A program made the position numbers and the translations under genes. A stretch of DNA of 64,000 nt from Streptomyces sp. ISL-94 (GTDB lineage Bacteria; Actinomycetota; Actinomycetes; Streptomycetales; Streptomycetaceae), in contig NZ_JAGGOZ010000027.1 in NCBI RefSeq assembly GCF_018614075.1, positions 1 through 64,000 on the forward strand. The letters run 5' to 3'. Within the stretch, counting starts at the first letter, position 1. Each line of letters opens with the position of its first letter. The notes beneath the pieces are model-generated. The model saw only the letters and a program-made list of their open reading frames with translations. It had not been told where the DNA came from and searched no databases. Shown one piece after another: positions 1 through 64,000 of the stretch.

Positions 1-2577
1 GGCAGGGGCAGGGGCAGGGGCCGGTGCAGGCTCGACGGCGGGCGCGGCAGCCTGAGCCGCCGCGGCCGACGCGGCAGCCGCAGCCGTCGCCGCCTGCTCG
101 GCCGCGGCGGCCGCCGCCGTCCGGCGCGCCGCCTCGGCCTTCAGCAGGGCCTCTTCCGCCCGCCGCTGCTTCTCCAGCCGCCGCTCCTCGGCCTCGGCCC
201 GCAGCCGGGCCTCCTCCTCGGCGCGCCGGCGCTCCTCCGCCGCCTTGCGGGCGGCCTCCGCCTCGGCCTTGATGCGGGCCTCTTCGGCCTCGCGGGCCTT
301 GCGGGCCTCTTCCTCGGCGCGCAGCCGCGCCTCTTCCGCCTGGCGCGCGGCCTCTTCCTCGGCCTTGCGCCGGGCCTCCTCCTCGGCGAGGCGCCGGGCC
401 TCCGCCTGGGCGGCCACCTCGGCCTCGGAGAGCGGGAGCATCCGGTCCAGGCGGTGCCGTACGACGGTGGTCACCGAATCCGGGTCCTGGCCCGCGTCCA
501 CCACCAGATAGCGCCCCGGGTCCGACGCGGCCAGCGTCAGGAACCCGGACCGCACCCGCTGGTGGAACTCCGCCGGCTCCGACTCCAGCCGGTCCGGAGC
601 CTCCGTGAACCGCTCCCGCGCCGCCTCCGGCGATACGTCGAGCAGCACGGTCAGGTTCGGGACCAGCCCGTCGGTGGCCCAGCGCGAGATCCGGGCGATC
701 TCGGTCGGGGAGAGGTCGCGGCCGGCGCCCTGGTAGGCCACCGAGGAGTCGATGTAGCGGTCCGAGACGACCACCGCGCCGCGCTCCAGGGCCGGGCGCA
801 CCACGGTGTCCACGTGTTCCGCCCGGTCGGCGGCGTACAGCAGCGCCTCGGCGCGGTTCGACAGCCCGGCCGAGGAGACGTCCAGCAGGATCGAGCGGAG
901 CCGCTTTCCGACCGGGGTGGCTCCCGGCTCGCGGGTCACGACGACCTCGTGGCCCTTGCCGCGTATCCAGTCGGCCAGGGCCTCCACCTGGGTGGACTTG
1001 CCGGCTCCGTCCCCGCCCTCCAGGGCGATGAAGAACCCGGTGGCGGACGGCGCCTGCAGCGGCTCCCCGCCACGCAGCGCCTCGCGCAGGTCGCGGCGCA
1101 GAGGTACGCCACTACGGTCGTCGGCCTTGGTGAGGACCACGACGGCGACGGGCAGCAGGAGGGCGCCCACCAGCATCAGGGTGAAGGCCGCGCCGCCGTG
1201 CGCGAGGACGATCTCCCCGCCGCCGAGCCGGTGCGGGCCGATGAGCGCAGCCAGCACCGGGGCGGCGACCGCACCGAGGGCCAGGGCCACCCGTACGACC
1301 GCCTGGAGGTGCTCGGTGACCCGGGCCCGGCGGAACTCCTCGGTCTCCTGGTCCAGCAGGGTGTGGCCGGTGTTGGCCGCGACGCCCGCGGCGGTGCCGG
1401 CGAGCAGCGACAGGAAGAGCACGGTCGCCGTGTCCGGGACCAGCCCGGTCAGGAGCAGCGCCAGTCCGGCCACCGCTATGGCGAGGGCCAGCAGGCGGCG
1501 CCGGGACAGGGCGGGCAGCACCTTGCCGGCCTGGGTGGCGCGGATGCCGGCGGTGGTGCCGCCGACCAGGGCGAGGACGGCCAGGGCGAAGGAGGCCGGG
1601 CCGCCGCCGAGGTCGAAGGCGTGCAGTGCGGACACGGCGACGGCGCAGGACACCGCTCCGGCGACCGCGGCGCAGGCCAGGACCAGGAGGGGGATGGCGC
1701 CCGTGCGGCCCTTGTCGGGACGGTCGCCCGCCTTGGGGGCGCGCAGGCCCTCCAGCGGGGAACGGGGGCGCGGGGTCTTCACGCCGGGCAGGACGAGCGG
1801 GAGCAGCAGCGAGACGGACGCCGCGAAGAGGCCGGAGGCCACGTACGAGCCGAGGGCGGCCTGGTTCTCGGCGAACCAGTCGACGCCGAGGCCGAGGGCC
1901 CGGCCGATCAGGGTGGCGGCGAGCAGCGCGGCCGCGGCGACGGGGAGCGCCGCGAAGGCCGTACGCAGGGTCAGCCGGCGCAGCGCGTCGAGGTGGTCCG
2001 GCAGCGGCCGTACGGTCGCCCCCTCCGGCGGCGGCGCGGGCAGCAGGGCGGGTGCGGCGCTCTCCTTGGCCAAGGTCCACAGCCGCTCGGCGGCGCCGGC
2101 GACGAAGACGGTGGCCAGCAGGGCGGTGAGCGCGTGGGCCGGAATCCAGTCGAGCCACAGCGGGGCGACGACGAAGAGGCCGAGGCGGATCCCGTCGGCG
2201 CCGATCATAGTCCAGCGGCGGTCCAGCTTGCCGCCGGGGCTGAGGAGCCCGGCCAGCGGGCCCAGCAGGACCGCGCCGAAGAAGAGGGTGGCGAGGATCC
2301 GGACCCCGAATACGGCGGCGACGGCGAGGGCCGCGCCGCGGTAGCCGCCGCCGAAGGCGCCGTCCGAGACCGCGGCCTGATAGGCCAGCAGCACCAGCAC
2401 CAGCAGGGCGAGGGCATCGCCGATTCCGCTCACCAGCTGGGCGCTCCACAGCCGGCGCAGCCTGGGGGTGCGCAGCAGTGCGCGCACCGCACGCTCGCGG
2501 GAATCCGCGGCTAGGGCTTCGTCGTAGGTGGGGTTCGCCGGGGCGGTCACGACCGTTGGCTGCTCGGCTCGCGTCAT
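1..2577 (-). CDS. tmk: MFS-like membrane domain fused to thymidylate kinase (3' end cut by window)
   Basis: dTMP kinase makes dTDP from dTMP and ATP. Translation leftward from ATG at 2577 stays open for 859 codons to the window edge, so the C-terminus is missing. Residues about 35-500 contain roughly ten hydrophobic segments of transporter (MFS) type; the first is LVSGIGDALALLVLVLLAY. Residues about 515-715 are the kinase: P-loop GGDGAGKST with Lys527, then TREPG, and SDRYIDSS. After about residue 735 the chain becomes a long charged Ala/Glu/Arg stretch of AEEEAR-type repeats, predicted coiled coil, and ends in Ala/Pro repeats at base 1. The transporter-kinase fusion is common in Streptomyces; the role of the membrane half and the tail is not known to me. 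The kinase call is firm. Confidence 0.93.
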   Translation of the reverse strand, partial: MTRAEQPTVVTAPANPTYDEALAADSRERAVRALLRTPRLRRLWSAQLVSGIGDALALLVLVLLAYQAAVSDGAFGGGYRGAALAVAAVFGVRILATLFFGAVLLGPLAGLLSPGGKLDRRWTMIGADGIRLGLFVVAPLWLDWIPAHALTALLATVFVAGAAERLWTLAKESAAPALLPAPPPEGATVRPLPDHLDALRRLTLRTAFAALPVAAAALLAATLIGRALGLGVDWFAENQAALGSYVASGLFAASVSLLLPLVLPGVKTPRPRSPLEGLRAPKAGDRPDKGRTGAIPLLVLACAAVAGAVSCAVAVSALHAFDLGGGPASFALAVLALVGGTTAGIRATQAGKVLPALSRRRLLALAIAVAGLALLLTGLVPDTATVLFLSLLAGTAAGVAANTGHTLLDQETEEFRRARVTEHLQAVVRVALALGAVAAPVLAALIGPHRLGGGEIVLAHGGAAFTLMLVGALLLPVAVVVLTKADDRSGVPLRRDLREALRGGEPLQAPSATGFFIALEGGDGAGKSTQVEALADWIRGKGHEVVVTREPGATPVGKRLRSILLDVSSAGLSNRAEALLYAADRAEHVDTVVRPALERGAVVVSDRYIDSSVAYQGAGRDLSPTEIARISRWATDGLVPNLTVLLDVSPEAARERFTEAPDRLESEPAEFHQRVRSGFLTLAASDPGRYLVVDAGQDPDSVTTVVRHRLDRMLPLSEAEVAAQAEARRLAEEEARRKAEEEAARQAEEARLRAEEEARKAREAEEARIKAEAEAARKAAEERRRAEEEARLRAEAEERRLEKQRRAEEALLKAEAARRTAAAAAAEQAATAAAAASAAAAQAAAPAVEPAPAPAPAPA

Positions 2578-2699
2578 CCGCCCAGCCTATCCGCTGCGCT
2601 TGGCGGCTGCGGAGGCCTGTGGACAACGTCCGCTGTGACCCCGCCCCCATCCTCCCGGGGCTCCGCCCCGGCCCAGCCCCCGGACCCCGGCACGGCCCG

Positions 2700-3060
2700 A
2701 CGGCGTCGGGTAGGTCGGGCACCGGCTGCGCCGGGCCCCCGGGCTCCGCCCCACCCGCGCCTCAAACGCCGGCGGGGCTGGAATTGGCCCGCGCCAGCCG
2801 CGACGTCTCGCAGGGCGGGCAGCGGGCACCGGCCGCGCCAGGCCCCCAGGCTCCGCCCCAGACCCCGCGCCACAAACAGCGGCGGGGCTGGAATTGGCCC
2901 GCGCCAGCCGCGACGTCTCGCAGGGCGGGCGCCGCCTGCGCCGGGCCCCCGGGGCTCCGCCCCAGACCCCACGCCTCAAACGCCGGCGGGGCTGGATGTG
3001 CCCGGCCTAAGCCTGCAAGTGCGCGCAGCGCAAGGGCAGCCCGTCGGCTCTTGACGGCGC
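2700..3060. repeat. Intergenic repeat cluster with a 51-bp exact direct repeat
   Basis: The 563-bp gap between tmk and topA holds no gene. It contains at least three copies of a G/C-rich module: a GGCTCCGCCCC arm, a CTCAAACGCCGG segment and GGCGGGGCTGGA. Bases 2770-2820 are repeated exactly at 2880-2930 (51 bp, period 110). A third, diverged copy follows at about 2945-3045 and ends in a GTGCGCGCAGCGCAA tail. The same module, with the same tail, recurs at about 40620-40712, and a shorter relative lies at about 37785-37885. GGGCTCCGCCCC is self-complementary, so each copy can form a hairpin. It resembles unnamed intergenic repeats common in Streptomyces. Confidence 0.8.
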
Positions 3061-3075
3061 AGCCCAGGCCTCGGG

Positions 3076-3122
3076 CTGCGGCAGGAAAGCCGCAGGCCCC
3101 CGTGCCGGCGCACAGGGGCCTG
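3076..3122 (-). terminator. Two hairpins downstream of topA
   Basis: Leftward transcription leaving topA meets a 12-bp stem with one mismatch (3093-3104 with 3111-3122, 6-nt loop) starting 19 bases after the stop, then an overlapping alternative 7-bp perfect stem (3076-3082 with 3089-3095). There is no T-run, as is usual for Streptomyces terminators. The position directly after topA supports the call. Confidence 0.55.
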
Positions 3123-3140
3123 GGTAGGCATCCGCGGAGG

Positions 3141-5963
3141 CTAGTCCTCCGTCGGGGCCGCGGCCGTCTTCTTGGCCGGGGCCTTCTTCGCCACCGTCTT
3201 CTTCGCCGTCGTCTTCTTGGCCGTCGTCTTCTTGGCCGCCGTCGCCGTCGTCTTCTTCGCGGCAGCGGTCGCCTTCTTCGCCGGGGCCTTCTTGGCCGGG
3301 GCCTTCTTGGCCGTCTTCTTCGCCGGGCTCTTCGCCCGCTTCTCCGCGAGCAGCTCGTAGCCCCGCTCCGGCGTGATCGTCTCGACGTCGTCGTCCCGCC
3401 GCAGCGTCGCGTTCGTCTCGCCGTCCGTCACGTACGGGCCGAAGCGGCCGTCCTTCACGACCACCGGCTTCTCGCTGACCGGGTCCGTGCCCAGCTCCTT
3501 CAGCGGCGGCTTGGCCGCCGCCCGGCCCCGCTGCTTCGGCTGCGCGTAGATCGCGAGCGCCTCGTCCAGCGTGATCGAGAAGAGCTGGTCCTCGGTCTCC
3601 AGCGACCGCGAGTCCGTGCCCTTCTTCAGGTACGGGCCGTAGCGGCCGTTCTGGGCCGTGATCTCCACGCCCTCCGCGTCCACGCCCACGACACGGGGAA
3701 GGGACATGAGCCGAAGGGCGTCGTCCAGCGTCACCGTGTCCAGGCTCATCGACTTGAACAGCGAGGCCGTCCGCGGCTTGACCGCGTTCTTGCCCGTCTT
3801 CGGCGTGCCCTCGGGAAGGATCTCCGTCACGTACGGCCCGTAGCGGCCGTCCTTCGCGACGATCTCGTTCCCGCTGACCGGGTCCTTGCCCAGCTCGAAC
3901 TCGCCGCTCGGCTTCGCGAACAGCTCCTCCGCGTACTCGACCGTCAGCTCGTCCGGAGCCATGTCGTCCGGTACGTCGGCCCGCTGGTGGCCCTCCGCGT
4001 CCTTCTCGCCCCGCTCCACGTACGGCCCGTAGCGGCCGACCCGCAGCACGATGCCCTCGCCGACCGGGAAGGAGGAGATCTCCCGGGCATCGATCGCGCC
4101 CAGGTCCGTGACCAGCTCCTTCAAGCCGCCGAGCGCGTCACCGTCGGCCGGCACGACCTCGGTCGCGTCCTCCGAGCCGAAGTAGAACCGCTTCAGCCAC
4201 GGCACGGACTGGGCCTCGCCCCGCGCGATGCGGTCGAGGTCGTCCTCCATCCTCGCGGTGAAGTCGTAGTCGACGAGCCGCCCGAAGTGCGTCTCCAGCA
4301 GGTTCACCACGGCGAAGGACAGGAAGGACGGCACGAGCGCCGTGCCCTTCTTGAAGACGTATCCGCGGTCGAGGATCGTGCCGATGATCGACGCGTACGT
4401 CGACGGGCGGCCGATCTCCCGCTCCTCCAGCTCCTTGACCAGCGAGGCCTCGGTGTAGCGGGCCGGCGGCTTGGTCGAGTGGCCGTCGGCCGTGAGCTCC
4501 TCGGCGGCGAGCGCGTCGCCCTGCGCGACCTGCGGGAGGCGCTTCTCGCGGTCGTCGAGCTCGGCGTTCGGGTCGTCCGCGCCCTCGACGTAGGCCTTCA
4601 TGAAGCCGTGGAAGGTGATCGTCTTGCCGGAGGCCGTGAACTCGGTGTCACGGCCGTCCGACGCCCGGCCGCCGATCTTGACGGTGACCGAGTTGCCGAC
4701 CGCGTCCTTCATCTGGGAGGCGACGGTCCGCTTCCAGATGAGCTCGTACAGGCGGAACTGGTCGCCGGTCAGACCCGTCTCGGCCGGAGTGCGGAAACGA
4801 TCACCCGAAGGACGAATCGCCTCGTGCGCCTCCTGCGCGTTCTTGACCTTGCCGGCGTAGACGCGCGGCTTCTCCGGCAGGTAGTCGGCCCCGTAGAGCT
4901 GCGTGACCTGCGCCCGCGCCGCCGACACCGCGGTGTCCGACAGCGTCGTTGAGTCCGTACGCATATAGGTGATGAAGCCGTTCTCATACAGCTTCTGCGC
5001 CACCTGCATCGTCGCCTTCGCACCGAAGCCCAGCTTGCGCGAGGCCTCCTGCTGGAGCGTCGTCGTGCGGAACGGGGCGTACGGGGAGCGGCGGTACGGC
5101 TTGGACTCGACCGAGCGGACGGCGAACGAGGTCTCCGCCAGCGCGGCGGCCAGCGCCCGGGCGTTCGCCTCGTCGAGGTGCAGGACCTCGCTCTTGAGCT
5201 GCCCGGTCGAGCCGAAGTCGCGGCCCTGCGCGACGCGCTTGCCGTCGACCGTGTTCAGGCGGGCGACCAGGGACGACGGGTCCGACGCGTCGCCGGTCCG
5301 CCCGGTGGCGAAGGTTCCGGTCAGGTCCCAGTACTCGGCGGAGCGGAAAGCGATGCGCTCGCGCTCCCGCTCGACGACGAGGCGGGTGGCCACGGACTGG
5401 ACACGGCCGGCCGACAGGCGCGGCATGACCTTCTTCCACAGGACCGGCGAGACCTCGTAGCCGTAGAGGCGGTCGAGGATACGGCGGGTCTCCTGCGCGT
5501 CGACCATGCGCTGGTTCAGCTCGCGCGGGTTGGCGACGGCATCGCGGATCGCGTCCTTGGTGATCTCGTGGAAGACCATCCGGTGGACGGGGACCTTGGG
5601 CTTGAGGACTTCCTGGAGGTGCCACGCGATGGCTTCGCCCTCGCGGTCCTCATCGGTGGCGAGGAAGAGTTCGTCGGACTCGGCCAGCAGCTCCTTGAGC
5701 TTCCTGACCTGCGCCTTCTTGTCGGCATTCACGACATAGATCGGCTGGAAGTCATGCTCGACGTCCACGCCGAGACGGCGGACCTCGCCTGTGTACTTGT
5801 CGGGAACCTCGGCGGCCCCGTTCGGGAGGTCGCGGATGTGCCCGACGCTCGCCTCGACGACGTATCCCGGGCCGAGGTAGCCCTTGATCGTCTTCGCCTT
5901 GGCAGGGGACTCGACGATGACGAGTCGGCGGCCGCCCTTTGCGGTCTCGCTAGTCGGGGACAA
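3141..5963 (-). CDS. topA: DNA topoisomerase I with lysine-rich tail
   Basis: Type IA topoisomerase that relaxes negative supercoils. 940 residues from a TTG start at 5963, chosen because GGAGAG lies just upstream and the known Streptomyces N-terminus (SPTSETAKGGRRLVIVESPA) begins there; upstream in-frame codons have no homology to the family. The Toprim domain starts with VIVESPAKAKTIKGYL and contains ATDEDREGEAIAWH. The catalytic tyrosine is Tyr333 in FITYMRTDSTT. Four C-terminal repeats with DGRYGPYV-like motifs follow (residues about 600-870). The last about 60 residues are alternating Lys/Ala blocks such as PAKKAPAKK; in Streptomyces such a tail is known to raise processivity on DNA. Zinc-finger cysteines of the E. 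coli type are absent. Confidence 0.97.
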   Translation of the reverse strand: MSPTSETAKGGRRLVIVESPAKAKTIKGYLGPGYVVEASVGHIRDLPNGAAEVPDKYTGEVRRLGVDVEHDFQPIYVVNADKKAQVRKLKELLAESDELFLATDEDREGEAIAWHLQEVLKPKVPVHRMVFHEITKDAIRDAVANPRELNQRMVDAQETRRILDRLYGYEVSPVLWKKVMPRLSAGRVQSVATRLVVERERERIAFRSAEYWDLTGTFATGRTGDASDPSSLVARLNTVDGKRVAQGRDFGSTGQLKSEVLHLDEANARALAAALAETSFAVRSVESKPYRRSPYAPFRTTTLQQEASRKLGFGAKATMQVAQKLYENGFITYMRTDSTTLSDTAVSAARAQVTQLYGADYLPEKPRVYAGKVKNAQEAHEAIRPSGDRFRTPAETGLTGDQFRLYELIWKRTVASQMKDAVGNSVTVKIGGRASDGRDTEFTASGKTITFHGFMKAYVEGADDPNAELDDREKRLPQVAQGDALAAEELTADGHSTKPPARYTEASLVKELEEREIGRPSTYASIIGTILDRGYVFKKGTALVPSFLSFAVVNLLETHFGRLVDYDFTARMEDDLDRIARGEAQSVPWLKRFYFGSEDATEVVPADGDALGGLKELVTDLGAIDAREISSFPVGEGIVLRVGRYGPYVERGEKDAEGHQRADVPDDMAPDELTVEYAEELFAKPSGEFELGKDPVSGNEIVAKDGRYGPYVTEILPEGTPKTGKNAVKPRTASLFKSMSLDTVTLDDALRLMSLPRVVGVDAEGVEITAQNGRYGPYLKKGTDSRSLETEDQLFSITLDEALAIYAQPKQRGRAAAKPPLKELGTDPVSEKPVVVKDGRFGPYVTDGETNATLRRDDDVETITPERGYELLAEKRAKSPAKKTAKKAPAKKAPAKKATAAAKKTTATAAKKTTAKKTTAKKTVAKKAPAKKTAAAPTED

Positions 5964-6277
5964 CTTGGCTCTTCTCTCCGGTTGGCACTCGGTCGCGGTA
6001 CGGCGACGCTGCGGAGTGTGACGGTACAACCCGCCCCCGTGTCAAACGGCACAAGCCCGCAACGGCCACTCGAACGGTAACCCGACAAGTGCCGTTTCTG
6101 CCGCCCGGATGCCGCGCCGGACCCTTGACGATCACTGGGCCGAGTGTCCGGGGGGCCGTCTGGCCCCGCCCCGGCACCCGGTCCCGCACCGACTTTCAGG
6201 TGCACTTTCAGGACCGCTTCCGCAGCCCCTTTCACGTCGGCTTTCGCGGCCGGATCCATGCCGGTCACGGCCCCGCG
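5964..6277. other. topA upstream region, no gene seen
   Basis: This 314-bp gap should hold the topA promoter(s) and the end of the preceding transcript. No ORF here looks coding. The nonamer ACTTTCAGG occurs at 6192-6200 and again at 6204-6212, so twice with a 12-bp period, about 230 bases upstream of the topA start. Read on the topA strand this is CCTGAAAGT repeated, which could be a direct-repeat operator. S. coelicolor topA is known to respond to supercoiling, but I cannot place a specific -10/-35 box. Confidence 0.4.
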
Positions 6278-6475
6278 TCAGAGGCGCGCGAGGCACCACG
6301 CGCGGAGGGCCGGCGACGCCGCGCCGGCGAGCAGGGCCAGCCGTACGGCCACGACGGGGCGCACGCCCTCAGCCACCGGCGCGCGGTGCAGGGCGCGCGC
6401 CCCCGTCCAGACCAACAGAGCGGCCCCGAACAGCAGAAACACGGTCGCCGCGAAGATCCCCGGCCCGTCTTCCAT
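6278..6475 (-). CDS. Small membrane protein
   Basis: 65-residue protein of unknown function. The start at ATG 6475 is preceded by AAGGGGAG at good spacing; an upstream in-frame start at 6532 would add an Arg/Gly-rich leader without a ribosome site and is less likely. A hydrophobic segment (GIFAATVFLLFGAALLVWTG, residues about 5-24) is followed by a short basic stretch and a second hydrophobic stretch (VRLALLAGAASPALRAW). The position between topA and the methyltransferase gene is where S. coelicolor also has a small membrane protein, as far as I recall. I do not recognise a family. Confidence 0.6.
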   Translation of the reverse strand: MEDGPGIFAATVFLLFGAALLVWTGARALHRAPVAEGVRPVVAVRLALLAGAASPALRAWCLARL

Positions 6476-6589
6476 GCCGCTCCCCTTACCCCTGGGCCGC
6501 CCTCGGGATCCCCCCCGGTTCCCGCTGCGCATGACCCTGACAGCCCTGGGGATACAGGAGGCGAACTCCGGGTTACATCCCGGTTCCGG

Positions 6590-8110
6590 CTAGTGCCGGG
6601 GGCCCGCCACCGGCTCCAGGAAGCCCTGCTCGACCAGCGTCCGGATGGCCTCCGGCGTCCGATCCCTCAACAGGACCGGATCCTCCTGCACCAGCTGCGC
6701 GATCGCGTCCAGGATCCGGCCCGCGGTCAGTGAGCCGTCACACACTCCGGCGAAGCCCGCCCCGACCGTGTCGACCTTCGTCGCGCGCCGCATCCCGCGG
6801 TTCTGCCGGAGCACCACGTGCTCCGGGTCCTCCGCGCCGGGCGCGCCGACCTGCTCCTGGACCACTTCCGCGGTGAGGGCGAAATACCCCTCCAGCAGGG
6901 CCGCGTCATCGTGTTCCCGCAGGTAGTCCTGCCGGGCGAAGTGGGCCAGTACGGTCTCGCCCAGCGGCTGCTCCACCGAGTGCGGCCACTCCTCGATCAC
7001 GATCGAGGGCTCGGCCGCGTCCGACCGGCGCAGGGTGATCCAGCCGAAGCCGACGGACTTGGTCTTGCGCGCCTCGAACTCGTCCAGCCAGTCCTCGTAG
7101 CGCCGCGCGTACTCGGCCGGGTCGGTGCGGTGGTCACCGGCGTCGCGCAGCCACAGCTCCGCGTACTGCGTCACGTCCTGTACGTCACGCTGCACGATCC
7201 AGGCATCGCAGCCGCGCGGCACCCAGGAGCGGAGCCGGTCGTGCCAGTCCTCGCCCTCCACGTGCTGCCAGTTGCCGAGGAACTGCGCGTACCCGCCCGG
7301 ATTCAGCCGCGCGCCGGCCTCCTGGACCAGGGCCCGGCACAGGTCGTCGCCGCCCATCCCGCCGTCCCGGTACGTCAGCCGGGCGCCGGGGGAGATGACG
7401 AAGGGCGGGTTGGACACGATCAGGTCGTACGTCTCCTCGCCGACCGGCTCGAAGAGCGACCCGGCGAGCAGCTCGGCCTCCGGGGCGCCGGACAGCGCCA
7501 GCGTCAGACGGGTGAACTCCAGGGCGCGGGGGTTGACGTCGGTGGCCGTGACCCGGGTGGCGTGCTGGGCGGCGTGCAGCGCCTGGATGCCCGATCCGGT
7601 GCCGACGTCGAGGGCCGAGCCGACCGGGATGCGCACGGTGATTCCGGCCAGGGTGGTGGAGGCGCCGCCGACGCCGAGGACCACGGCTGTGCCTGGCTGA
7701 CGCCCCCGGCTGCCGATCCCGCCGGCCCCGCCGACGGAGCAGCCGAGGTCGGAGACGATGAACCAGTCCTCGCCGTCGGGGCCGCCGTACGGGCGCACGT
7801 CGACGGTGGCGTGCACCTCGTCGCCCTCGCGGCGCAGCCAGCCGTCGGCCAAGGCCGCGTCGACGGGCAGGGCGGCCTCGGCGTGCACGTGCGGTACGGG
7901 CTGCTGGAGCAGGAACAGCCGGACCAGGCAGGCGAGCGGGCCGTCGCCGCGCGTGGCGCGCAGGGCGGGGACCGTCTCGCTCCGGGCCAGTGCGGCGTAG
8001 GCGGGGGCGCCGAGCAGTTCGAGCAGCCCGTCGGCGGTGAAGCCGTTGGCGAGGAACGCGGCGCGGAGCTCGGCGGCGTGGTCGGACGAGGGAAGGCTGG
8101 TGGTACTCAC
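6590..8110 (-). CDS. Class I SAM-dependent methyltransferase, NPPF type
   Basis: 506 residues. The SAM-binding motif is ALDVGTGSGIQAL (residues 166-178), followed by the acidic strand TATDVNPRAL and the catalytic-loop motif DLIVSNPPF (NPPF at 234-237). An NPPF/Y motif is typical of methyltransferases acting on amide or exocyclic nitrogens (adenine N6, glutamine, guanine N2), so a protein-glutamine, rRNA or DNA-base target is plausible, but none can be assigned. The 150 residues before the core and about 170 after it are family-specific extensions found in actinobacterial homologues. It is probably monocistronic or co-transcribed with the small membrane protein gene 58 bp downstream. Confidence 0.8.
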   Translation of the reverse strand: MSTTSLPSSDHAAELRAAFLANGFTADGLLELLGAPAYAALARSETVPALRATRGDGPLACLVRLFLLQQPVPHVHAEAALPVDAALADGWLRREGDEVHATVDVRPYGGPDGEDWFIVSDLGCSVGGAGGIGSRGRQPGTAVVLGVGGASTTLAGITVRIPVGSALDVGTGSGIQALHAAQHATRVTATDVNPRALEFTRLTLALSGAPEAELLAGSLFEPVGEETYDLIVSNPPFVISPGARLTYRDGGMGGDDLCRALVQEAGARLNPGGYAQFLGNWQHVEGEDWHDRLRSWVPRGCDAWIVQRDVQDVTQYAELWLRDAGDHRTDPAEYARRYEDWLDEFEARKTKSVGFGWITLRRSDAAEPSIVIEEWPHSVEQPLGETVLAHFARQDYLREHDDAALLEGYFALTAEVVQEQVGAPGAEDPEHVVLRQNRGMRRATKVDTVGAGFAGVCDGSLTAGRILDAIAQLVQEDPVLLRDRTPEAIRTLVEQGFLEPVAGPRH

Positions 8111-8320
8111 CCGACCATTGTGTCCGCTGGGACGCGTCTTGCCGATCAGCCGGGCCCTCGCGCGTGGGGCGGCGCGGGCCGACTCGGGCCGGAAACTGCG
8201 ACAGGGCGGCCGCGGCCCCTTTCCGGGACCCCGGCCGCCCTGGTGGCGTCGGTGCGCCGCCCTTGTTCGGGCGAGTGCCTGGCGACTGCCTGGTGATTAC
8301 CTGGGCGACTACCCGGGTGC

Positions 8321-8887
8321 CTACTTGGGCGTCGGCGAGGGCGCCGTGACCTGGCAGCCCTTCTGGCTGTTCATCGCCCTGTCCAGACCGCCCGCGTTGA
8401 GCTGGGCGAGCGCGTCCTTGCCGCCCTTCGTCGCGTCGTTCAGGCCGCCCGCCACCTCCTTGAGGCCCTCGGCGAACTTCGTCTGGTCCTTGGGGTCCAG
8501 ACCGTCCATCTTGGTCTTCAGGTCGGCGTAGCCCTTGGATGTGTCCTGGAAGCCCTTGACCGCCGCGTCCAAGGTGGTCTGGCCGTTCTTGACCGGCGGA
8601 ACTCCCGCCCCCTGCAGGGCCGTCCCCATCGCCTTGTACGACTCGGACATCGTCCCGAACGCCGCCGAGTCGGTCTTCTGGACCTCTTCGGGCTTGCTGC
8701 TCTCCGTCGCCACGCGCTTGATCTCGGCGTTGGCCGCCTCGATCTTCTTCAGCTCGGGCTGCCACTGGTCGCAGACCTTCTTGGCCCAGTCGTCGGCCTT
8801 CTTGTCGCTGTCGTCCCCGCCGCAACCGGACAGGACGAGCATCAGTACCGCACCGCCCGACAATGCGGCCGCAAGCTTCTTGTTCAC
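8321..8887 (-). CDS. Small secreted lipoprotein
   Basis: 188 residues from GTG at 8887, chosen because GAAGGGA lies 8 bases upstream and translation then begins with a signal peptide (MNKKLAAALSGGAVLMLVLS). The lipobox LVLSGC puts the lipidated cysteine at residue about 22. The mature part is rich in Lys, Asp and Ala, with heptad-like helices such as ADLKTKMDGLDPKDQTKFAE and a WQPEL segment near the N-terminus; it ends in a Pro/Thr tail. Cys41 and a cysteine near the C-terminus (QKGC) could pair. The role is unknown; it lies 164 bp downstream of hppA. Confidence 0.8.
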   Translation of the reverse strand: MNKKLAAALSGGAVLMLVLSGCGGDDSDKKADDWAKKVCDQWQPELKKIEAANAEIKRVATESSKPEEVQKTDSAAFGTMSESYKAMGTALQGAGVPPVKNGQTTLDAAVKGFQDTSKGYADLKTKMDGLDPKDQTKFAEGLKEVAGGLNDATKGGKDALAQLNAGGLDRAMNSQKGCQVTAPSPTPK

Positions 8888-9051
8888 CGGATTGGTCCCT
8901 TCGAAGGCTCTCGGCCCGGAAGATACACGGCTGCCCTCCGGCGGCGCACAAAGGCGGACAGACGACGCGTCAGTCCGCGCCGCCTGTCCGCCGTTCGGGC
9001 GTACGGCCGGCCCTGCCCCGGCTCTGCCCGGTACTGATGCCGTGCCTGGGG

Positions 9052-11460
9052 TCAGGAGACCGTCGCGGGGTCGGTCTGCTGGGCCACCCGCTCGGCGGTT
9101 CCGCCCTCGCCCTCTCCCTCGTCGCCGACGGCGATGCCGCGGCGCTTGGAGACGTACACCGCGCCGACGATGACGACGATCGCCAGGACCGCCACGATCG
9201 CCCGTACGGTCGCGCTGGTGTCCGCGCCGTAGCTGAACTGCACGACGGCCGGGGCGATCAGCAGTGCCACCAGGTTCATGACCTTCAGCAGCGGGTTGAT
9301 CGCCGGACCGGCGGTGTCCTTGAAGGGGTCGCCGACCGTGTCTCCGATGACGACCGCGGCGTGGGCCTCGCTGCCCTTGCCGCCGTGGTGGCCGTCCTCG
9401 ACGAGCTTCTTCGCGTTGTCCCACGCGCCACCGGAGTTGGCGAGGAAGACCGCCATCAGCGTGCCCGTGCCGATGGCCCCGGCGAGGAAGGAGCCGAGCG
9501 CGCCCACACCGAGGGAGAAGCCCACGGCGATCGGGGTGAGAACGGCGAGCAGGCCGGGCGTGGCGAGCTCGCGCAGCGCGTCCTTGGTGCAGATGTCCAC
9601 GACGCGCCCGTACTCGGGCTTCTCGGTGTAGTCCATGATCCCGGGGTGCTCGCGGAACTGGCGGCGCACCTCGTAGACCACGGCGCCCGCAGAGCGGGAG
9701 ACCGCGTTGATGGCGAGGCCGGAGAACAGGAACACGACGGCCGCGCCCAGGATCAGCCCGACGAGGTTGTTGGGCTGGGCGATGTCCAGGCTGAGGTTCA
9801 TCTCCCCGGCCTTGGCACCGACGTCCTTGACCGCGGTGGCGATCGCGTCGTTGTACGAGCCGAAGAGCGCGGCCGCGGCGAGCACGGCCGTGGCGATGGC
9901 GATTCCCTTGGTGATGGCCTTGGTGGTGTTGCCCACGGCGTCCAGGTCGGTCAGCACCTGGGCGCCCGCGCCCTGCACGTCGCCGGACATCTCGGCGATG
10001 CCCTGGGCGTTGTCCGAGACGGGCCCGAAGGTGTCCATGGCGACGATGACGCCGACGGTGGTGAGCAGGCCGGTGCCGGCCAGGGCCACCGCGAAGAGCG
10101 CGAGCATGATCGACGTGCCGCCGAGCAGGAACGCCCCGTAGACGCCGAGGCCGATGAGCAGCGCCGTGTAGACGGCGGACTCGAGGCCGACGGAGATGCC
10201 GGCGAGGACGACGGTGGCCGCGCCGGTCAGGGAGGACTTGCCGATGTCCCGGACGGGACGGCGGTTGGTCTCGGTGAAGTAGCCGGTCAGCTGCTGGATC
10301 AGCGCGGCGAGCACGATGCCGATCGCGACGGCGATGACGGCCAGGACGCGCGGGTCGCCGGTGTGGTTGGTGATCGCGGCGTTCTCGACGCCGACGAGCT
10401 CCTTGTAGGTGGCCGGCAGGTAGGCGTAGACGGCGATCGCGACCAGCACCAGGGAGATCGCGGCGGAGATGAAGAACCCGCGGTTGATGGCGGTCATGCC
10501 GCTGCGGTCGCTGCGGCGCGGGGAGACCGCGAAGATGCCGATCATCGCGGTGATGACGCCGATGGCGGGCACGATCAGCGGGAAGGCGAGGCCGAGGTCG
10601 CCGAAGGCGGCCTTGCCGAGGATGAGCGCGGCCACCAGGGTGACGGCGTACGACTCGAAGAGGTCGGCCGCCATTCCGGCGCAGTCTCCGACGTTGTCGC
10701 CCACGTTGTCGGCGATGGTCGCGGCATTGCGCGGGTCGTCCTCCGGAATGCCCTGCTCGACCTTGCCGACCAGGTCGGCGCCGACGTCGGCGGCCTTGGT
10801 GAAGATGCCGCCGCCCACGCGCATGAACATCGCGATCAGCGCTGCGCCGAGACCGAAGCCCTCCAGGACCTTGGGGGCGTCGGCGGCGTAGACCAGGACG
10901 ACGCAGGAGGCGCCGAGCAGGCCGAGGCCGACGGTGAACATGCCGACCACGCCGCCCGTGCGGAAGGCGATCCGCATCGCCTTGTGGGCGACCTCGGTCA
11001 GGTCCTTGGCGGGCTCGCCCTCGGCGGGGGTGGCCTCGCGTGCGGCGGCGGCGACGCGGACGTTGGCGCGGACCGCGAGACGCATGCCGATGTAGCCGGT
11101 GGCCGCCGAGAAGAGGGCGCCCACGAGGAAGAAGGCGGAACGTCCCGCCCGCTGCGACCAGGTGTCGGCGGGGAGCAGGAAGAGCAGGAAGAAGACCACG
11201 ACGGCGAAGACGCCGAGGGTGCGCAGCTGCCGGCCGAGGTAGGCGTTGGCGCCTTCCTGGACGGCTGCGGCGATCTTCTTCATGCTGTCGGTTCCCTCGT
11301 CGGCGGCGAGGACCTGGCGGACCAGGATCTGCGCGACGACGAGGGCGGCCAGTGCCACGGCCGCGATGACGATCACGATAAGGCGATTGTCATCGGTGAG
11401 TACTGCGGCTGCCAGATCAGTGGGGGCATCCGGCGCGATAGGGGTGAAGAGCCCCGTCAT
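9052..11460 (-). CDS. hppA: Membrane-bound proton-translocating pyrophosphatase
   Basis: Integral membrane H+-PPase that couples pyrophosphate hydrolysis to proton export. 802 residues, the usual bacterial length, with about 16 membrane helices. Signature motifs present: DVGADLVGKVE, the metal/substrate loops DDPRNAATIADNVGDNVGD, and the C-terminal GGAWDNAKKLVEDG with a matching DTVGDPFKDTAGP acidic loop. The potassium switch position reads GNTTKAITKG (codon at 9919-9921 encodes Lys where K+-dependent enzymes have Ala), so this is predicted to be the K+-independent class. The 277-bp upstream gap, shared with the terminator of the next operon, should hold its promoter. Confidence 0.97.
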   Translation of the reverse strand: MTGLFTPIAPDAPTDLAAAVLTDDNRLIVIVIAAVALAALVVAQILVRQVLAADEGTDSMKKIAAAVQEGANAYLGRQLRTLGVFAVVVFFLLFLLPADTWSQRAGRSAFFLVGALFSAATGYIGMRLAVRANVRVAAAAREATPAEGEPAKDLTEVAHKAMRIAFRTGGVVGMFTVGLGLLGASCVVLVYAADAPKVLEGFGLGAALIAMFMRVGGGIFTKAADVGADLVGKVEQGIPEDDPRNAATIADNVGDNVGDCAGMAADLFESYAVTLVAALILGKAAFGDLGLAFPLIVPAIGVITAMIGIFAVSPRRSDRSGMTAINRGFFISAAISLVLVAIAVYAYLPATYKELVGVENAAITNHTGDPRVLAVIAVAIGIVLAALIQQLTGYFTETNRRPVRDIGKSSLTGAATVVLAGISVGLESAVYTALLIGLGVYGAFLLGGTSIMLALFAVALAGTGLLTTVGVIVAMDTFGPVSDNAQGIAEMSGDVQGAGAQVLTDLDAVGNTTKAITKGIAIATAVLAAAALFGSYNDAIATAVKDVGAKAGEMNLSLDIAQPNNLVGLILGAAVVFLFSGLAINAVSRSAGAVVYEVRRQFREHPGIMDYTEKPEYGRVVDICTKDALRELATPGLLAVLTPIAVGFSLGVGALGSFLAGAIGTGTLMAVFLANSGGAWDNAKKLVEDGHHGGKGSEAHAAVVIGDTVGDPFKDTAGPAINPLLKVMNLVALLIAPAVVQFSYGADTSATVRAIVAVLAIVVIVGAVYVSKRRGIAVGDEGEGEGGTAERVAQQTDPATVS

Positions 11461-11659
11461 TCGTCCTCCTTGACGTCATGAGCTCAAGATGTGGACGGAT
11501 TGTAGGGAGCGCGCTGCGATCAAAACAGTGGGCAGGAAACGCAATTGGCGTGCTCTTGCTCCTCAGCAATAGATCGCGTCACTCCATTACCCCCGAAAGT
11601 GCTAATGGGTCAAAGGCATTGACGGCACATCAATGATCTAGGAAATGCGTTCAGGCATG

Positions 11660-11683
11660 AAAAAGGCCCTGCTCAGCAGGGCC
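11660..11683 (-). terminator. Intrinsic terminator of the bldG operon
   Basis: Perfect 8-bp stem (11665-11672 with 11676-11683) with a 3-nt loop. On the minus strand it is followed by TTTTT (11660-11664 read in reverse). It lies 54 bases after the anti-sigma stop and separates the operon from the hppA promoter. Confidence 0.85.
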
Positions 11684-11737
11684 CTGACAAAGATCGGAAG
11701 ATACGACGTAATGCGGAGGCGGTGGATCGCGGTGGAT

Positions 11738-12178
11738 CTACGGCACCTCGGAGCTCCCCGACACGGGCCAGCTCATCCGGATGGTCCCGCCCGATTCCCC
11801 ACTGGTCACCTCGACGTCGTCGACGAGCCCGCTGATCACGGCGAGGCCCATCTCGTCCTCGCCCTCGACGTCTGGGTCCAGGACGGCGTCGATGCCTGAC
11901 ACGGCGTCGCCCGGGCCGCCACCCGGTCCGGGGACCTCGTCGCCGACCTCGATGGAGAACAGCTTCTCCTCCTCGGTCAGCACGACCCGGACGGGCGCGG
12001 TCAGCCCGTTGCTGCGGTGGAGCCCGACGGCGCGCGAGCAGGCCTCGCCCACGGCGAGGCGGACCTCGTCGAGGACGGCTTCCTCCACACCCGCCCGACG
12101 CGCCACGGCGGCCGCGACCAGGCGGGCCGTCCGGACGTGTTCGGGCTGGGCGCTGAAGCGGAGTTCAACGGTGGCCAT
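11738..12178 (-). CDS. Anti-sigma factor of the SpoIIAB/RsbW ATPase fold, BldG partner
   Basis: 146 residues from ATG 12178 (AGGGGGA upstream). It matches the position and product of the gene downstream of bldG (SCO3548), a HATPase-fold anti-sigma factor that binds BldG in S. coelicolor. The ATP-binding N-box is degenerate: LAVGEACSRAV carries Arg where the usual Asn-Ala pair sits. The later DEMGLAVISGLVDDVEV segment corresponds to the G-box helix. The reduced N-box suggests weak or absent kinase activity, which is an inference. It follows bldG after 100 bp, with a hairpin in between. Confidence 0.88.
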   Translation of the reverse strand: MATVELRFSAQPEHVRTARLVAAAVARRAGVEEAVLDEVRLAVGEACSRAVGLHRSNGLTAPVRVVLTEEEKLFSIEVGDEVPGPGGGPGDAVSGIDAVLDPDVEGEDEMGLAVISGLVDDVEVTSGESGGTIRMSWPVSGSSEVP

Positions 12179-12256
12179 GCGCGTCCCCCTCGGACTACGG
12201 GCGTGCCTTGACAGGGGCCCGGGCCAACCGTGGCCCGGTACCCCCGTTCTCCTCGT

Positions 12257-12278
12257 CGGCTCCCTGCTGAGGGAGCCG
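12257..12278 (-). terminator. Hairpin directly after bldG, likely attenuator
   Basis: A 9-bp perfect stem (12257-12265 with 12270-12278, loop GCTG) begins on the base following the bldG stop codon and has no T-run. In S. coelicolor bldG is reported both as a monocistronic and a bicistronic message; this hairpin is a plausible cause of partial termination or a 3'-end stabiliser. Confidence 0.6.
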
Positions 12279-12620
12279 TCAGTCGGTGGCGTTGACGGCG
12301 TCTTCCACACTGGTGTGGATCGGGAACACCTTGGTCAGACCGGTGATGCGGAAGATCTTCAGGATGCGCTCCTGATTGCACACCAGACGCAGCGAACCCT
12401 CGTGCGCGCGGACGCGCTTGAGGCCACCCACGAGCACACCAAGCCCGGTGGAGTCGAGGAAGTCCACTCGCTCCATGTCGACAACCAGGTGGTAGCTGCC
12501 GTCGTTCACCAACTCGACCAACTGCTCACGCAGCTTGGGCGCGGTATACACATCAATCTCGCCACCGACCTCCACGACCGTACGGTCGCCGACAGTGCGA
12601 GTCGACAGGGACAGGTCCAC
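12279..12620 (-). CDS. bldG: Anti-sigma factor antagonist BldG
   Basis: 113-residue STAS-domain protein that controls sporulation and antibiotic production by sequestering anti-sigma factors. GTG start at 12620 with GGAGGA 8 bases upstream. The regulatory phosphorylation site is Ser57 in DFLDSTGLG. The sequence is essentially identical to the S. coelicolor BldG I recall. It is transcribed divergently from the helicase gene across only 81 bp, so its promoters may reach into the helicase coding region. Confidence 0.97.
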
Positions 12621-12701
12621 GGATCCTCCAGCACCTTGCTATCGAGCGGCGCCCCCCAGGGGCCTCCCCACCCGAAGGTAGGTGAGGGATTGGCTGCCGC
12701 G

Positions 12702-15182
12702 ATGGCATTCAATCACTTACCGGCAGGCGCACACGACGCCTTCGGACCATTGTCCCGCACGCCGGTGACACACTCGGTTCCAATGGCCCATACTCACCGC
12801 CCCGGTCCGCCCACGCCACCCGCGGACCCTCGACCCACCCCCGGCACGGTCCTGCACCGGCTGTCACGGGGGCCTTCTCGCGCTGCACGCATCACTCATA
12901 CGGAGCACTTGCCCCCTCGGGAGGGCCGTCATGCAGTCTGGCCCGACCGCATCCGAACTGATGTCGTAGCCGCCATTGAGGCCGCCGGGATCGGCCATCC
13001 GTGGGAACACCAGGCCGCGGCCGCCGAGCACGCCCTGGACGGCGAGTCCGTGGTCGTCGCCACCGGCACGGCTTCGGGCAAGTCGCTGGCCTACCTCGCG
13101 CCCGTGCTCTCCGCCCTGGCGGACGGCGCCGAGGCCCCGAACGGACGGGGCGCGACCGCCCTCTACCTGGCCCCCACCAAGGCCCTGGCGGCCGACCAGC
13201 GGCGCGCCGTACGGGAGCTGGCCGCCCCGCTCGGCAACGCGGTCCGTCCCGCCGTCTACGACGGCGACACGCCCGTCGAGGAACGCGAATGGGTGCGCCA
13301 GTACGCCAACTACGTCCTCACCAACCCCGACATGCTGCACCGCGGCATCCTCCCGGCCCACCCGCGCTGGGCCTCCTACCTGCGGGCCCTGCGCTACGTC
13401 GTGATCGACGAGTGCCACACCTACCGCGGGGTTTTCGGCTCCCACGTGGCCCAGGTACTGCGCCGGCTGCGGCGGCTGTGCGCCCGCTACGGCTCCGATC
13501 CGGTCTTCCTGCTGGCCTCCGCCACCGCCAGCGACCCGGCGGCGGCCGCCTCCCGCCTGACCGGGGTCCGCGTCGTCGAGATCACCGACGACGCCTCGCC
13601 GCGCGGCGAGGTGGTCTTCGCCCTCTGGGAGCCGCCGCTCCTGACGGACCTGCGGGGCGAAAGGGGCGCGCCGGTACGCCGTACGGCCACGGCCGAGACC
13701 GCCGACCTGCTGACGGACCTGGTCATCCAGGGCGTCCGTACGGTCGCCTTCGTCCGCTCGCGGCGCGGCGCGGAGCTGATCTCCGTGATCGCCCAGGAGC
13801 GGCTCGCGGAGGTCGACCGCTCGCTGGCCCGGCGGGTCGCCGCCTACCGGGGCGGCTACCTGCCCGAGGAGCGCCGGGCCCTGGAGCGGGCCCTGCACTC
13901 CGGCGAGCTGCTGGGCCTGGCCGCCACGACCGCCCTGGAGCTGGGCGTGGACGTCTCGGGCCTGGACGCCGTCCTGATCACCGGCTATCCGGGCACCCGG
14001 GCCTCCCTGTGGCAGCAGGCGGGCCGGGCCGGGCGCTCCGGCCAGGGCGCCCTGGCCGTGCTGATCGCCCGCGACGACCCCCTGGACACCTACCTGGTCC
14101 ACCACCCCGAGGCGTTGTTCCGCCAACCGGTGGAGGCCACCGTCCTGGACCCCGACAACCCGTACGTCCTCGCCCCCCACCTGTGCGCGGCGGCGGCCGA
14201 GCTGCCCCTGACCGAATCCGACCTGGAGCTCTTCGGCCCGGCCACCCACGACCTCCTCCTCCAGCTCGAAGCGGCGAAGCTGCTGCGCCGCCGCGCGACG
14301 GCCTGGCACTGGACCCGCCGGGAGCGGGCCTCGGACCTGACGGACATCCGGGGCGGCGGCGGCCGCCCGGTGCAGATCGTCGAGGCGTCGACCGGCCGGC
14401 TGCTGGGCACGGTCGACGAGTCGGCCGCCCACACCGCCGTCCACGACGGGGCCGTCCACCTCCACCAGGGCCGCACGTATCTCGTGAAGCACCTGGACCT
14501 GGAGGATTCGGTGGCCCTCGTGGAGGAGGCGAACCCGCCCTTCTCCACCACCGCCCGCGACACCACCTCCATCTCCATCCTCGAAACCGAGACCGAGATC
14601 CCCTGGGGCGCGGCCCGGCTCTGCTACGGCTCGGTCGAGGTCACCAACCAGGTCGTCTCCTATCTGCGCCGCAAGCTGATCACCGGCGAGGTCCTCGGCG
14701 AGGCCAAGCTGGACCTGCCGCCCCGCACCCTGCGCACCCGGGCCGTGTGGTGGACGGTCACCGAGGACCAGCTCGACGAGGCCCGGATCAACCCGGAGAT
14801 CCTCGGCGGCGCCCTACACGCCGCCGAGCACGCCTCCATCGGCCTGCTCCCGCTCTTCGCCACCTGCGACCGCTGGGACATCGGCGGCGTCTCCGTGCCG
14901 CTGCATCCCGACACCCTCCTCCCCACGGTCTTCGTCTACGACGGCCACCCCGGCGGCGCCGGCTTCGCCGAGCGGGCCTTCCACACGGCCCGCGCCTGGC
15001 TGACGGCGACCCGCGACGCGATCGCGGCCTGCGAGTGCGAGGCCGGCTGCCCCTCCTGCATCCAGTCCCCCAAGTGCGGCAACGGGAACGACCCCCTCCA
15101 CAAACGCGGCGCCATCCGCCTCCTCACCCGCCTCCTCTCCGAATCCCCGCCCCCTGAGCGGACCGATCCCCCGCACCCCTGA
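12702..15182 (+). CDS. MrfA/YprA-type DEAD/DEAH helicase with DUF1998
   Basis: 826 residues. Superfamily 2 motifs in order: Walker A ATGTASGKSLAYL (residues about 120), DECH box in VIDECHTYRG, motif III LLASATASDP, and motif VI QQAGRAGRSGQ near residue 440. The C-terminal DUF1998 (MrfA zinc-binding) module carries the four cysteines in CECEAGCPSCIQSPKCG. Bacillus MrfA repairs mitomycin lesions, so a DNA-repair role is likely. Start ATG 12702 (MAFNHLPAG) fits the conserved Streptomyces N-terminus; ATG 12783 is the alternative. In actinobacteria this gene regularly sits beside the tad operon, facing it, as here. Confidence 0.9.
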   Translation: MAFNHLPAGAHDAFGPLSRTPVTHSVPMAHTHRPGPPTPPADPRPTPGTVLHRLSRGPSRAARITHTEHLPPREGRHAVWPDRIRTDVVAAIEAAGIGHPWEHQAAAAEHALDGESVVVATGTASGKSLAYLAPVLSALADGAEAPNGRGATALYLAPTKALAADQRRAVRELAAPLGNAVRPAVYDGDTPVEEREWVRQYANYVLTNPDMLHRGILPAHPRWASYLRALRYVVIDECHTYRGVFGSHVAQVLRRLRRLCARYGSDPVFLLASATASDPAAAASRLTGVRVVEITDDASPRGEVVFALWEPPLLTDLRGERGAPVRRTATAETADLLTDLVIQGVRTVAFVRSRRGAELISVIAQERLAEVDRSLARRVAAYRGGYLPEERRALERALHSGELLGLAATTALELGVDVSGLDAVLITGYPGTRASLWQQAGRAGRSGQGALAVLIARDDPLDTYLVHHPEALFRQPVEATVLDPDNPYVLAPHLCAAAAELPLTESDLELFGPATHDLLLQLEAAKLLRRRATAWHWTRRERASDLTDIRGGGGRPVQIVEASTGRLLGTVDESAAHTAVHDGAVHLHQGRTYLVKHLDLEDSVALVEEANPPFSTTARDTTSISILETETEIPWGAARLCYGSVEVTNQVVSYLRRKLITGEVLGEAKLDLPPRTLRTRAVWWTVTEDQLDEARINPEILGGALHAAEHASIGLLPLFATCDRWDIGGVSVPLHPDTLLPTVFVYDGHPGGAGFAERAFHTARAWLTATRDAIAACECEAGCPSCIQSPKCGNGNDPLHKRGAIRLLTRLLSESPPPERTDPPHP

Positions 15183-15282
15183 CCCGGCGCCGCCGACCGG
15201 CCCGGCCCCGCCCCCGCCCAAGCTCGGGCCGGATGGCCGGCCAGAGCGGCGGGCCCGGACGGAGGCCGGCCCCCAGGACCGG

Positions 15283-15825
15283 TCAGGGCGGCCCCTGCGG
15301 GTCCTCCCGGGCGAGAGGGGGTCCTGGGCCTAAGGGGCCAAGCTCTGAGGGGCCTGAGAGGCCTGAGGGGCCCCGTTGGCCGGGCCCGGGTTCCGGAGGG
15401 GCGGCCTGAGGGGCGCGGTCCGGCGGGGCAGCGTCCTGAGGGGCCCAGTCCTGCCGGCCCGGCGCCTCAGGGGGCGGGCCTGCGCGGGCCCGGATCCCGG
15501 GGGTGAACGGGCCCGTCGCGGGGCGGGCCGTTACCTCGGCGACCTCGCCCTCGACCCGGCACGCTGCCAGCGCAGCGCCCTGCGCACGGGCCACCCGCCG
15601 GGCCGTGGCGCAGGCGGCCTCCGGGCCGTGGGCCCAGCTCGCCGCCGCCGCGAGGGCCGCGAGGTCCGCGGCCGCCGCCGCCCGGTGCCGGGCCACGACG
15701 GCCTGCCCGAGCAGCAGCACACCGCCGAACACCGCACCCAGCACGGTGGCCACCAGCACGGCCCACACCGTGGCCGAGCCCCGGTCGCGGCTCACGGCGG
15801 CGGCCCCACGCACCTCCCGGCTCAC
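15283..15825 (-). CDS. TadE-like protein of the helicase/secretion neighbourhood
   Basis: 180 residues from GTG 15825, whose TG overlaps the TGA of tadE (GTGA). An N-terminal hydrophobic segment (SATVWAVLVATVLGAVFGG) is followed by a helix rich in Arg/Ala (RHRAAAAADLAALAAAASWA), the pattern of Rv3654c-type TadE-like proteins. The C-terminal 70 residues are low-complexity Pro/Gly/Gln repeats that may be poorly conserved. A 30-bp duplication gives a second GTG at 15795 in the same frame, so the start is ambiguous by ten codons. It is the last gene of the tad operon. Confidence 0.7.
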   Translation of the reverse strand: MSREVRGAAAVSRDRGSATVWAVLVATVLGAVFGGVLLLGQAVVARHRAAAAADLAALAAAASWAHGPEAACATARRVARAQGAALAACRVEGEVAEVTARPATGPFTPGIRARAGPPPEAPGRQDWAPQDAAPPDRAPQAAPPEPGPGQRGPSGLSGPSELGPLGPGPPLAREDPQGPP

Positions 15826-15841
15826 GGCGGCGGCCCCACGC
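15789..15841. repeat. 30-bp tandem duplication at a stop/start overlap
   Basis: Bases 15789-15811 (23 bp) recur exactly at 15819-15841, offset 30. The unit encodes RGAAAVSR twice in the TadE-like gene, and each copy carries a GTGAGC start. Only the upstream copy overlaps the tadE stop. The frame is preserved. Confidence 0.85.
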
Positions 15842-16220
15842 TGTCCTCCGCCAAAGCCACCGCCTGCGCCCCCAGCCGTACCGGCAGGCCGCCCGGCCCC
15901 GGCGCGAGGGCCGCCACCCGGACCCGCCAAAGGTCCCCGGCCCGCTCCACCTCCACCTGCGCCCCCGAAGGCGCGGCCGCCCGAGCCGCCGCCACCGCCA
16001 CTTCCGTCGGCTCCGACCGGGACGCCGCCCGGGCACCGGCCCGGGCCGCGTCCACACACCGGATCTGCGCGGCCGCCGCCATCAGCGCCCACACCAGCAG
16101 CGCCGCGAACAGCACCAGCGCCGGAATCACCAGCGCCGCCTCCGCCGTCACATACCCCCCATCCCCCAGGTGCCCGATTCCCCGGCTCCGCCCGGCCGGC
16201 TTTTCCTCAGAACGGCACAT
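15822..16220 (-). CDS. TadE-family pseudopilin-like protein
   Basis: 132 residues from ATG 16220, which lies inside the end of the DUF4244 gene (14-bp overlap). The TadE signature is GYVTAEAALVIPALVLFAAL (Glu after the Thr-Ala), a membrane segment preceded by a short basic leader. In Tad systems TadE is a minor pseudopilin cleaved by a prepilin peptidase at a Gly-Tyr or similar site. The remainder is a small periplasmic-type alpha/beta domain with CVDAARAGARAAS. It is translationally coupled on both sides. Confidence 0.85.
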   Translation of the reverse strand: MCRSEEKPAGRSRGIGHLGDGGYVTAEAALVIPALVLFAALLVWALMAAAAQIRCVDAARAGARAASRSEPTEVAVAAARAAAPSGAQVEVERAGDLWRVRVAALAPGPGGLPVRLGAQAVALAEDSVGPPP

Positions 16221-16404
16221 CGAGCGCCTTCCCGATGGTCGACTGAAGGGCCGTTGCGACCACTTCGCTCGTGACCACCTTGTACAGAACAGCCGCGAAT
16301 GCACAGGCTGCGATCGTGCCCATGGCGTATTCCGAGGTGGACATCCCCCTATCGCTCCCGCGGGCACCCAGCGCCGCCCGTACCCGAAACCAGATGATCT
16401 TCAT
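16207..16404 (-). CDS. DUF4244 Flp-pilin-like small protein
   Basis: 65 residues with a strong AGGAGG ribosome site before ATG 16404. The layout is that of an Flp-type prepilin: a basic leader (KIIWFRVRAALGARGSDRG), then MSTSEYAMGTIAACAFAAVL with the Glu typical of class IV pilins at the start of the hydrophobic helix, and a short tail. It is the likely major pilin subunit, or a secreted structural protein, of this Tad-like operon. The strong ribosome site suggests it is translated more than its neighbours. Confidence 0.85.
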   Translation of the reverse strand: MKIIWFRVRAALGARGSDRGMSTSEYAMGTIAACAFAAVLYKVVTSEVVATALQSTIGKALDVPF

Positions 16405-16466
16405 GGCAACCTCCTGTTGATTTCCGTTGATGATGTGAGCGGGTCATGTGAGTTGCTGATGTGGCT

Positions 16467-17258
16467 TCAGGTGTTCGAGAGGAGACCGGAGGCCATACCG
16501 ATCACCACCGGGGCGACCCCGATCGCGAGAAATGCGGGGAGAAAACACAGCCCCACCGGAGCGGTGACGAGGACCGCCGCCCGTTGCGCCCTGGCGCCCG
16601 CCTGCCGCGTCCGGTCCTCCCGGAGGGCCGTGGCGAGCCTAGAGACCGGTTCCGCCGCGGGAGCCCCGGTCCGGGCGGCCCGTTCGAGGCATTCCGCGAG
16701 CTCCCGGGCACCCGGAATCACCGCCAACCTCCCCCACGCGGCGCCCGGTTCGCCGCCGAGCCGCAGCTCCGCCCCGGCCCGCGCCAGCCGTTCGCCCACC
16801 GGGCCGCCCAGCGACTCCCCCACCACCTCCGCGGCCTCCACGGGGGCCGCGCCGGCTGCCAGGCACGCCGCCAACAGGTCTGCCGCGAACGGCAGCTGAC
16901 GCTCCGCCTCCTTCGAGTCCATGCCGGTCGGCGGCCGTGGCCGGGGCCGCCGGCGCCGCACCGCGAACGCCGCCAGACCGCCGACGGCCGCGCCGGCCAC
17001 TCCGCCGACGAGCACCCAGCCCGCCAGCAGCGCCCCGACCGGCGCCGCCCACGCCGCCACCACGCCCCGCACCCGCGAACCCGGCGCCGGGCCCCGGAGC
17101 CCCGGTTTCGCCCCCAGCAGGACCGCGAACCTGCGCCGGGCCGCCCGCGCCCGGACCCGTGCCACGACCGCCGAGCCCGCACCCACCGCCGCCACCGCCA
17201 GGCACAGCGCCATCCCCAGCCTGTGGACATCGAAACCCCCGGAGCCGAAGCCGCCCAT
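16467..17258 (-). CDS. TadC-like inner-membrane platform protein (T2SSF domain)
   Basis: 263 residues from ATG 17258, overlapping the tadB stop by one base (TGATG). Two N-terminal membrane segments (MALCLAVAAVGAGSAV and VGALLAGWVLVGGVAGAA) precede the T2SSF domain (residues about 105-225), with LPFAADLLAACLAAGAAPVEA and LAECLERAARTGAPAAEPVS, and a C-terminal hydrophobic pair LVTAPVGLCFLPAFLAIGVA. It acts with TadB as the membrane platform turned by the TadA ATPase. Coupled to tadB. Confidence 0.87.
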   Translation of the reverse strand: MGGFGSGGFDVHRLGMALCLAVAAVGAGSAVVARVRARAARRRFAVLLGAKPGLRGPAPGSRVRGVVAAWAAPVGALLAGWVLVGGVAGAAVGGLAAFAVRRRRPRPRPPTGMDSKEAERQLPFAADLLAACLAAGAAPVEAAEVVGESLGGPVGERLARAGAELRLGGEPGAAWGRLAVIPGARELAECLERAARTGAPAAEPVSRLATALREDRTRQAGARAQRAAVLVTAPVGLCFLPAFLAIGVAPVVIGMASGLLSNT

Positions 17259-18142
17259 CACCGCTCCCCCGTCCGCACGATCCGCCGGCACCACACCAGT
17301 CCCAGCGCCTCCAGCAATCCGCCCGCGAGCAGACACCCCCACCCCATCGGGGTGTGCAGCAGCACCCGCAGCGGATCCGCCCCCAGCCCGGTGCCGATCA
17401 GCAGGCCCACCAGGGGCAGCAGGGCGAGCACCACCGCGGTGGACCGAGCCCCGGCCAGCTGGGCCCGCAGCGACTCCTGCCGGTCCCGCTCGGCCCGCAG
17501 GGCGCCCTCCAGCCGGTCCAGCCCGGCGGCCAGGCCCGCACCGCCGTCCACCGACACCCGCCAGCAGGCGGCCATCCCGGCCAGTCCCTCGGCGCCGGGT
17601 TCCCGCGCCGCCTGGCGCAGCGCCGCGGGCACGTCCCCGCCGAACGCCGCAGCGGCCAGCACTCCCGCCTCCGCGGCGCCCGGGCCGCCGGGCCCCGCGG
17701 CCGTCCGCCGTATCGCCGCCGTCAGCGCCTGCCCCGGCTGGGCTCCCGCCCGCAGCTCTCCCACCACCGCGCCACACAGCGCCACCACCTCGGCGGCCCG
17801 CGCCACCCGGGCCCGCTCCCGCGCCCGGCTCCGCAGCCACCTCCGCACCAGCGGCACGGCGGCCGCCCCGGCCAGCAGCGGGATCACCGACGCGCCCAGC
17901 ACCGCGACCACGAGCCCGGCGCCGAGGCCGGCCCACTCCCGCCACCGCCCTGCCCGCACCCGTACGGCGGCGACCAGCCGCTCCAAGCGCACCGGCCCAC
18001 CCGGAACCACCGGCCCGCCGCCGGCCACCAGCACCCGCGCCCGCCGGGAGACCCGGTCACCCCCGGCCAGCACCCAGGCGGCCGCCCCGGCGCAAAGCAC
18101 CCCGGCGAACACCGGCACCGGCAGCGCCGCCCCGCCGCTCAC
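17258..18142 (-). CDS. TadB-like inner-membrane platform protein (T2SSF domain)
   Basis: 294 residues from GTG 18142, overlapping the tadA stop in a GTGA junction. Membrane helices lie at the N-terminus (PVFAGVLCAGAAAWVLAGG), at about 75-95, and at the C-terminus (VVLALLPLVGLLIGTGLG). The T2SSF core holds ALCGAVVGELRAGAQPGQAL, a matrix of small residues typical of TadB. Part of the Tad/Flp export platform. Confidence 0.87.
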   Translation of the reverse strand: MSGGAALPVPVFAGVLCAGAAAWVLAGGDRVSRRARVLVAGGGPVVPGGPVRLERLVAAVRVRAGRWREWAGLGAGLVVAVLGASVIPLLAGAAAVPLVRRWLRSRARERARVARAAEVVALCGAVVGELRAGAQPGQALTAAIRRTAAGPGGPGAAEAGVLAAAAFGGDVPAALRQAAREPGAEGLAGMAACWRVSVDGGAGLAAGLDRLEGALRAERDRQESLRAQLAGARSTAVVLALLPLVGLLIGTGLGADPLRVLLHTPMGWGCLLAGGLLEALGLVWCRRIVRTGER

Positions 18143-19287
18143 CGGGCACCTCGCAGCAGCGGGCGCAGCCGCTCCCAGCCGCGCTCCCGTACGAAGCCCC
18201 GCGCGGCCCAGCGCAGCGCCGGTACGGTGACCACCAGCCCGGCGGCGTCCCGCTCCAGCACGTGCACCTCGGCCACCCGGCGGCGCCCCTCCCGGTCCCG
18301 GACCAGGTGGACGACCAGGGTCAGCGCGGCGGCCAACTGGCTGTGCAGGGCGGCCCGGTCGAGCCCGGCGGCCGTCCCCAGCGCCTCCAGCCGGGCCGGG
18401 ACATGGGCGGCGGCATTGGCATGGACCGTGCCACAGCCTCCTTCGTGGCCCGTGTTGAGAGCCGCGAGCAGGTCCGCCACCTCGGGGCCCCGGACCTCGC
18501 CGACCACCAGCCGGTCGGGCCGCATCCGCAGGGCCTGCCGGACCAGGTCCGCCAGGGTGACCAGACCCGCGCCCTCCTGGTTGGCCGGTCGCGTCTCCAG
18601 CCGCACCACGTGCGGATGGTCCGGGCGCAGCTCGGCCGAATCCTCGGCGAGCACGATCCGCTCGCCGGGGCCGACCAGCCCCAGCAGGGCACTGAGCAGG
18701 GTCGTCTTACCGGTTCCGGTCCCGCCGGAGACGAGGAAGGACAGCCGGGCCTCGACCATCTCCCGGAGCAGCCGGTGTCCGCCGGGCGGCAGTGTCCCCG
18801 CCGCGACGAGCTCCTCCAGCGTGAACGCCCGGGGCCGCACCACCCGCAGCGAGAGGCAGGCCGACCCGACCGCCACCGGGGGCAGCACGGCATGCAGCCG
18901 GGTGCCGTCCGGCATCCGGGCGTCCACCCAGGGCCGGGCGTCATCCAGCCGGCGGCCCGCGACGGCGGCCAGCCGCTGGGCGAGCCTGCGCACGGCGTCG
19001 GCGTCGGTGAAGGTCACCCCGGTCAGCTCCAGCCCGCCGCCCCGGTCCACCCACACCCGGTCGGGGGCCGCCACCAGCACATCGGTGACCTCGGGGTCGG
19101 CGAGCAGTGCCTCCAACGGGCCCGCGCCGACCAGCTCCGACCGTAACTCGGCGGCCACCCCCAGCACTTCCGCGTCACCCAACAGTCGGCCCTGGGCCCG
19201 CAGGGCGGCCGCCACCCGCGCCGGAGTCGGCTCCGCCCCGGTCTCGGCGAGCCGCCTGCGCACCGCGTCCAGAAGCACCGCGCTCAT
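18139..19287 (-). CDS. TadA/CpaF-family secretion ATPase
   Basis: 382 residues. Hexameric ATPase that powers pilus or protein export. Walker A VSGGTGTGKTTLL (residues about 185), Asp-box VLAEDSAELRPDHPHVVRLE, and the Walker B region LRMRPDRLVVGEVRGPE with the Glu pair, followed by the His-box HEGGCGTVHANAA. The N-terminal region (residues 1-150) carries the all-alpha/beta TadA-like domain. Stop and start overlap with ssd upstream (4 bp) and tadB downstream, so the operon is tightly coupled. Confidence 0.93.
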   Translation of the reverse strand: MSAVLLDAVRRRLAETGAEPTPARVAAALRAQGRLLGDAEVLGVAAELRSELVGAGPLEALLADPEVTDVLVAAPDRVWVDRGGGLELTGVTFTDADAVRRLAQRLAAVAGRRLDDARPWVDARMPDGTRLHAVLPPVAVGSACLSLRVVRPRAFTLEELVAAGTLPPGGHRLLREMVEARLSFLVSGGTGTGKTTLLSALLGLVGPGERIVLAEDSAELRPDHPHVVRLETRPANQEGAGLVTLADLVRQALRMRPDRLVVGEVRGPEVADLLAALNTGHEGGCGTVHANAAAHVPARLEALGTAAGLDRAALHSQLAAALTLVVHLVRDREGRRRVAEVHVLERDAAGLVVTVPALRWAARGFVRERGWERLRPLLRGAR

Positions 19288-20432
19288 GCCGGCACCCCCG
19301 TGGCTGAGCCGAGCGCCCGCTCCCAGAAGCGGTCGCAGAAGCGGGCCAGCGCGCCCCGCCCCTGGGCCCCCGGCGGTTCCCCCTCGGCCACCCGCCCCGG
19401 GAGCCCCACCTCCACCGGCACCTCGCCGGCCAGCGGCGCCCCCAGCAGTCCGGCCACGGCCTCGGCATCGAGACCACCCGGGCAGCGGCCCCGTACGACG
19501 ACACGCACGTCCCGGGCCACCATCCGCACCCCGGCCGCCACCCGGCCCGCGGCGGCCACCGCCCGGAGCTCACCCGGCACCACCAGCAGCACCAGGTCGA
19601 GCTGGGCCAGCACCTCGGCCACGGCTTCGTCCACCCGCCGCGGGAGGTCGACCACCACGACCCCGCCCCGGCGGCGTGCGGCGGCCACGACCGACCGCAT
19701 CGCGTCGGGCGGCACCACCACGCGGTCCCCGCGGTCCCAGCTGAGGACCCGCAGGGCATGCAGTTCGGGCAGGGACTCCTCCAATGCTCCGGCTCCGACC
19801 CGTCCGCGCGAGGCCGCGAAGTCGGGCCAGCGCAGTCCTTCCGCGGCCTCGCCCCCGAGCAGGACGTCCATGCCCCCGCCCAGTGGGTCCCCGTCGATGA
19901 GGATGGTCCGCTCGCCGGCGCGGGCGGCCCTGAGGGCGAGTGCGCAGGCGAGGGTGGAGGCCCCCGCTCCACCGCTGCCGCCGATCACTCCGACCGTGAG
20001 GGCGGGCCGTCCGGCTCCTTCCACCACATCGGCGATGCGGTCCACGAGCCGGCTCTCGGCGTCGGGAAGCGTGAGCACCTCCTCGGCGCCGATCTCCACC
20101 GCCCGCTGCCACACGAGGGGGTCGTCCGGGTCCCGGCCGACGAGGAACACCCCGTCCCGGCGCGGCGCCCCGCGCACCCGCAGGGCGGCGTCGGCCCCGA
20201 CCAGCACCAGCGGCGCGGACTCCCATCCGACGCTGCCGACGCTTGCGCCACTCGTTCCGCTTTGCTCGGGCACCCCGTGGTGCACATGCGGCTCGGCCCC
20301 GGCGGCGGCGCACAGCCGCAGCAGGTCGTCGAGCAGCAGGGGATCCTCGGTGATGATCAGCGGTCGCCCGCCACCGGGCACCACCCCGCCCACCACCGAC
20401 TCCGGCGTTTCACACGACTTCGATCGGACCAC
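19284..20432 (-). CDS. ssd: Septum site-determining protein Ssd (CpaE-like)
   Basis: 382 residues from GTG 20432. MinD/ParA-superfamily ATPase of CpaE type: a receiver-like N-terminal part (residues 20-140) and an ATPase half with GVIGGSGGAGASTLACALAL, where the canonical KGG-x-GK-T Walker A is altered (Lys positions replaced by Gly and Ala), then DGDPLGGGMDVLLG. In mycobacteria the homologue Rv3660c affects septation and is called Ssd; it is the first gene of the tad operon there too. The loss of the P-loop lysine suggests weak or no ATP hydrolysis. Confidence 0.85.
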   Translation of the reverse strand: MVRSKSCETPESVVGGVVPGGGRPLIITEDPLLLDDLLRLCAAAGAEPHVHHGVPEQSGTSGASVGSVGWESAPLVLVGADAALRVRGAPRRDGVFLVGRDPDDPLVWQRAVEIGAEEVLTLPDAESRLVDRIADVVEGAGRPALTVGVIGGSGGAGASTLACALALRAARAGERTILIDGDPLGGGMDVLLGGEAAEGLRWPDFAASRGRVGAGALEESLPELHALRVLSWDRGDRVVVPPDAMRSVVAAARRRGGVVVVDLPRRVDEAVAEVLAQLDLVLLVVPGELRAVAAAGRVAAGVRMVARDVRVVVRGRCPGGLDAEAVAGLLGAPLAGEVPVEVGLPGRVAEGEPPGAQGRGALARFCDRFWERALGSATGVPA

Positions 20433-20702
20433 GATCTCCGCCCCCTTCTCACTGCGAAATCCAGCACCGCGGACTTCGCGGCTGGAATCACCGTGCAGCG
20501 ATCAGGAAAAAGAAGTGGATCTTGCTCGAAAACTGTGGACACCGAGTCGATTGTGAATAACCCGGTCACCCACTCAGGTGAGTTCCGGAGCGCGGCGGAA
20601 CCACTACGCACGGTTACGAGTTTGAAGAGGTGAGGGCCTTCGCCACGCAGGCCCCCTACACACGGGAGGGCCGGAGGAATGGTCACTTGGGGCCGAAGGC
20701 AG

Positions 20703-20800
20703 GGACGCGAACCGCGTCCGGACATGCGACGACCCCCGCCGGGGGGGAGAGCGGGGGTCGTCCCCACGGTCCGACTCGGGGGGGGAGGAGCCAGACCGGG
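20703..20800 (-). ncRNA. 6C small RNA
   Basis: On the minus strand there are two adjacent hairpins with C-rich loops, the hallmark of the actinobacterial 6C motif. Hairpin 1: arms 20788-20798 and 20767-20777 (11 bp with two G-U pairs), loop 20778-20787 with eight C in a row. Hairpin 2: arms 20751-20762 and 20728-20739 (12 bp perfect), loop 20740-20750 with seven C in a row. A third stem (20703-20709 with 20713-20719) may end the RNA. The location between ssd and the HAD gene equals that of mycobacterial B11 (6C) between Rv3660c and Rv3661, and of S. coelicolor scr3559. A TGCTAA box just upstream may be the -10. The rest of the 477-bp gap (20433-20702 and 20801-20909) shows no gene. Confidence 0.9.
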
Positions 20801-20909
20801 TTAGCACGGTCGCGAACGATCCGTGACTTCCATGGTGTACCCGAGAGGCTTCTCAGGCAAACCCACGCGCCACACCTTACGCCGAATGGTGGGCGCATAT
20901 GCTCGGTGC

Positions 20910-21788
20910 GTGGAAAATCAGCCCTTGCCGCACTCCTCGCCGCGCACCGCGGCCTTCTTCGACCTGGACAAGACGGTCATTGCGAAGTCGAGCACCTTGA
21001 CGTTCAGCAAGTCCTTCTACCAGGGCGGTCTGATCAACCGGCGCGCCGTGCTGCGCACCGCGTACACGCAGTTCATCTTCCTGGCCGGCGGCGCCGACCA
21101 CGATCAGATGGAACGGATGCGCGAGTACCTCTCCGCCCTCTGCAAGGGGTGGAACGTGCAGCAGGTGCGGGAGATCGTCGCGGAAGCCCTGCACGAGCTG
21201 ATCGACCCGATCATCTACGACGAGGCCGCATCCCTTATCGAGGCCCACCACACGGCCGGCCGCGACGTGGTGATCGTGTCGACCTCCGGCGCGGAGGTGG
21301 TCGAGCCGATCGGGGAGATGCTCGGCGCGGACCGCGTCGTCGCCACGCGCATGGTCGTCGGCGAGGACGGCTGCTTCACCGGAGAGATCGAGTACTACGC
21401 ATACGGGCCCACGAAGGCGGAGGCCGTCCGCGGGCTCGCCGAGTCCGAGGGCTACGACCTCGCCCGGTGCTACGCCTACAGCGACTCGGCTACCGACATC
21501 CCCATGCTCGAGGCGGTCGGGCACCCGCACGCCGTCAACCCCGACCGGGCGCTGCGGCGCGAGGCCGTGGCGCGCGAGTGGCCGGTGCTCGTGTTCAACC
21601 GGCCGGTGCGGCTGAAGCAGCGGCTGCCCGGGCTGTCGATGCCGACGCGGCCGGCGCTGGTCGCCGCGGCGGCCGTGGGCGCGGCCGCCGCCACAGCCGG
21701 GCTGGTCTGGTACGCGAGCCGGCGCCGGGCCGGGGCCCTGGCCGCCGCCGCTGCCGCAGCGAGCGCCGTGACAGCCACCCCTGCGTGA
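20910..21788 (+). CDS. HAD-superfamily IB phosphatase (SerB-like)
   Basis: 292 residues if the start is GTG 20910 (VENQPLPHS); ATG 20886 is an alternative, and neither has a clear ribosome site. HAD motifs: AFFDLDKTVI (nucleophile Asp), motif II VSTSGAEVV, and motif III/IV YAYSDSATDIPMLEAVG. The first insert is helical, as in HAD-IB hydrolases related to phosphoserine phosphatase. The C-terminus has one membrane helix (ALVAAAAVGAAAATAGLVWY) and a basic end, so the enzyme is probably membrane-tethered. Homologue of Rv3661. It is divergent from the 6C RNA. Confidence 0.85.
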   Translation: MENQPLPHSSPRTAAFFDLDKTVIAKSSTLTFSKSFYQGGLINRRAVLRTAYTQFIFLAGGADHDQMERMREYLSALCKGWNVQQVREIVAEALHELIDPIIYDEAASLIEAHHTAGRDVVIVSTSGAEVVEPIGEMLGADRVVATRMVVGEDGCFTGEIEYYAYGPTKAEAVRGLAESEGYDLARCYAYSDSATDIPMLEAVGHPHAVNPDRALRREAVAREWPVLVFNRPVRLKQRLPGLSMPTRPALVAAAAVGAAAATAGLVWYASRRRAGALAAAAAAASAVTATPA

Positions 21789-21840
21789 TGTCTTGATCTG
21801 CGCCAATTTCGGACGCCCGATTCGCCCGATCTCGCCCCGG

Positions 21841-21877
21841 AAAGTAAAAAGTGGAGCCAGGGGTTTCGCATGGCTCC
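21841..21877 (-). terminator. Leftward intrinsic terminator
   Basis: Stem of 7 bp (21853-21859 with 21871-21877) and an 11-nt loop. On the minus strand it is followed by a T-rich run (ACTTTTTACTTT, 21841-21852 in reverse). It stops leftward transcription arriving from the Fic-like gene, or from an unannotated RNA, before it runs into the convergent HAD gene. Confidence 0.65.
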
Positions 21878-22227
21878 GAAGCGGAGTACAAATAAAGCAA
21901 CGGCCCGCGAGACCAAAGAACATCCGAGAGGATCATCTTTAAAACGCAGTAAGGCCCACGGACCGAAGCATGAACGCCGAGCACCCACGCGACGTCGACC
22001 CGTCGATTACGGGCCAGCCGCACCAGGTGACGGGCAAAGTTCCCGACCTGATGGGCAACCTTCGAGGACGCTTGGTAACTCGACGCAAGTGCCAGCGGCG
22101 ACACCAACGCAAGACGGTGTCGCCGCAACCCATTGTGGGGAACATTCAAGAACGCCCGTGGATGTCCGAGACATTTCAGGGGCGTCTGGGACGTTCGGGG
22201 GACGTTCGGGGAAGGTTCGGAAGGCCC
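21878..22227. other. 350-bp gap of lower G+C, no gene seen
   Basis: Between the leftward terminator and the Fic-like stop lies sequence visibly richer in A/T than its neighbours. ORFs on both strands exist but lack third-position G/C bias. The phrase GACGTTCGGGG occurs twice in close succession near 22193-22215 with a related GAAGGTTCGG after it. It may hold the long 3' untranslated region of the Fic-like gene or a small RNA. Confidence 0.4.
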
Positions 22228-23079
22228 TCAGGCCGCGCCTCGCTGAAGCGCCTCGCAGACGGCCGTCGACTCACGGACGCCGAGTTCGACCGCGCGGCCG
22301 CAGTGGGCGATCCACGCGGCCATCCCCTCGGCGGTACCGGAGACGTAGCCCTCGAAGGCGGCCAGGTACGCCTCGCGCCCCTGCTCGGCGTGTCCGACCT
22401 CCGCCGGGCAGATCGCCTTCGGGTCCAGACCGCTGTTGATCAGGACGATGCGCTCGGCCGCCCGCGCGATCAGGCCGTTGTACGTGGCGAAGGGACGCAG
22501 GGCCAGCAGTTCGCCGTGCACCACCGCCGCGGTGATCAGCGCCGGGACGGAGCCGCCCGCGATGATCAGGCGGGAGAGCCCGTCCAGCCGCCCGGCGACC
22601 TCCTCCGCGCTCGGCAGCGGCAGCTCCACCAGCGGCTCGTCCACCGGCTCGCCCGCCAGGCGCGGGCGGCCCACCACGTCTCCGTCCGCCGTCGACCCCG
22701 ACGCCACCAGGTGGAGCCGCGCAAGGACCCGCAGCGGCGACTGGCGCCAGATGCTCAGCAGCTGCCCGGCCTCGGCGGTGAGCCGGAGCGCCGCGCCCAC
22801 CGTCAGCGCCTCGGGCTCCGTCCCGAAGTCGGTCCGGCGGCGCACCTCCTCCAGCGCCCAGTCCGCACCGGACAGCGCCGCGCTCCCGCGGGCGCCGCGC
22901 AGCGCGGCCTCCGAGGTGATCTCGCCACTGCGGCGGCGCATGACCCGGTGCCCGTAGACCCGGTCCACTGCCTTGCGTACGGAATCCACGGACTCGGCGA
23001 CACCGGGCAGCCCGGCCAGGGGAGCCAACGGGTCAGAAGCGCTACTCATAAGTAGGGAGCCTACGCACTGCACACCCAT
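22228..23079 (-). CDS. Fic-like protein with degenerate active site
   Basis: 283 residues from ATG 23079, chosen because AAGGAGGGG lies 8 bases upstream; the internal ATG 23049 has no ribosome site. All-helical; the region ELLALRPFATYNGLIARAAE (residues about 195-215) aligns with the Fic motif HPFx(D/E)GNGRxxR, but the catalytic His is Arg, the Asp/Glu-Gly pair is Thr-Tyr, and the Arg after the Gly is Leu. AMP transfer is therefore unlikely. Homologues (Rv3662c type) are conserved beside ssd in actinobacteria and often mislabelled oxidoreductase. Function unknown. Confidence 0.7.
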   Translation of the reverse strand: MGVQCVGSLLMSSASDPLAPLAGLPGVAESVDSVRKAVDRVYGHRVMRRRSGEITSEAALRGARGSAALSGADWALEEVRRRTDFGTEPEALTVGAALRLTAEAGQLLSIWRQSPLRVLARLHLVASGSTADGDVVGRPRLAGEPVDEPLVELPLPSAEEVAGRLDGLSRLIIAGGSVPALITAAVVHGELLALRPFATYNGLIARAAERIVLINSGLDPKAICPAEVGHAEQGREAYLAAFEGYVSGTAEGMAAWIAHCGRAVELGVRESTAVCEALQRGAA

Positions 23080-23163
23080 GGCACCGACCCCTCCTTGGAG
23101 TGGTCTTCTTCACTCACCTTGACAACTCAACTCAACGCAATCAGTCCACTACGCTTGGTGAAC

Positions 23164-24294
23164 ATGAAGATCGCTTTCGTGGGAAAGGGCGGCAGCGGCA
23201 AGACGACGCTGTCCTCCCTCTTCATCCGCCACCTCGCCGCCAATGAAGCCCCCGTCGTCGCGGTGGACGCCGACATCAACCAGCACCTGGGCGCCGCGCT
23301 CGGACTCGGCGAGGACGAGGCAGCCGAACTGCCCGCCCTGGGCGCGCACCTGCCCCTGATCAAGGAGTACCTGCGGGGTTCCAACCCGCGCATCGCGTCC
23401 GCCGACACGATGATCAAGACCACCCCGCCCGGCCGCGGCTCGCGCCTGCTGCGGATCACCGAAGACAACCCGGTCTACGCGGCCTGCGCGCGCACCCTCC
23501 TGCTCGACGGGGAGCCCGTACGGCTCATGGCCACCGGCCCGTTCACCGAGGCCGATCTGGGCGTGGCCTGCTACCACTCCAAGGTCGGGGCGGTCGAGCT
23601 CTGCCTCAACCACCTCGTCGACGGCCCCGACGAGTACATGGTCGTCGACATGACAGCAGGCTCGGACTCCTTCGCCTCCGGCATGTTCACCCGCTTCGAC
23701 GTGACCTTCCTGGTCGCCGAGCCGACCCGCAAGGGCGTCTCCGTCTACCGCCAGTACAAGGAGTACGCCCGGGACTTCGGGGTCTCGCTCAAGGTCATCG
23801 GGAACAAGGTGCAGGGCCCGGAGGACATCGAATTCCTCCAGGACGAGGTGGGCGAGGACCTGCTGGTCACCGTCGGGCACTCCGACTGGGTGCGCGCCAT
23901 GGAGAAGGGCCGCCCAGCCGCCTTCGAGCTGCTGGAGGCGACCAACCGGCTCGCCCTCCAGTGCCTCCAGGACGCGGCCGACGACTCCTACGCGCACCGC
24001 GACTGGGAGCGGTACACCGAGCAGATGGTGCGGTTCCACCTCAAGAACGCAGAGAGCTGGGGCAACGCCAAGACCGGGGTCGACCTGGCGGACCAGGTCG
24101 ACCCCGATTTCGTCCTGCGCGAGGGGGTCGAGGCAATCGGAGGGGCCGAGGGCCTCGAAGGGGCGGAGGGCCTCGAAGGGGCGGAGGGCCTCGAAGGGGC
24201 CGCAGCGCTGGAAGGAGCCGAGGCCCTCGAAGGGGTCGAGGCGCTCGTCAGTCCTCGTCCGCACCCTCATCAGCCGGCCCCGCAGCCGGCTTGA
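23164..24294 (+). CDS. CooC/ParA-like ATPase with repeated C-terminal tail
   Basis: 376 residues from ATG 23164; GTG 23158 is possible. Deviant Walker A FVGKGGSGKTTLSSLF at the N-terminus, then VVAVDADINQHLGAALGLG and YMVVDMTAGSDSFASGMF (switch regions), the pattern of CooC/nickel-insertion ATPases and related MinD-like proteins. After residue about 325 the chain becomes six imperfect repeats of a GAEGLE hexapeptide encoded by an 18-bp minisatellite, then a Pro/His tail (PRPHPHQPAPQPA). The last 47 bp overlap the convergent lipoprotein gene. Target metalloenzyme not apparent here. Confidence 0.82.
   Translation: MKIAFVGKGGSGKTTLSSLFIRHLAANEAPVVAVDADINQHLGAALGLGEDEAAELPALGAHLPLIKEYLRGSNPRIASADTMIKTTPPGRGSRLLRITEDNPVYAACARTLLLDGEPVRLMATGPFTEADLGVACYHSKVGAVELCLNHLVDGPDEYMVVDMTAGSDSFASGMFTRFDVTFLVAEPTRKGVSVYRQYKEYARDFGVSLKVIGNKVQGPEDIEFLQDEVGEDLLVTVGHSDWVRAMEKGRPAAFELLEATNRLALQCLQDAADDSYAHRDWERYTEQMVRFHLKNAESWGNAKTGVDLADQVDPDFVLREGVEAIGGAEGLEGAEGLEGAEGLEGAAALEGAEALEGVEALVSPRPHPHQPAPQPA
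24142..24249 (+). repeat. 18-bp minisatellite, six units, in coding sequence
   Basis: Units start at 24142, 24160, 24178, 24196, 24214 and 24232. Units 2 and 3 are identical, unit 1 differs from them by one base, and units 4-6 are more diverged. The frame is kept, giving Glu/Gly/Leu/Ala hexapeptides. It lies at the very end of the ATPase gene. Confidence 0.9.
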
Positions 24295-25549
24295 CCTCGG
24301 CGGGGGCCGCCGGCGGCGCGGGCGGCGGCCCCGCGGTCAGGAACTTCGCCCAGCCCTGCTTCGGCGACTCGCCGACATCGAGGGTGCGCATCCACTCCAG
24401 GGTCTTCGGGTCCTGGGCGTCCAGCCAGTCCGCCAGCTCGCGGAACGGCACGCAGCGGACGTCCTTCCGGGTGCACATGCTCTTGATGGACTCCTCGACG
24501 GCGCGCATGTAGGTGCCGCCGTTCCAGGACTCGAAGTGGTTGCCGATGATCAGCGGTGCGCGGTTGCCCTGGTAGGCACGGTCGAAGGCCTGCCCCAGGC
24601 CGTCGCGCATCTGGTCGCCCCAGTACTGGTGCTGCGAGGGGTCGCCCTGCGAGGTCGTCCCGGACTGGTTGACCATGTAGTTGTAGTCCATGCTCAGCGT
24701 GTCGAAGGCGCGGCCCGGCATGGGCACCAGCTGCAGCGGCAGGTCCCACAGCCCGTCCGTCTTCTTGGGCCAGATCTGCTTGCTGATGCCGCTGGAGTCG
24801 TAGCGGAAGCCCATGTCCTTTGCCGCCAGCATGAAGTTCTTCTGGCCCTCCAGGCACGGCGTGCGGGCCCCGATCAGCTCCTTGTCGTAGTCGAAGGGGA
24901 GGGGCGCCATGTCCTTCAGGCCCGCGTTCGTCTTCCAGTTCTTGACGAAGGACTTGGCCTGGTTGATCTCGCTCTTCCACTCGTCGACCGACCAGGTGCC
25001 GACGCCGCCGTCGGGACCGCAGAAGTGGCCGTTGAAGTGGGTGCCGATCTCGTTGCCCTCCAGCCAGGCGGCGCGCACCTGGGTGGCGGTGTCCTTGATG
25101 CCCTGGAGGTCGCCGAAGCCGATGTCGGAGCGGCCGGGTGAGTGCTGCGGGGCGGTGTAGAGGGAACGCTTCTCCTCCGGAAGCATGTACACACCACTGA
25201 GGAAGTACGTCATGCGGGCGTTGTACTGCTTGCCGACCTCGCGGAAATGCGAGAAGAGCTTCTGGCTGTCCTCGCCGGCGCCGTCCCACGAGAACACCAC
25301 GAACTGCGGGGGCTTCTCGCCGGGCTTCAGCTTCTCCGCCTTTTGTACGTTCGGCTGACTGCCGGTGTACGCGGTCGAACCGTCGCCGATGAGCCGGTTG
25401 ACGCTGCCGGGGGCATCGGGGGCATGGGCGCCCTTGTTGGGCCCGGTGGCTGGGGACTTGGCGGGCTTCGAGGAGCTGCAGCCGGCAACTCCCAGGACCA
25501 ACGCCGTGGCGACCAGGCCGCCGGCGATTTTCTTCGTGGCGGCGATCAT
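24248..25549 (-). CDS. Polysaccharide deacetylase-like lipoprotein
   Basis: 433 residues from ATG 25549 (GAGGTGGGG upstream). Signal peptide with lipobox LGVAGC; a Ser/Pro/Lys linker follows. The body has the fold cues of carbohydrate esterase family 4: VVFSWDGAGEDS at the first strand (Asp), then GNEIGTHFNGHFCG with a His pair (NGH) and IGNHFESWNGG near the C-terminus. It is anchored outside the membrane and may act on cell-wall or capsule glycans; substrate not predicted. The C-terminus is Pro/Ala-rich and acidic. It overlaps the ATPase gene tail-to-tail by 47 bp. Confidence 0.8.
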   Translation of the reverse strand: MIAATKKIAGGLVATALVLGVAGCSSSKPAKSPATGPNKGAHAPDAPGSVNRLIGDGSTAYTGSQPNVQKAEKLKPGEKPPQFVVFSWDGAGEDSQKLFSHFREVGKQYNARMTYFLSGVYMLPEEKRSLYTAPQHSPGRSDIGFGDLQGIKDTATQVRAAWLEGNEIGTHFNGHFCGPDGGVGTWSVDEWKSEINQAKSFVKNWKTNAGLKDMAPLPFDYDKELIGARTPCLEGQKNFMLAAKDMGFRYDSSGISKQIWPKKTDGLWDLPLQLVPMPGRAFDTLSMDYNYMVNQSGTTSQGDPSQHQYWGDQMRDGLGQAFDRAYQGNRAPLIIGNHFESWNGGTYMRAVEESIKSMCTRKDVRCVPFRELADWLDAQDPKTLEWMRTLDVGESPKQGWAKFLTAGPPPAPPAAPAEVKPAAGPADEGADED

Positions 25550-25783
25550 CCGCCCCACCTCTCCCTCGCAGTTCCGTTTCAGGGCTTCCGCGCCGCAACG
25601 TCCCATGCGGTCCACTTTGAGGAAGATGTGACAAGCCGTACAAAATGATTAATCACCCTTGAGTGCTAATTCCTAGGCTATTTGCCGGTATTGACCACCA
25701 CTTCTCTTTACTGTCCATTACCATCCATTTACCGAGTGTTGAGACTCCCGCCGCTTCACCCCTCCCCCGAGGAGACGGGACCT

Positions 25784-28141
25784 ATGACAGCCCCTTCCCC
25801 CACCCCCACGAACCTCGCCGCGGACCTGTCCGCCTCCATCGCCGTCTTCCTGATCGCCCTGCCGTTCTCGCTCGGCATCGCCCTGGCCACCGGTGCACCG
25901 CTCCAGGCGGGACTGGTCGCCGCGGCGGTCGGCGGAATCATCGCCGGGCGGCTCGGCGGCGCACCGCTCCAGGTGAGCGGGCCCGCGGCCGGCCTCACCG
26001 TCGTCAGCGCCGAGTTGATCCAGCGCTACGGCTGGCGCACCACCTGCGCCATCACCGTGCTCGCCGGCTGCTGCCAGCTCGGGCTGGCCGCGCTGCGCAC
26101 CGCCCGGTCCGCGCTCGTGGTCAGCCCGGCCATCGTGCACGGCATGCTCGCCGGCGTCGGCGTGACGATCGCCATCGCCCAGCTGCACATCGTGCTCGGC
26201 GGCACTCCGCAGAGCTCGGCCGTGGCCAACGTCCGCGGGCTGCCCGCCCAATTGGCCGATCTGCATCCGGCGGCGCTCGGCGTCAGCGCGCTGACACTGG
26301 CCGTCCTGCTCGCCTGGCCGCGGCTGCCCGGACGGGCCGGCCGCGCCCTGCGCAAGGTCCCCGCCGCGCTCGCCGCCGTGGCGACGGCCACCGCCGTCGC
26401 CACGCTGGCCCGCCTCACCCTGCCCCTGGTGGACCTGCCGTCCTGGCGCAGCCACGCCCTGCCGGAACTGCCCGAGGGCCCGGTCCTCGGCATCATCGCT
26501 GCCGTACTGACCATCACCCTGGTCGGCAGTGTGGAGAGCCTCCTCTCCGCGGTCGCGACCGACAAGGCGATCGCCTCCGAGCGGCGTACGGGCAACCGCC
26601 CGCGCCGCGCCGACCTGGACCGGGAACTGCGTGGCCAGGGCGCGGCGAACATCATCTCGGGGGCGCTGGGCGGCCTGCCCGTCGCCGGCGGGGCCATGCG
26701 CAGCGTGGCGAACGTCAAGGCCGGGGCCGTCAGCCGGCGGTCGGCCGTTCTGCACGGGCTCTGGATCCTGCTCGCGGCCGCACTCCTCGCCCCCGCCCTC
26801 GACCTGGTCCCGCTCGCCGCGCTGGCCGCTCTGGTGATGGCGGTGGGGGTGCAGATGGTGAGCGCCACCCACCTGCGTACCGTCACCCGGCATCGCGAGG
26901 TCCTGGTCTATGCGACGACGATCGCGGCGGTGGTGCTCGGCGGTGTGCTGGAGGGAGTGGCCATCGGGATCGCGGTCGCCGTGGCGGTCGCGCTGTACCG
27001 GCTCACGCGGACCCGGATCACGGTGGAGGAGCGGGGCGGCATCCACCGCGTGCGGGCCCGCGGCCAGTTGACCTTCCTCGCCGTCCCCCGGCTGAGCCGC
27101 GTACTCAGCCACATTCCGCACGATGCACGCGTGGTGGTCGAGCTGGACGGCTCGTTCATGGACCACGCGGCGCACGAGACGCTCCAGGACTGGCAGGACT
27201 CCCATCTGGCGCACGGCGGCGCGCTGGAGATCACCGGCCGCTCCGCCGACCGGTCCCGGCCCTGGCAGCAGCGCCTCGACGGGAGCGGAGCCCAGCGCGC
27301 GGACCACCACTGCTGCCGCCCGTGGACCCCGTGGAAGAACCACTGCGACCACCGGTCCGCCGCCGGCGGCTCCGGCAGCGCCGAAGGCCGTACGGTGCCG
27401 GGCTCGACCGCGGCCACCGGCACCGAGGCGCAGACGCCGGCGCCCCGCCGGCGCGGCGCCGGTCAACTGGCCAACGGGATCAGCGCCTTCCAGCGCGATA
27501 CCGCGCCGCACGTACGGGACGAGCTGGCCCGGCTGGCCCGCGAAGGGCAGCGGCCCTCCCAGCTCTTCCTCACCTGCGCCGACTCCCGCCTGGTGACCAG
27601 CATGATCACGGCCAGCGGGCCGGGCGACCTGTTCACCGTCCGCAACGTCGGGAACCTGGTCCCGCTGCCGGGCGCCGAGTCCACCGACGACTCGGTCGCG
27701 GCTGCCATCGAGTACGCGGTGGACGTGCTCAAGGTGGACAGCATCACGGTGTGCGGGCACTCGGGCTGCGGGGCCATGCAGGCCCTGCTCAACTCCGCGC
27801 CCGGAGCACCGATGACCCCGCTGCGCCGCTGGCTGCGCCACGGGCTGCCCAGCTTGGAGCGGATGGCCAGCCGGAACCACGCCTGGGCCCGGATCTCGGG
27901 CCGGCTGCCGGCGGACGCCGTGGAACAGCTGTGCCTGACCAATGTGGTCCAGCAGCTGGAGCACCTGCGGGCCCATGAGTCGGTGGCCAGGCGGCTCGCC
28001 GAGGGCACCCTGGAGCTGCACGGGATGTACTTCCACGTGGGCGAGGCCCAGGCATACCTGCTCTCCGAGGGCGAGGACTTCTTCGACTGCCGCGTCTTCG
28101 ACACCGTCGGAGCCGACGGAGCAGTGGGACAGAACGCCTGA
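25784..28141 (+). CDS. SulP anion transporter fused to beta-carbonic anhydrase
   Basis: 785 residues from ATG 25784 (GGAGACGGGACCT upstream). Residues about 10-400 form the SulP transporter with many membrane helices (ADLSASIAVFLIALPFSLGI first), then a STAS domain (about 425-490). Residues about 560-785 are a beta-carbonic anhydrase: zinc ligands Cys598, His659 and Cys662 (TCADSR, VCGHSGC) and the catalytic Asp600-Arg602 dyad. The linker (508-523) contains His-His-Cys-Cys and His-Cys-Asp-His clusters. The fusion suggests bicarbonate (or sulfate) uptake coupled to CO2/HCO3- interconversion. Followed by a terminator. Confidence 0.93.
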   Translation: MTAPSPTPTNLAADLSASIAVFLIALPFSLGIALATGAPLQAGLVAAAVGGIIAGRLGGAPLQVSGPAAGLTVVSAELIQRYGWRTTCAITVLAGCCQLGLAALRTARSALVVSPAIVHGMLAGVGVTIAIAQLHIVLGGTPQSSAVANVRGLPAQLADLHPAALGVSALTLAVLLAWPRLPGRAGRALRKVPAALAAVATATAVATLARLTLPLVDLPSWRSHALPELPEGPVLGIIAAVLTITLVGSVESLLSAVATDKAIASERRTGNRPRRADLDRELRGQGAANIISGALGGLPVAGGAMRSVANVKAGAVSRRSAVLHGLWILLAAALLAPALDLVPLAALAALVMAVGVQMVSATHLRTVTRHREVLVYATTIAAVVLGGVLEGVAIGIAVAVAVALYRLTRTRITVEERGGIHRVRARGQLTFLAVPRLSRVLSHIPHDARVVVELDGSFMDHAAHETLQDWQDSHLAHGGALEITGRSADRSRPWQQRLDGSGAQRADHHCCRPWTPWKNHCDHRSAAGGSGSAEGRTVPGSTAATGTEAQTPAPRRRGAGQLANGISAFQRDTAPHVRDELARLAREGQRPSQLFLTCADSRLVTSMITASGPGDLFTVRNVGNLVPLPGAESTDDSVAAAIEYAVDVLKVDSITVCGHSGCGAMQALLNSAPGAPMTPLRRWLRHGLPSLERMASRNHAWARISGRLPADAVEQLCLTNVVQQLEHLRAHESVARRLAEGTLELHGMYFHVGEAQAYLLSEGEDFFDCRVFDTVGADGAVGQNA

Positions 28142-28191
28142 AACCACCGCGCGCCTGAACCGATAGCCTCCCGTATCCGTGCAATCGTTTT

Positions 28192-28228
28192 GGCCCCTTC
28201 CCGCACCCTGCAGCGGGAGGGGGCCTTT
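28192..28228 (+). terminator. Terminator of the SulP-carbonic anhydrase gene
   Basis: A 13-bp stem with one G-T pair (28192-28204 with 28213-28225), 8-nt loop, followed by TTT. Confidence 0.85.
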
Positions 28229-28351
28229 CGCGCGCGCATCCGGCCGTGCTATAGGTCTAAACCAATCCTCGGCTACCCCTTGTCACCTGGGCCGCTGACT
28301 GATGAGCTATGCCCCGGGGACACAACGGACACCCTGGGAAAGGGAGATGTC

Positions 28352-30307
28352 GTGAGCAATGAAAGCCTGGCCAATCTGCTCAAGGAGGAGCGGCGGTTCG
28401 CACCGCCCGCCGATCTGGCCGCCGCCGCCAACGTGACAGAGGCTGCGTACACACAGGCCGACGCGGACCGGCTGGGCTTCTGGGCCGAGCAGGCCCGGCG
28501 GCTGACCTGGGCCACCGAGCCGACCGAGACGCTCGACTGGACGAATCCGCCCTTCGCGAAGTGGTTCGCGGACGGCAAGCTGAACGTGGCGTACAACTGC
28601 GTGGACCGCCACGTCGAGGCCGGCAACGGCGACCGCGTCGCCATCCACTTCGAGGGCGAGCCCGGCGACAGCCGCGCGATCACCTACGCCGAGCTCAAGG
28701 ACGAGGTCTCCAGGGCCGCCAACGCCCTGACCGAGCTGGGCGTCCAGCCCGGCGACCGCGTCGCCGTCTACCTGCCGATGATCCCCGAGGCAGTCGTCGC
28801 GATGCTCGCGTGCGCCCGCGTCGGCGCCGCGCACTCCGTGGTGTTCGGCGGGTTCTCCGCCGACGCCGTCGCCTCCCGCATCCAGGACGCCGACGCCAAG
28901 CTGGTCATCACCGCCGACGGCGGCTACCGCCGCGGCAAGCCCACCGCGCTGAAGCCCGCCATCGACGAGGCCGTCGGCAAGTGTCCGCAGGTCAAGAACG
29001 TGCTCGTGGTGCGGCGCACCGGCCAGGACACCGCCTTCACCGAGGGCCGCGACGTCTGGTGGCACGAGGCCGTCGGCCGCCAGTCCACCTCGCACACCCC
29101 GCAGGCCTTCGATGCCGAGCACCCGCTCTTCATCCTCTACACCTCGGGGACCACGGGTAAGCCGAAGGGGATCCTGCACACCTCGGGCGGTTACCTCACG
29201 CAGACCGCGTACACCCACCACGCGGTCTTCGACCTGAAGCCGGAGACCGACGTCTACTGGTGCACCGCCGACATCGGCTGGGTGACCGGGCACTCGTACA
29301 TCGTCTACGGGCCGCTCGCGAACGGCGCCACCCAGGTGATGTACGAGGGCACGCCGGACACCCCGCACCAGGGCCGGTTCTGGGAGATCGTGCAGAAGTA
29401 CGGCGTCAGCATCCTCTACACGGCGCCGACGGCCATCCGCACGTTCATGAAGTGGGGCGACGACATCCCCGCGAAGTTCGACCTGTCGAGCCTGCGCGTC
29501 CTGGGCTCGGTCGGCGAGCCGATCAACCCCGAGGCCTGGATCTGGTACCGCAAGCACATCGGCGGCGACCGCTGCCCGATCGTGGATACCTGGTGGCAGA
29601 CCGAGACCGGCGCGATGATGATCTCCCCGCTGCCGGGCGTCACCGACACCAAGCCGGGCTCCGCGCAGCGCGCCCTGCCCGGGATCTCCGCCACCGTCGT
29701 GGACGACGAGGCGAACGAGGTCCCCAACGGCGGAGGCGGCTACCTGGTCCTCACCGAGCCGTGGCCTTCGATGCTGCGCACCATCTGGGGTGACGACCAG
29801 CGCTTCATCGACATCTACTGGTCGCGCTTCGAGGGCAAGTACTTCGCGGGCGACGGCGCCAAGAAGGACGACGACGGCGACATCTGGCTGCTCGGCCGGG
29901 TGGACGACGTCATGCTGGTCTCCGGCCACAACATCTCCACCACCGAGGTCGAGTCGGCGCTCGTCTCGCACCCCTCCGTCGCCGAGGCGGCCGTGGTCGG
30001 CGCCAACGACGAGACCACCGGCCAGGCCATCGTGGCCTTCGTCATCCTGCGCAGCAGCGCCTCCGAGACCGAGAGCCTGGTCGCGGAGCTGCGCAACCAC
30101 GTCGGCGCCACGCTCGGCCCGATCGCCAAGCCGAAGCGGATCCTGCCGGTCCAGGAGCTGCCGAAGACCCGCTCGGGCAAGATCATGCGCCGCCTGCTGC
30201 GCGATGTGGCGGAGAACCGCGCCGTCGGCGACGTCACCACGCTCGCCGACTCCTCGGTCATGGACCTGATCCAGAGCCAGCTGCCGTCCGCGGCCAGCGA
30301 GGACTGA
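28352..30307 (+). CDS. acsA: Acetyl-CoA synthetase
   Basis: Makes acetyl-CoA from acetate, ATP and CoA through acetyl-AMP. 651 residues from GTG 28352 (AGGGAGATGTC upstream). The AMP-binding signature is YTSGTTGKPKG; then TWWQTETG, and the CoA-site and hinge region VDDVMLVSGHNIS. The regulatory lysine, acetylated in other bacteria, is Lys610 in PKTRSGKIMRR. Full length for the family. The gene has its own terminator and a 120-bp leader after the previous terminator, so it is probably monocistronic. Acetate metabolism matters in Streptomyces for polyketide precursors. Confidence 0.98.
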   Translation: MSNESLANLLKEERRFAPPADLAAAANVTEAAYTQADADRLGFWAEQARRLTWATEPTETLDWTNPPFAKWFADGKLNVAYNCVDRHVEAGNGDRVAIHFEGEPGDSRAITYAELKDEVSRAANALTELGVQPGDRVAVYLPMIPEAVVAMLACARVGAAHSVVFGGFSADAVASRIQDADAKLVITADGGYRRGKPTALKPAIDEAVGKCPQVKNVLVVRRTGQDTAFTEGRDVWWHEAVGRQSTSHTPQAFDAEHPLFILYTSGTTGKPKGILHTSGGYLTQTAYTHHAVFDLKPETDVYWCTADIGWVTGHSYIVYGPLANGATQVMYEGTPDTPHQGRFWEIVQKYGVSILYTAPTAIRTFMKWGDDIPAKFDLSSLRVLGSVGEPINPEAWIWYRKHIGGDRCPIVDTWWQTETGAMMISPLPGVTDTKPGSAQRALPGISATVVDDEANEVPNGGGGYLVLTEPWPSMLRTIWGDDQRFIDIYWSRFEGKYFAGDGAKKDDDGDIWLLGRVDDVMLVSGHNISTTEVESALVSHPSVAEAAVVGANDETTGQAIVAFVILRSSASETESLVAELRNHVGATLGPIAKPKRILPVQELPKTRSGKIMRRLLRDVAENRAVGDVTTLADSSVMDLIQSQLPSAASED

Positions 30308-30339
30308 CGGGGCTGCCCGACCGGGGCGCAACGGGTTGA

Positions 30340-30378
30340 AGGAGGGTGTTCGGCGCGTAGCGCGCCGGACACCCTCCT
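30340..30378 (+). terminator. Terminator of acsA
   Basis: An 18-bp stem with one G-T pair (30340-30357 with 30361-30378) and a 3-nt loop, 33 bases after the acsA stop. Very stable, likely bidirectional. Confidence 0.88.
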
Positions 30379-30421
30379 GCCGTTTAAGGTGAAGATCACC
30401 TGATGCGACCGGCCGACCCTG

Positions 30422-30450
30422 TAAAATAGGAAAAGCGTCAATATATGACG
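30422..30450 (+). promoter_or_regulatory. Possible nhaA promoter with inverted repeat
   Basis: TAAAAT at 30422-30427 is a good -10 match in an otherwise G/C-rich region, and a 5-bp inverted repeat CGTCA-N5-TGACG lies at 30436-30450 in the expected start area. No convincing -35 hexamer is seen. It may be an operator for a salt or pH regulator; that is inference. Confidence 0.35.
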
Positions 30451-30531
30451 TGCTCAAGTTTTCAGGGTGCGCCGGGAAGTCTGGTCGGCAACAGCGTTTG
30501 TCATGCCGTCGACCGCCCGGAGGTGCCCCCC

Positions 30532-31965
30532 GTGGCCACGCCCACGCCTACCCCCACCCCCAGCCGCAAGCTGCTCGGCCGGCTCTCACTGCCCGAGCGC
30601 CGCTTCGTCGCCGACGCCCTGCGCGCCGAGACCGTCGGTGGCGTGCTGCTGCTCGTGGCCGCGATCGCCGCCCTGATCTGGTCCAACACGCCCGCCCTGG
30701 CGGACAGCTACCACACGGTCCGGGACCTCCACCTCGGCCCCGGCTCCCTGGGCCTGGACCTGTCGATCCAGCACTGGGCCGCCGACGGCCTCCTCGCGGT
30801 CTTCTTCTTCGTCGCCGGCATCGAACTCAAGCGCGAGCTGGTCGCGGGTGACCTGCGCGAGCCCAAGGCGGCCGCCCTCCCCGTCATCGCCGCCCTCTGC
30901 GGCATGGCCGTCCCGGCCCTGGTCTACGCCCTGACCAACATGTCCGGCGGCGGCTCGTTGAACGGCTGGGCGGTCCCGACCGCGACCGACATCGCCTTCG
31001 CGCTCGCGGTCCTCGCGGTCATCGGCACCTCGCTGCCGTCCGCCCTGCGCGCCTTCCTGCTGACCCTCGCCGTCGTCGACGACCTCTTCGCCATCCTGAT
31101 CATCGCCGTGTTCTTCACCAACGAGCTCGACTTCCTGGCGCTCGGCGGCGCTGTCGTGGGTCTGGCCCTCTTCTGGTTCCTGCTCCGCAAGAACGTCCGC
31201 GGCTGGTACGTCTACGTCCCGCTCGCCCTGGTCATCTGGGGCCTGATGTACAACAGCGGCATCCACGCCACCATCGCCGGTGTCGCCATGGGCCTGATGC
31301 TCCGCTGCACCCGCAAGGACGACGAGCGCCACTCCCCCGGCGAGCACATCGAGCACCTGATCCGGCCCCTCTCCGCCGGTCTCGCCGTCCCGCTCTTCGC
31401 CCTGTTCTCCGCCGGGGTCTCCCTCTCCGACGAGTCCATCGGCCAGGTGTTCACCCGGCCGGAGACCCTCGGTGTCGTCCTCGGCCTGGTCGTCGGCAAG
31501 ACCGTGGGCATCTTCGGCGGCACCTGGCTGGCCGCCCGCTTCACCAAGGCCGAGCTCAACGAGGACCTGGCCTGGCCCGACGTATTCGCCGTGGCCTCGC
31601 TCGCCGGCATCGGCTTCACCGTCTCGCTGCTGATCGGCGAGCTCGCCTTCGCCGGCGACGCGGTCCTCACCGACGAGGTCAAGGCCGCCGTCCTGATCGG
31701 CTCGCTCATCTCCGCCGTCCTCGCCTGTGTCCTGCTCAAGCTCCGCGACCGCAGGTACAGGGCGCTCACCGAGGCCGAGGAGCGCGACGAGGACCTGGAC
31801 GGCATCCCGGACATCTACGAGGAGCACAACCCCGAGTACCACCTGCGGATGGCGAGGATCTACGAGAACAAGGCCGCAGAGCACCGCCGCAGGGCCGAGG
31901 CGGCAGCCGCCGGTCCGGCCGAAGCGGCAGCCGGTTCCCACGCAGAGGGCGACCGTCCGGCATGA
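30532..31965 (+). CDS. nhaA: Na+/H+ antiporter NhaA
   Basis: 477 residues from GTG 30532, chosen because GGAGG lies 8 bases upstream; ATG 30445 would add 29 residues without membrane character. Twelve membrane helices are expected. The sodium-site residues are visible: PTATDIAFAL (Asp133 equivalent) and LAVVDDLFAI (Asp163-Asp164 pair). The family core ends near residue 405; a charged C-terminal tail (EERDEDLDGIPDIYEEHNPE, then Ala/Glu repeats) extends into the cytoplasm. It starts a rightward group with the holin-like gene and an alpha/beta hydrolase gene. Confidence 0.96.
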   Translation: MATPTPTPTPSRKLLGRLSLPERRFVADALRAETVGGVLLLVAAIAALIWSNTPALADSYHTVRDLHLGPGSLGLDLSIQHWAADGLLAVFFFVAGIELKRELVAGDLREPKAAALPVIAALCGMAVPALVYALTNMSGGGSLNGWAVPTATDIAFALAVLAVIGTSLPSALRAFLLTLAVVDDLFAILIIAVFFTNELDFLALGGAVVGLALFWFLLRKNVRGWYVYVPLALVIWGLMYNSGIHATIAGVAMGLMLRCTRKDDERHSPGEHIEHLIRPLSAGLAVPLFALFSAGVSLSDESIGQVFTRPETLGVVLGLVVGKTVGIFGGTWLAARFTKAELNEDLAWPDVFAVASLAGIGFTVSLLIGELAFAGDAVLTDEVKAAVLIGSLISAVLACVLLKLRDRRYRALTEAEERDEDLDGIPDIYEEHNPEYHLRMARIYENKAAEHRRRAEAAAAGPAEAAAGSHAEGDRPA

Positions 31966-32019
31966 TCTGACTGACGACGGAGGACAGCCGCCGGCAGCAG
32001 ACGACAGAGGGAGAGAGCG

Positions 32020-32478
32020 ATGACCGCAGGGGACCAAGGAGTGCAAGGAGCCGAGCGCACACTCGGCCAGCTGGTCGCCTCGGCCACCGCCGAGATGTCC
32101 GCCCTGGTGCACGACGAGATCGCCCTCGCCAAGGTGGAGATCAAGCAGGACGTCAAGCGCGCGGGCATCGGCAGCGGCGCCGCCATCGTCGCGGGCGTGC
32201 TGGTGCTCTTCTCCCTGCCCGTACTGAGTTTCGCCGCGGCCTACGGGATCCATAACCTCGGGCTCGGCCTCGCGTGGTCCTTCCTCATCGTCGGCGGTGC
32301 GTTCTGGCTGCTCGCGGGCCTGGTCGGGCTGCTCGCCGTGGTCAAGTTCAAGAAGGTCAAGCCGCCGGTGAAGACCATCGAGTCCGTCAAGCAGACCGCT
32401 GCGCTCGTAGGGACCGTCAAGCCGCACGCGCGGCCGTTGAGTGACAAGGCCCTGGGTGTGGCACGCTCGTCCTCATGA
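32020..32478 (+). CDS. Phage holin-family (DUF1469) membrane protein
   Basis: 152 residues, ATG 32020 with GAGGGAGAGA upstream. An amphipathic N-terminal helix (ALVHDEIALAKVEIKQDVKR) leads into two membrane helices (GSGAAIVAGVLVLFSLPVL and LAWSFLIVGGAFWLLAGLVG) and a basic tail (KFKKVKPPVKTIESVKQTA). These actinobacterial housekeeping proteins carry the holin name only by Pfam similarity; no phage genes lie near. Overlaps the next gene in ATGA. Confidence 0.85.
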   Translation: MTAGDQGVQGAERTLGQLVASATAEMSALVHDEIALAKVEIKQDVKRAGIGSGAAIVAGVLVLFSLPVLSFAAAYGIHNLGLGLAWSFLIVGGAFWLLAGLVGLLAVVKFKKVKPPVKTIESVKQTAALVGTVKPHARPLSDKALGVARSSS

Positions 32479-33431
32479 CAGCCCCCTCGCCGGACCCCAG
32501 CACTCCGCCCACCGCTGCCACGGCGGTACGGCTCGACGTGCCCGGGAGGTCGGTGACGCACCGGGACGTCGCCGCCAACGGTGCCCGCTTCCATGTCGCC
32601 GAGCTCGGTGACGGGCCGCTGGTGCTCCTGCTGCACGGCTTCCCGCAGTTCTGGTGGACCTGGCGGCACCAGCTGACCGCGCTCGCCGACGCCGGCTACC
32701 GGGCGGTCGCCATGGACCTGCGCGGCGTGGGCGGCAGCGACCGCACCCCGCGCGGCTACGACCCCGCCAATCTCGCGCTCGACATCACCGGGGTCGTACG
32801 GTCCCTCGGCGAACCGGACGCCGCCCTCGTGGGGCACGACCTGGGCGGGTACCTCGCCTGGACGGCGGCCGTGATGCGGCCCAAGCTGGTGCGCCGCCTC
32901 GTCGTCTCCTCCATGCCGCATCCGCGGCGGTGGCGCTCGGCGATGCTGTCGGACTTCGGGCAGGCCAGGGCCAGTTCGCACATCTGGGGCTTCCAGCGGC
33001 CGTTCGTCCCCGAGCGGCAGCTCGTCGCCGATGACGGGGCCCTCGTAGGGCAGCTGATCCGGGACTGGTCGGGGCCGCTGCTTCCGGAGGACGCGGATCT
33101 CGCCGTGTACCAGCGGGCGATGTGCATCCCGTCCACCGCGCACTGCTCGATCGAGCCGTACCGCTGGATGATGCGGTCGATGGCGCGGCCCGACGGGCTC
33201 CAGTTCAACCGGCGGATGAAGCGGCCGGTGCGGGTGCCGACGCTGCACCTGCACGGCTCGCTCGACCCGGTGATGCGGACGCGCAGTGCGGCCGGTTCCG
33301 GGGAGTACGTCGAAGCCCCGTACCGGTGGCGGCTGTTCGACGGTCTCGGGCACTTCCCGCACGAGGAGGACCCGGTCGCCTTCTCTACCGAGTTGGTGAA
33401 CTGGCTGAAAGACCCCGAGCCGGACCGCTGA
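32475..33431 (+). CDS. Alpha/beta hydrolase, epoxide hydrolase-like
   Basis: 318 residues. The oxyanion motif is LLLHGFPQF and the nucleophile elbow VGHDLGG carries Asp, as in epoxide hydrolases and haloalkane dehalogenases, not Ser. The acid and base residues are in HGSLDPV and GLGHFPHEE. Cap-domain tyrosines are possible but not clearly placed. Translationally coupled to the membrane protein before it (ATGA). Substrate not predicted. Confidence 0.87.
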   Translation: MTAPSPDPSTPPTAATAVRLDVPGRSVTHRDVAANGARFHVAELGDGPLVLLLHGFPQFWWTWRHQLTALADAGYRAVAMDLRGVGGSDRTPRGYDPANLALDITGVVRSLGEPDAALVGHDLGGYLAWTAAVMRPKLVRRLVVSSMPHPRRWRSAMLSDFGQARASSHIWGFQRPFVPERQLVADDGALVGQLIRDWSGPLLPEDADLAVYQRAMCIPSTAHCSIEPYRWMMRSMARPDGLQFNRRMKRPVRVPTLHLHGSLDPVMRTRSAAGSGEYVEAPYRWRLFDGLGHFPHEEDPVAFSTELVNWLKDPEPDR

Positions 33432-33537
33432 CCCGCTCCACCGCGCGAGATGACAATCATTCAATTGCCTGGCGCATAGGCCAATTGGCCGCCGCGTACG
33501 GGGTTACCGACCTTGGGGCACGGGCACAGCTCGGAGT

Positions 33538-33711
33538 ATGGGCTGGACGCACGACTACGGTGACACCGCACACGAACGCCGCTCGGCAGCTACGCCGGGC
33601 ACCCACGAGAGGCCCGGCCCGCGCGGCCACGACCTCAGACTCGGGATTCCGCGCATCCTGCGCCGCCGGGCCCGCTGGGTCTCGGCACGCCTGCGGCATC
33701 CGCGGACGTAA
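33538..33711 (+). CDS. Candidate small basic protein, 57 residues
   Basis: Open frame ATG 33538 to TAA 33711 starting MGWTHDYGDTAHERR and ending RRARWVSARLRHPRT. Third positions are about 84 percent G/C, as in neighbouring genes, and a Trp/Arg-rich end is unusual for a chance frame. GGAG sits only 2 bases before the start, so the ribosome site is poor. It lies in the 319-bp gap between the hydrolase and the protease genes, which otherwise shows only an A/T-richer stretch (33452-33490) that could be its promoter. Confidence 0.45.
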   Translation: MGWTHDYGDTAHERRSAATPGTHERPGPRGHDLRLGIPRILRRRARWVSARLRHPRT

Positions 33712-33750
33712 AGAACCGCGCAGACGCGGCGGCGCGGGAACCGCACGGCC

Positions 33751-34962
33751 TCAGAGGGCGCAGCCCTGGCTGTCGACCCGCTGGACGGCGCTCTTGCCGA
33801 TCCGGATGTCGTCGCGGATCTCGTCCGCCGTCAGCGCGTAGCCGGTGTTCGGGTCGTCGAGGGACTTCGCGAAGACGACCCCGTACACCTTGCCGTCGGG
33901 AGTCAGCAACGGGCCGCCGGAGTTGCCCTGGCGGACCGTCGCGTACAGCGAGTAGACGTCCCGTCGCACGGTACCGCGGTGGTAGATGTCCGGGCCGTTG
34001 GCGTTGATCCGGCCGCGGACGCGGGCGGAGCGGACGTCGTACGCGCCGTTCTCCGGGAAGCCGGCGACGATCGCGTCGCTGCCGCTCGCCGCGTCCCGGT
34101 CGGAGAACTCCAGCGCCGGGGCCTTCAGCTTGGGCACGTCCAGGACGGCGATGTCGCGGCCCCAGTCGTAGAGCACGACCTTGCCGTCGTACAGCTTGCC
34201 CTCGCCGCCGACCTGCACGGTCGGCTCGGCGACCCCGCCGACGACGTGCGCGTTGGTCATCACCTTGCCGGGCGCGAAGACGAAGCCCGTGCCCTCCAGC
34301 ACCTTGCTGCAGCCGGGAGCGGTGCCGACGACCTTCACGATCGAGCGCCTGGCCTGCTCTGTGACGGGGCTGATGGCGAGCGCCGGGTCGGGCGCCTTCA
34401 CCTCGGTGATGGGCTCGTTGGAGAACGGGCTGAACACCTGTGGGAAGCCGTTGCGCGCCAAGGTGGAGCTGAAGTCCGAGAACCAGGTGTTCGCCTGGGC
34501 GGGCAGCACCCGCGCCACGCCGAGGAGCACCTTGGAGTTGCGGACCTCCTTGCCCAGCGTGGGAAGCGAGGTCCCGGCCAGTGCGGAACCGATCAGCCAC
34601 GCCACCAGCAGCATCGCCACCACGTTGACCAGGGCCCCGCCGGTCGCGTCGAGCGCGCGCGCCGGCGACCAGGTGATGTGGCGGCGGAGTCTGTTGCCGA
34701 GGTGGGTGGTCAGGGCCTGGCCGATCGAGGCGCAGATGATGATCACGACGACGGCGATGACGACGACCGTGGTGGACACCTGGGTGCCGTTGTCCGTCAC
34801 CCGGTCCCAGATCAGCGGGAGCAGGGACACGGCGACGAGGCCACCGCCGAGGAACCCGATCACCGACAGGATGCCGACGACGAACCCCTGGCGGTAGCCG
34901 ACGATCGCGAACCACACGGCAGCGAGCAGCAACAAGATGTCCAGCACGTTCACATGGGTCAC
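33751..34962 (-). CDS. MarP-like membrane serine protease (CvpA-trypsin fusion)
   Basis: 403 residues from GTG 34962. Four hydrophobic segments (residues 7-130, CvpA/colicin V type) precede an extracytoplasmic chymotrypsin-like domain. The catalytic triad is His239 (MTNAHVV), Asp270 (RDIAVLD) and Ser348 (RQGNSGG), and Cys218/Cys401 are placed to form the disulfide known in mycobacterial MarP, which is needed for acid and oxidative stress resistance. The nudL-like gene ends 4 bp upstream; the two form a unit. The stress role is inferred from the mycobacterial protein. Confidence 0.92.
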   Translation of the reverse strand: MTHVNVLDILLLLAAVWFAIVGYRQGFVVGILSVIGFLGGGLVAVSLLPLIWDRVTDNGTQVSTTVVVIAVVVIIICASIGQALTTHLGNRLRRHITWSPARALDATGGALVNVVAMLLVAWLIGSALAGTSLPTLGKEVRNSKVLLGVARVLPAQANTWFSDFSSTLARNGFPQVFSPFSNEPITEVKAPDPALAISPVTEQARRSIVKVVGTAPGCSKVLEGTGFVFAPGKVMTNAHVVGGVAEPTVQVGGEGKLYDGKVVLYDWGRDIAVLDVPKLKAPALEFSDRDAASGSDAIVAGFPENGAYDVRSARVRGRINANGPDIYHRGTVRRDVYSLYATVRQGNSGGPLLTPDGKVYGVVFAKSLDDPNTGYALTADEIRDDIRIGKSAVQRVDSQGCAL

Positions 34963-34966
34963 CGTC

Positions 34967-35689
34967 TCACGCGCGCCAGTCGAGCGGGACGTGCCGCGAG
35001 CGGTCCCAGGGCCGCTCCCACCCCGCGAAATGCAGCAGCCGGTCGATCACTCCGGCCGTGAAACCCCAGACCAGGGCCGATTCGACGGTGAAGCCCGGGC
35101 CCAGGTGGCCGCTCGGGTGGGCGACCGTGACACGGTGCTCGGGATTCGTGAGATCCGCCACGGGAACCGTGAACACGCGGGCCGTCTCGGCCGGGTCCAC
35201 GACGCCCACGGGGCTGGGGGTGCGCCACCAGCCGAGGACCGGGGTCACGACGAACTCGCTGACGGGGATGTAGAGGCGGGGCAGGACCCCGAAGAGCTGG
35301 ACACCGGAAGGGTCGAGCCCGGTCTCCTCCTCGGCCTCGCGCAGGGCGGCGCGCAGCGGGCCGGTGGTGTGCGGATCGCCGTCCTCCGGGTCGAGGGCGC
35401 CGCCGGGGAAGGAGGGCTGGCCCGGGTGGGAGCGCAGCGTCCCGGCGCGCTCCATGAGCAGCAGCTCGGGGCCGCGGGGGCCCTCGCCGAAGAGGATGAG
35501 CACGGCGGACTGCCGGCCGCCGCCGTCCTCGGGCGGCAGGAACCGGCTGAGCTGGGGCGGCTCGATGGTCCGTACGACCCGCTCGACCGGCTCCAGCCAG
35601 CCGGGCAGGCCGTCGGCGGACACCGCGATGCCGGCGCCCTCGCGCGCTGCCGTTGCGGCTGCCGTCTCGTCCCGTGTACCGCGCGTCAT
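34967..35689 (-). CDS. NUDIX hydrolase, CoA pyrophosphatase type
   Basis: 240 residues from ATG 35689 (AGGGGTGCCT upstream). The UPF0035 signature that marks CoA pyrophosphatases is present (LMERAGTLRSHPGQPSFPGG), and the Nudix box ends in LREAEEETGL with its metal-binding glutamates. It likely cleaves CoA or related diphosphates in the cytoplasm. The gene before nth and marP is in the same order in mycobacteria. Upstream in-frame sequence to 35917 has no homology and was excluded. Confidence 0.9.
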   Translation of the reverse strand: MTRGTRDETAAATAAREGAGIAVSADGLPGWLEPVERVVRTIEPPQLSRFLPPEDGGGRQSAVLILFGEGPRGPELLLMERAGTLRSHPGQPSFPGGALDPEDGDPHTTGPLRAALREAEEETGLDPSGVQLFGVLPRLYIPVSEFVVTPVLGWWRTPSPVGVVDPAETARVFTVPVADLTNPEHRVTVAHPSGHLGPGFTVESALVWGFTAGVIDRLLHFAGWERPWDRSRHVPLDWRA

Positions 35690-35875
35690 AGGCACCCCTG
35701 TCCCTGTTCTCCCTGACCGCCAAACGCGGTCCGGGTACCGATTCGTTCCTGCTTGCGCGGCCGGCGCTCGAAGACGGTGAGCGCGCGGGCGGACCGCTTG
35801 GGCCGCTCCTCCGACGGATCCGCGCAGCAGACGGTCTTCTCCAGTACTACGGCTGCGCCCCGCTGCCGGGGCCCC

Positions 35876-35915
35876 GCTCCGGACGCTCCCCCGGACGGAG
35901 TCCCGGCGGACCCCC
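35876..35915 (-). repeat. Short palindromic interspersed repeat
   Basis: Read on the minus strand, GGGGGTCC, then CCGTCCGGGGGAG. The same pattern (GGGGGTCC ... GTCCGGGGGAGG) occurs inside the S9 peptidase gene at 54261-54292. It lies in the gap between the nudL-like gene and nth. Confidence 0.55.
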
Positions 35916-35920
35916 ATGCC

Positions 35921-36850
35921 TCACACCGGGGCGGGGCCGGCGGGCGGGGCCGGGAGGCCCGGGTAGTCCGGGGGCGGGCTCAGGCGCTGGCCCGGCAGGC
36001 CGCCCTTCTCGTACTTGAGCAGCTTCTTCGCCTTCTCCGGGTCCGTCTCGCCCTCCCCGTACGCCGGGCAGAGCGGGGCGATCGGGCAGGCCCCGCAGGC
36101 CGGCCTGCGGGCGTGGCAGATCCGGCGGCCGTGGAAGACGACGCGGTGCGACAGCATCGTCCACTCGCTCTTGGGGAAGATCGCGCAGATCTCCGCCTCG
36201 ACCTTCTCCGGATCCTCCTGCTCCGTCCACTTCCAGCGGCGCACCAGCCGGCCGAAGTGGGTGTCCACCGTGATCCCGGGGACCCCGAACGCATTGCCGA
36301 GGACCACGTTCGCCGTCTTGCGGCCTACTCCGGGCAGGGTCACCAGGTCCTCTATCCGGCCCGGCACCTCCCCGCCGAAGGTGTCCCGCAGGGCCTGCGA
36401 GAGGCCGAGCAGGGCCTTCGACTTCGCCCGGAAGAACCCGGTCGGCCTGATGAGCTCCTCCAGATGTTCGGGAGCGGCCGCGGCCATGTCCTCGGGGGCC
36501 GGGTAGGCGGCGAAGAGGGCCGGGGTCGTCTGGTTCACCCGCAGGTCGGTGGTCTGCGCGGACAGCACCGTCGCGACGAGCAGCTCGAAGGGATTGCGGA
36601 AGTCGAGCTCCGGATGGGCGTACGGATAGACCTCGGCCAGCTCGCGGTTGATGCGGCGGGCCCGGCGCACCATGGCCAGGCGGGATTCGGGCTTGGCCAC
36701 CGTCGGTTTCTTGGCCGAACCTTTGCCCTTGGAGGAGGGTGGGGCCTGCGAAGATGCCTTCCCGAGGGCATGTTCGCCCACGGCTGAATTATGGGCCGCC
36801 GTCACTCCTGCGGACCCCTTGGCCTGTGCTCTCACCGGCTTATTGGACAC
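35921..36850 (-). CDS. nth: Endonuclease III
   Basis: Base-excision repair glycosylase/AP lyase for oxidised pyrimidines. 309 residues from GTG 36850. The helix-hairpin-helix is [12 protein letters not shown] with catalytic Lys178; Asp196 is in VDTHFGRL. The iron-sulfur cluster ligands are Cys245, 252, 255 and 261 (CX6CX2CX5C). The N-terminal 55 residues are a Lys/Ser/Ala extension not present in E. coli Nth. It has a weak ribosome site; an internal GTG near codon 6 is possible. Divergent from crp. Confidence 0.96.
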
Positions 36851-36956
36851 CCGGCCAGCCTAAGGCCGACCGCTGACACCCGCCCGGACCTCAGGTAACA
36901 CCACCCCGATCGGTCTCCCACCGCACAGCACACGCGTACGTCCGGCATCCTTGGTA

Positions 36957-36970
36957 GTGATTGATCGCAC
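36957..36970 (+). promoter_or_regulatory. Candidate Crp-binding site upstream of crp
   Basis: GTGATTGATCGCAC, within the inverted repeat AGTG-N8-CACT. The motif I recall for S. coelicolor Crp is GTG-N6-GNCAC; this site has C in place of the G. It lies 67-80 bases upstream of the crp start, in the 186-bp nth-crp divergent region. Autoregulation is plausible. Confidence 0.35.
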
Positions 36971-37036
36971 TGTTTGAGCCGTCCGGCAAAATGGGAGACC
37001 GGTCCCCTTGAGCTGGTCGACATAGGAGAGAGACTC

Positions 37037-37711
37037 GTGGACGACGTTCTGCGGCGCGCCCCGCTCTTCGCGGCGCTCGATGACGAGCAGGCCGCGGAGC
37101 TCCGCGCCTCCATGGGCGAGGTGACCCTCGCACGCGGTGACGCCCTGTTCCACGAGGGCGATCCCGGCGACCGGCTGTATGTCGTGACCGAGGGCAAGGT
37201 GAAGCTCCACCGCACCTCCCCCGACGGTCGCGAGAACATGCTGGCCGTCCTCGGCCCCGGCGAGCTGATCGGAGAGCTGTCGCTCTTCGACCCGGGCCCG
37301 CGCACCGCCACCGCCACCGCGCTGACCGAGGTCAAGCTGCTCGGCCTCGGGCACGGCGACCTCCAGCCGTGGCTGAACGCCCGGCCCGAGGTCGCGACCG
37401 CGCTGCTGCGCGCCGTCGCCCGGCGCCTGCGCAAGACCAACGACCAGATGTCCGACCTGGTCTTCTCCGACGTTCCCGGCCGTGTGGCGCGGGCGCTCCT
37501 CGACCTGTCGCGCCGGTTCGGCGTGCAGTCGGAGGAGGGCATCCACGTGGTCCACGACCTCACGCAGGAGGAGCTGGCGCAGCTCGTCGGCGCCTCCCGC
37601 GAGACCGTGAACAAGGCCTTGGCCGACTTCGCGGGCCGCGGCTGGCTCCGCCTGGAGGCACGTGCCGTGATCCTGCTGGATGTGGAGCGGCTCGCCAAGC
37701 GGTCGCGCTGA
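37037..37711 (+). CDS. crp: Cyclic AMP receptor-family regulator Crp
   Basis: 224 residues from GTG 37037 with AGGAGAGA upstream. Cyclic nucleotide-binding domain in the N-terminal half, including GELIGELSLFDPGPRTATA (phosphate-binding cassette), and a C-terminal winged helix-turn-helix, LTQEELAQLVGASRETVNKAL. The sequence is essentially that of S. coelicolor Crp (SCO3571), which controls spore germination and secondary metabolism. Followed by a terminator. Confidence 0.97.
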   Translation: MDDVLRRAPLFAALDDEQAAELRASMGEVTLARGDALFHEGDPGDRLYVVTEGKVKLHRTSPDGRENMLAVLGPGELIGELSLFDPGPRTATATALTEVKLLGLGHGDLQPWLNARPEVATALLRAVARRLRKTNDQMSDLVFSDVPGRVARALLDLSRRFGVQSEEGIHVVHDLTQEELAQLVGASRETVNKALADFAGRGWLRLEARAVILLDVERLAKRSR

Positions 37712-37732
37712 CGCTGGCCGTTGTCGTGTTTG

Positions 37733-37763
37733 GGGGCCCTGCCCGGTTGGGCGGGGCCCCTTT
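37733..37763 (+). terminator. Terminator of crp
   Basis: A 12-bp stem with one G-T pair (37733-37744 with 37749-37760), loop GGTT, then TTT; 22 bases after the crp stop. Confidence 0.9.
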
Positions 37764-37784
37764 CGCGTGTTCGGGTACGGCGCC

Positions 37785-37885
37785 GCTGCTGGGCTCCGCC
37801 CCGGGCCCCGCGGGCCCCGCGCCTCGAACGCCGGCGGGGCTGAAGATCGGGGCCCCGCTTCAAAGCGGCGGGGCCGGCTTTGCCC
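37785..37885 (+). repeat. Copy of the intergenic GGCTCCGCCCC/GCCGGCGGGGCTG repeat
   Basis: A third location of the module described at 2700-3060: GGGCTCCGCCCC, then GCGCCTCGAACGCCGGCGG and GGGGCTGAAG, followed by a local GGGGCCCCGCTT...GCGGGGCC inverted repeat. Confidence 0.7.
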
Positions 37886-37933
37886 GGCGTTTTGGCCAGA
37901 GGTCCCCGGCCAGAGTGCGGGCACAGTGGAGGC

Positions 37934-38737
37934 ATGGAGCACAGAGGCCTGGACGCGGACGGGTACATCGAGCGGGAAGGGGCCCTCGGGCAGGTCCAGG
38001 CCGAGTTCAGGCCGGTCGTGGCCGCCGCCCGGGAGCGGATCGCCGAGGCGTACGGGCGACGGCTCCACAGCGCCTACCTGTACGGGTCCCTGCCGCGCGG
38101 CACGGCCCGGCCCGGGCTGTCCGACCTCGACCTGCTACTCGCCCTGCACCGCGAGCCCTCGGAGGAGGACCGGGACGCCGCCGAGGTGCTGTCCCGCGGG
38201 CTCGACGAGGACTTCCCGGAGATCGAAGGCGCCGGGATCCTGCTCTACGGCAAGGACACCCTGCTGAGCGAGCAGGAACGATACGACCTGGGCTGGTTCC
38301 TCGCCTGCCTGTGCACCCCCCTGCTCGGCGCGGACCTGGCCGAGCACCTGCCCCGCTACCGTCCGGACGGCCTGCTCGCCCGCGAGACCAACGGCGACCT
38401 GGCCGACGTACTGCCCGACTGGCGGGCGAAGGTGCAGGCCGCGTCGGCGCCGGAGGACTACCGCAGGCTCAGCCGGGCCTTCGCGCGGCGCCTGGTCCGC
38501 GCCGGCTTCACCCTGGTCATGCCCCGGTGGGGCGGCTGGACCAGCGACCTGACGGAGTCCGCGGAGATCTTCGGCGCGTACTACCCGGAGCGGGCGGCCC
38601 AGATGCGGGACGCGGCCGCCGTGGCCCTGGATCCGGTCGCGGACCCGGCCGTCCTGCGGACCTACATCGAGGACCTGGGGCCGTGGCTCGCGGACGAGTA
38701 CACGGCCCGGCACGGCCCGAAGGCCCCGCGGTCCTGA
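37934..38737 (+). CDS. Nucleotidyltransferase, aminoglycoside adenylyltransferase-like
   Basis: 267 residues. Minimal nucleotidyltransferase signature YGSLPRGTARPGLSDLDLLL (GS, then DxD, residues about 49-68), followed by a helical C-terminal domain. The pattern resembles ANT-type aminoglycoside adenylyltransferases, but the substrate cannot be told. GGAGG lies only one base before ATG 37934, an unusual spacing, so translation may be weak or leaderless. Convergent with the metallo-hydrolase gene (16-bp gap). Confidence 0.72.
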   Translation: MEHRGLDADGYIEREGALGQVQAEFRPVVAAARERIAEAYGRRLHSAYLYGSLPRGTARPGLSDLDLLLALHREPSEEDRDAAEVLSRGLDEDFPEIEGAGILLYGKDTLLSEQERYDLGWFLACLCTPLLGADLAEHLPRYRPDGLLARETNGDLADVLPDWRAKVQAASAPEDYRRLSRAFARRLVRAGFTLVMPRWGGWTSDLTESAEIFGAYYPERAAQMRDAAAVALDPVADPAVLRTYIEDLGPWLADEYTARHGPKAPRS

Positions 38738-38753
38738 CCCGCGGCCGACGCGC

Positions 38754-39599
38754 TCATTCGGGACCGCCCGGGATCAGGCCGTGCTCCTGGAGGTACTCCA
38801 GCTGCGCCCGTACGGACCATTCCGCGGCCGGCCACAGGGAGCGGTCCACGTCCGCGTAGACCTGGGCGACGACCGCCTCGGGGGTGGTGAAGCCGTTCTC
38901 GACGGCGGTCTCGACCTGGGCGAGGCGGTGCGCGCGGTGGGCCAGGTAGTACTCCACGACGCCCTGGGCGTCCTCCAGGACCGGCCCGTGGCCCGGCAGG
39001 ACGGTGTGCACCCCGTCGTCGACGGTGAGCGAGCGCAGGCGGCGCAGGGAGTCGAGGTAGTCGCCCAGGCGGCCGTCGGGGTGCGCGACGACGGTGGTGC
39101 CGCGGCCCAGGACCGTGTCGCCGGTCAGGACGGCCCGGTCGGCGGGCAGGTGGAAGCAGAGGGAGTCGCCGGTGTGGCCGGGGGTCGCCACCACGCGCAG
39201 CTCCAGCCCGCCGGTCCGGATCACGTCCCCGGCGGCCAGGCCCTCGCCGCCGAGGCGCAGGGCCGGGTCCAGGGCGCGGACCTTCGTGCCGGTGAGCTCG
39301 GCGAAGCGGCCGGCGCCCTCCGCGTGGTCGGGATGGCCGTGGGTGAGCAGGGTGAGGGCGATCCGCTTGCCGGCCTGCTCAGCGGTGGCGATCACCGCGC
39401 GCAGGTGTGCCTCGTCCAGCGGTCCGGGGTCGATGACGACGGCCAGGTCGGAGTCCGGCTCGGCCACCAGCCAGGTGTTGGTGCCGTCCAGGGTCATCGC
39501 GGAGGCGTTGGGGGCCAGGATGTTGACGGCGCGGGCGGTCGCGGGCCCGGAGGCGACGAATCCGCGGGGCTGACCGGGCAGGGCGGCGGCGTCGGTCAT
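38754..39599 (-). CDS. Metallo-beta-lactamase fold hydrolase
   Basis: 281 residues from ATG 39599, overlapping the stop of the NUDIX gene (ATGA). Metal motif THGHPDH (HxHxDH), then VVATPGHTGDS, LTGDTVLG and LPGHGPV. This is the glyoxalase II/LACTB2-like family with a C-terminal helical extension (LAQVETAVENGFTTPEAVVA). Human LACTB2 is an RNase; the bacterial role is open. Co-translated with the NUDIX gene. Confidence 0.87.
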   Translation of the reverse strand: MTDAAALPGQPRGFVASGPATARAVNILAPNASAMTLDGTNTWLVAEPDSDLAVVIDPGPLDEAHLRAVIATAEQAGKRIALTLLTHGHPDHAEGAGRFAELTGTKVRALDPALRLGGEGLAAGDVIRTGGLELRVVATPGHTGDSLCFHLPADRAVLTGDTVLGRGTTVVAHPDGRLGDYLDSLRRLRSLTVDDGVHTVLPGHGPVLEDAQGVVEYYLAHRAHRLAQVETAVENGFTTPEAVVAQVYADVDRSLWPAAEWSVRAQLEYLQEHGLIPGGPE

Positions 39600-40495
39600 G
39601 CGGGGCCTCCGAGGCGCACTCGCTTGGTGAACTCGTCGTGGCCCGGCCAGCTGAGCACCACTACGCCGTCCTCCAGCGCGGCCTGGGCCAGAACGGGGGT
39701 GAGGTCCTGCGTCCCGGCCGCGGCGAGCGCGTCGGCGGCGCTCCCGTACGGCTCCAGGGAGCGCAGGGTGGAGATGGTGGGCGGCATCATCAGCAGCTCG
39801 CCCTTGTCGTACCCGCCGGCCGCGTCGGCGGGGCGGATCCAGACGGTCCGGTCGGCCTCGGTGGAGGCGTTGCGGGTGCGCTGGCTCTCGGGCAGGGCGG
39901 CGACGAAGAACCAGGTGTCGTAGCGGCGCGGCTCGAACTCCGGGGTGATCCAGCGGGCCCATGCCCCGAGCAGGTCGGAGCGGAGCCGCAGGCCGCGTCG
40001 GTCGAGGAACTCGGCGAAGGACAGCTCCCGGGCCACGAGGGCCTGCCGGTCGGCCTCCCACGCGTCGCCGGTGGTGTCGCCGACGACAGTGTCCTCGGTC
40101 TCCCCCGCGAGCAGGACGCCCGCCTCCTCGAAGGTCTCCCGTACCGCGCCGCACACGATGGCCTGGGCGGCGGCGGGATCGGTGCCGAGGCGCGCGGCCC
40201 AGTCCTGCCGGGACGGCCCTGCCCAGCCGACCTGGTGTTCCGCGTCGCGGGGGTCGACCCCACCGCCCGGATAGGCGTACGCGCCTCCGGCAAAGGCCAT
40301 GGAGGCCCGGCGGCGGAGCATGTGGACGGCGGGCCCGGCGGGGGTGTCGCGCAGCAGCATCACGGTGGCGGCGCGTCGGGGGGCGACCGGGGTGAGCGAG
40401 CCGTCCGCGAGCGCGCGGATGCGGTCGGGCCACTCCGGCGGGTACCACTGGCCTCCGGCGGGGGGCTGTTGCTGACCGTACTGACCATTCGGCAT
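39596..40495 (-). CDS. NUDIX hydrolase, NUDT19-like
   Basis: 299 residues. The Nudix signature AVRETFEEAGVLLAG is preceded by a long insert and YAYPGGGVDPRDA, the arrangement of the RX-type NUDT7/19 group that hydrolyses CoA or acyl-CoA. A Gln/Gly/Pro-rich N-terminus (PNGQYGQQQPPAGGQW) is likely disordered. Translationally coupled to the metallo-hydrolase. Confidence 0.82.
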   Translation of the reverse strand: MPNGQYGQQQPPAGGQWYPPEWPDRIRALADGSLTPVAPRRAATVMLLRDTPAGPAVHMLRRRASMAFAGGAYAYPGGGVDPRDAEHQVGWAGPSRQDWAARLGTDPAAAQAIVCGAVRETFEEAGVLLAGETEDTVVGDTTGDAWEADRQALVARELSFAEFLDRRGLRLRSDLLGAWARWITPEFEPRRYDTWFFVAALPESQRTRNASTEADRTVWIRPADAAGGYDKGELLMMPPTISTLRSLEPYGSAADALAAAGTQDLTPVLAQAALEDGVVVLSWPGHDEFTKRVRLGGPA

Positions 40496-40619
40496 GGCGG
40501 GATGCTACGGCCATCCGGCCCGATGTTCGAGGGGTCCCCGATGCGGCAGGCCGCCCCGCGCCCCGGGAGGTCCCCCTGGCGGTACCGGATTCGGCTGATG
40601 TCGTCCGTCTGGCGCGGCT

Positions 40620-40712
40620 CAAAGACCGGGGCTCCGCCCCGCACCCCGCTCCTCAAACGCCGGAGGGGCTGGATTTTGGCCGGCATCAGCCTGCACGTGC
40701 GCGCAGCGCAAC
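40620..40712 (+). repeat. Dispersed intergenic repeat, copy matching 2945-3045
   Basis: GGGGCTCCGCCCC, CTCAAACGCCGGAGGGGCTGG, then the tail GCACGTGCGCGCAGCGCAA. Both the core and the tail match the copy at about 2945-3045, 37 kb away, in the same orientation on the plus strand. It fills much of the 286-bp gap between the NUDIX and ridA genes; nothing else is seen there. Confidence 0.75.
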
Positions 40713-40781
40713 GGCGTCGAGCCCGGCCGGATGCCGCGCGGGGGCAGCACCGACCGGGCTCGCGGAACCGCCCCGGAGGGG

Positions 40782-41252
40782 TCAGGCGGAGGCGACTTCG
40801 ACCTGGAACTCGATCTCGACCGGGGCGTCCAGCGGGAGGACCGCCACGCCGACCGCGCTGCGGGCGTGGACGCCCTTGTCGCCGAGGACGGCGCCCAGGA
40901 GCTCGCTCGCGCCGTTCAGCACGCCCGGCTGTCCCGTGAAGTCGGGGGCCGAGGCGACGAAGCCGACGACCTTCACGACACGCGCGATCTTGTCGAGGTC
41001 GCCGATGACCGACTTCACGGCGGCCAGGGCGTTCAGGGCGCAGGTGGCGGCCAGCTGCTTGGCCTGCTCCGCCGAGACCTCCGCGCCGACCTTGCCGGTG
41101 AGCGGCAGGCTGCCCTTGACCATCGGGAGCTGGCCCGCGGTGAAGACGTAGGCGCCCGACCGCACGGCCGGCTGGTACGCCGCCAGCGGCGGGACGACCT
41201 CGGGCAGGGTCAGGCCGAGCTCGGCCAGCTTCGCCTCGACGACGCCGCTCAT
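40782..41252 (-). CDS. RidA-family protein
   Basis: 156 residues from ATG 41252, overlapping the DUF4177 stop by 3 bases (ATGA). RidA (YjgF/UK114) fold: VFTAGQLPMVKGSLPLTGKV, then RVVKVVGFVAS and a conserved-arginine region before the C-terminal strand PVEIEFQVEV. The Arg of classical imine deaminases (RxxV near residue 105 of E. coli) is not clearly kept (GVHARSAVGVAVLPLDAPVE contains HARSAVGV). It may be a RidA subfamily without deaminase activity. Confidence 0.85.
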   Translation of the reverse strand: MSGVVEAKLAELGLTLPEVVPPLAAYQPAVRSGAYVFTAGQLPMVKGSLPLTGKVGAEVSAEQAKQLAATCALNALAAVKSVIGDLDKIARVVKVVGFVASAPDFTGQPGVLNGASELLGAVLGDKGVHARSAVGVAVLPLDAPVEIEFQVEVASA

Positions 41253-41410
41253 GCCTTCTCCCGCTTCAGGTAGGCCACGAGCTGCTCGGGGTTGTTCGGC
41301 CCGGGCACGACTTGGACGAGCTCCCAGCCGTCCTCGCCCCAGGTGTCCAGGATCTGCTTGGTGGCGTGCACGAGCAGCGGGACGGTCGCGTATTCGAACT
41401 TCTTGGTCAT
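41249..41410 (-). CDS. DUF4177-family small protein
   Basis: 53 residues, MTKKFEYATVPLLVHATK to VAYLKREKA. The WEYATVPLL/TWGEDGWELVQV pattern is that of DUF4177 (SCO3576 in S. coelicolor). Its ATG 41410 lies 53 bp from the divergent ArsA start and has no ribosome site, so leaderless translation is possible. Overlaps ridA in ATGA, so the pair is coupled. Function unknown; the beside-ArsA position is conserved. Confidence 0.87.
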   Translation of the reverse strand: MTKKFEYATVPLLVHATKQILDTWGEDGWELVQVVPGPNNPEQLVAYLKREKA

Positions 41411-41463
41411 GGGAGCGAGGGTAGTGCCTGCCGTCCGGAGCGAAGGAATTAGGCTCGGACGCT

Positions 41464-42447
41464 GTGAGCAGGCTCCAGGTGGTCAGCGGCAAGGGCGGCA
41501 CCGGCAAGACCACGGTCGCCGCGGCACTCGCGCTTGCCCTCGCACGCGAGGGCAAGCGGACTCTTCTCGTGGAGGTCGAGGGCCGGCAGGGGCTCGCGCA
41601 GCTCTTCGGCGCCGAGGCGCTCCCGTACGAGGAGCGGAAGATCGCCGTCGCGCCCGGCGGCAGCGGGGAGGTCTTCGCGCTCGCCATCGACGCCGAGCGG
41701 GCGCTGCTGGACTACCTCCAGATGTTCTACAAGCTCGGCTCGGCCGGCCGCGCCCTCAAGAAGCTCGGCGCCATCGACTTCGCGACGACCATCGCCCCCG
41801 GGCTGCGCGACGTGCTGCTGACCGGCAAGGCCTGTGAGGCGGTGCGGCGCAGGGACAAGGCCGGACGCTACGTCTACGACCACGTGATCATGGACGCGCC
41901 GCCGACCGGGCGGATCACCCGCTTCCTGAACGTCAACGACGAGGTCGCGGGCCTGGCCCGGTTCGGGCCGATCCACAACCAGGCCCAGGCCGTCATGAAG
42001 GTGCTCAAGTCCCCCGAGACGGCCGTCCACCTGGTCACCCTCCTGGAGGAGATGCCGGTCCAGGAGACCGCGGACGGCATGGCCGAGCTCCGGGAGGCCG
42101 GGCTGCCCGTGGGCCGGGTCGTCGTCAACATGGTGCGGCCGCACCACCTGGACGAGGACACCCTGCGCACCGCGGCCGGCGACCACCGCGCGGAGGTGGC
42201 CAGGGCGCTGTCCCGGGCCGGCCTCGGCGGAGCGCGCCGCGGGGGGCTGGCCGAGCGGCTGGTGGACCCGCTGCTCACGCAGGCCGCCGAGCACGCGAGC
42301 CGGGTGGAGCTGGAGCGCGCGCAGCGCACCGTACTGGCCGGGCTGGACGTGCCGACGTACGAACTTCCCCTGCTCGGCGCGGGGATGGACTTGGGCGGGC
42401 TCTATCAGCTGGCCAAGGAACTGCGGAAGCAGTCGGTGGCCGAATGA
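41464..42447 (+). CDS. ArsA-like ATPase, first of a pair
   Basis: 327 residues, GTG 41464. Deviant Walker A VVSGKGGTGKTTVAAALALA (signature lysine pair), then DHVIMDAPPTGR (switch II). Homologous to Rv3679 (BagA), which pairs with Rv3680 (BagB) in Mycobacterium; the two ATPases bind each other and protect against glycerol and nitric oxide there. The second ATPase overlaps by 4 bases. Arsenite-site cysteines of true ArsA are not evident. Possibly leaderless (TTAGGCT about 12 bases upstream of the start). Confidence 0.88.
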   Translation: MSRLQVVSGKGGTGKTTVAAALALALAREGKRTLLVEVEGRQGLAQLFGAEALPYEERKIAVAPGGSGEVFALAIDAERALLDYLQMFYKLGSAGRALKKLGAIDFATTIAPGLRDVLLTGKACEAVRRRDKAGRYVYDHVIMDAPPTGRITRFLNVNDEVAGLARFGPIHNQAQAVMKVLKSPETAVHLVTLLEEMPVQETADGMAELREAGLPVGRVVVNMVRPHHLDEDTLRTAAGDHRAEVARALSRAGLGGARRGGLAERLVDPLLTQAAEHASRVELERAQRTVLAGLDVPTYELPLLGAGMDLGGLYQLAKELRKQSVAE

Positions 42448-43715
42448 GCGAGGGGGGGCACACCGTGGGACTGGACACCGTGGGACTGGACACCGTGGGA
42501 CTGGACACGCCGCCGGGGCTGGCCGTCGACGGGCTGCTGGACGATCCGGGCACCCGGATCATCGTGTGCTGCGGCGCGGGCGGGGTCGGCAAGACCACCA
42601 CGGCCGCGGCGCTCGGCGTACGGGCGGCCGGGCGCGGGCGGAAGGCGGTCGTGCTCACCATCGACCCGGCGCGGCGGCTCGCGCAGTCGATGGGGATCGA
42701 CTCGCTGGACAACACCCCGCGCAAGGTGGCGGGCGTGGGCGCGGACGGCGGTGAACTGCACGCCATGATGCTGGACATGAAGCGGACGTTCGACGAGATC
42801 GTCGAGGCGCACGCGGACGGCGAGCGGGCCCAGGCCATCCTCGCCAACCCCTTCTACCAGTCCCTGTCGGCCGGCTTCGCGGGCACGCAGGAGTACATGG
42901 CGATGGAGAAGCTGGGGCAGCTGCGGGCCCGGGACGACTGGGACCTGATCATCGTGGACACCCCGCCGAGCCGGTCGGCGCTGGACTTCCTGGACGCGCC
43001 GAAGCGCCTCGGGTCCTTCCTGGACGGGAGGTTCATCCGGGTGCTGATGGCTCCGGCGAAGGTGGGCGGCCGGGCGGGGATGAAGTTCCTCAATGTCGGC
43101 ATGTCGATGATGACCGGCACACTGAGCAAGCTGATGGGCGCCTCGCTGCTGAAGGACGTGCAGACCTTCGTGGCGGCGATGGACACGATGTTCGGCGGGT
43201 TCCGCACACGGGCGGACGCCACCTTCCGGCTGCTCCAGGCGCCCGGTACGGCCTTCCTCGTGGTCGCGGCGCCCGAGCCGGACGCGCTGCGCGAGGCGGC
43301 GTATTTCGTGGAGCGGCTGGCGGCCGAGAGCATGCCGCTGGCCGGTCTGGTACTGAACCGGGTGCACGGCAGCGGCGCCGACCAGCTGTCCGCCGAACGG
43401 GCGTTGGCCGCCGCAGAGAATCTTGAAGAGGGCGGCATTGTCGATCAGGAGTCCGGGAAAGCTGGACTTCGTGATGCCGACAGCGACACCGACGACACCA
43501 CGGAGGTCGACGCAATCACGGCGGGACTGCTGCGCCTGCACGCCGAGCGCATGCAGGTGATCGCGCGCGAAAAGCGCACACGCGACCGCTTCACCTCGCT
43601 GCACCCCGAAGTGGCGGTGGCCGAAGTGGCCGCCCTGCCCGGCGATGTGCACGACCTCGCCGGGCTGCGGGCCATCGGAGAGCGACTCGCGACCGGGGTT
43701 CCGGCCGGAGCATAG
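42444..43715 (+). CDS. ArsA-like ATPase, second of the pair
   Basis: 423 residues, ATG 42444. Walker A CCGAGGVGKTTTAAALG, TIDPARRLAQ (A-loop) and LIIVDTPPSRSALDFL (switch II). It is longer than the first partner and has an insertion GIVDQESGKAGLRDADSDTD (residues about 330-350) rich in acidic residues. Residues 7-21 are three repeats of a TVGLD pentapeptide from a 15-bp tandem repeat. Partner as in Rv3680. Confidence 0.88.
   Translation: MSEGGHTVGLDTVGLDTVGLDTPPGLAVDGLLDDPGTRIIVCCGAGGVGKTTTAAALGVRAAGRGRKAVVLTIDPARRLAQSMGIDSLDNTPRKVAGVGADGGELHAMMLDMKRTFDEIVEAHADGERAQAILANPFYQSLSAGFAGTQEYMAMEKLGQLRARDDWDLIIVDTPPSRSALDFLDAPKRLGSFLDGRFIRVLMAPAKVGGRAGMKFLNVGMSMMTGTLSKLMGASLLKDVQTFVAAMDTMFGGFRTRADATFRLLQAPGTAFLVVAAPEPDALREAAYFVERLAAESMPLAGLVLNRVHGSGADQLSAERALAAAENLEEGGIVDQESGKAGLRDADSDTDDTTEVDAITAGLLRLHAERMQVIAREKRTRDRFTSLHPEVAVAEVAALPGDVHDLAGLRAIGERLATGVPAGA
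42461..42505 (+). repeat. 15-bp tandem repeat, three perfect units, in the second ArsA gene
   Basis: CACCGTGGGACTGGA at 42461, 42476 and 42491, in frame, encoding a TVGLD pentapeptide at the extreme N-terminus, before the ATPase core. Exact copies point to recent expansion. Confidence 0.95.
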
Positions 43716-43792
43716 GTGTTCCAACGACATGCCCTGACGTGCCGTGACATGACACGGCGTGGCATGGCGCGTGGCGTGGCGCCCCGGGTGAT

Positions 43793-44143
43793 CTACCCGG
43801 CTGCCGCGTACGTCTCGTACGGAACGTCGATCTCCACATCGTCATCCATGGTGAGGATGCCCGTACTGCGCTCGTACTCCGTGCGGGCGGTCTCGAGCAG
43901 CCGTCGCCACGAGGTGACGGTGGGACGCCGGCGCAGCAGCGCACGTCGTTCCCGCTCGGTCATTCCGCCCCATACTCCGAACTCGACACGGTTGTCGAGC
44001 GCGTCGGCCAGGCACTCGGTCCGCACCGGACATCCGGTGCACACCGCCTTGGCCCTGTTCTGTGCCGCTCCTTGAACGAACAGTTCATCCGGATCGGTAG
44101 TGCGGCAGGCTGCCTGCGCACTCCAGTCGGTAACCCAGCCCAT
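43793..44143 (-). CDS. wblA: WhiB-like regulator WblA
   Basis: 116 residues from ATG 44143 with GGGAGAGGA upstream. The [4Fe-4S] ligands are Cys13, Cys35, Cys38 and Cys44 (CX21CX2CX5C), followed by the GVWGG turn and a basic stretch ERRALLRRRP. The N-terminus MGWVTDWSAQAACRTTDPDE is that of Streptomyces WblA (SCO3579), which controls sporulation and represses antibiotic clusters. It also equals the position of whiB4 next to Rv3679-Rv3680 in mycobacteria. A hairpin (CCGGGT-N5-ACCCGG, 43784-43800) overlaps its stop codon. Confidence 0.95.
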   Translation of the reverse strand: MGWVTDWSAQAACRTTDPDELFVQGAAQNRAKAVCTGCPVRTECLADALDNRVEFGVWGGMTERERRALLRRRPTVTSWRRLLETARTEYERSTGILTMDDDVEIDVPYETYAAAG

Positions 44144-44528
44144 CCCGGCGCCGTCCTCTCCCGAATCGAGGCTCCCCCACGGCGGTAGCGGCATATTCAC
44201 CGCTGCCAGTTGAGGACGTTACGGAAGGTGGGCACAGTGCAACACCCCCGACGGGCCCAATCTTGAATGGTCCGAACGGACTATGAGTAAGCGGCAGATC
44301 ACCCGACGGAGTGATCCGGCGACATGCCCGACCATTCCGGCGATTCGGGTGGAATCGGCGGGGCATCATCAACGCAGCAGGCGGGATTCGGGCATGAGTC
44401 CACCCCATTCGGGAAGGGTGAAAATCAGCCGAGGGGTTGATGTCGCACCGCCCTGCTGTGACAGTTGGGGACAGCTTAGGCCAAGGCATTCGCGTGTGTC
44501 CGGGGAATGAGAACGTAGGCTGCCCTCC
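44144..44528. promoter_or_regulatory. wblA/PBP divergent regulatory region
   Basis: No gene seen in 385 bp. Leftward, TTGCAC (44237-44242) and TAACGT (44216-44221) form a possible wblA promoter, 15-bp spacing, with TAACGT about 75 bases upstream of the wblA start, implying a 5' leader. Rightward, A/T-richer sequence (44283-44450) precedes the PBP gene with no obvious box. A short ORF 44283-44510 has poor codon bias and was not called. Confidence 0.4.
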
Positions 44529-46826
44529 ATGGGTAAGAAGCGCTCGGGCGGCGGGCTCACGGGGAGCCAGCAGGCCGCCAAGTTCCTCGGGGTGTCCGTT
44601 CTCTCCGGAGTTGTGCTGGCCGGCATGGCGATCCCGGCGGCAGGCGCCCTGGGGCTCGCGGCCAAGGGCACGGTCGAGGGATTCGATGAGATCCCGGCCA
44701 ATCTCAAGACTCCGCCACTGAGCCAGCGGACCACGATTCTGGACTCCGAAGGTGGCTTGATCGCCACTGTCTATTCGCGCGACCGGCAGGTGGTCCCCCT
44801 CACGGCGATCTCCCCGTACATGCAGAAGGCAATCGTCGCCATCGAGGACTCGCGTTTCTACGAACACGGCGCGGTCGACCTCAAGGGCATCCTGCGCGCG
44901 GTCAACCGCAACGCACAGGAAGGCGGCGCGGCTCAGGGCGCCTCCACCCTCACCCAGCAGTACGTGAAGAACGTATTCGTCGAAGAGGCCGGCGACGACG
45001 AGACCAAGGTGCGCGAAGCCCAGGAGAAGAGCCTCGGGCGCAAGATCCGCGAACTGAAGTACGCGATCCAGGTCGAGGAGGAGCTCGGGAAGAAGAAGAT
45101 CCTCGAGAACTACCTCAACATCACGTACTTCGGGCAGCAGGCCTACGGAATCGAATCCGCGGCCCAGCGCTACTTCAGCAAGCCGGCCAAGGACCTGACC
45201 CTGGAGGAGTCCGCGCTGCTGGCAGGCGTCGTCCAGTCGCCGAGCCGGTTCGACCCGGTGAACGACGCGACCGAGGCGATGAAGCGGCGCAACGTCGTCC
45301 TCCAGCGGATGGCCGACATCAAGGACGTCTCGCAGGCGGAGGCGGACGCGGCGAAGGCGAAGCCGGTCACCCTGAAGGTGACCCGGCCGAAGAACGGCTG
45401 CATCACCGCCGTCAAGGGCGCCGGATTCTTCTGCGACTACGTGCGCAACTCCTTCCTGACCGATCCGGTCTTCGGCAAGACGCGCGAAGAGCGGGCGAAG
45501 GTCTGGAACCAGGGCGGCCTGACGGTCCGTACGACCCTGGACCCGCAGTCCCAGGACGCGGCCAATGAGTCGATCAAGGACCACGTCTACCAGGAGGACT
45601 CGATCGCGACGGCTGTGACCATGGTCCAGCCGGGCACCGGCCGGGTGCTGGCGATGGGGCAGTCCAAGCCGTACGGCTTCGGGAAGAACGAGACGCAGAT
45701 CAACTACTCCGTGGACAAGCGGATGGGCGGCTCGAACTTCGGCTTCCAGGTCGGCTCGACCTTCAAGCCGTTCATCGCGGCGGCCGCGCTGGAGCGGGGT
45801 ACGCCGCCGACGCAGGTGTACCCGGCGCCGAACAAGATGGACTACCCGACGCCGATCCAGAAGTGCGACGGCTCGCAGTGGCTGAACCTGCCCGTCAACG
45901 GCAAGATCCAGACGGCCAAGAACGAGACCGAGGACGAGATCGGTCCGTACGCGCTGAAGACGGCGATGGAGAAGTCCATCAACACCTACTTCGTCGAGAT
46001 GATCGGCGAGATCGGGCTCTGCCCGGTGACGGAGATGACGCAGAAGCTCGGCGTGGTCCCGGCCGACGGCTCGAAGCTGCCCGAGGCCCCGTCGATCGCG
46101 CTCGGCTCGGCCGAACTCTCCCCGCTGACGATGGCCAACGCGTACGCGACCTTCGCCAACCGGGGCATCTACTGCACGCCGGTCGCCGTCGAGTCGATCA
46201 CCGACGCGCACGGCAAGGCCCTCGCGGTGCCGAAGTCCAAGTGCGACCGGGCCATGTCGCAGGACACGGCCGACACCATCAACACCCTGCTGCGCGGAGT
46301 GGTCGACTCCGGTACCGGTGAGCGGGCCGGTCTGACCGACCGCGACAGCGCGGGCAAGACCGGTACGACCGACGGCCGCTACAACGCCTGGTTCGTGGGC
46401 TACACCCCGAACATCTCCGGCGCGGTGTGGGTCGGCTCGGGCGGCGCCACGAAGATCTCGATGGAGGACATCGTGATCGGCGGCAGGTCCTACGACAAGG
46501 TCTTCGGCGGCGGCCTGCCCGGCCCTATCTGGAAGGACGCGGTCACCGGCGCCCTGGCCGGGCGCGAGGCCCCGAGCTTCGTCACGATCAGCATCCCGGA
46601 ACCCGTGGTCCCGGGCGGCGGCAGCAACGGCGGCCGGCCGGCCACGACCCCGGTCAAGCCCCCGAAGCCCGGCAAGCCGGGCGGCGACAACAAGCCCGGC
46701 GGACGCCCCGGCGGCACCACGGCGGCCGGAGCCACCGGCGGGACGACGGGCGGCGCCACCCCGGACAACCCGTTCCCCGGGATCACCCTCGACCCGGGCA
46801 TGATCGGCGGCCGCGAGGACCAGTAG
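44529..46826 (+). CDS. Class A penicillin-binding protein
   Basis: 765 residues with one N-terminal membrane anchor (FLGVSVLSGVVLAGMAIPAA). Glycosyltransferase family 51 motifs EDSRFYEHGAVD and GASTLTQQYVKN build peptidoglycan strands. The transpeptidase domain has Ser410 in GSTFKPF (SxxK), SINTYF (SxN) and AGKTGTTD (KTG). A Gly/Pro/Thr/Lys tail after residue about 700 is likely disordered and outside the membrane. It faces the wblA gene, as PonA2 (Rv3682) does beside whiB4. A strong terminator follows. Confidence 0.96.
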   Translation: MGKKRSGGGLTGSQQAAKFLGVSVLSGVVLAGMAIPAAGALGLAAKGTVEGFDEIPANLKTPPLSQRTTILDSEGGLIATVYSRDRQVVPLTAISPYMQKAIVAIEDSRFYEHGAVDLKGILRAVNRNAQEGGAAQGASTLTQQYVKNVFVEEAGDDETKVREAQEKSLGRKIRELKYAIQVEEELGKKKILENYLNITYFGQQAYGIESAAQRYFSKPAKDLTLEESALLAGVVQSPSRFDPVNDATEAMKRRNVVLQRMADIKDVSQAEADAAKAKPVTLKVTRPKNGCITAVKGAGFFCDYVRNSFLTDPVFGKTREERAKVWNQGGLTVRTTLDPQSQDAANESIKDHVYQEDSIATAVTMVQPGTGRVLAMGQSKPYGFGKNETQINYSVDKRMGGSNFGFQVGSTFKPFIAAAALERGTPPTQVYPAPNKMDYPTPIQKCDGSQWLNLPVNGKIQTAKNETEDEIGPYALKTAMEKSINTYFVEMIGEIGLCPVTEMTQKLGVVPADGSKLPEAPSIALGSAELSPLTMANAYATFANRGIYCTPVAVESITDAHGKALAVPKSKCDRAMSQDTADTINTLLRGVVDSGTGERAGLTDRDSAGKTGTTDGRYNAWFVGYTPNISGAVWVGSGGATKISMEDIVIGGRSYDKVFGGGLPGPIWKDAVTGALAGREAPSFVTISIPEPVVPGGGSNGGRPATTPVKPPKPGKPGGDNKPGGRPGGTTAAGATGGTTGGATPDNPFPGITLDPGMIGGREDQ

Positions 46827-46843
46827 GAAGCAGCAAGAGGAGA

Positions 46844-46879
46844 GGGGCCCCAGCCGGATCGATCCGGCTGGGGCCCCTT
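46844..46879 (+). terminator. 34-bp perfect palindrome terminator
   Basis: Bases 46844-46877 are an uninterrupted palindrome (GGGGCCCC, AGCCGGATC and their complements), then TT. Between the convergent PBP and yqeY genes, so it can serve both strands. Confidence 0.88.
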
Positions 46880-46917
46880 CCCGTAGGGCTACTCAGTACT
46901 ACTCGGGCTGGTCACGG

Positions 46918-47379
46918 CTAGGAGAGCTGCTTCTTGACGGCGGCGGCGACGCGCCCGCCCTCCGCCAGCCCGGCCACCTTGGGGTTCACGATCTTCATGA
47001 CGGCGCCCATGGCCCGCGGCCCCTCGGCACCCGCCGCCTTGGCCTCCTCCACGGCCTGCGCCACGATCGCGGCGAGCTCGTCGTCGGAAAGCTGCTTGGG
47101 CAGGTACGTGTCGAGGAACTCGCCCTCGGCGGTCTCGCGCGCGGCCTGCTCGGGACGGCCGCCCTGGGCGAACGCCTCCGCGGCCTCGCGGCGCTTCTTC
47201 GCCTCCTTGGCGATCACCTTGAGGACTTCCTCGTCGGAGAGCACGCGTGCCTCCTTGCCCGCGACCTCCTCCTTGGTGATGGCGGAGAGGGTCAGGCGCA
47301 GCGTGGACGAGTGCAGCTCGTCGCGCGCCCTGATGGCGGTCGTGAGGTCTTCCTGGAGCTTGGCCTTGAGCGTGGTCAT
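46918..47379 (-). CDS. GatB/YqeY-domain protein
   Basis: 153 residues from ATG 47379. LSAITKEEVAGKEARVLSDE and the C-terminal GAVMKIVNPKVAGLAEGGRV match the YqeY family, related to the tail domain of the amidotransferase GatB. It probably binds tRNA or takes part in tRNA-dependent amidation; the biochemical role is unproven. It sits 39 bp inside the terminator and is convergent with the PBP gene. Confidence 0.92.
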   Translation of the reverse strand: MTTLKAKLQEDLTTAIRARDELHSSTLRLTLSAITKEEVAGKEARVLSDEEVLKVIAKEAKKRREAAEAFAQGGRPEQAARETAEGEFLDTYLPKQLSDDELAAIVAQAVEEAKAAGAEGPRAMGAVMKIVNPKVAGLAEGGRVAAAVKKQLS

Positions 47380-47446
47380 GACCCGAGTCTGCCAGGTGCG
47401 GGGGCGCTGGCGCCCGTAGGTTTTGCGGGTCTGCGACGATGGGGCC

Positions 47447-48388
47447 ATGCGTGCGCGTTACGGAGTACCCCTGAAAGCGGCTGCCGGAATCGCTGCGGTG
47501 GGGGCCGCGGGTGTGGCCTATGCCGCCGGTTTCGAAGCGCGGTCCTTCCGCCTGCGGCGGGTGACCGTCCCCGTCCTGCCCCAGGGGATGCGGCCGCTGC
47601 GGATACTGCAGGTCTCGGACATCCACATGGTCAGCGGGCAGCGCAAGAAGCGCGCCTGGCTCCAGTCCCTGGCCGGCCTGCGCCCCGACTTCGTCGTGAA
47701 CACCGGCGACAACCTCTCCGACACCGAGGGCATCCCCGAGGTGCTCGACGCGCTGGGTCCGCTGATGTCCTTCCCGGGGGCGTACGTCTTCGGGTCGAAC
47801 GACTACTACGGGCCGCGGCTGCGCAACCCCGGGCGCTACCTGATCGAGAAGGTGCAGGGCCGGCACGGGTTGAACGGCAACAAGCCGGTCGTCGGCGCCG
47901 TCCACAACCCGTGGGAGGAGATGCGGGACGCCTTCGACGCGGCGGGCTGGCTGAACCTCACCAACGCCCGGGCGCGGATGAAGCTGGACGGCCTGGAGCT
48001 CGCCTTCACCGGACTGGACGACCCGCACATCAAGCGGGACCGCTACGAGCGGGTGGCGGGCGGTCCGGATCCGGACGCGGACTTCTCGATCGCCGTCGTG
48101 CACGCCCCGTACCTGCGCACGCTCGAGGCCTTCACGGCGGACGGCTACCCGCTGATCCTCGCCGGGCACACGCACGGCGGGCAGCTGTGCATCCCCTTCT
48201 ACGGGGCGCTCGTGACCAACTGCGACCTGGACACCGAGCGGGTGAAGGGCCTGTCCACGCACGAGGCGGGCGGCCACCGCGCGTTCCTCCACGTCTCGGC
48301 GGGCTGCGGCACCAACCGGTTCACCCCGGTCCGCTTCGCGTGTCCGCCGGAGGCCACGCTCCTGACGCTGACCCCGAAGGCGTCATGA
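47447..48388 (+). CDS. Metallophosphoesterase, membrane-anchored
   Basis: 313 residues from ATG 47447 (GATGGGG upstream). One N-terminal helix (LKAAAGIAAVGAAGVAYAAG) and then the five calcineurin-like blocks: SDIHMVSG, NTGDNLS, FGSNDYY, HAPYLRT and AGHTHGGQ. Homologous to Rv3683 beside PonA2. In related bacteria such enzymes act on UDP-diacylglucosamine or envelope lipids; the substrate is unknown here. Confidence 0.9.
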   Translation: MRARYGVPLKAAAGIAAVGAAGVAYAAGFEARSFRLRRVTVPVLPQGMRPLRILQVSDIHMVSGQRKKRAWLQSLAGLRPDFVVNTGDNLSDTEGIPEVLDALGPLMSFPGAYVFGSNDYYGPRLRNPGRYLIEKVQGRHGLNGNKPVVGAVHNPWEEMRDAFDAAGWLNLTNARARMKLDGLELAFTGLDDPHIKRDRYERVAGGPDPDADFSIAVVHAPYLRTLEAFTADGYPLILAGHTHGGQLCIPFYGALVTNCDLDTERVKGLSTHEAGGHRAFLHVSAGCGTNRFTPVRFACPPEATLLTLTPKAS

Positions 48389-48501
48389 CCCGTGGCTCCC
48401 CCGGCCCCGCGAACGCTCCGTGAAAACCGGATTTCGTCTCCGGCCGCAGGTCCGCTAAAGTAATCGATGTCGCCAGGACAGCAGTGCTGCAAGGCGACGA
48501 T

Positions 48502-48575
48502 CGGGGTGTAGCGCAGCTTGGCAGCGCGCTTCGTTCGGGACGAAGAGGTCGTGGGTTCAAATCCCGCCACCCCGA
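48502..48575 (+). tRNA. tRNA-Pro (anticodon CGG)
   Basis: A full cloverleaf: acceptor CGGGGTG with CACCCCG, D-arm GCGC...GCGC, anticodon arm CTTCG-TTCGGGA-CGAAG with CGG at positions 34-36, T-arm GTGGG-TTCAAAT-CCCGC, discriminator A. CCA is not encoded, as usual in Streptomyces. Confidence 0.98.
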
Positions 48576-48592
48576 CTTCGTAAGACCAGGTC

Positions 48593-48625
48593 AAGGGCCT
48601 GATCCGCATAGCGGATCAGGCCCTT
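48593..48625 (+). terminator. Terminator of tRNA-Pro
   Basis: A 15-bp perfect stem (48593-48607 with 48611-48625), 3-nt loop, 17 bases after the tRNA. Confidence 0.9.
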
Positions 48626-48669
48626 CCTGCGTTGTCGTGATCGCTTGGGAGATCAAGGTCCGTTCTGTG

Positions 48670-50163
48670 GTGTCTGCTTCTTCTACCGTCTCCATAGCCG
48701 CGCGGATACGCGGGTTCCGTCCGGCGTGGCTGTCGCCGCGGGTGCTGCGCACCGAGGTGCTGGCCGGTCTGGTGGTCGCGCTCGCGCTGATTCCGGAGGC
48801 CATCTCGTTCTCGATCATCGCCGGAGTTGATCCGGCGGTCGGGCTGTTCGCGTCCTTCACGATGGCGGTGACGATCGCCGTGGTCGGCGGCAGGCCGGCG
48901 ATGATCTCGGCGGCGACGGGGGCCGTGGCCCTGGTCATCGCGCCGCTCAACCGGGAGCACGGGTTCGGGTACCTGGTCGCCGCGGTCATCCTGGGGGGCC
49001 TCTTCCAGATCCTGCTGGGCGCGCTCGGCGTCGGCAAACTGATGCGGTTCATCCCGCGCTCGGTGATGGTCGGCTTCGTCAACTCCCTCTCGATCCTGGT
49101 GTTCATGGCCCAGGTGCCCGAGCTGCGGAACGTGCCGTGGGCCGTGTATCCGCTGCTGGCGGCCGGGCTGGCGCTGATGGTCTTCTTCCCGAAGGCGACC
49201 ACGCTGGTGCCGGCGCCGCTGGTGTCCATCGTGATCCTGACCGCGATCACGGTGGCGGCCGGGATCGCGGTGCCCACGGTCGGCGACAAGGGGGCCCTGC
49301 CCTCCTCGCTGCCGGTGCCGGGCCTGCCCGACGTCCCGTTCACCCTCGACACCCTGGCCACCATCGCCCCGTACGCCTTCGCCATGGCGTTGGTCGGGCT
49401 GATGGAGTCGCTGATGACGGCGAAGCTGGTCGACGAGATCACCGGCACGCGCTCGTCGAAGACGCGGGAGTCGATCGGCCAGGGCATCGCGAACATCGTC
49501 ACCGGCTTCTTCGGCGGCATGGGCGGCTGCGCGATGATCGGCCAGACGATGGTCAACGTGAAGGTGTCGGGCGCCCGGACCCGGCTGTCCACCTTCCTTG
49601 CGGGCGCCTTCCTGCTGGTGCTGTGCATCGTCTTCGGCCCGGCCGTCTCCCGGATCCCCATGGCCGCGCTGGTCGCCGTGATGGTGATGGTCTGCTTCGC
49701 GACCTTCGACTGGCACTCCATCGCGCCGAAGACGCTCAAGCGGATGCCCGCGGGCGAGATCACGGTGATGGTGCTGACCGTCGTGTGCGTGGTCGTCACC
49801 CACAACCTCGCGGTGGGCGTGGTCGCCGGCTCGGTCACGGCGATGGTCATCTTCGCCAAGCGCGTGGCGCGGCTCGCCGACGTCACTTCGGTGACGGATC
49901 CCGACGGCGGCCAGATCGTGTACGCGGTGAGCGGCGCGCTGTTCTTCGCCTCCTCCAACGAGCTGGTCGGCCGGTTCGACTACGCGGGCGACCCGGCGCA
50001 CGTGGTCGTCGACCTGTCCGCGGCCCACATCTGGGACGCCTCGTCGGTCGCCACGCTCGACGCGATCGAGCACCGCTACGCGCAGCTCGGCAAGACCGTC
50101 GAGATCACCGGCCTCAACGAGCCCAGCGCCCGCCTGTACGGGAGCCTCACCCGGCGCTCTTGA
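48670..50163 (+). CDS. SulP-family anion transporter
   Basis: 497 residues from GTG 48670 (48667 GTG also possible; AAGGTC upstream). Transmembrane core (LRTEVLAGLVVALALIPEAI and MVGFVNSLSILVFMAQVPEL, with VTGFFGGMGGCAMIGQTMVN as the signature) and a C-terminal STAS domain (IVYAVSGALFFASSNELVGR and HVVVDLSAAHIWDASSV). It likely carries sulfate, bicarbonate or another anion. Unrelated in detail to the fused copy at 25.8 kb. It follows the tRNA terminator. Confidence 0.92.
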   Translation: MSASSTVSIAARIRGFRPAWLSPRVLRTEVLAGLVVALALIPEAISFSIIAGVDPAVGLFASFTMAVTIAVVGGRPAMISAATGAVALVIAPLNREHGFGYLVAAVILGGLFQILLGALGVGKLMRFIPRSVMVGFVNSLSILVFMAQVPELRNVPWAVYPLLAAGLALMVFFPKATTLVPAPLVSIVILTAITVAAGIAVPTVGDKGALPSSLPVPGLPDVPFTLDTLATIAPYAFAMALVGLMESLMTAKLVDEITGTRSSKTRESIGQGIANIVTGFFGGMGGCAMIGQTMVNVKVSGARTRLSTFLAGAFLLVLCIVFGPAVSRIPMAALVAVMVMVCFATFDWHSIAPKTLKRMPAGEITVMVLTVVCVVVTHNLAVGVVAGSVTAMVIFAKRVARLADVTSVTDPDGGQIVYAVSGALFFASSNELVGRFDYAGDPAHVVVDLSAAHIWDASSVATLDAIEHRYAQLGKTVEITGLNEPSARLYGSLTRRS

Positions 50164-50172
50164 CCGTTCGTC

Positions 50173-51021
50173 CTACGGCCGGAGCATGTCCGTCATCGGT
50201 GACGGCTGCGGCTCCAGGCCGGGCAGCAGCCAGGTCTGGAAGGGCGCCAGCAACGCGAGGGCGAGGAACACGGTCCCGACAGCGGCGGAGAAGGCGGGGC
50301 CCAGTCGCCACAGCTTCTCCACGAAGATCACCCCGGCCACGGCGGCCATGGCCAGTACGTTCATGAAGCCCAGCGGGACGAGGACGATCATCAGCCCCCA
50401 GCAGCAGCCGACGCAGTACGCCCCGTGGTGCAGCCCGACCCGCAGATCGCGGGCCCCGGGCCGGAATCCGGCGTAGCGCACGAGCTGGCCCATGGGGCTG
50501 CGGCAGTGGCTCAGGCAGAGGTTCTTCAGCGGGCTGAACTGGTACAGCCCGGCGATCAGGAAGGCGCCGGCGCCGATCCAGCGCCCGGCACCGGGGTGGT
50601 CGTCCAGCAGGGCCCCGGTCCCGGCGAGGAGCCCGTAGGCGATCAGGCCGAAGGTCGTCCAGGCCAGGAGGTACCCGGCCGCGAACTGGGCGGTACGGGC
50701 CGTGCGGACGGCTCCGGACGACTGGCGGCCGATGGCCCGGGCCCAGGTGATCGCCACCGGGGCCACGGACGGGAACATCATGGCGATCATCATGATCAGC
50801 CACAGCAGCAGGAACAGCGGGACGCCCATGCCCATGGTTCCCGGCTCGATCCCCGTGTCACGGGCCTGGCCGACGACCAGCACCCAGGCGAGCAGCGCCA
50901 TCAGCGCCATGACGGACCAGGCGAGCGCCAGCTGCCGGGCCGACAGGAAATCTGCCGGGCTCCGGGGCGGTGACGGGGACGGGGCCTTCCGGTCGCGGCG
51001 CACACCTCCAGCACAGCACAC
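50173..51021 (-). CDS. DUF2182 predicted metal-binding membrane protein
   Basis: 282 residues with seven to eight membrane helices (LALAWSVMALMALLAWVLVV first). Cys/His motifs NLCLSHCRSP and GAYCVGCCWGL lie at or near membrane faces, with MM-rich helix LWLIMMIAMMFPS; these are the family's presumed metal ligands. GTG 51021 has GTAGGT upstream. It is divergent from the DUF1326 gene 100 bp away, the usual pairing of these two families. Function unproven; metal (copper or zinc) handling is the guess. Confidence 0.85.
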   Translation of the reverse strand: MCCAGGVRRDRKAPSPSPPRSPADFLSARQLALAWSVMALMALLAWVLVVGQARDTGIEPGTMGMGVPLFLLLWLIMMIAMMFPSVAPVAITWARAIGRQSSGAVRTARTAQFAAGYLLAWTTFGLIAYGLLAGTGALLDDHPGAGRWIGAGAFLIAGLYQFSPLKNLCLSHCRSPMGQLVRYAGFRPGARDLRVGLHHGAYCVGCCWGLMIVLVPLGFMNVLAMAAVAGVIFVEKLWRLGPAFSAAVGTVFLALALLAPFQTWLLPGLEPQPSPMTDMLRP

Positions 51022-51121
51022 CGGACCTACCCGTGCCCGCGCGGAACCAGGACCTCCGGGCGGCCCCGGCGGGCGGATAATGGGCCTGGGTGATCCGGTA
51101 CACGGTCACGAGGAGGCAGAG

Positions 51122-51775
51122 ATGTCCGAGACGACAGCGACTGTTCCGAGGTGGCACGCGGCAGGCGACTGGTTCGACACCTGCAAGTGCAAGGTGCCCT
51201 GCCCCTGCACCTTCGCGCAGCTGCCCACCTACGGCGACTGCGAGGGCGTCCTGGCGTGGCACATCCGCGAGGGGCGTTACGGGGACGTGCCGCTGGACGG
51301 ACTCAATGTGCTGATGCTGGGCTCGTTCGTCGGCAACGTCTGGGCCGAGCACTCCGACACCTACGCGGCGGTCTTCGTCGACGAGCGCGCCGACGACGCG
51401 CAGCGCGAGGCACTCCAGATGATCTTCGGCGGCCAGGCGGGAAGCTGGCCCGCCGAGATGGTGAGCATGATGGGCGCCGAGATGCGCGGGATGGAGTTCG
51501 CCCCCATCGAGTTCGAGGTCGCCGACGACCTCGGGAGCTGGCGGGCCGCGGTCCCCGGCCGGGTCGAGGCCGGCGCGGAGGCGCTCACGGGACCCACCAC
51601 GCCGGAGGGCGCCCGGGTCCAGTCGACCAACATGCCCGGCTCGGAGACCGGGCCGGGCCAGGTCGCGACCTGGGGCCGTTCGACAGCGGACCGCGCCGAC
51701 GCGTACGGCTTCCAGTGGAACAGGGAAGGCCAGTCCAGCAAGCACATCACCTTCGACTGGACCGGGCCCGACTAG
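51122..51775 (+). CDS. DUF1326 cysteine-rich protein
   Basis: 217 residues from ATG 51122 with AGGAGGCAGAG upstream. The N-terminal motif DTCKCKVPCPCTFAQ carries four Cys in a CxCxxxCxC array, likely a metal site. Nearby Met-rich segments (MVSMMGAEMRGMEF) may help. No signal peptide is visible. It shares a divergent promoter region with the DUF2182 gene. Confidence 0.87.
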   Translation: MSETTATVPRWHAAGDWFDTCKCKVPCPCTFAQLPTYGDCEGVLAWHIREGRYGDVPLDGLNVLMLGSFVGNVWAEHSDTYAAVFVDERADDAQREALQMIFGGQAGSWPAEMVSMMGAEMRGMEFAPIEFEVADDLGSWRAAVPGRVEAGAEALTGPTTPEGARVQSTNMPGSETGPGQVATWGRSTADRADAYGFQWNREGQSSKHITFDWTGPD

Positions 51776-51779
51776 CCCC

Positions 51780-52280
51780 TCATGCCAGCGCGGCCAGCTC
51801 CGTGGCGGCCAGGCCGAGGAACTCAGGGGAGAGGCCGGGCTGCACCCCGCGCTCCGCGGCCGTCGCGTCGAGGTGGTCGAGGACGGCGGCGACCGTGGGG
51901 AGGGAGCCGACCGGGCGGAGCAGCCAGAGCCGGCCCCGGGGGCTGGGCGGGAGGCCCAAGGCAGCGAGGACGGTGTCCGTCTCCCCGTCGAGCTCGCGGA
52001 GATCGCCCTCCGGGAGCGGGGCGCATTGCACGTCCGTGATGTGGCCGTGGCCGTCCAGCGAGGTCTCCACCGCCCAGTGAGTGGAGCGGTCCGGGATCCA
52101 GGTACGGGCCGCCGGGGGCCAGACGTACGGGAGGAAGGCCCAGCGCAGTTCCTCGGGAGCCGGCTCCCAGCCGAGCACCTCCAGCTCCCGGATCTCGGGC
52201 AGCCGGTCCGGTTCCAGTTCGCTGCGGCCCGTGCGGCGCAGTGCGAGCGGGTCCGGTGTTCCGTCCTCGTCCCACGACAT
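51780..52280 (-). CDS. Conserved hypothetical protein
   Basis: 166 residues. No membrane helix or catalytic motif. Composition is acidic/hydrophobic with a WEPAPEELRWAFLPYVWPP segment. No ribosome site precedes ATG 52280, but TAACGT lies about 8 bases upstream of the start, which would fit a leaderless transcript with that as its -10 box. Its 3' end is convergent with the DUF1326 gene (4-bp gap). I do not recognise the family. Confidence 0.7.
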   Translation of the reverse strand: MSWDEDGTPDPLALRRTGRSELEPDRLPEIRELEVLGWEPAPEELRWAFLPYVWPPAARTWIPDRSTHWAVETSLDGHGHITDVQCAPLPEGDLRELDGETDTVLAALGLPPSPRGRLWLLRPVGSLPTVAAVLDHLDATAAERGVQPGLSPEFLGLAATELAALA

Positions 52281-52368
52281 GCGGGCACGTTATCCGACGC
52301 GGTGGCGGATGCCGGTGACCTCGGTAGTGGCGGCCGTCAAGCGTCCCTGTGACGGCCGGTCAGCCCAG

Positions 52369-53661
52369 TCAGCGGCTGAAGTCGACCTCGCTCGGAGGCT
52401 CCCCGGGCCAGGACAGGCGGGTCGGCGCGGGCGGGGTCTGCGCGACGACGGTGCCGCGGGCGACGACGTACCGGGGGCGGACCTGGCGGCGGATCGCCTC
52501 CTCGGGCGTCGGCGCCGGGAGCAGGACGAAGGAGGCGGGGGCGCCCTCCGCGAGGCCGTACTCCGCGTCCGACAGGCCCAGGACCCGCGCCGCACGGTCC
52601 GTCACCATCGAGAAGGCCACCGGAATCTCCTCCGCGCCGGTGAGCTGAGCCGCGTACAGCCCGACGAGGGCGGTCTGGAGCGGGTTGGCGGTGCCGAGGG
52701 CGTTCCAGGGGTCCATCACGTCGTCGTGGCCGAAGGCCACATTGACCCCCGCCGCCAGCATCTCCTTGACCTGGGTGAGGCCGCGCCGCCGGGGGTAGGC
52801 GTCGAAGCGCCCCTGGAGATTGAGGTTGGCGAAGGGGTTGGAGACCAGGTTGATGCCCGAACGCGCGAGCAGCCGCTGGAGTTTGAAGCTGTACGCGCCG
52901 TTGTAGGAGCCCATCGCCGTCGTGTGGGAGGCCGTGGCGCGCTCGCGCAGGCCCGAGCGCAGCGCGAGGGTGGCCAGCACCTCCACGAAGCGGGACTGCT
53001 CGTCGTCGATCTCGTCGCAGTGGGCGTCCACGCGCAGCCCGTGCTCCTCGGCCAGCGCGAAGGCCGTCCGGAGCGAGGCCACCCCGTCCTCGCGCGTGTC
53101 CTCGAAGTGCGGGATGGCGCCGACGACGTCCGCCCCGCGCCGGACCGCCTCGCGCAGCAGCGCCTCGCCGTCCGGGAAGGAGACGATCCCCTCCTGCGGG
53201 AAGGCAACGATCTGGAGGGTCATGACGTCCCGTACCCGGTCGCGCACCTCCAGCAGCGCGTCGAGCGCGGTCAGGGCCGGGTCGGTGATGTCGCAGTGGG
53301 TGCGGACGTGCAGTACGCCCTGCGCAGCCTGCCAGCGCAGCACCTCGCTCGCCCGCGCGACGACGTCCTCGCGGGTCAGGGTCCGCTTGCGCTCGCTCCA
53401 GCACGCGATGCCCTCCCAGAGGGTCCCGGAGGCGTTGGGGCGCGGTTCTCCGGCGGTCAGGGCGGTGTCGAGGTGGATGTGCGGCTCGACGAAGGGCGCG
53501 CTGAGGAGCGAGCCGTGGGCCTCGATGAGGACTCCGGTGGCCGGCGGTTCCTTCTGGTCGTCGTACGGGACCACCCGCGCGATCCGGCCGTCCTCGGCGA
53601 CCTCCACGTCGACGAGGCCGTGAGCGTGCAGCAGCCGGGCACCCCGGACGATCATCCGCAT
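52369..53661 (-). CDS. codA: Cytosine deaminase
   Basis: 430 residues. Deaminates cytosine to uracil for pyrimidine salvage. The active-site residues fall at the same numbers as in E. coli CodA: His61, His63, Gln156, His214, Glu217, His246, Asp313 and Trp319 (motifs PHIHLD, HCDEID, SHTTAM, GHDDVMDPW). The metal is iron in CodA. No codB-like permease is next to it. Within the variable block after the tRNA. Confidence 0.93.
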   Translation of the reverse strand: MRMIVRGARLLHAHGLVDVEVAEDGRIARVVPYDDQKEPPATGVLIEAHGSLLSAPFVEPHIHLDTALTAGEPRPNASGTLWEGIACWSERKRTLTREDVVARASEVLRWQAAQGVLHVRTHCDITDPALTALDALLEVRDRVRDVMTLQIVAFPQEGIVSFPDGEALLREAVRRGADVVGAIPHFEDTREDGVASLRTAFALAEEHGLRVDAHCDEIDDEQSRFVEVLATLALRSGLRERATASHTTAMGSYNGAYSFKLQRLLARSGINLVSNPFANLNLQGRFDAYPRRRGLTQVKEMLAAGVNVAFGHDDVMDPWNALGTANPLQTALVGLYAAQLTGAEEIPVAFSMVTDRAARVLGLSDAEYGLAEGAPASFVLLPAPTPEEAIRRQVRPRYVVARGTVVAQTPPAPTRLSWPGEPPSEVDFSR

Positions 53662-53858
53662 GCCGCCAGCCTACGCACGCGGGGCGCGGCTTCGCGGGAG
53701 GGAAACCGCGGGCCGGCCGGCCGGTGACACCCTGTGGGTGCCGGGATTCAGCCGCGCTTGGCCTGAGCCTTCTGCTGCATGCCCCGCGTCTTCGCGGCGA
53801 CCGACTGCACGTCCCTGCCCCGGCAGGCCGGGCGCCCGATGCGGCAAGAATGGGGGGC

Positions 53859-55688
53859 ATGACCAGCGACAGCGAGAACACCCCCGAGATGCCCGACTGG
53901 GAGAAGCGCTTCCGGGCGCCGCGCGTCGGGCTGCCCGAGTGGGCGGAGGACGCCCCGGACCGTTGCCTCTTCGTCTCCAACGCGACGGGGACCTTCGAGC
54001 TCTACGCCTGGGACCGCGCCACCGGCGCACAGCGGCAGGCCACCGTCCGCCCCAACGGCACCACCGACGGCACCCTCTCCCCCGACGGCGAGTGGATCTG
54101 GTGGTTCTCCGACACCGACGGCGACGAGTTCGGCACCTGGGTGCGCCAGCCCTTCGCCGGCGGCCCCGACGAGCCGGCCACCCCCGGGCTGGAGCCCTCC
54201 TACCCGGCCGGGCTCGCGATCGGCCGGGACGGGACGGCGGTCGTCGGGCGTTCCACCGACTGGGGGTCCCCCCAGACGGAGTCCGGGGGAGGCTCGACCG
54301 TCCACGTGGTCCCCGCGGACGGCTCCGCGCCCACGGTGATCTACCGGCACCGGGAGTCGGCCGGCGTCGGCGACCTGTCCCGCGACGGAACGCTGGTCGC
54401 CATCGAGCACACCGAGCACGGTGACGCGATGCACTCCGCGGTGCGCGTGCTCACCCTCGACGGGACCACCGTCGCCGAGCTGGACGACTCCAAGGGCGGC
54501 ACCGAGGAGCTGGGCCTGGAGGTGCTCGGTTTCGCGCCGGTCGCGGGCGACACCCGGCTGCTCGTCGGCCACCAGCGGCGCGGCCGCTGGGAGCCGATGG
54601 TGTGGGACGTGGCCTCCGGCTCCGAGGTGGGCCTGGCCATCGATCTGCCCGGCGATGTCAGCGCCGAATGGTACCCGGACGGCTCGGCCCTGCTGATCGC
54701 GCACAGCTTCGAGGCGCGCAGCGAGCTGTGGCGGTACGACCTGGCCGCGCGGGACCTCGTACGGGTGGACACGCCGCCGGGGACGGTTGCGGGTGCCACG
54801 GCGCGGCCCGACGGGACGGTGGAGTTCCTGTGGTCCTCGGCGGCCGAGCCCCCGGCGGTACGGTCCAACGCGGGCGGGATCGTCCTGGACCCGCCCGGCC
54901 TCCGCGCTCCGCGCTCCGTGCCGGTGGAGGACGTGTGGGTGGAGGGTCCGGGCGGCCGGATCCACGCGCTCGCCCAGCGGCCGGCCGGGCGGGGCGACGG
55001 TCCCTTCCCGACGGTGTTCGAGATCCACGGCGGGCCCACCTGGCACGACAGCGACGCCTTCGCGGCGACCCCGGCGGCCTGGCTGGACCACGGCTTCGCG
55101 GTCGTCCGGGTCAACTACCGCGGCTCGACCGGCTACGGCCGCGCGTGGACGGACGCCCTCAAGCACCGGGTCGGCCTGATCGAGCTGGAGGACATCGCCG
55201 CGGTCCGGGAGTGGGCTGTCTCCTCCGGCCTCGCGGACCCGGCGCGCATCGTCCTGTCGGGCGGCTCTTGGGGCGGCTACCTGACGCTGCTGGGGCTCGG
55301 CACGCAGCCGGGAGCGTGGGCCGTGGGCCTGGCCGCCGTACCGGTCGCGGACTACGTGACGGCCTACCACGACGAGATGGAGGCGCTGAAGTCCCTGGAC
55401 CGCACCCTCTTCGGCGGGACGCCGGAGGAGGTCCCGGACCGCTTCGAGGCGTCCTCGCCGCTGACGTACGTGGACGCGGTGAAGGCCCCCGTCTACATCG
55501 CGGCGGGCGTCAACGACCCGCGCTGCCCGATCCGGCAGATCGACAACTACGTGGACCGGCTGGCGGCGCGCGAGGCGGTGCACGAGGTGTACCGGTACGA
55601 CGCGGGGCACGGCTCGCTGGTCGTGGAGGAGCGGATCAAGCAGGTCCGGATGGAGCTGGAGTTCGCGCTGAAGCACCTGCCCGCCTGA
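53859..55688 (+). CDS. S9-family serine peptidase (prolyl oligopeptidase-like)
   Basis: 609 residues from ATG 53859; ATG 53850 is an alternative. An N-terminal beta-propeller (to about residue 360) and a C-terminal alpha/beta-hydrolase domain with catalytic Ser470 in SGGSWGGYL, Asp in NDPRCP and His in DAGHGSL. An acylaminoacyl-peptidase-like enzyme for short peptides; cytoplasmic, as no signal peptide is seen. A 32-bp interspersed repeat inserts about 11 residues (WGSPQTESGGG) in the propeller after STD at residue about 134. Unlikely to be a pseudogene, as the frame is kept. Confidence 0.9.
   Translation: MTSDSENTPEMPDWEKRFRAPRVGLPEWAEDAPDRCLFVSNATGTFELYAWDRATGAQRQATVRPNGTTDGTLSPDGEWIWWFSDTDGDEFGTWVRQPFAGGPDEPATPGLEPSYPAGLAIGRDGTAVVGRSTDWGSPQTESGGGSTVHVVPADGSAPTVIYRHRESAGVGDLSRDGTLVAIEHTEHGDAMHSAVRVLTLDGTTVAELDDSKGGTEELGLEVLGFAPVAGDTRLLVGHQRRGRWEPMVWDVASGSEVGLAIDLPGDVSAEWYPDGSALLIAHSFEARSELWRYDLAARDLVRVDTPPGTVAGATARPDGTVEFLWSSAAEPPAVRSNAGGIVLDPPGLRAPRSVPVEDVWVEGPGGRIHALAQRPAGRGDGPFPTVFEIHGGPTWHDSDAFAATPAAWLDHGFAVVRVNYRGSTGYGRAWTDALKHRVGLIELEDIAAVREWAVSSGLADPARIVLSGGSWGGYLTLLGLGTQPGAWAVGLAAVPVADYVTAYHDEMEALKSLDRTLFGGTPEEVPDRFEASSPLTYVDAVKAPVYIAAGVNDPRCPIRQIDNYVDRLAAREAVHEVYRYDAGHGSLVVEERIKQVRMELEFALKHLPA
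54261..54292 (+). repeat. Palindromic interspersed repeat inside a coding region
   Basis: GGGGGTCC followed by GAGTCCGGGGGAGG; a related copy lies at 35876-35915. In the peptidase gene it adds codons without a frameshift. Similar GGGGTCCCCC...GGGGGAGG repeats are widespread in Streptomyces, as I recall. Confidence 0.7.
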
Positions 55689-55707
55689 CCCTGCGGGAGG
55701 GCGACCG

Positions 55708-56502
55708 GTGCACCCACCGTACGGTGGTGGGGTGCACCGGTTTCTCCTGACCCCGCGCTGGTGGGGGATCAACGTCTTCGTCGCGCTCGCCGTTCCCTTC
55801 TGCCTGTTCATGGGGTCCTGGCAGCTCGGCCGGTTCGAGGACCGCGTCGACAGCCACCGGGAGGCGACCGCCGAGCGGCCCGCCGACCAGGCCGCCGCGC
55901 CGCTGGACTCGCTGCTTCCGGTGGACAAGAAGACCTCCGGGCGCCTGGCCTCGACCTCCGGGGAGTACGCCGAACAGCTGCTGGTCCCCGACCGGCGGCT
56001 CGACGGGAAGTCCGGCTTCTACGTCCTGACCCTGCTGAAGACCGACGCCGGCAAGGCCGTCCCGGTGGTCCGGGGCTGGCTGCCGGGGACCGCGGACGCG
56101 GCGAAGGCACCGGCCGCGCCGACGGGTCGGGTGGAGGTCACGGGCGCGCTCCAGGCCTCGGAGAACTCCGGTACGAAGGGGGTCCACTCCCAGGGCGGCC
56201 TGCCGGCCGGGCAGCTCGGGGTGATCGGGGCGGCCGCGCTGGTCAACATCGTCCCGTACGGCCTCTACGACGCCTGGCTGACCGTGCAGACGCCGGCGGA
56301 CGGCATGACTCCGGTGCCCGCGCAGGCGCCGACCAACACCGGGCTCGACCTGAAGGCCTTCCAGAACCTCGGCTACACGGGCGAGTGGTTCGTCTTCGTC
56401 GCCTTCGTGCTCTTCATGTGGTTCCGGCTCTACCGCCGCGAGGTGGAGACCCTCCGCGACGCGGAAGCCGGGCTGGTGCCCGCAGCGGCGGACCAAGCCT
56501 GA
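55708..56502 (+). CDS. SURF1-family cytochrome oxidase assembly protein
   Basis: 264 residues from GTG 55708 (GGAGGG upstream); GTG 55732 would start at HRFLLTPRWW, where homologues begin. Two membrane helices flank an extracytoplasmic domain: WGINVFVALAVPFCLFMGSW (near the N-terminus) and EWFVFVAFVLFMWFRLYRR (near the C-terminus). The SURF1 signature region GSWQLGRFEDR and VVRGWLPG are present. It supports heme a insertion in cytochrome c oxidase. Short palindrome CCACCGTACGGTGG at the start region. Confidence 0.88.
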   Translation: MHPPYGGGVHRFLLTPRWWGINVFVALAVPFCLFMGSWQLGRFEDRVDSHREATAERPADQAAAPLDSLLPVDKKTSGRLASTSGEYAEQLLVPDRRLDGKSGFYVLTLLKTDAGKAVPVVRGWLPGTADAAKAPAAPTGRVEVTGALQASENSGTKGVHSQGGLPAGQLGVIGAAALVNIVPYGLYDAWLTVQTPADGMTPVPAQAPTNTGLDLKAFQNLGYTGEWFVFVAFVLFMWFRLYRREVETLRDAEAGLVPAAADQA

Positions 56503-56623
56503 CCCAGGGCCCCCTTCCGGGGCGCGGGCCGGCTGCCCGGAGGGCTGGGCGTGCGCCGGGGCGTCCCCGCAGGGCGCCGAACACAGTCCCGCATCCCTGT
56601 CCGACCCGTGGCCACGTTCGGTG

Positions 56624-56722
56624 CCCGAGGAGACGCCCCGGCGCGTGCCCGGCCCGGCCGGAACCGCCACCCGAGGAGACGCCCCGGCACACCCGGCCCT
56701 CCGGGCCCGCCGGAACCGCCAC
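56624..56722. repeat. Imperfect tandem duplication in the SURF1-sigma gap
   Basis: CCCGAGGAGACGCCCCGGC at 56624-56642 and 56670-56688 (offset 46), with GCCGGAACCGCCAC at 56657-56670 and 56709-56722. Apart from this G/C-rich sequence the 234-bp gap shows nothing. Confidence 0.7.
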
Positions 56723-56736
56723 CCCGCCCGGGAGGG

Positions 56737-57855
56737 CTACGGCTTCGGCGGGGAGTCCACCGGGATCGTGCCCGTCCGGTACAGCGTGCCGCCGCACGCC
56801 TCGGGAATCGTCGTCTGTGTGGTCGGAGACCCCGTCTGCGGCGTGTGCGACACCGCCACGCCGGCCGGTGCCGCGGGCTCGGCGCCCGTCTGCGGGTCCG
56901 TGGCCCCCGCCGTTCCGGAAGGCGCCGTCCCGGCGTCCCCGCTCTGTTCCTGCGGCGGCTTCGCGCTCGCGCCCGTGTCCGGGCTCTCCGCCGTACAGGC
57001 CTCCCCCGACGGCACCCACGCGAAGCGGACCTCGTACGCCGTGTTCGGCGGGAGCACCAGCACCGGAGCCTCCGCCGAGGGGTCCGGCAGGAGTCCGCTG
57101 GCCGGGTCCCCCGCCGTGTGGCCCACCACGGTGACCCCGGGGACCTTGCCGGGCACGGTGGCGGCCGCGGCGGCCGCCGTCACGGTGTCCGGGCCGGTGA
57201 CACTGCAGCCCCGTGCGGAGACGTTGGTGACCTTGAAACTGCCGTACACCTTGCCGTCGGCCCGGGGGGCGCGGGCCGCGCCCACCACCCCCAGCTGCTC
57301 GGCTCCGCACCCGGGGACGCCCGCGGCGGCTGCCGGCGGGTACGGACCGCCACCGGCGGCCGGGGTGGTCGTGGCGCCGCCCGTTCCGGCCGAGGTACCG
57401 GCACCGCCGGACGGGCCGGCCGTCACGCCGCCGGACGGGAAACCGCCGAGGCTCGGCGCCGGCTGCCCGGTGATGCCGCCCGCGCCGGGTCCGGCACCGG
57501 CGGAGCGGGAGGACCTCGGATGGGCCCCGGAGCCGTTCTGGTGCGGATCGGACGGGGCGGCACCCGACGGGCCGCCCGGCTGCTCCCCGTGCCCGGCCAT
57601 GGCCGAGTGCTCGGTGGGGCCGGCCTCGGCGGCCGTCATGTGCAGGGCGGCCGGGATCGCGGTCCCGGCGAGCAGGGCCACCGCCGCGGCGCCGACCAGG
57701 ACCTGGCGCTTGAGGGTCCGGCGCGCGGGGACCGCGTACCGCAGCCGCTCCAGCGCCCCCTCGGAGGGCTCCAGTCCTTCGACGGCCCCGCGCAGCAGGC
57801 CGCGCAGGGCCTGCTCCTCGCTCGCGCCGCCCGGCGGAATGTGGTCGTCCATCAT
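56737..57855 (-). CDS. Membrane protein paired with SigE-family sigma factor
   Basis: 372 residues from ATG 57855, overlapping the sigma stop (ATGA). A cytoplasmic N-terminal region (residues 1-48, DDHIPPGGASEEQALRGLLR) precedes one membrane helix (VLVGAAAVALLAGTAIPAAL) and a long Gly/Ser/Pro/Thr-rich extracytoplasmic part with a cysteine-containing beta domain (residues about 210-330). No zinc-type anti-sigma motif (HxxxCxxC) is seen. The gene is placed as an anti-sigma factor would be, but may be a structural membrane partner. Confidence 0.72.
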   Translation of the reverse strand: MMDDHIPPGGASEEQALRGLLRGAVEGLEPSEGALERLRYAVPARRTLKRQVLVGAAAVALLAGTAIPAALHMTAAEAGPTEHSAMAGHGEQPGGPSGAAPSDPHQNGSGAHPRSSRSAGAGPGAGGITGQPAPSLGGFPSGGVTAGPSGGAGTSAGTGGATTTPAAGGGPYPPAAAAGVPGCGAEQLGVVGAARAPRADGKVYGSFKVTNVSARGCSVTGPDTVTAAAAAATVPGKVPGVTVVGHTAGDPASGLLPDPSAEAPVLVLPPNTAYEVRFAWVPSGEACTAESPDTGASAKPPQEQSGDAGTAPSGTAGATDPQTGAEPAAPAGVAVSHTPQTGSPTTQTTIPEACGGTLYRTGTIPVDSPPKP

Positions 57856-58685
57856 GACTGCGCAGCCTCCATCGCCACCCGCAGCGCGGCAATGCCCCGC
57901 GATCCGTACGCCTTCACCGAGCCGAGCGACACTCCGAGCGTCTCGGCGACCTGGGCTTCGGTCATGTCCGCGAAGTAGCGCAGCACCAGTACCTCTCGCT
58001 GGCGCCGCTGCAGTCCGCGCATCGCCTTGATCAGATCGTCCCGTTCCAGCTGGTCGTACGCGCCCTCCTCGGCGCTCGCCATGTTCGGCATCGGCTTCGA
58101 CAGCAGCTTGAGGCCGAGGATGCGCCGGCGCAGGGCGGACCGGGAGAGGTTCACGACGGTCTGGCGCAGGTACGCCAGCGTCTTGTCCCGGTCGCGGACC
58201 CGGCTCCGGGCGGAGTGGACGCGGATGAACGCCTCCTGCACCACGTCCTCGCAGGAGGCGGTGTCGTCGAGGAGCAGGGCGGCGAGGCCGAGGAGCGAGC
58301 GGTAGTGCGCCTGGTAGGTCTCGGTGAGGTGGTCGACAGTGGTACCGGCCACCACCTCGGCTACCGCCTCGGCCGTCCCGGCCGCCGCGGCTGTCGCTCC
58401 GGCTATCCCGATCGTCCCGGCCGCCTCGGCCGTCCCGGCAGACTCGGCCGCCTCCGCCGGCCCGCCCTTGCCACTGCTCCCCACCGCCTCAGCGCTGTCG
58501 CGCGGCGCGGGCACGCGGCCGCCCCGGGTCGTCGTGGCTGCCCGTACGGACACCTCGGCCGGCCCGGCCGGCGGGACGGGAACGATCACGGGAAGACCGC
58601 CGCCGGGCACACGGGAGCCCCGGCGCGACGGGACGAACCCGGCGCGCGCCGGTAGGACGGCCAGTTCCAGCAATGCCTCTGCCAC
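57852..58685 (-). CDS. SigE-family RNA polymerase sigma factor
   Basis: 277 residues if started at GTG 58685. The sigma-70 region 2 (TASCEDVVQEAFIRVH) begins near residue 120 and region 4 (LQRRQREVLVLRYFADM, then TEAQVAETLGVSLGSVKAYG) is at the C-terminus. The first 110 residues are an Ala/Gly/Thr-rich extension with AGTAEAAG repeats and no homology; GTG 58355 or 58352 would give a typical 167-residue SigE-type protein with GAGGCGG upstream. Equivalent to SCO3613 as I recall. Its partner is the membrane protein gene overlapped downstream. Confidence 0.85.
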   Translation of the reverse strand: MAEALLELAVLPARAGFVPSRRGSRVPGGGLPVIVPVPPAGPAEVSVRAATTTRGGRVPAPRDSAEAVGSSGKGGPAEAAESAGTAEAAGTIGIAGATAAAAGTAEAVAEVVAGTTVDHLTETYQAHYRSLLGLAALLLDDTASCEDVVQEAFIRVHSARSRVRDRDKTLAYLRQTVVNLSRSALRRRILGLKLLSKPMPNMASAEEGAYDQLERDDLIKAMRGLQRRQREVLVLRYFADMTEAQVAETLGVSLGSVKAYGSRGIAALRVAMEAAQS

Positions 58686-58778
58686 GCCAGTAGGACACGC
58701 GTCCCCCCGTCAGGGTTGTACGCGCGAGGCAGTCCAGCCAGCAATATCCCCATTGCCCTCATGCGTACCCGCTCTTCC

Positions 58779-58810
58779 CGATTGCCCCGTCTTTCGAGAC
58801 GGCAGTCGGG
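58779..58810 (-). terminator. UUCG-loop hairpin after asd
   Basis: A 7-bp stem, 2-base bulge and 6-bp stem closed by a TTCG tetraloop (plus-strand sequence; centre 58794-58797), 45 bases after the asd stop. No T-run. Confidence 0.65.
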
Positions 58811-58854
58811 CCATCACCTTGATCAAGGGATCAGCACCGATCCTACAAAGCGAA

Positions 58855-59924
58855 TTACGCACATTCACCTGCGATCAGTTCCGCGATTTGCGTGGCATTC
58901 AGGGCGGCGCCCTTGCGGAGATTGTCCGCGCACACGAAGAACTCCAGCGCGCACCGGTCGTCGAGCGAGACCCGCACCCGCCCGACCCAGGCGGGATCCG
59001 TGCCCGCGGCGTCCGAAGGCGTCGGGAACTCCCCCGCCGCCGGGTCGTCCACGAGGACCACGCCCGGCGCGGCCTCCAGGATCTCCCGGGCGCGCACGGC
59101 TTTCACCTCGTTCTCGAAACGGGCCCGCACGGTGAGGGAATGCCCGGTCACCACCGGCACCTGTACGCAGGTCACCGCGACCGGGAGCTGCTCCAGCTGC
59201 AGGATCCGGCGCGTCTCCGCCCGTACGGCCAGCTCGTGGGAGGACCAGCCGTCCTCGCGCAGCTCACCCGACCAGGGCACGACGTTGAGGGCCAGCGGGG
59301 CAGCGAAGGGCCCGGTGTCCTCGCCCACGGCCCGGCGTACGTCACCGGGCTGCTCGCCCAGGGAGGTCCCGGCGACCAGCGACAGCTGGCGGCGCAGCAC
59401 CTCGGAGCCGGCCCGGCCCGCGGCGCCCGCGGCCTGGTACGAGGAGACGGCCAGCTCGCAGAGGGAGTACTCGGCGTGCAGCGCGCCGAGGGCGGCGATC
59501 ATCGCGGCGGTCACGCAGTCGGGGCCGGCGACGATCCCGCGCGGCCGGATCCGTACGGCGTGCGCGTTGACCTCGGGCACCACGAGCGGCACCTCGGGGT
59601 CCTCGCGGAAGGCGGCGGACTGGTCCACGACCACGGCTCCGCGCGCGGTCACGACGGGGGCCCACCGCGCCGAGACCTCGGCCGGGGTGAGGAAGAGTGC
59701 CACGTCGCCCGGACCGAGGCCGTCGAAGGCGTCCTCGGTGAGGGCGAGCACCTCGGTCTCCGCCGCGCGGACGGCCAGCGCGCGGCCGGCCGAGCGCGCG
59801 GAGGCGATCAGGCGTATGTCGCCCCAGACGTCCGCCCGCTGGGACAGGATCTGGAGCAGGACCGAACCGACTGCTCCGGTCGCTCCGACCACGGCGAGCG
59901 CCGGGCCGGAGGACCGGTTCGCGG

Positions 59925-59928
<4 letters not shown>
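58855..59928 (-). CDS. asd: Aspartate-semialdehyde dehydrogenase-like protein with altered active site
   Basis: 357 residues, ATG 59928 overlapping the aspartokinase stop. The NADP fold ([19 protein letters not shown]) and length fit ASADH. Compared with M. tuberculosis Asd, the catalytic loop NPNCTT reads GPDCVT (Cys138 kept), the EDQKLRFES segment reads HELAVRAET (Lys to Ala234), the TCVRVPVFTGHS segment reads [12 protein letters not shown] (substrate Arg to Gln256, His263 kept), and VIDNSSAF reads VVDQSAAF. Gln165 in SSYQA stays. Normal activity is doubtful. Still translated in frame, so not a clear pseudogene. A second asd elsewhere in the genome would be expected. Confidence 0.82.
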
Positions 59929-61199
<1,271 letters not shown>

Positions 61200-61376
61200 G
61201 TGCGCTCCTCGCTCAGTCCGTCTCATTGCTGGTGCAGTCTAACGAGCGGCCGCGATCCGACCGCTTCGTACCACATCATGAGACGAACAGATCAAAGAAT
61301 ACGTTCCCCGCCGCGCGGCCCGGGTTGTGCGCCGAGGGCGGGGTACGCATGGCCGGAGCGCGGGGCGCGGGGCGCC

Positions 61377-62024
61377 TCACTTGCGGCCGAGACCGCCGAG
61401 CTCCTCGGCCATGACCTGCCCGGCCTGCTCGGCGAGGTCGTCCTCCGCCAGGTCCTCGTCGGTGTCCAGGCCGTCCAGGGCCGCCAGCGGCTGGTCCAGC
61501 CGTACGTGCGCGATCAGCGACTGGAGGGCACGCAGGGTGGCCGAGGCCGTCGGGCCCCAGTTGGTGAAGTACGAGAACTGCCACCACCACAGCGCCTCGG
61601 TGATCCGGCCCGACTGGTGGTGGATGAGCCCGTGCCGCAGGTCGGCGACCACCTCGGCCAGGTCGTCGGAGATCCGGTGCGCCACCGGGGCCTTGCGCGG
61701 CTCGTACGGGTCGAAGACCTCGGAGTAGACGTCGACCGGCTCCAGCATCACCGCGAACCGCTCGCGCAGGTCGTCCACGTCCGGCTCCGGGCCGAGGTCG
61801 GGCTCGTAGCGCTCCTCGGGCAGTACGTCCTGGTACGCACCCAGCCGGCCCCCTGCCAGCAGCAGCTGGGAGACCTCCAGTAGGAGGAAGGGCACGGCGC
61901 TGTCCGGATCCTCGCCCTTGGCCACTTCCGTGACCGCGACGATGAACGACTCGATCTGGTCCGCGATCGAAGCGGCGAAATCGTCCGGGTCCTGGCCCAG
62001 AGCGTGCAGCGTTGCGTCAGACAT
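61377..62024 (-). CDS. DUF5063-family protein
   Basis: 215 residues from ATG 62024, overlapping the recR stop by 8 bases. Mostly helical: [40 protein letters not shown] and [20 protein letters not shown]. An acidic C-terminal stretch ([17 protein letters not shown]) precedes a basic end. This equals SCO3617 in order. The link to RecR is genetic context only; function unknown. Confidence 0.82.
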
Positions 62025-62616
62025 CGAGAAGTCGCCTTCCTTCAAAGGCCCGCCCCAGCGTGACCTCGTCCGCGTACTCCAGATCTCCCCCGACGGGGAG
62101 CCCGCTGGCCAGGCGGGTGACCTTCAGGCCCATGGGCTTGATCATGCGGGCGAGGTAGGTGGCGGTCGCCTCGCCCTCCAGGTTCGGGTCGGTCGCCAGG
62201 ATCAGCTCGGTGACCGTGCCGTCCGCGAGCCGCGCCAGCAGCTCGCGAATGCGCAGGTCGTCGGGGCCGACCCCCTCGATCGGGCTGATCGCGCCGCCGA
62301 GGACGTGGTACTTGCCCCGGAATTCGCGGGTCCGCTCGACGGCGACGACGTCCTTCGGTTCTTCCACGACACAGATGACCGTGGGGTCGCGGCGCGGGTC
62401 GCGGCAGATGCCGCACCGCTCCTCCTGCGCCACGTTCCCGCACACCGCGCAGAACCGGACCTTCTCCTTGACCTCCAGCAGCGCGTGCGCGAGGCGGCGG
62501 ACGTCGGTGGGCTCGGCCTGCAGGATGTGGAAGGCGATCCGCTGCGCGCTCTTGGGCCCGACGCCGGGCAGCCTGCCCAGTTCGTCGATCAGGTCCTGGA
62601 CCACGCCTTCGTACAA
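62017..62616 (-). CDS. recR: Recombination protein RecR
   Basis: 199 residues from TTG 62616 ([20 protein letters not shown] matches homologues). A helix-hairpin-helix ([20 protein letters not shown]), a zinc finger ([18 protein letters not shown]) and a Toprim domain ([36 protein letters not shown]) are complete. Acts with RecF/RecO in gap repair. Translationally coupled to the DUF5063 gene. Confidence 0.97.
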
Positions 62617-62687
62617 CGGACTGCCTTCTTTCGATGTGGGGAGTACTACACGCCTACGTACTAGGTAGTGGGTACCGGGTACCGGTC

Positions 62688-63032
62688 CTAGAACGGAAGG
62701 CCGGGAATGCCGCTGCCGCCGCCCAGCCCCTGGGCCAAGGGGCCCAGCTTCTGCTGCTGGAGCGCCTGGGCATTCTCGTTGGCCGCCTGGACCGCCGCGA
62801 CCACCAGGTCGGCGAGGGTCTCGGTGTCCTCCGGGTCCACCGCCTTCGGGTCGATCACCAGCGCGCGCAGTTCACCGGATCCGGTGACGGTCGCCTTGAC
62901 GAGGCCGCCGCCGGCCTGGCCCTCGACCTCGGCCTGCGCGAGCTCTTCCTGGGCTGCGGCGAGGTCCTGCTGCATCTTCTGGGCCTGCTGGAGCAGCTGC
63001 TGCATGTTGGGCTGGCCACCACCGGGAATCAC
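62688..63032 (-). CDS. YbaB/EbfC nucleoid-associated protein
   Basis: 114 residues from GTG 63032. N-terminal Met/Gln helix ([20 protein letters not shown]), then [20 protein letters not shown] and [17 protein letters not shown]: the dimeric DNA-binding YbaB/EbfC fold. A Gly/Gln tail follows. It lies upstream of recR, its common partner in bacteria, with a 71-bp gap. Confidence 0.95.
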
Positions 63033-63299
63033 AGGTCACTCACTCCGTAGCGTCGGTCCAAGCCTGAGGCAGCTTGGTCAATCCGAGCCTACGTGCTCCC
63101 CGGGCGCCGCGCCCTACGCCGAGAGGACCAACTCTTTCGAGTGAGAGACAAGGCGTACGCGTACCTGATGGAAACCTCCTTGCGGGCGGAAATCCCGGGA
63201 TTCGTTGTCCATCGAGTGTCATTGGAAGGTAGGAAGAGCATGCGCACCATTGCGCACACGCGCACCACCACACGTCAGCGCAGGCAGAGGGAGTGCCGG

Positions 63300-64000
63300 G
63301 TGAGCCAGCCGGAGATGCAGCCCGAGGGGCCACCCCGGGATCCCCGGGAGGAGGGCGGCGGTCCGACGGCGGGCGACCTGACCGGCAGGCCGTTCCCCCT
63401 GGGGGACTGGGGCGAGCCCGCCGAGCAGCTCGACGAGCTCTACCGGCGGGTCGAGGCCGACGCACTGCGCACCGCCGAGTGGTATCTGTCCGACCGGGCG
63501 TGGAAGCGCCGGGGGGCGCGCGTGCTGCGCGCCGGAGCGGCCGTGGGCGCCGTCGCGGGCGCCGCGATGCCGCTGCTGGAGCTGACGGGCTCGGCGCCGG
63601 GCGCCTCGGCGTACGGGTACCTGTCCCTCCTCTTGGGCGCGGCCTGTCTGGCCTGCGACCGGTTCTTCGGACTGACCTCGGGCTGGATGCGGGACGTGGC
63701 CACCGCCCAGGCCGTGCAGCGCCGACTCCAGACCCTCCAGTTCGACTGGGCCTCGGAGAACGTTCGAGAGGTGCTCGGCCCGACGGAGGGCACGGCCAGC
63801 GAGGCGGCCGAGCGCTGCCTCACGGTGCTGCGCCGCTTCTCGGAGGACGTGACGGAGCTGGTGCGCTCCGAGACCGCGGAGTGGATGGTGGAGTTCAGCT
63901 CCGGCCCTGCCCCACTGGTGATGCAGTCCCTGGGCGCCGCCGGCGCCCGCTCGGACGCGTACGTCCCCCCGGCCCGCTTCCCCCTCCCCCCGGGCACCCG
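63300..64000 (+). CDS. SLATT-domain two-helix membrane protein (3' end cut by window)
   Basis: At least 233 codons from GTG 63300 (GAGGGAGTGCCGG upstream); ATG 63240 is an in-frame alternative. An acidic/Pro N-terminus, then ADALRTAEWYLSDRAWKRRG and two membrane helices (VLRAGAAVGAVAGAAMPLLE and GYLSLLLGAACLACDRFFGL), a charged helix (VATAQAVQRRLQTLQFDWAS) and a region with ERCLTVLRRFSEDVTELVRS. This is the SLATT fold, some members of which are effectors of nucleotide-triggered defence, though this one sits in a conserved housekeeping place. It is divergent from ebfC; the 267-bp gap shows repeated GCGCACC/GCGCACA near 63241-63275 and no other gene. Confidence 0.8.
   Translation, partial: MSQPEMQPEGPPRDPREEGGGPTAGDLTGRPFPLGDWGEPAEQLDELYRRVEADALRTAEWYLSDRAWKRRGARVLRAGAAVGAVAGAAMPLLELTGSAPGASAYGYLSLLLGAACLACDRFFGLTSGWMRDVATAQAVQRRLQTLQFDWASENVREVLGPTEGTASEAAERCLTVLRRFSEDVTELVRSETAEWMVEFSSGPAPLVMQSLGAAGARSDAYVPPARFPLPPGT

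Follow-up and report, generated by a model that had tools for sequence, protein, structure and literature searches.

A short Cys/His/Trp motif sits in the otherwise free linker of a SulP–beta-carbonic anhydrase fusion of Streptomyces; comparison of homologous sequences argues that it is a real conserved element, a probable metal-ion site that may have a part in positioning the anhydrase. The fusion lies in a window of 64,000 nucleotides of Streptomyces sp. ISL-94, the whole stretch of DNA analyzed here. The core of the motif, delimited by alignments and a pattern search, spans residues 508–523 of the protein (HHCCRPWTPWKNHCDH; 27305–27352, forward strand). Fusions of this type are already known; the conserved linker motif is, as far as we have found, the new part. 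What we observe is its conservation, its distribution among lineages, the near-joint presence and absence of its ligands, and the predicted disorder and variable length of the flanking sequence.

The gene (25784–28141, forward strand) was defined by its open frame, its translation and its homologues. It codes for 785 residues and starts with an ATG, whose columns are invariant across 14 aligned sequences (the window and 13 further loci), with a Shine-Dalgarno-like GAGGAG at 25769–25774. The SulP anion-carrier domain comes first (residues 11–374; 25814–26905), with a Pfam match to PF00916 of 188.8 bits against a curated cut-off of 23.2 (1.6e-55) and with the support of the AlphaFold2 model, in which the transmembrane helices extend to about residue 409, and of Foldseek. 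It is followed by a diverged short STAS-like domain (residues 411–486; 27014–27241). A STAS domain, as proposed in the initial annotation, is favored by the strand-strand-helix-strand-helix-strand order of residues 411–484 in the model and by a phmmer alignment of residues 12–489 with SLC26Dg (5da0), but the Pfam score (PF01740/PF13466) stays below threshold, at 16.9 bits for the fragment 411–489 against a cut-off of 22.6. The linker (residues 487–560; 27242–27463), delimited by comparison of fusions and by pLDDT, is hypervariable in length and sequence, and gives way to a long helix predicted by AlphaFold2 (residues 559–587; 27458–27544) that opens the anhydrase domain. The beta-carbonic anhydrase domain itself (residues 594–755; 27563–28048) matches PF00484 (Pro_CA) at 5.3e-42, well above the cut-off, and holds a complete active site, Cys598, Asp600 and Arg602 (Cys-x-Asp-x-Arg) with His659 and Cys662 (His-x2-Cys). 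Carrier and enzyme thus share one open frame, in the order of the known SulP–carbonic anhydrase fusions, exactly as the initial annotation had it; the linker and catalytic residues that it named are also found at those positions in the translation. The protein has one full-length match in its own genome, whose assignment to Streptomyces agrees with the nearest homologues. A second SulP-type carrier in the window (48484–50163, forward strand; 559 residues) has no anhydrase in frame and is 29% identical to residues 8–514 of the fusion.

The five catalytic residues are kept in 81 of 81 aligned sequences and are present in all 197 fusions of the larger alignment described below. There, His659 and Cys662 alone provide an unbiased test, because retention of a row required Cys-x-Asp-[SA]-Arg, that is, Cys598, Asp600 and Arg602. 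CO2 hydration by the predicted beta-carbonic anhydrase domain would be expected; the substrate of the carrier is probably bicarbonate. Against the BicA profile NF050096 the protein scores 117.8 bits (cut-off, 880). Foldseek matches the model to SLC26Dg (5da0/5iof) and BicA (6ki1) over the carrier and to CcaA (5swc) over the C-terminal part. BicA (6ki1) and SLC26Dg (5da0) have the carrier fold in common with the window protein at 23–26% identity but have no fused anhydrase; CcaA shares the fold and active site of the anhydrase at 31% identity but is a carboxysomal soluble enzyme unfused to a carrier.

Bifunctional SulP anion transporter/carbonic anhydrase fusions were reportedly described by Felce and Saier in 2004/2005, and public records from Rhodococcus, Nocardia and Arthrobacter carry the annotation "bifunctional SulP family inorganic anion transporter/carbonic anhydrase". 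Such fusions outside Streptomyces have the same domain order and are similar over the whole length, with 40–47% identity to seven named examples. One paper discusses SulP–anhydrase fusions in Streptomyces, citing Felce and Saier (PMC5489568), and another gives Rv3273 (mtCA3) of M. tuberculosis as an example among other named fusions, a protein of 764 residues with a sulfate-transporter domain followed by a beta-anhydrase domain, the latter cloned and active (PMC6834203). The initial annotation was therefore right that such fusions were known in actinobacteria. A comparable working principle is seen in the vectorial CO2 hydration of DAB2/MpsAB, where a beta-anhydrase-like site is coupled to a membrane transport partner; the likeness ends there, as the membrane partner is unrelated and the subunits are separate (PMC13144422). 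We found no description of the linker motif in the open-access literature, including the accessible parts of PMC5489568, PMC6834203, PMC3924187 and PMC13144422, which is not proof of absence, nor any open-access paper with the letters RPWTPW.

Conservation of the linker was judged on relatives fetched with six peptides, none of them from the linker, of which the best 80 of 201 (65–86% identity of the best segment) were kept as named homologues. Their linkers do not align outside the core. The pattern [C/H]x(0-2)-C-x8-H-x(0-2)-C is nevertheless found in the linker of 79 of these 80, a figure that applies to the closer relatives; in the one exception (L084) the core is lost. The Cys/His cluster to which the initial annotation had drawn attention is therefore kept between close homologues. 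A wider set was assembled from 215 extracted rows: 12 were dropped for want of a fused anhydrase or for a broken frame (L092, L112, L155, L158, L159, L163, L165–L168, L178 and L195), a further 11 that repeated genes already represented were taken out, and five relatives from a plasmid collection were added, which gave 197 fusions with linkers of 18 to 288 residues (median, 57). The site is complete in 166 of them. As these 166 rows were picked for the site, the fair test is that of the 80 named homologues.

Among the 166, the consensus of the core is CRPWTPWxNHxC, with RPWTPWxN between the ligands, and its invariant part is Cys511-x2-Trp514-x2-Trp517-x2-His520-x(0-2)-Cys. Cys511, Trp514, Trp517 and His520 are each present in 166 of 166, and the C-side cysteine follows His520 by one, two or three residues. 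Residue 515, a position fixed by none of the search patterns, is threonine in 164 of the 166, encoded by each of the four threonine codons in one row or another, which argues for selection at the protein level. Past the core, the linker is poor in both ligand types (0.17% Cys and 1.5% His). Of the eight linker residues listed in the initial annotation, Cys511 and His520 proved fixed, but the second N-side ligand varies (His508 in 79, His509 in 38 and Cys510 in 82 of the 166) and Asp522 and His523 are not conserved (31 and 29 of 81 aligned sequences, respectively). That annotation made no mention of the Trp-Pro-Trp core around which the cluster is wrapped, and which occurs cysteine-free in other actinobacterial fusions.

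The motif is widespread in Streptomyces. A strict DNA pattern for CRPWxxWxNH matched 141 of 199 Streptomyces genomes, once each and never more, and a reversed-control pattern matched none of the 199. In the genome of the window the only match was 27314–27343, so further sites of the core pattern there were rejected. Of the 58 Streptomyces genomes with no strict match, 55 were searched with the protein (the three left out were less complete), and at E 1e-100 a relative turned up in 30 of the 55: 20 of these relatives carry the complete site in variant form, eight do not and two have no fused anhydrase in frame. In a draw from the class, 28 of 394 genomes matched the core pattern, 26 of them Streptomyces. 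Among 56 pattern loci, 54 lie in the fusion gene (L092 and L112 as broken-frame copies) and two, from another genus (L117 and L118), lie outside it. The 54 Streptomyces loci (L087–L116 and L119–L142), which include the window itself, comprise 30 of the 141 sites of the Streptomyces draw and 24 more from the class draw; having been fetched with the core pattern, they cannot test its conservation. Some records were unusual. Carrier and anhydrase are in different frames in four Streptomyces loci (L092, L112, L178 and L195), by sequencing error or decay. The fusion in a record titled Microtetraspora glauca (L056) shares 69% identity with the window protein and has a Streptomyces-type core; the name of that record may be wrong. 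In L166, L167 and L168 the SulP gene is another paralogue, and a carbonic anhydrase-like frame stands apart from it nearby on the same strand; in Rhizobium and Streptomyces clavuligerus plasmid records SulP and anhydrase are separate features under one match.

The gene order around the fusion is largely conserved. From 23095 to 31965 the window encodes a ParA-like ATPase, a divergent gene with no Pfam match, the fusion, an acetyl-CoA synthetase (acs) and NhaA, and in the 80 named loci (best 80 of 201) matches to these neighbors number 77, 80, 76 and 75 for the ParA-like gene, the divergent gene, acs and nhaA. Where a neighbor is missing, the contig mostly stops close to the gene; this does not account for L073, with no acs match in about 1.5 kb downstream, or for L061 and L081, with no ATPase match in about 4 kb upstream. 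The fusion gene, being largely syntenic, is thus an old chromosomal part of Streptomyces; its S. coelicolor counterpart may be SCO3562, a tentative identification for which we found no paper. A repeated tail of the GLEGAE type closes the ParA-like frame at about 24150–24260 (forward strand), where it runs over the 3' end of the gene on the opposite strand. Upstream of the fusion lies a conserved DNA element of about 35 nt, recognized from the 80 named loci, with three TTAC units 10–11 nt apart (CTTTACTNTNCATTACNNTYCRTTTACYGAGNGTTG; 25706–25742, forward strand). Its 27-nt core was found with at most five substitutions in 78 of the 80 (best 80 of 201), or 79 if L052 is read whole-length, L069 being the locus that has no element; shuffled controls gave 0 of 80. 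The element has a single site in its own genome at up to three mismatches, and a shorter core at up to two mismatches again gave one site, as did a reversed control. The apparent distance from element to gene differs among clades. The element is possibly a single-target operator. No Rfam RNA element matched 25500–28400 to E 1, and no link of the gene to Zur or a zinc regulon was found in the open-access literature.

Structure prediction gives the core no fold. In the AlphaFold2 model of the window protein, linker residues 488–557 have pLDDT below 50, at about 30 with the core included, and are predicted to be disordered; the linker of a cysteine-free relative is also below 50. Neither model supports a folded loop or docking. 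A PDB profile search with the core gave no match to E 10, and in a Pfam search with ten core peptides, two of them one residue off, one matched DUF7949 (E 0.029) and the others nothing. With no similar profile in Pfam or the PDB, membership of a known zinc-finger or zinc-binding linker family was rejected. The linker was also rejected as a rigid spacer, since both arms of the tether vary, from 13 to 68 residues between the end of the STAS domain and Cys511 and from 4 to 221 between the core and the anhydrase helix.

The explanation that best fits these observations, and to which we give close to even credence, is a flexible tether with a metal-clipped docking bead. In this view, the beta-carbonic anhydrase would stay attached to its SulP carrier by a flexible tether in the cytosol, and the interconversion of CO2 and bicarbonate would take place beside that carrier. 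A bead on two loose arms cannot fix a distance; what it can do is bind something. The tether would bear this single conserved bead, whose older form would be a Trp-Pro motif, and Streptomyces and its near relatives would have added ligands on both sides, [C/H]x(0-2)-C-RPWTPWxN-H-x(0-2)-C. These ligands would most likely grip one Zn(II) or similar ion and draw the Trp-Thr-Pro-Trp stretch together as a small loop, and the loop would most likely dock on the carrier, the STAS domain, the anhydrase, the membrane surface or another protein. The metal, the shape of the loop, the docking and bicarbonate as the substrate are what we infer here.

The variation of the ligands bears on this directly. Four Cys/His ligands are found in 164 of the 166 complete sites, with exchange of Cys and His at the second position (HxC in 29, CxC in 53 and CC in 82); two, L105 and L204, have no clear fourth soft ligand. 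The second Cys/His falls at 509 or 510 in the same number, 164 of 166, against a mean of 130.8 and a maximum of 140 in 2000 shuffles of column 510, a comparison that ignores relatedness. In the 192 fusions with a recognizable core, Cys511 and the C-side cysteine are both present in 166 and both absent in 23; Cys511 stands alone in three and the C-side cysteine in none (some cysteine-free rows were placed by the looser pattern of any PW). In L216 and L218 the cysteines and the N-side histidine are replaced together and AWTPW is retained, and in L188 and L189 all four ligands are replaced and PWLPW is retained. On a FastTree tree built with the linker excluded, the complete site was gained or lost at least six times among rows with a core and the C-side spacing changed at least four times, while the kind of second ligand switched at least twice, or four times if the two rows with no second ligand are counted. 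An independent-pairs test of joint gain and loss had four pairs only and was not significant (p 0.125–0.25). The order from cysteine-free to HxC to CC or CxC depends on the rooting, which was chosen at the Arthrobacter row. Counting against the metal-clipped bead are the fusions that lack the site or the core and the mere two switches of ligand kind that the tree needs.

The same data could be read as a redox switch, in which oxidative stress leads to a disulfide between the paired cysteines, or to another modification of their thiols, and the tether opens or closes with no metal. The near-constant joint presence or absence of Cys511 and the C-side cysteine would fit, as would the frequency of CC (82 of 166) and CxC (53 of 166). 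A disulfide, however, needs no histidine, and His520, like Cys511, is present in 166 of 166, with histidine also serving as second N-side ligand in 29 of 166; moreover, SulP C-termini lie in the cytosol, which is reducing. The fixed His520, and the fact that His can replace one of the cysteines, lead us to favor a metal over a disulfide; we regard the redox switch as unlikely, although it is the strongest of the competing readings.

The fusions with no cysteine site put the Trp-Pro core in a different light. Searching 79 genomes of the class, 61 of the family and the plasmid collection with the protein returned 19 of them, including three Streptomyces-family members (L213, L221 and L222). None of the 19 has the Cys/His pattern, yet 18 have PW in the linker, against 5.68 expected on shuffling their own residues; the exception is an Arthrobacter fusion (L225). 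Typical cores are RW[FWL]xPW or FAPWxxWQ, for example RWFAPWSSWQ, and the linker of L156, a relative belonging to a different family, contains MVPWSSWQ and is free of cysteine. Cysteines elsewhere in the linker are found in L213 (two), L146 and L226 (one each). Of the seven named non-Streptomyces fusions, the five examined (L223–L227) all lack the Cys/His site; four have the PW core, and in two of these a run of histidines follows it. A His-rich stretch directly behind the Trp-Pro core is seen in L149, L223 and L227, where the Cys/His site is absent, and by its sequence might be a separate metal-binding route at the same place. The arrangement HxC...HHC is seen in some genera of the Streptomyces family, and Streptomyces itself shows HxC, CC or CxC. 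The Trp-Pro core thus looks older, being present with no Cys/His site in 18 of the 19 fusions from outside the lineage, and the Cys/His ligands look to have been added later within the Streptomyces family.

The Trp-Pro core could itself be the working part, a short linear motif binding the membrane surface or a protein, with the Cys/His residues a lineage-specific choice that holds no metal. Besides its occurrence in the fusions outside the lineage, the constancy of Trp514 and Trp517 (166 of 166 each) and the persistence of the PW core where the ligands are gone (L188, L189 and L210) speak for this. Four soft ligands with near-fixed spacing in 164 of 166 are, in turn, hard to explain with neither an ion nor a bond, and we judge this reading to be quite improbable.

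The initial annotation had suggested that the cluster could bind a metal and feed or sense the anhydrase; read in this way, it would store, chaperone or sense zinc and thereby load or regulate the zinc site of the enzyme. The idea has in its favor that one chain would carry both a zinc enzyme and, next to it, a likely metal site, and that the site lies within the fusion gene in the 54 Streptomyces pattern loci examined. Against it, 31 of the 197 fusions have no complete site (23 have neither cysteine, three are partial, and in five the core is deleted or unrecognizable) and all 31 retain all five catalytic residues, three of which were the condition of selection. In one of them (L190) part of the sequence ahead of the anhydrase is lost together with the core, so this copy may be decaying. 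The variable distance of 4 to 221 residues between core and anhydrase helix also counts against it. Stand-alone beta-anhydrases are not known to require a Cys/His cluster of this kind. A role in feeding or sensing is thus weakly supported at best, and we find it slightly more doubtful still than a Trp-Pro core acting by itself. Chance clustering of Cys and His in a drifting linker, which its hypervariability and the missing AlphaFold2 fold might suggest, is hardly credible and was rejected on the retention of the pattern in 79 of 80 named homologues (best 80 of 201); for the 166 complete-site fusions, shuffling of the linkers gives an expectation of 0.62 matches.

A bolder reading, to which we attach only a slim chance, is a metal- or redox-dependent latch. 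The ion-bound Trp-Thr-Pro-Trp loop would dock the anhydrase under the carrier, and the tether would otherwise hang loose, so that zinc or redox state would set the coupling of transport to hydration in Streptomyces; the older motif would then be a permanent latch that was made switchable. As models of a CO2/bicarbonate metabolon, transporter–anhydrase fusions are about as simple as they come, and we know of nothing reported on what holds the enzyme near the pore in them. The conserved linker motif offers one short, mutable element with which such coupling may be tested, and the natural cysteine-free form and the natural deletions would serve as its controls.
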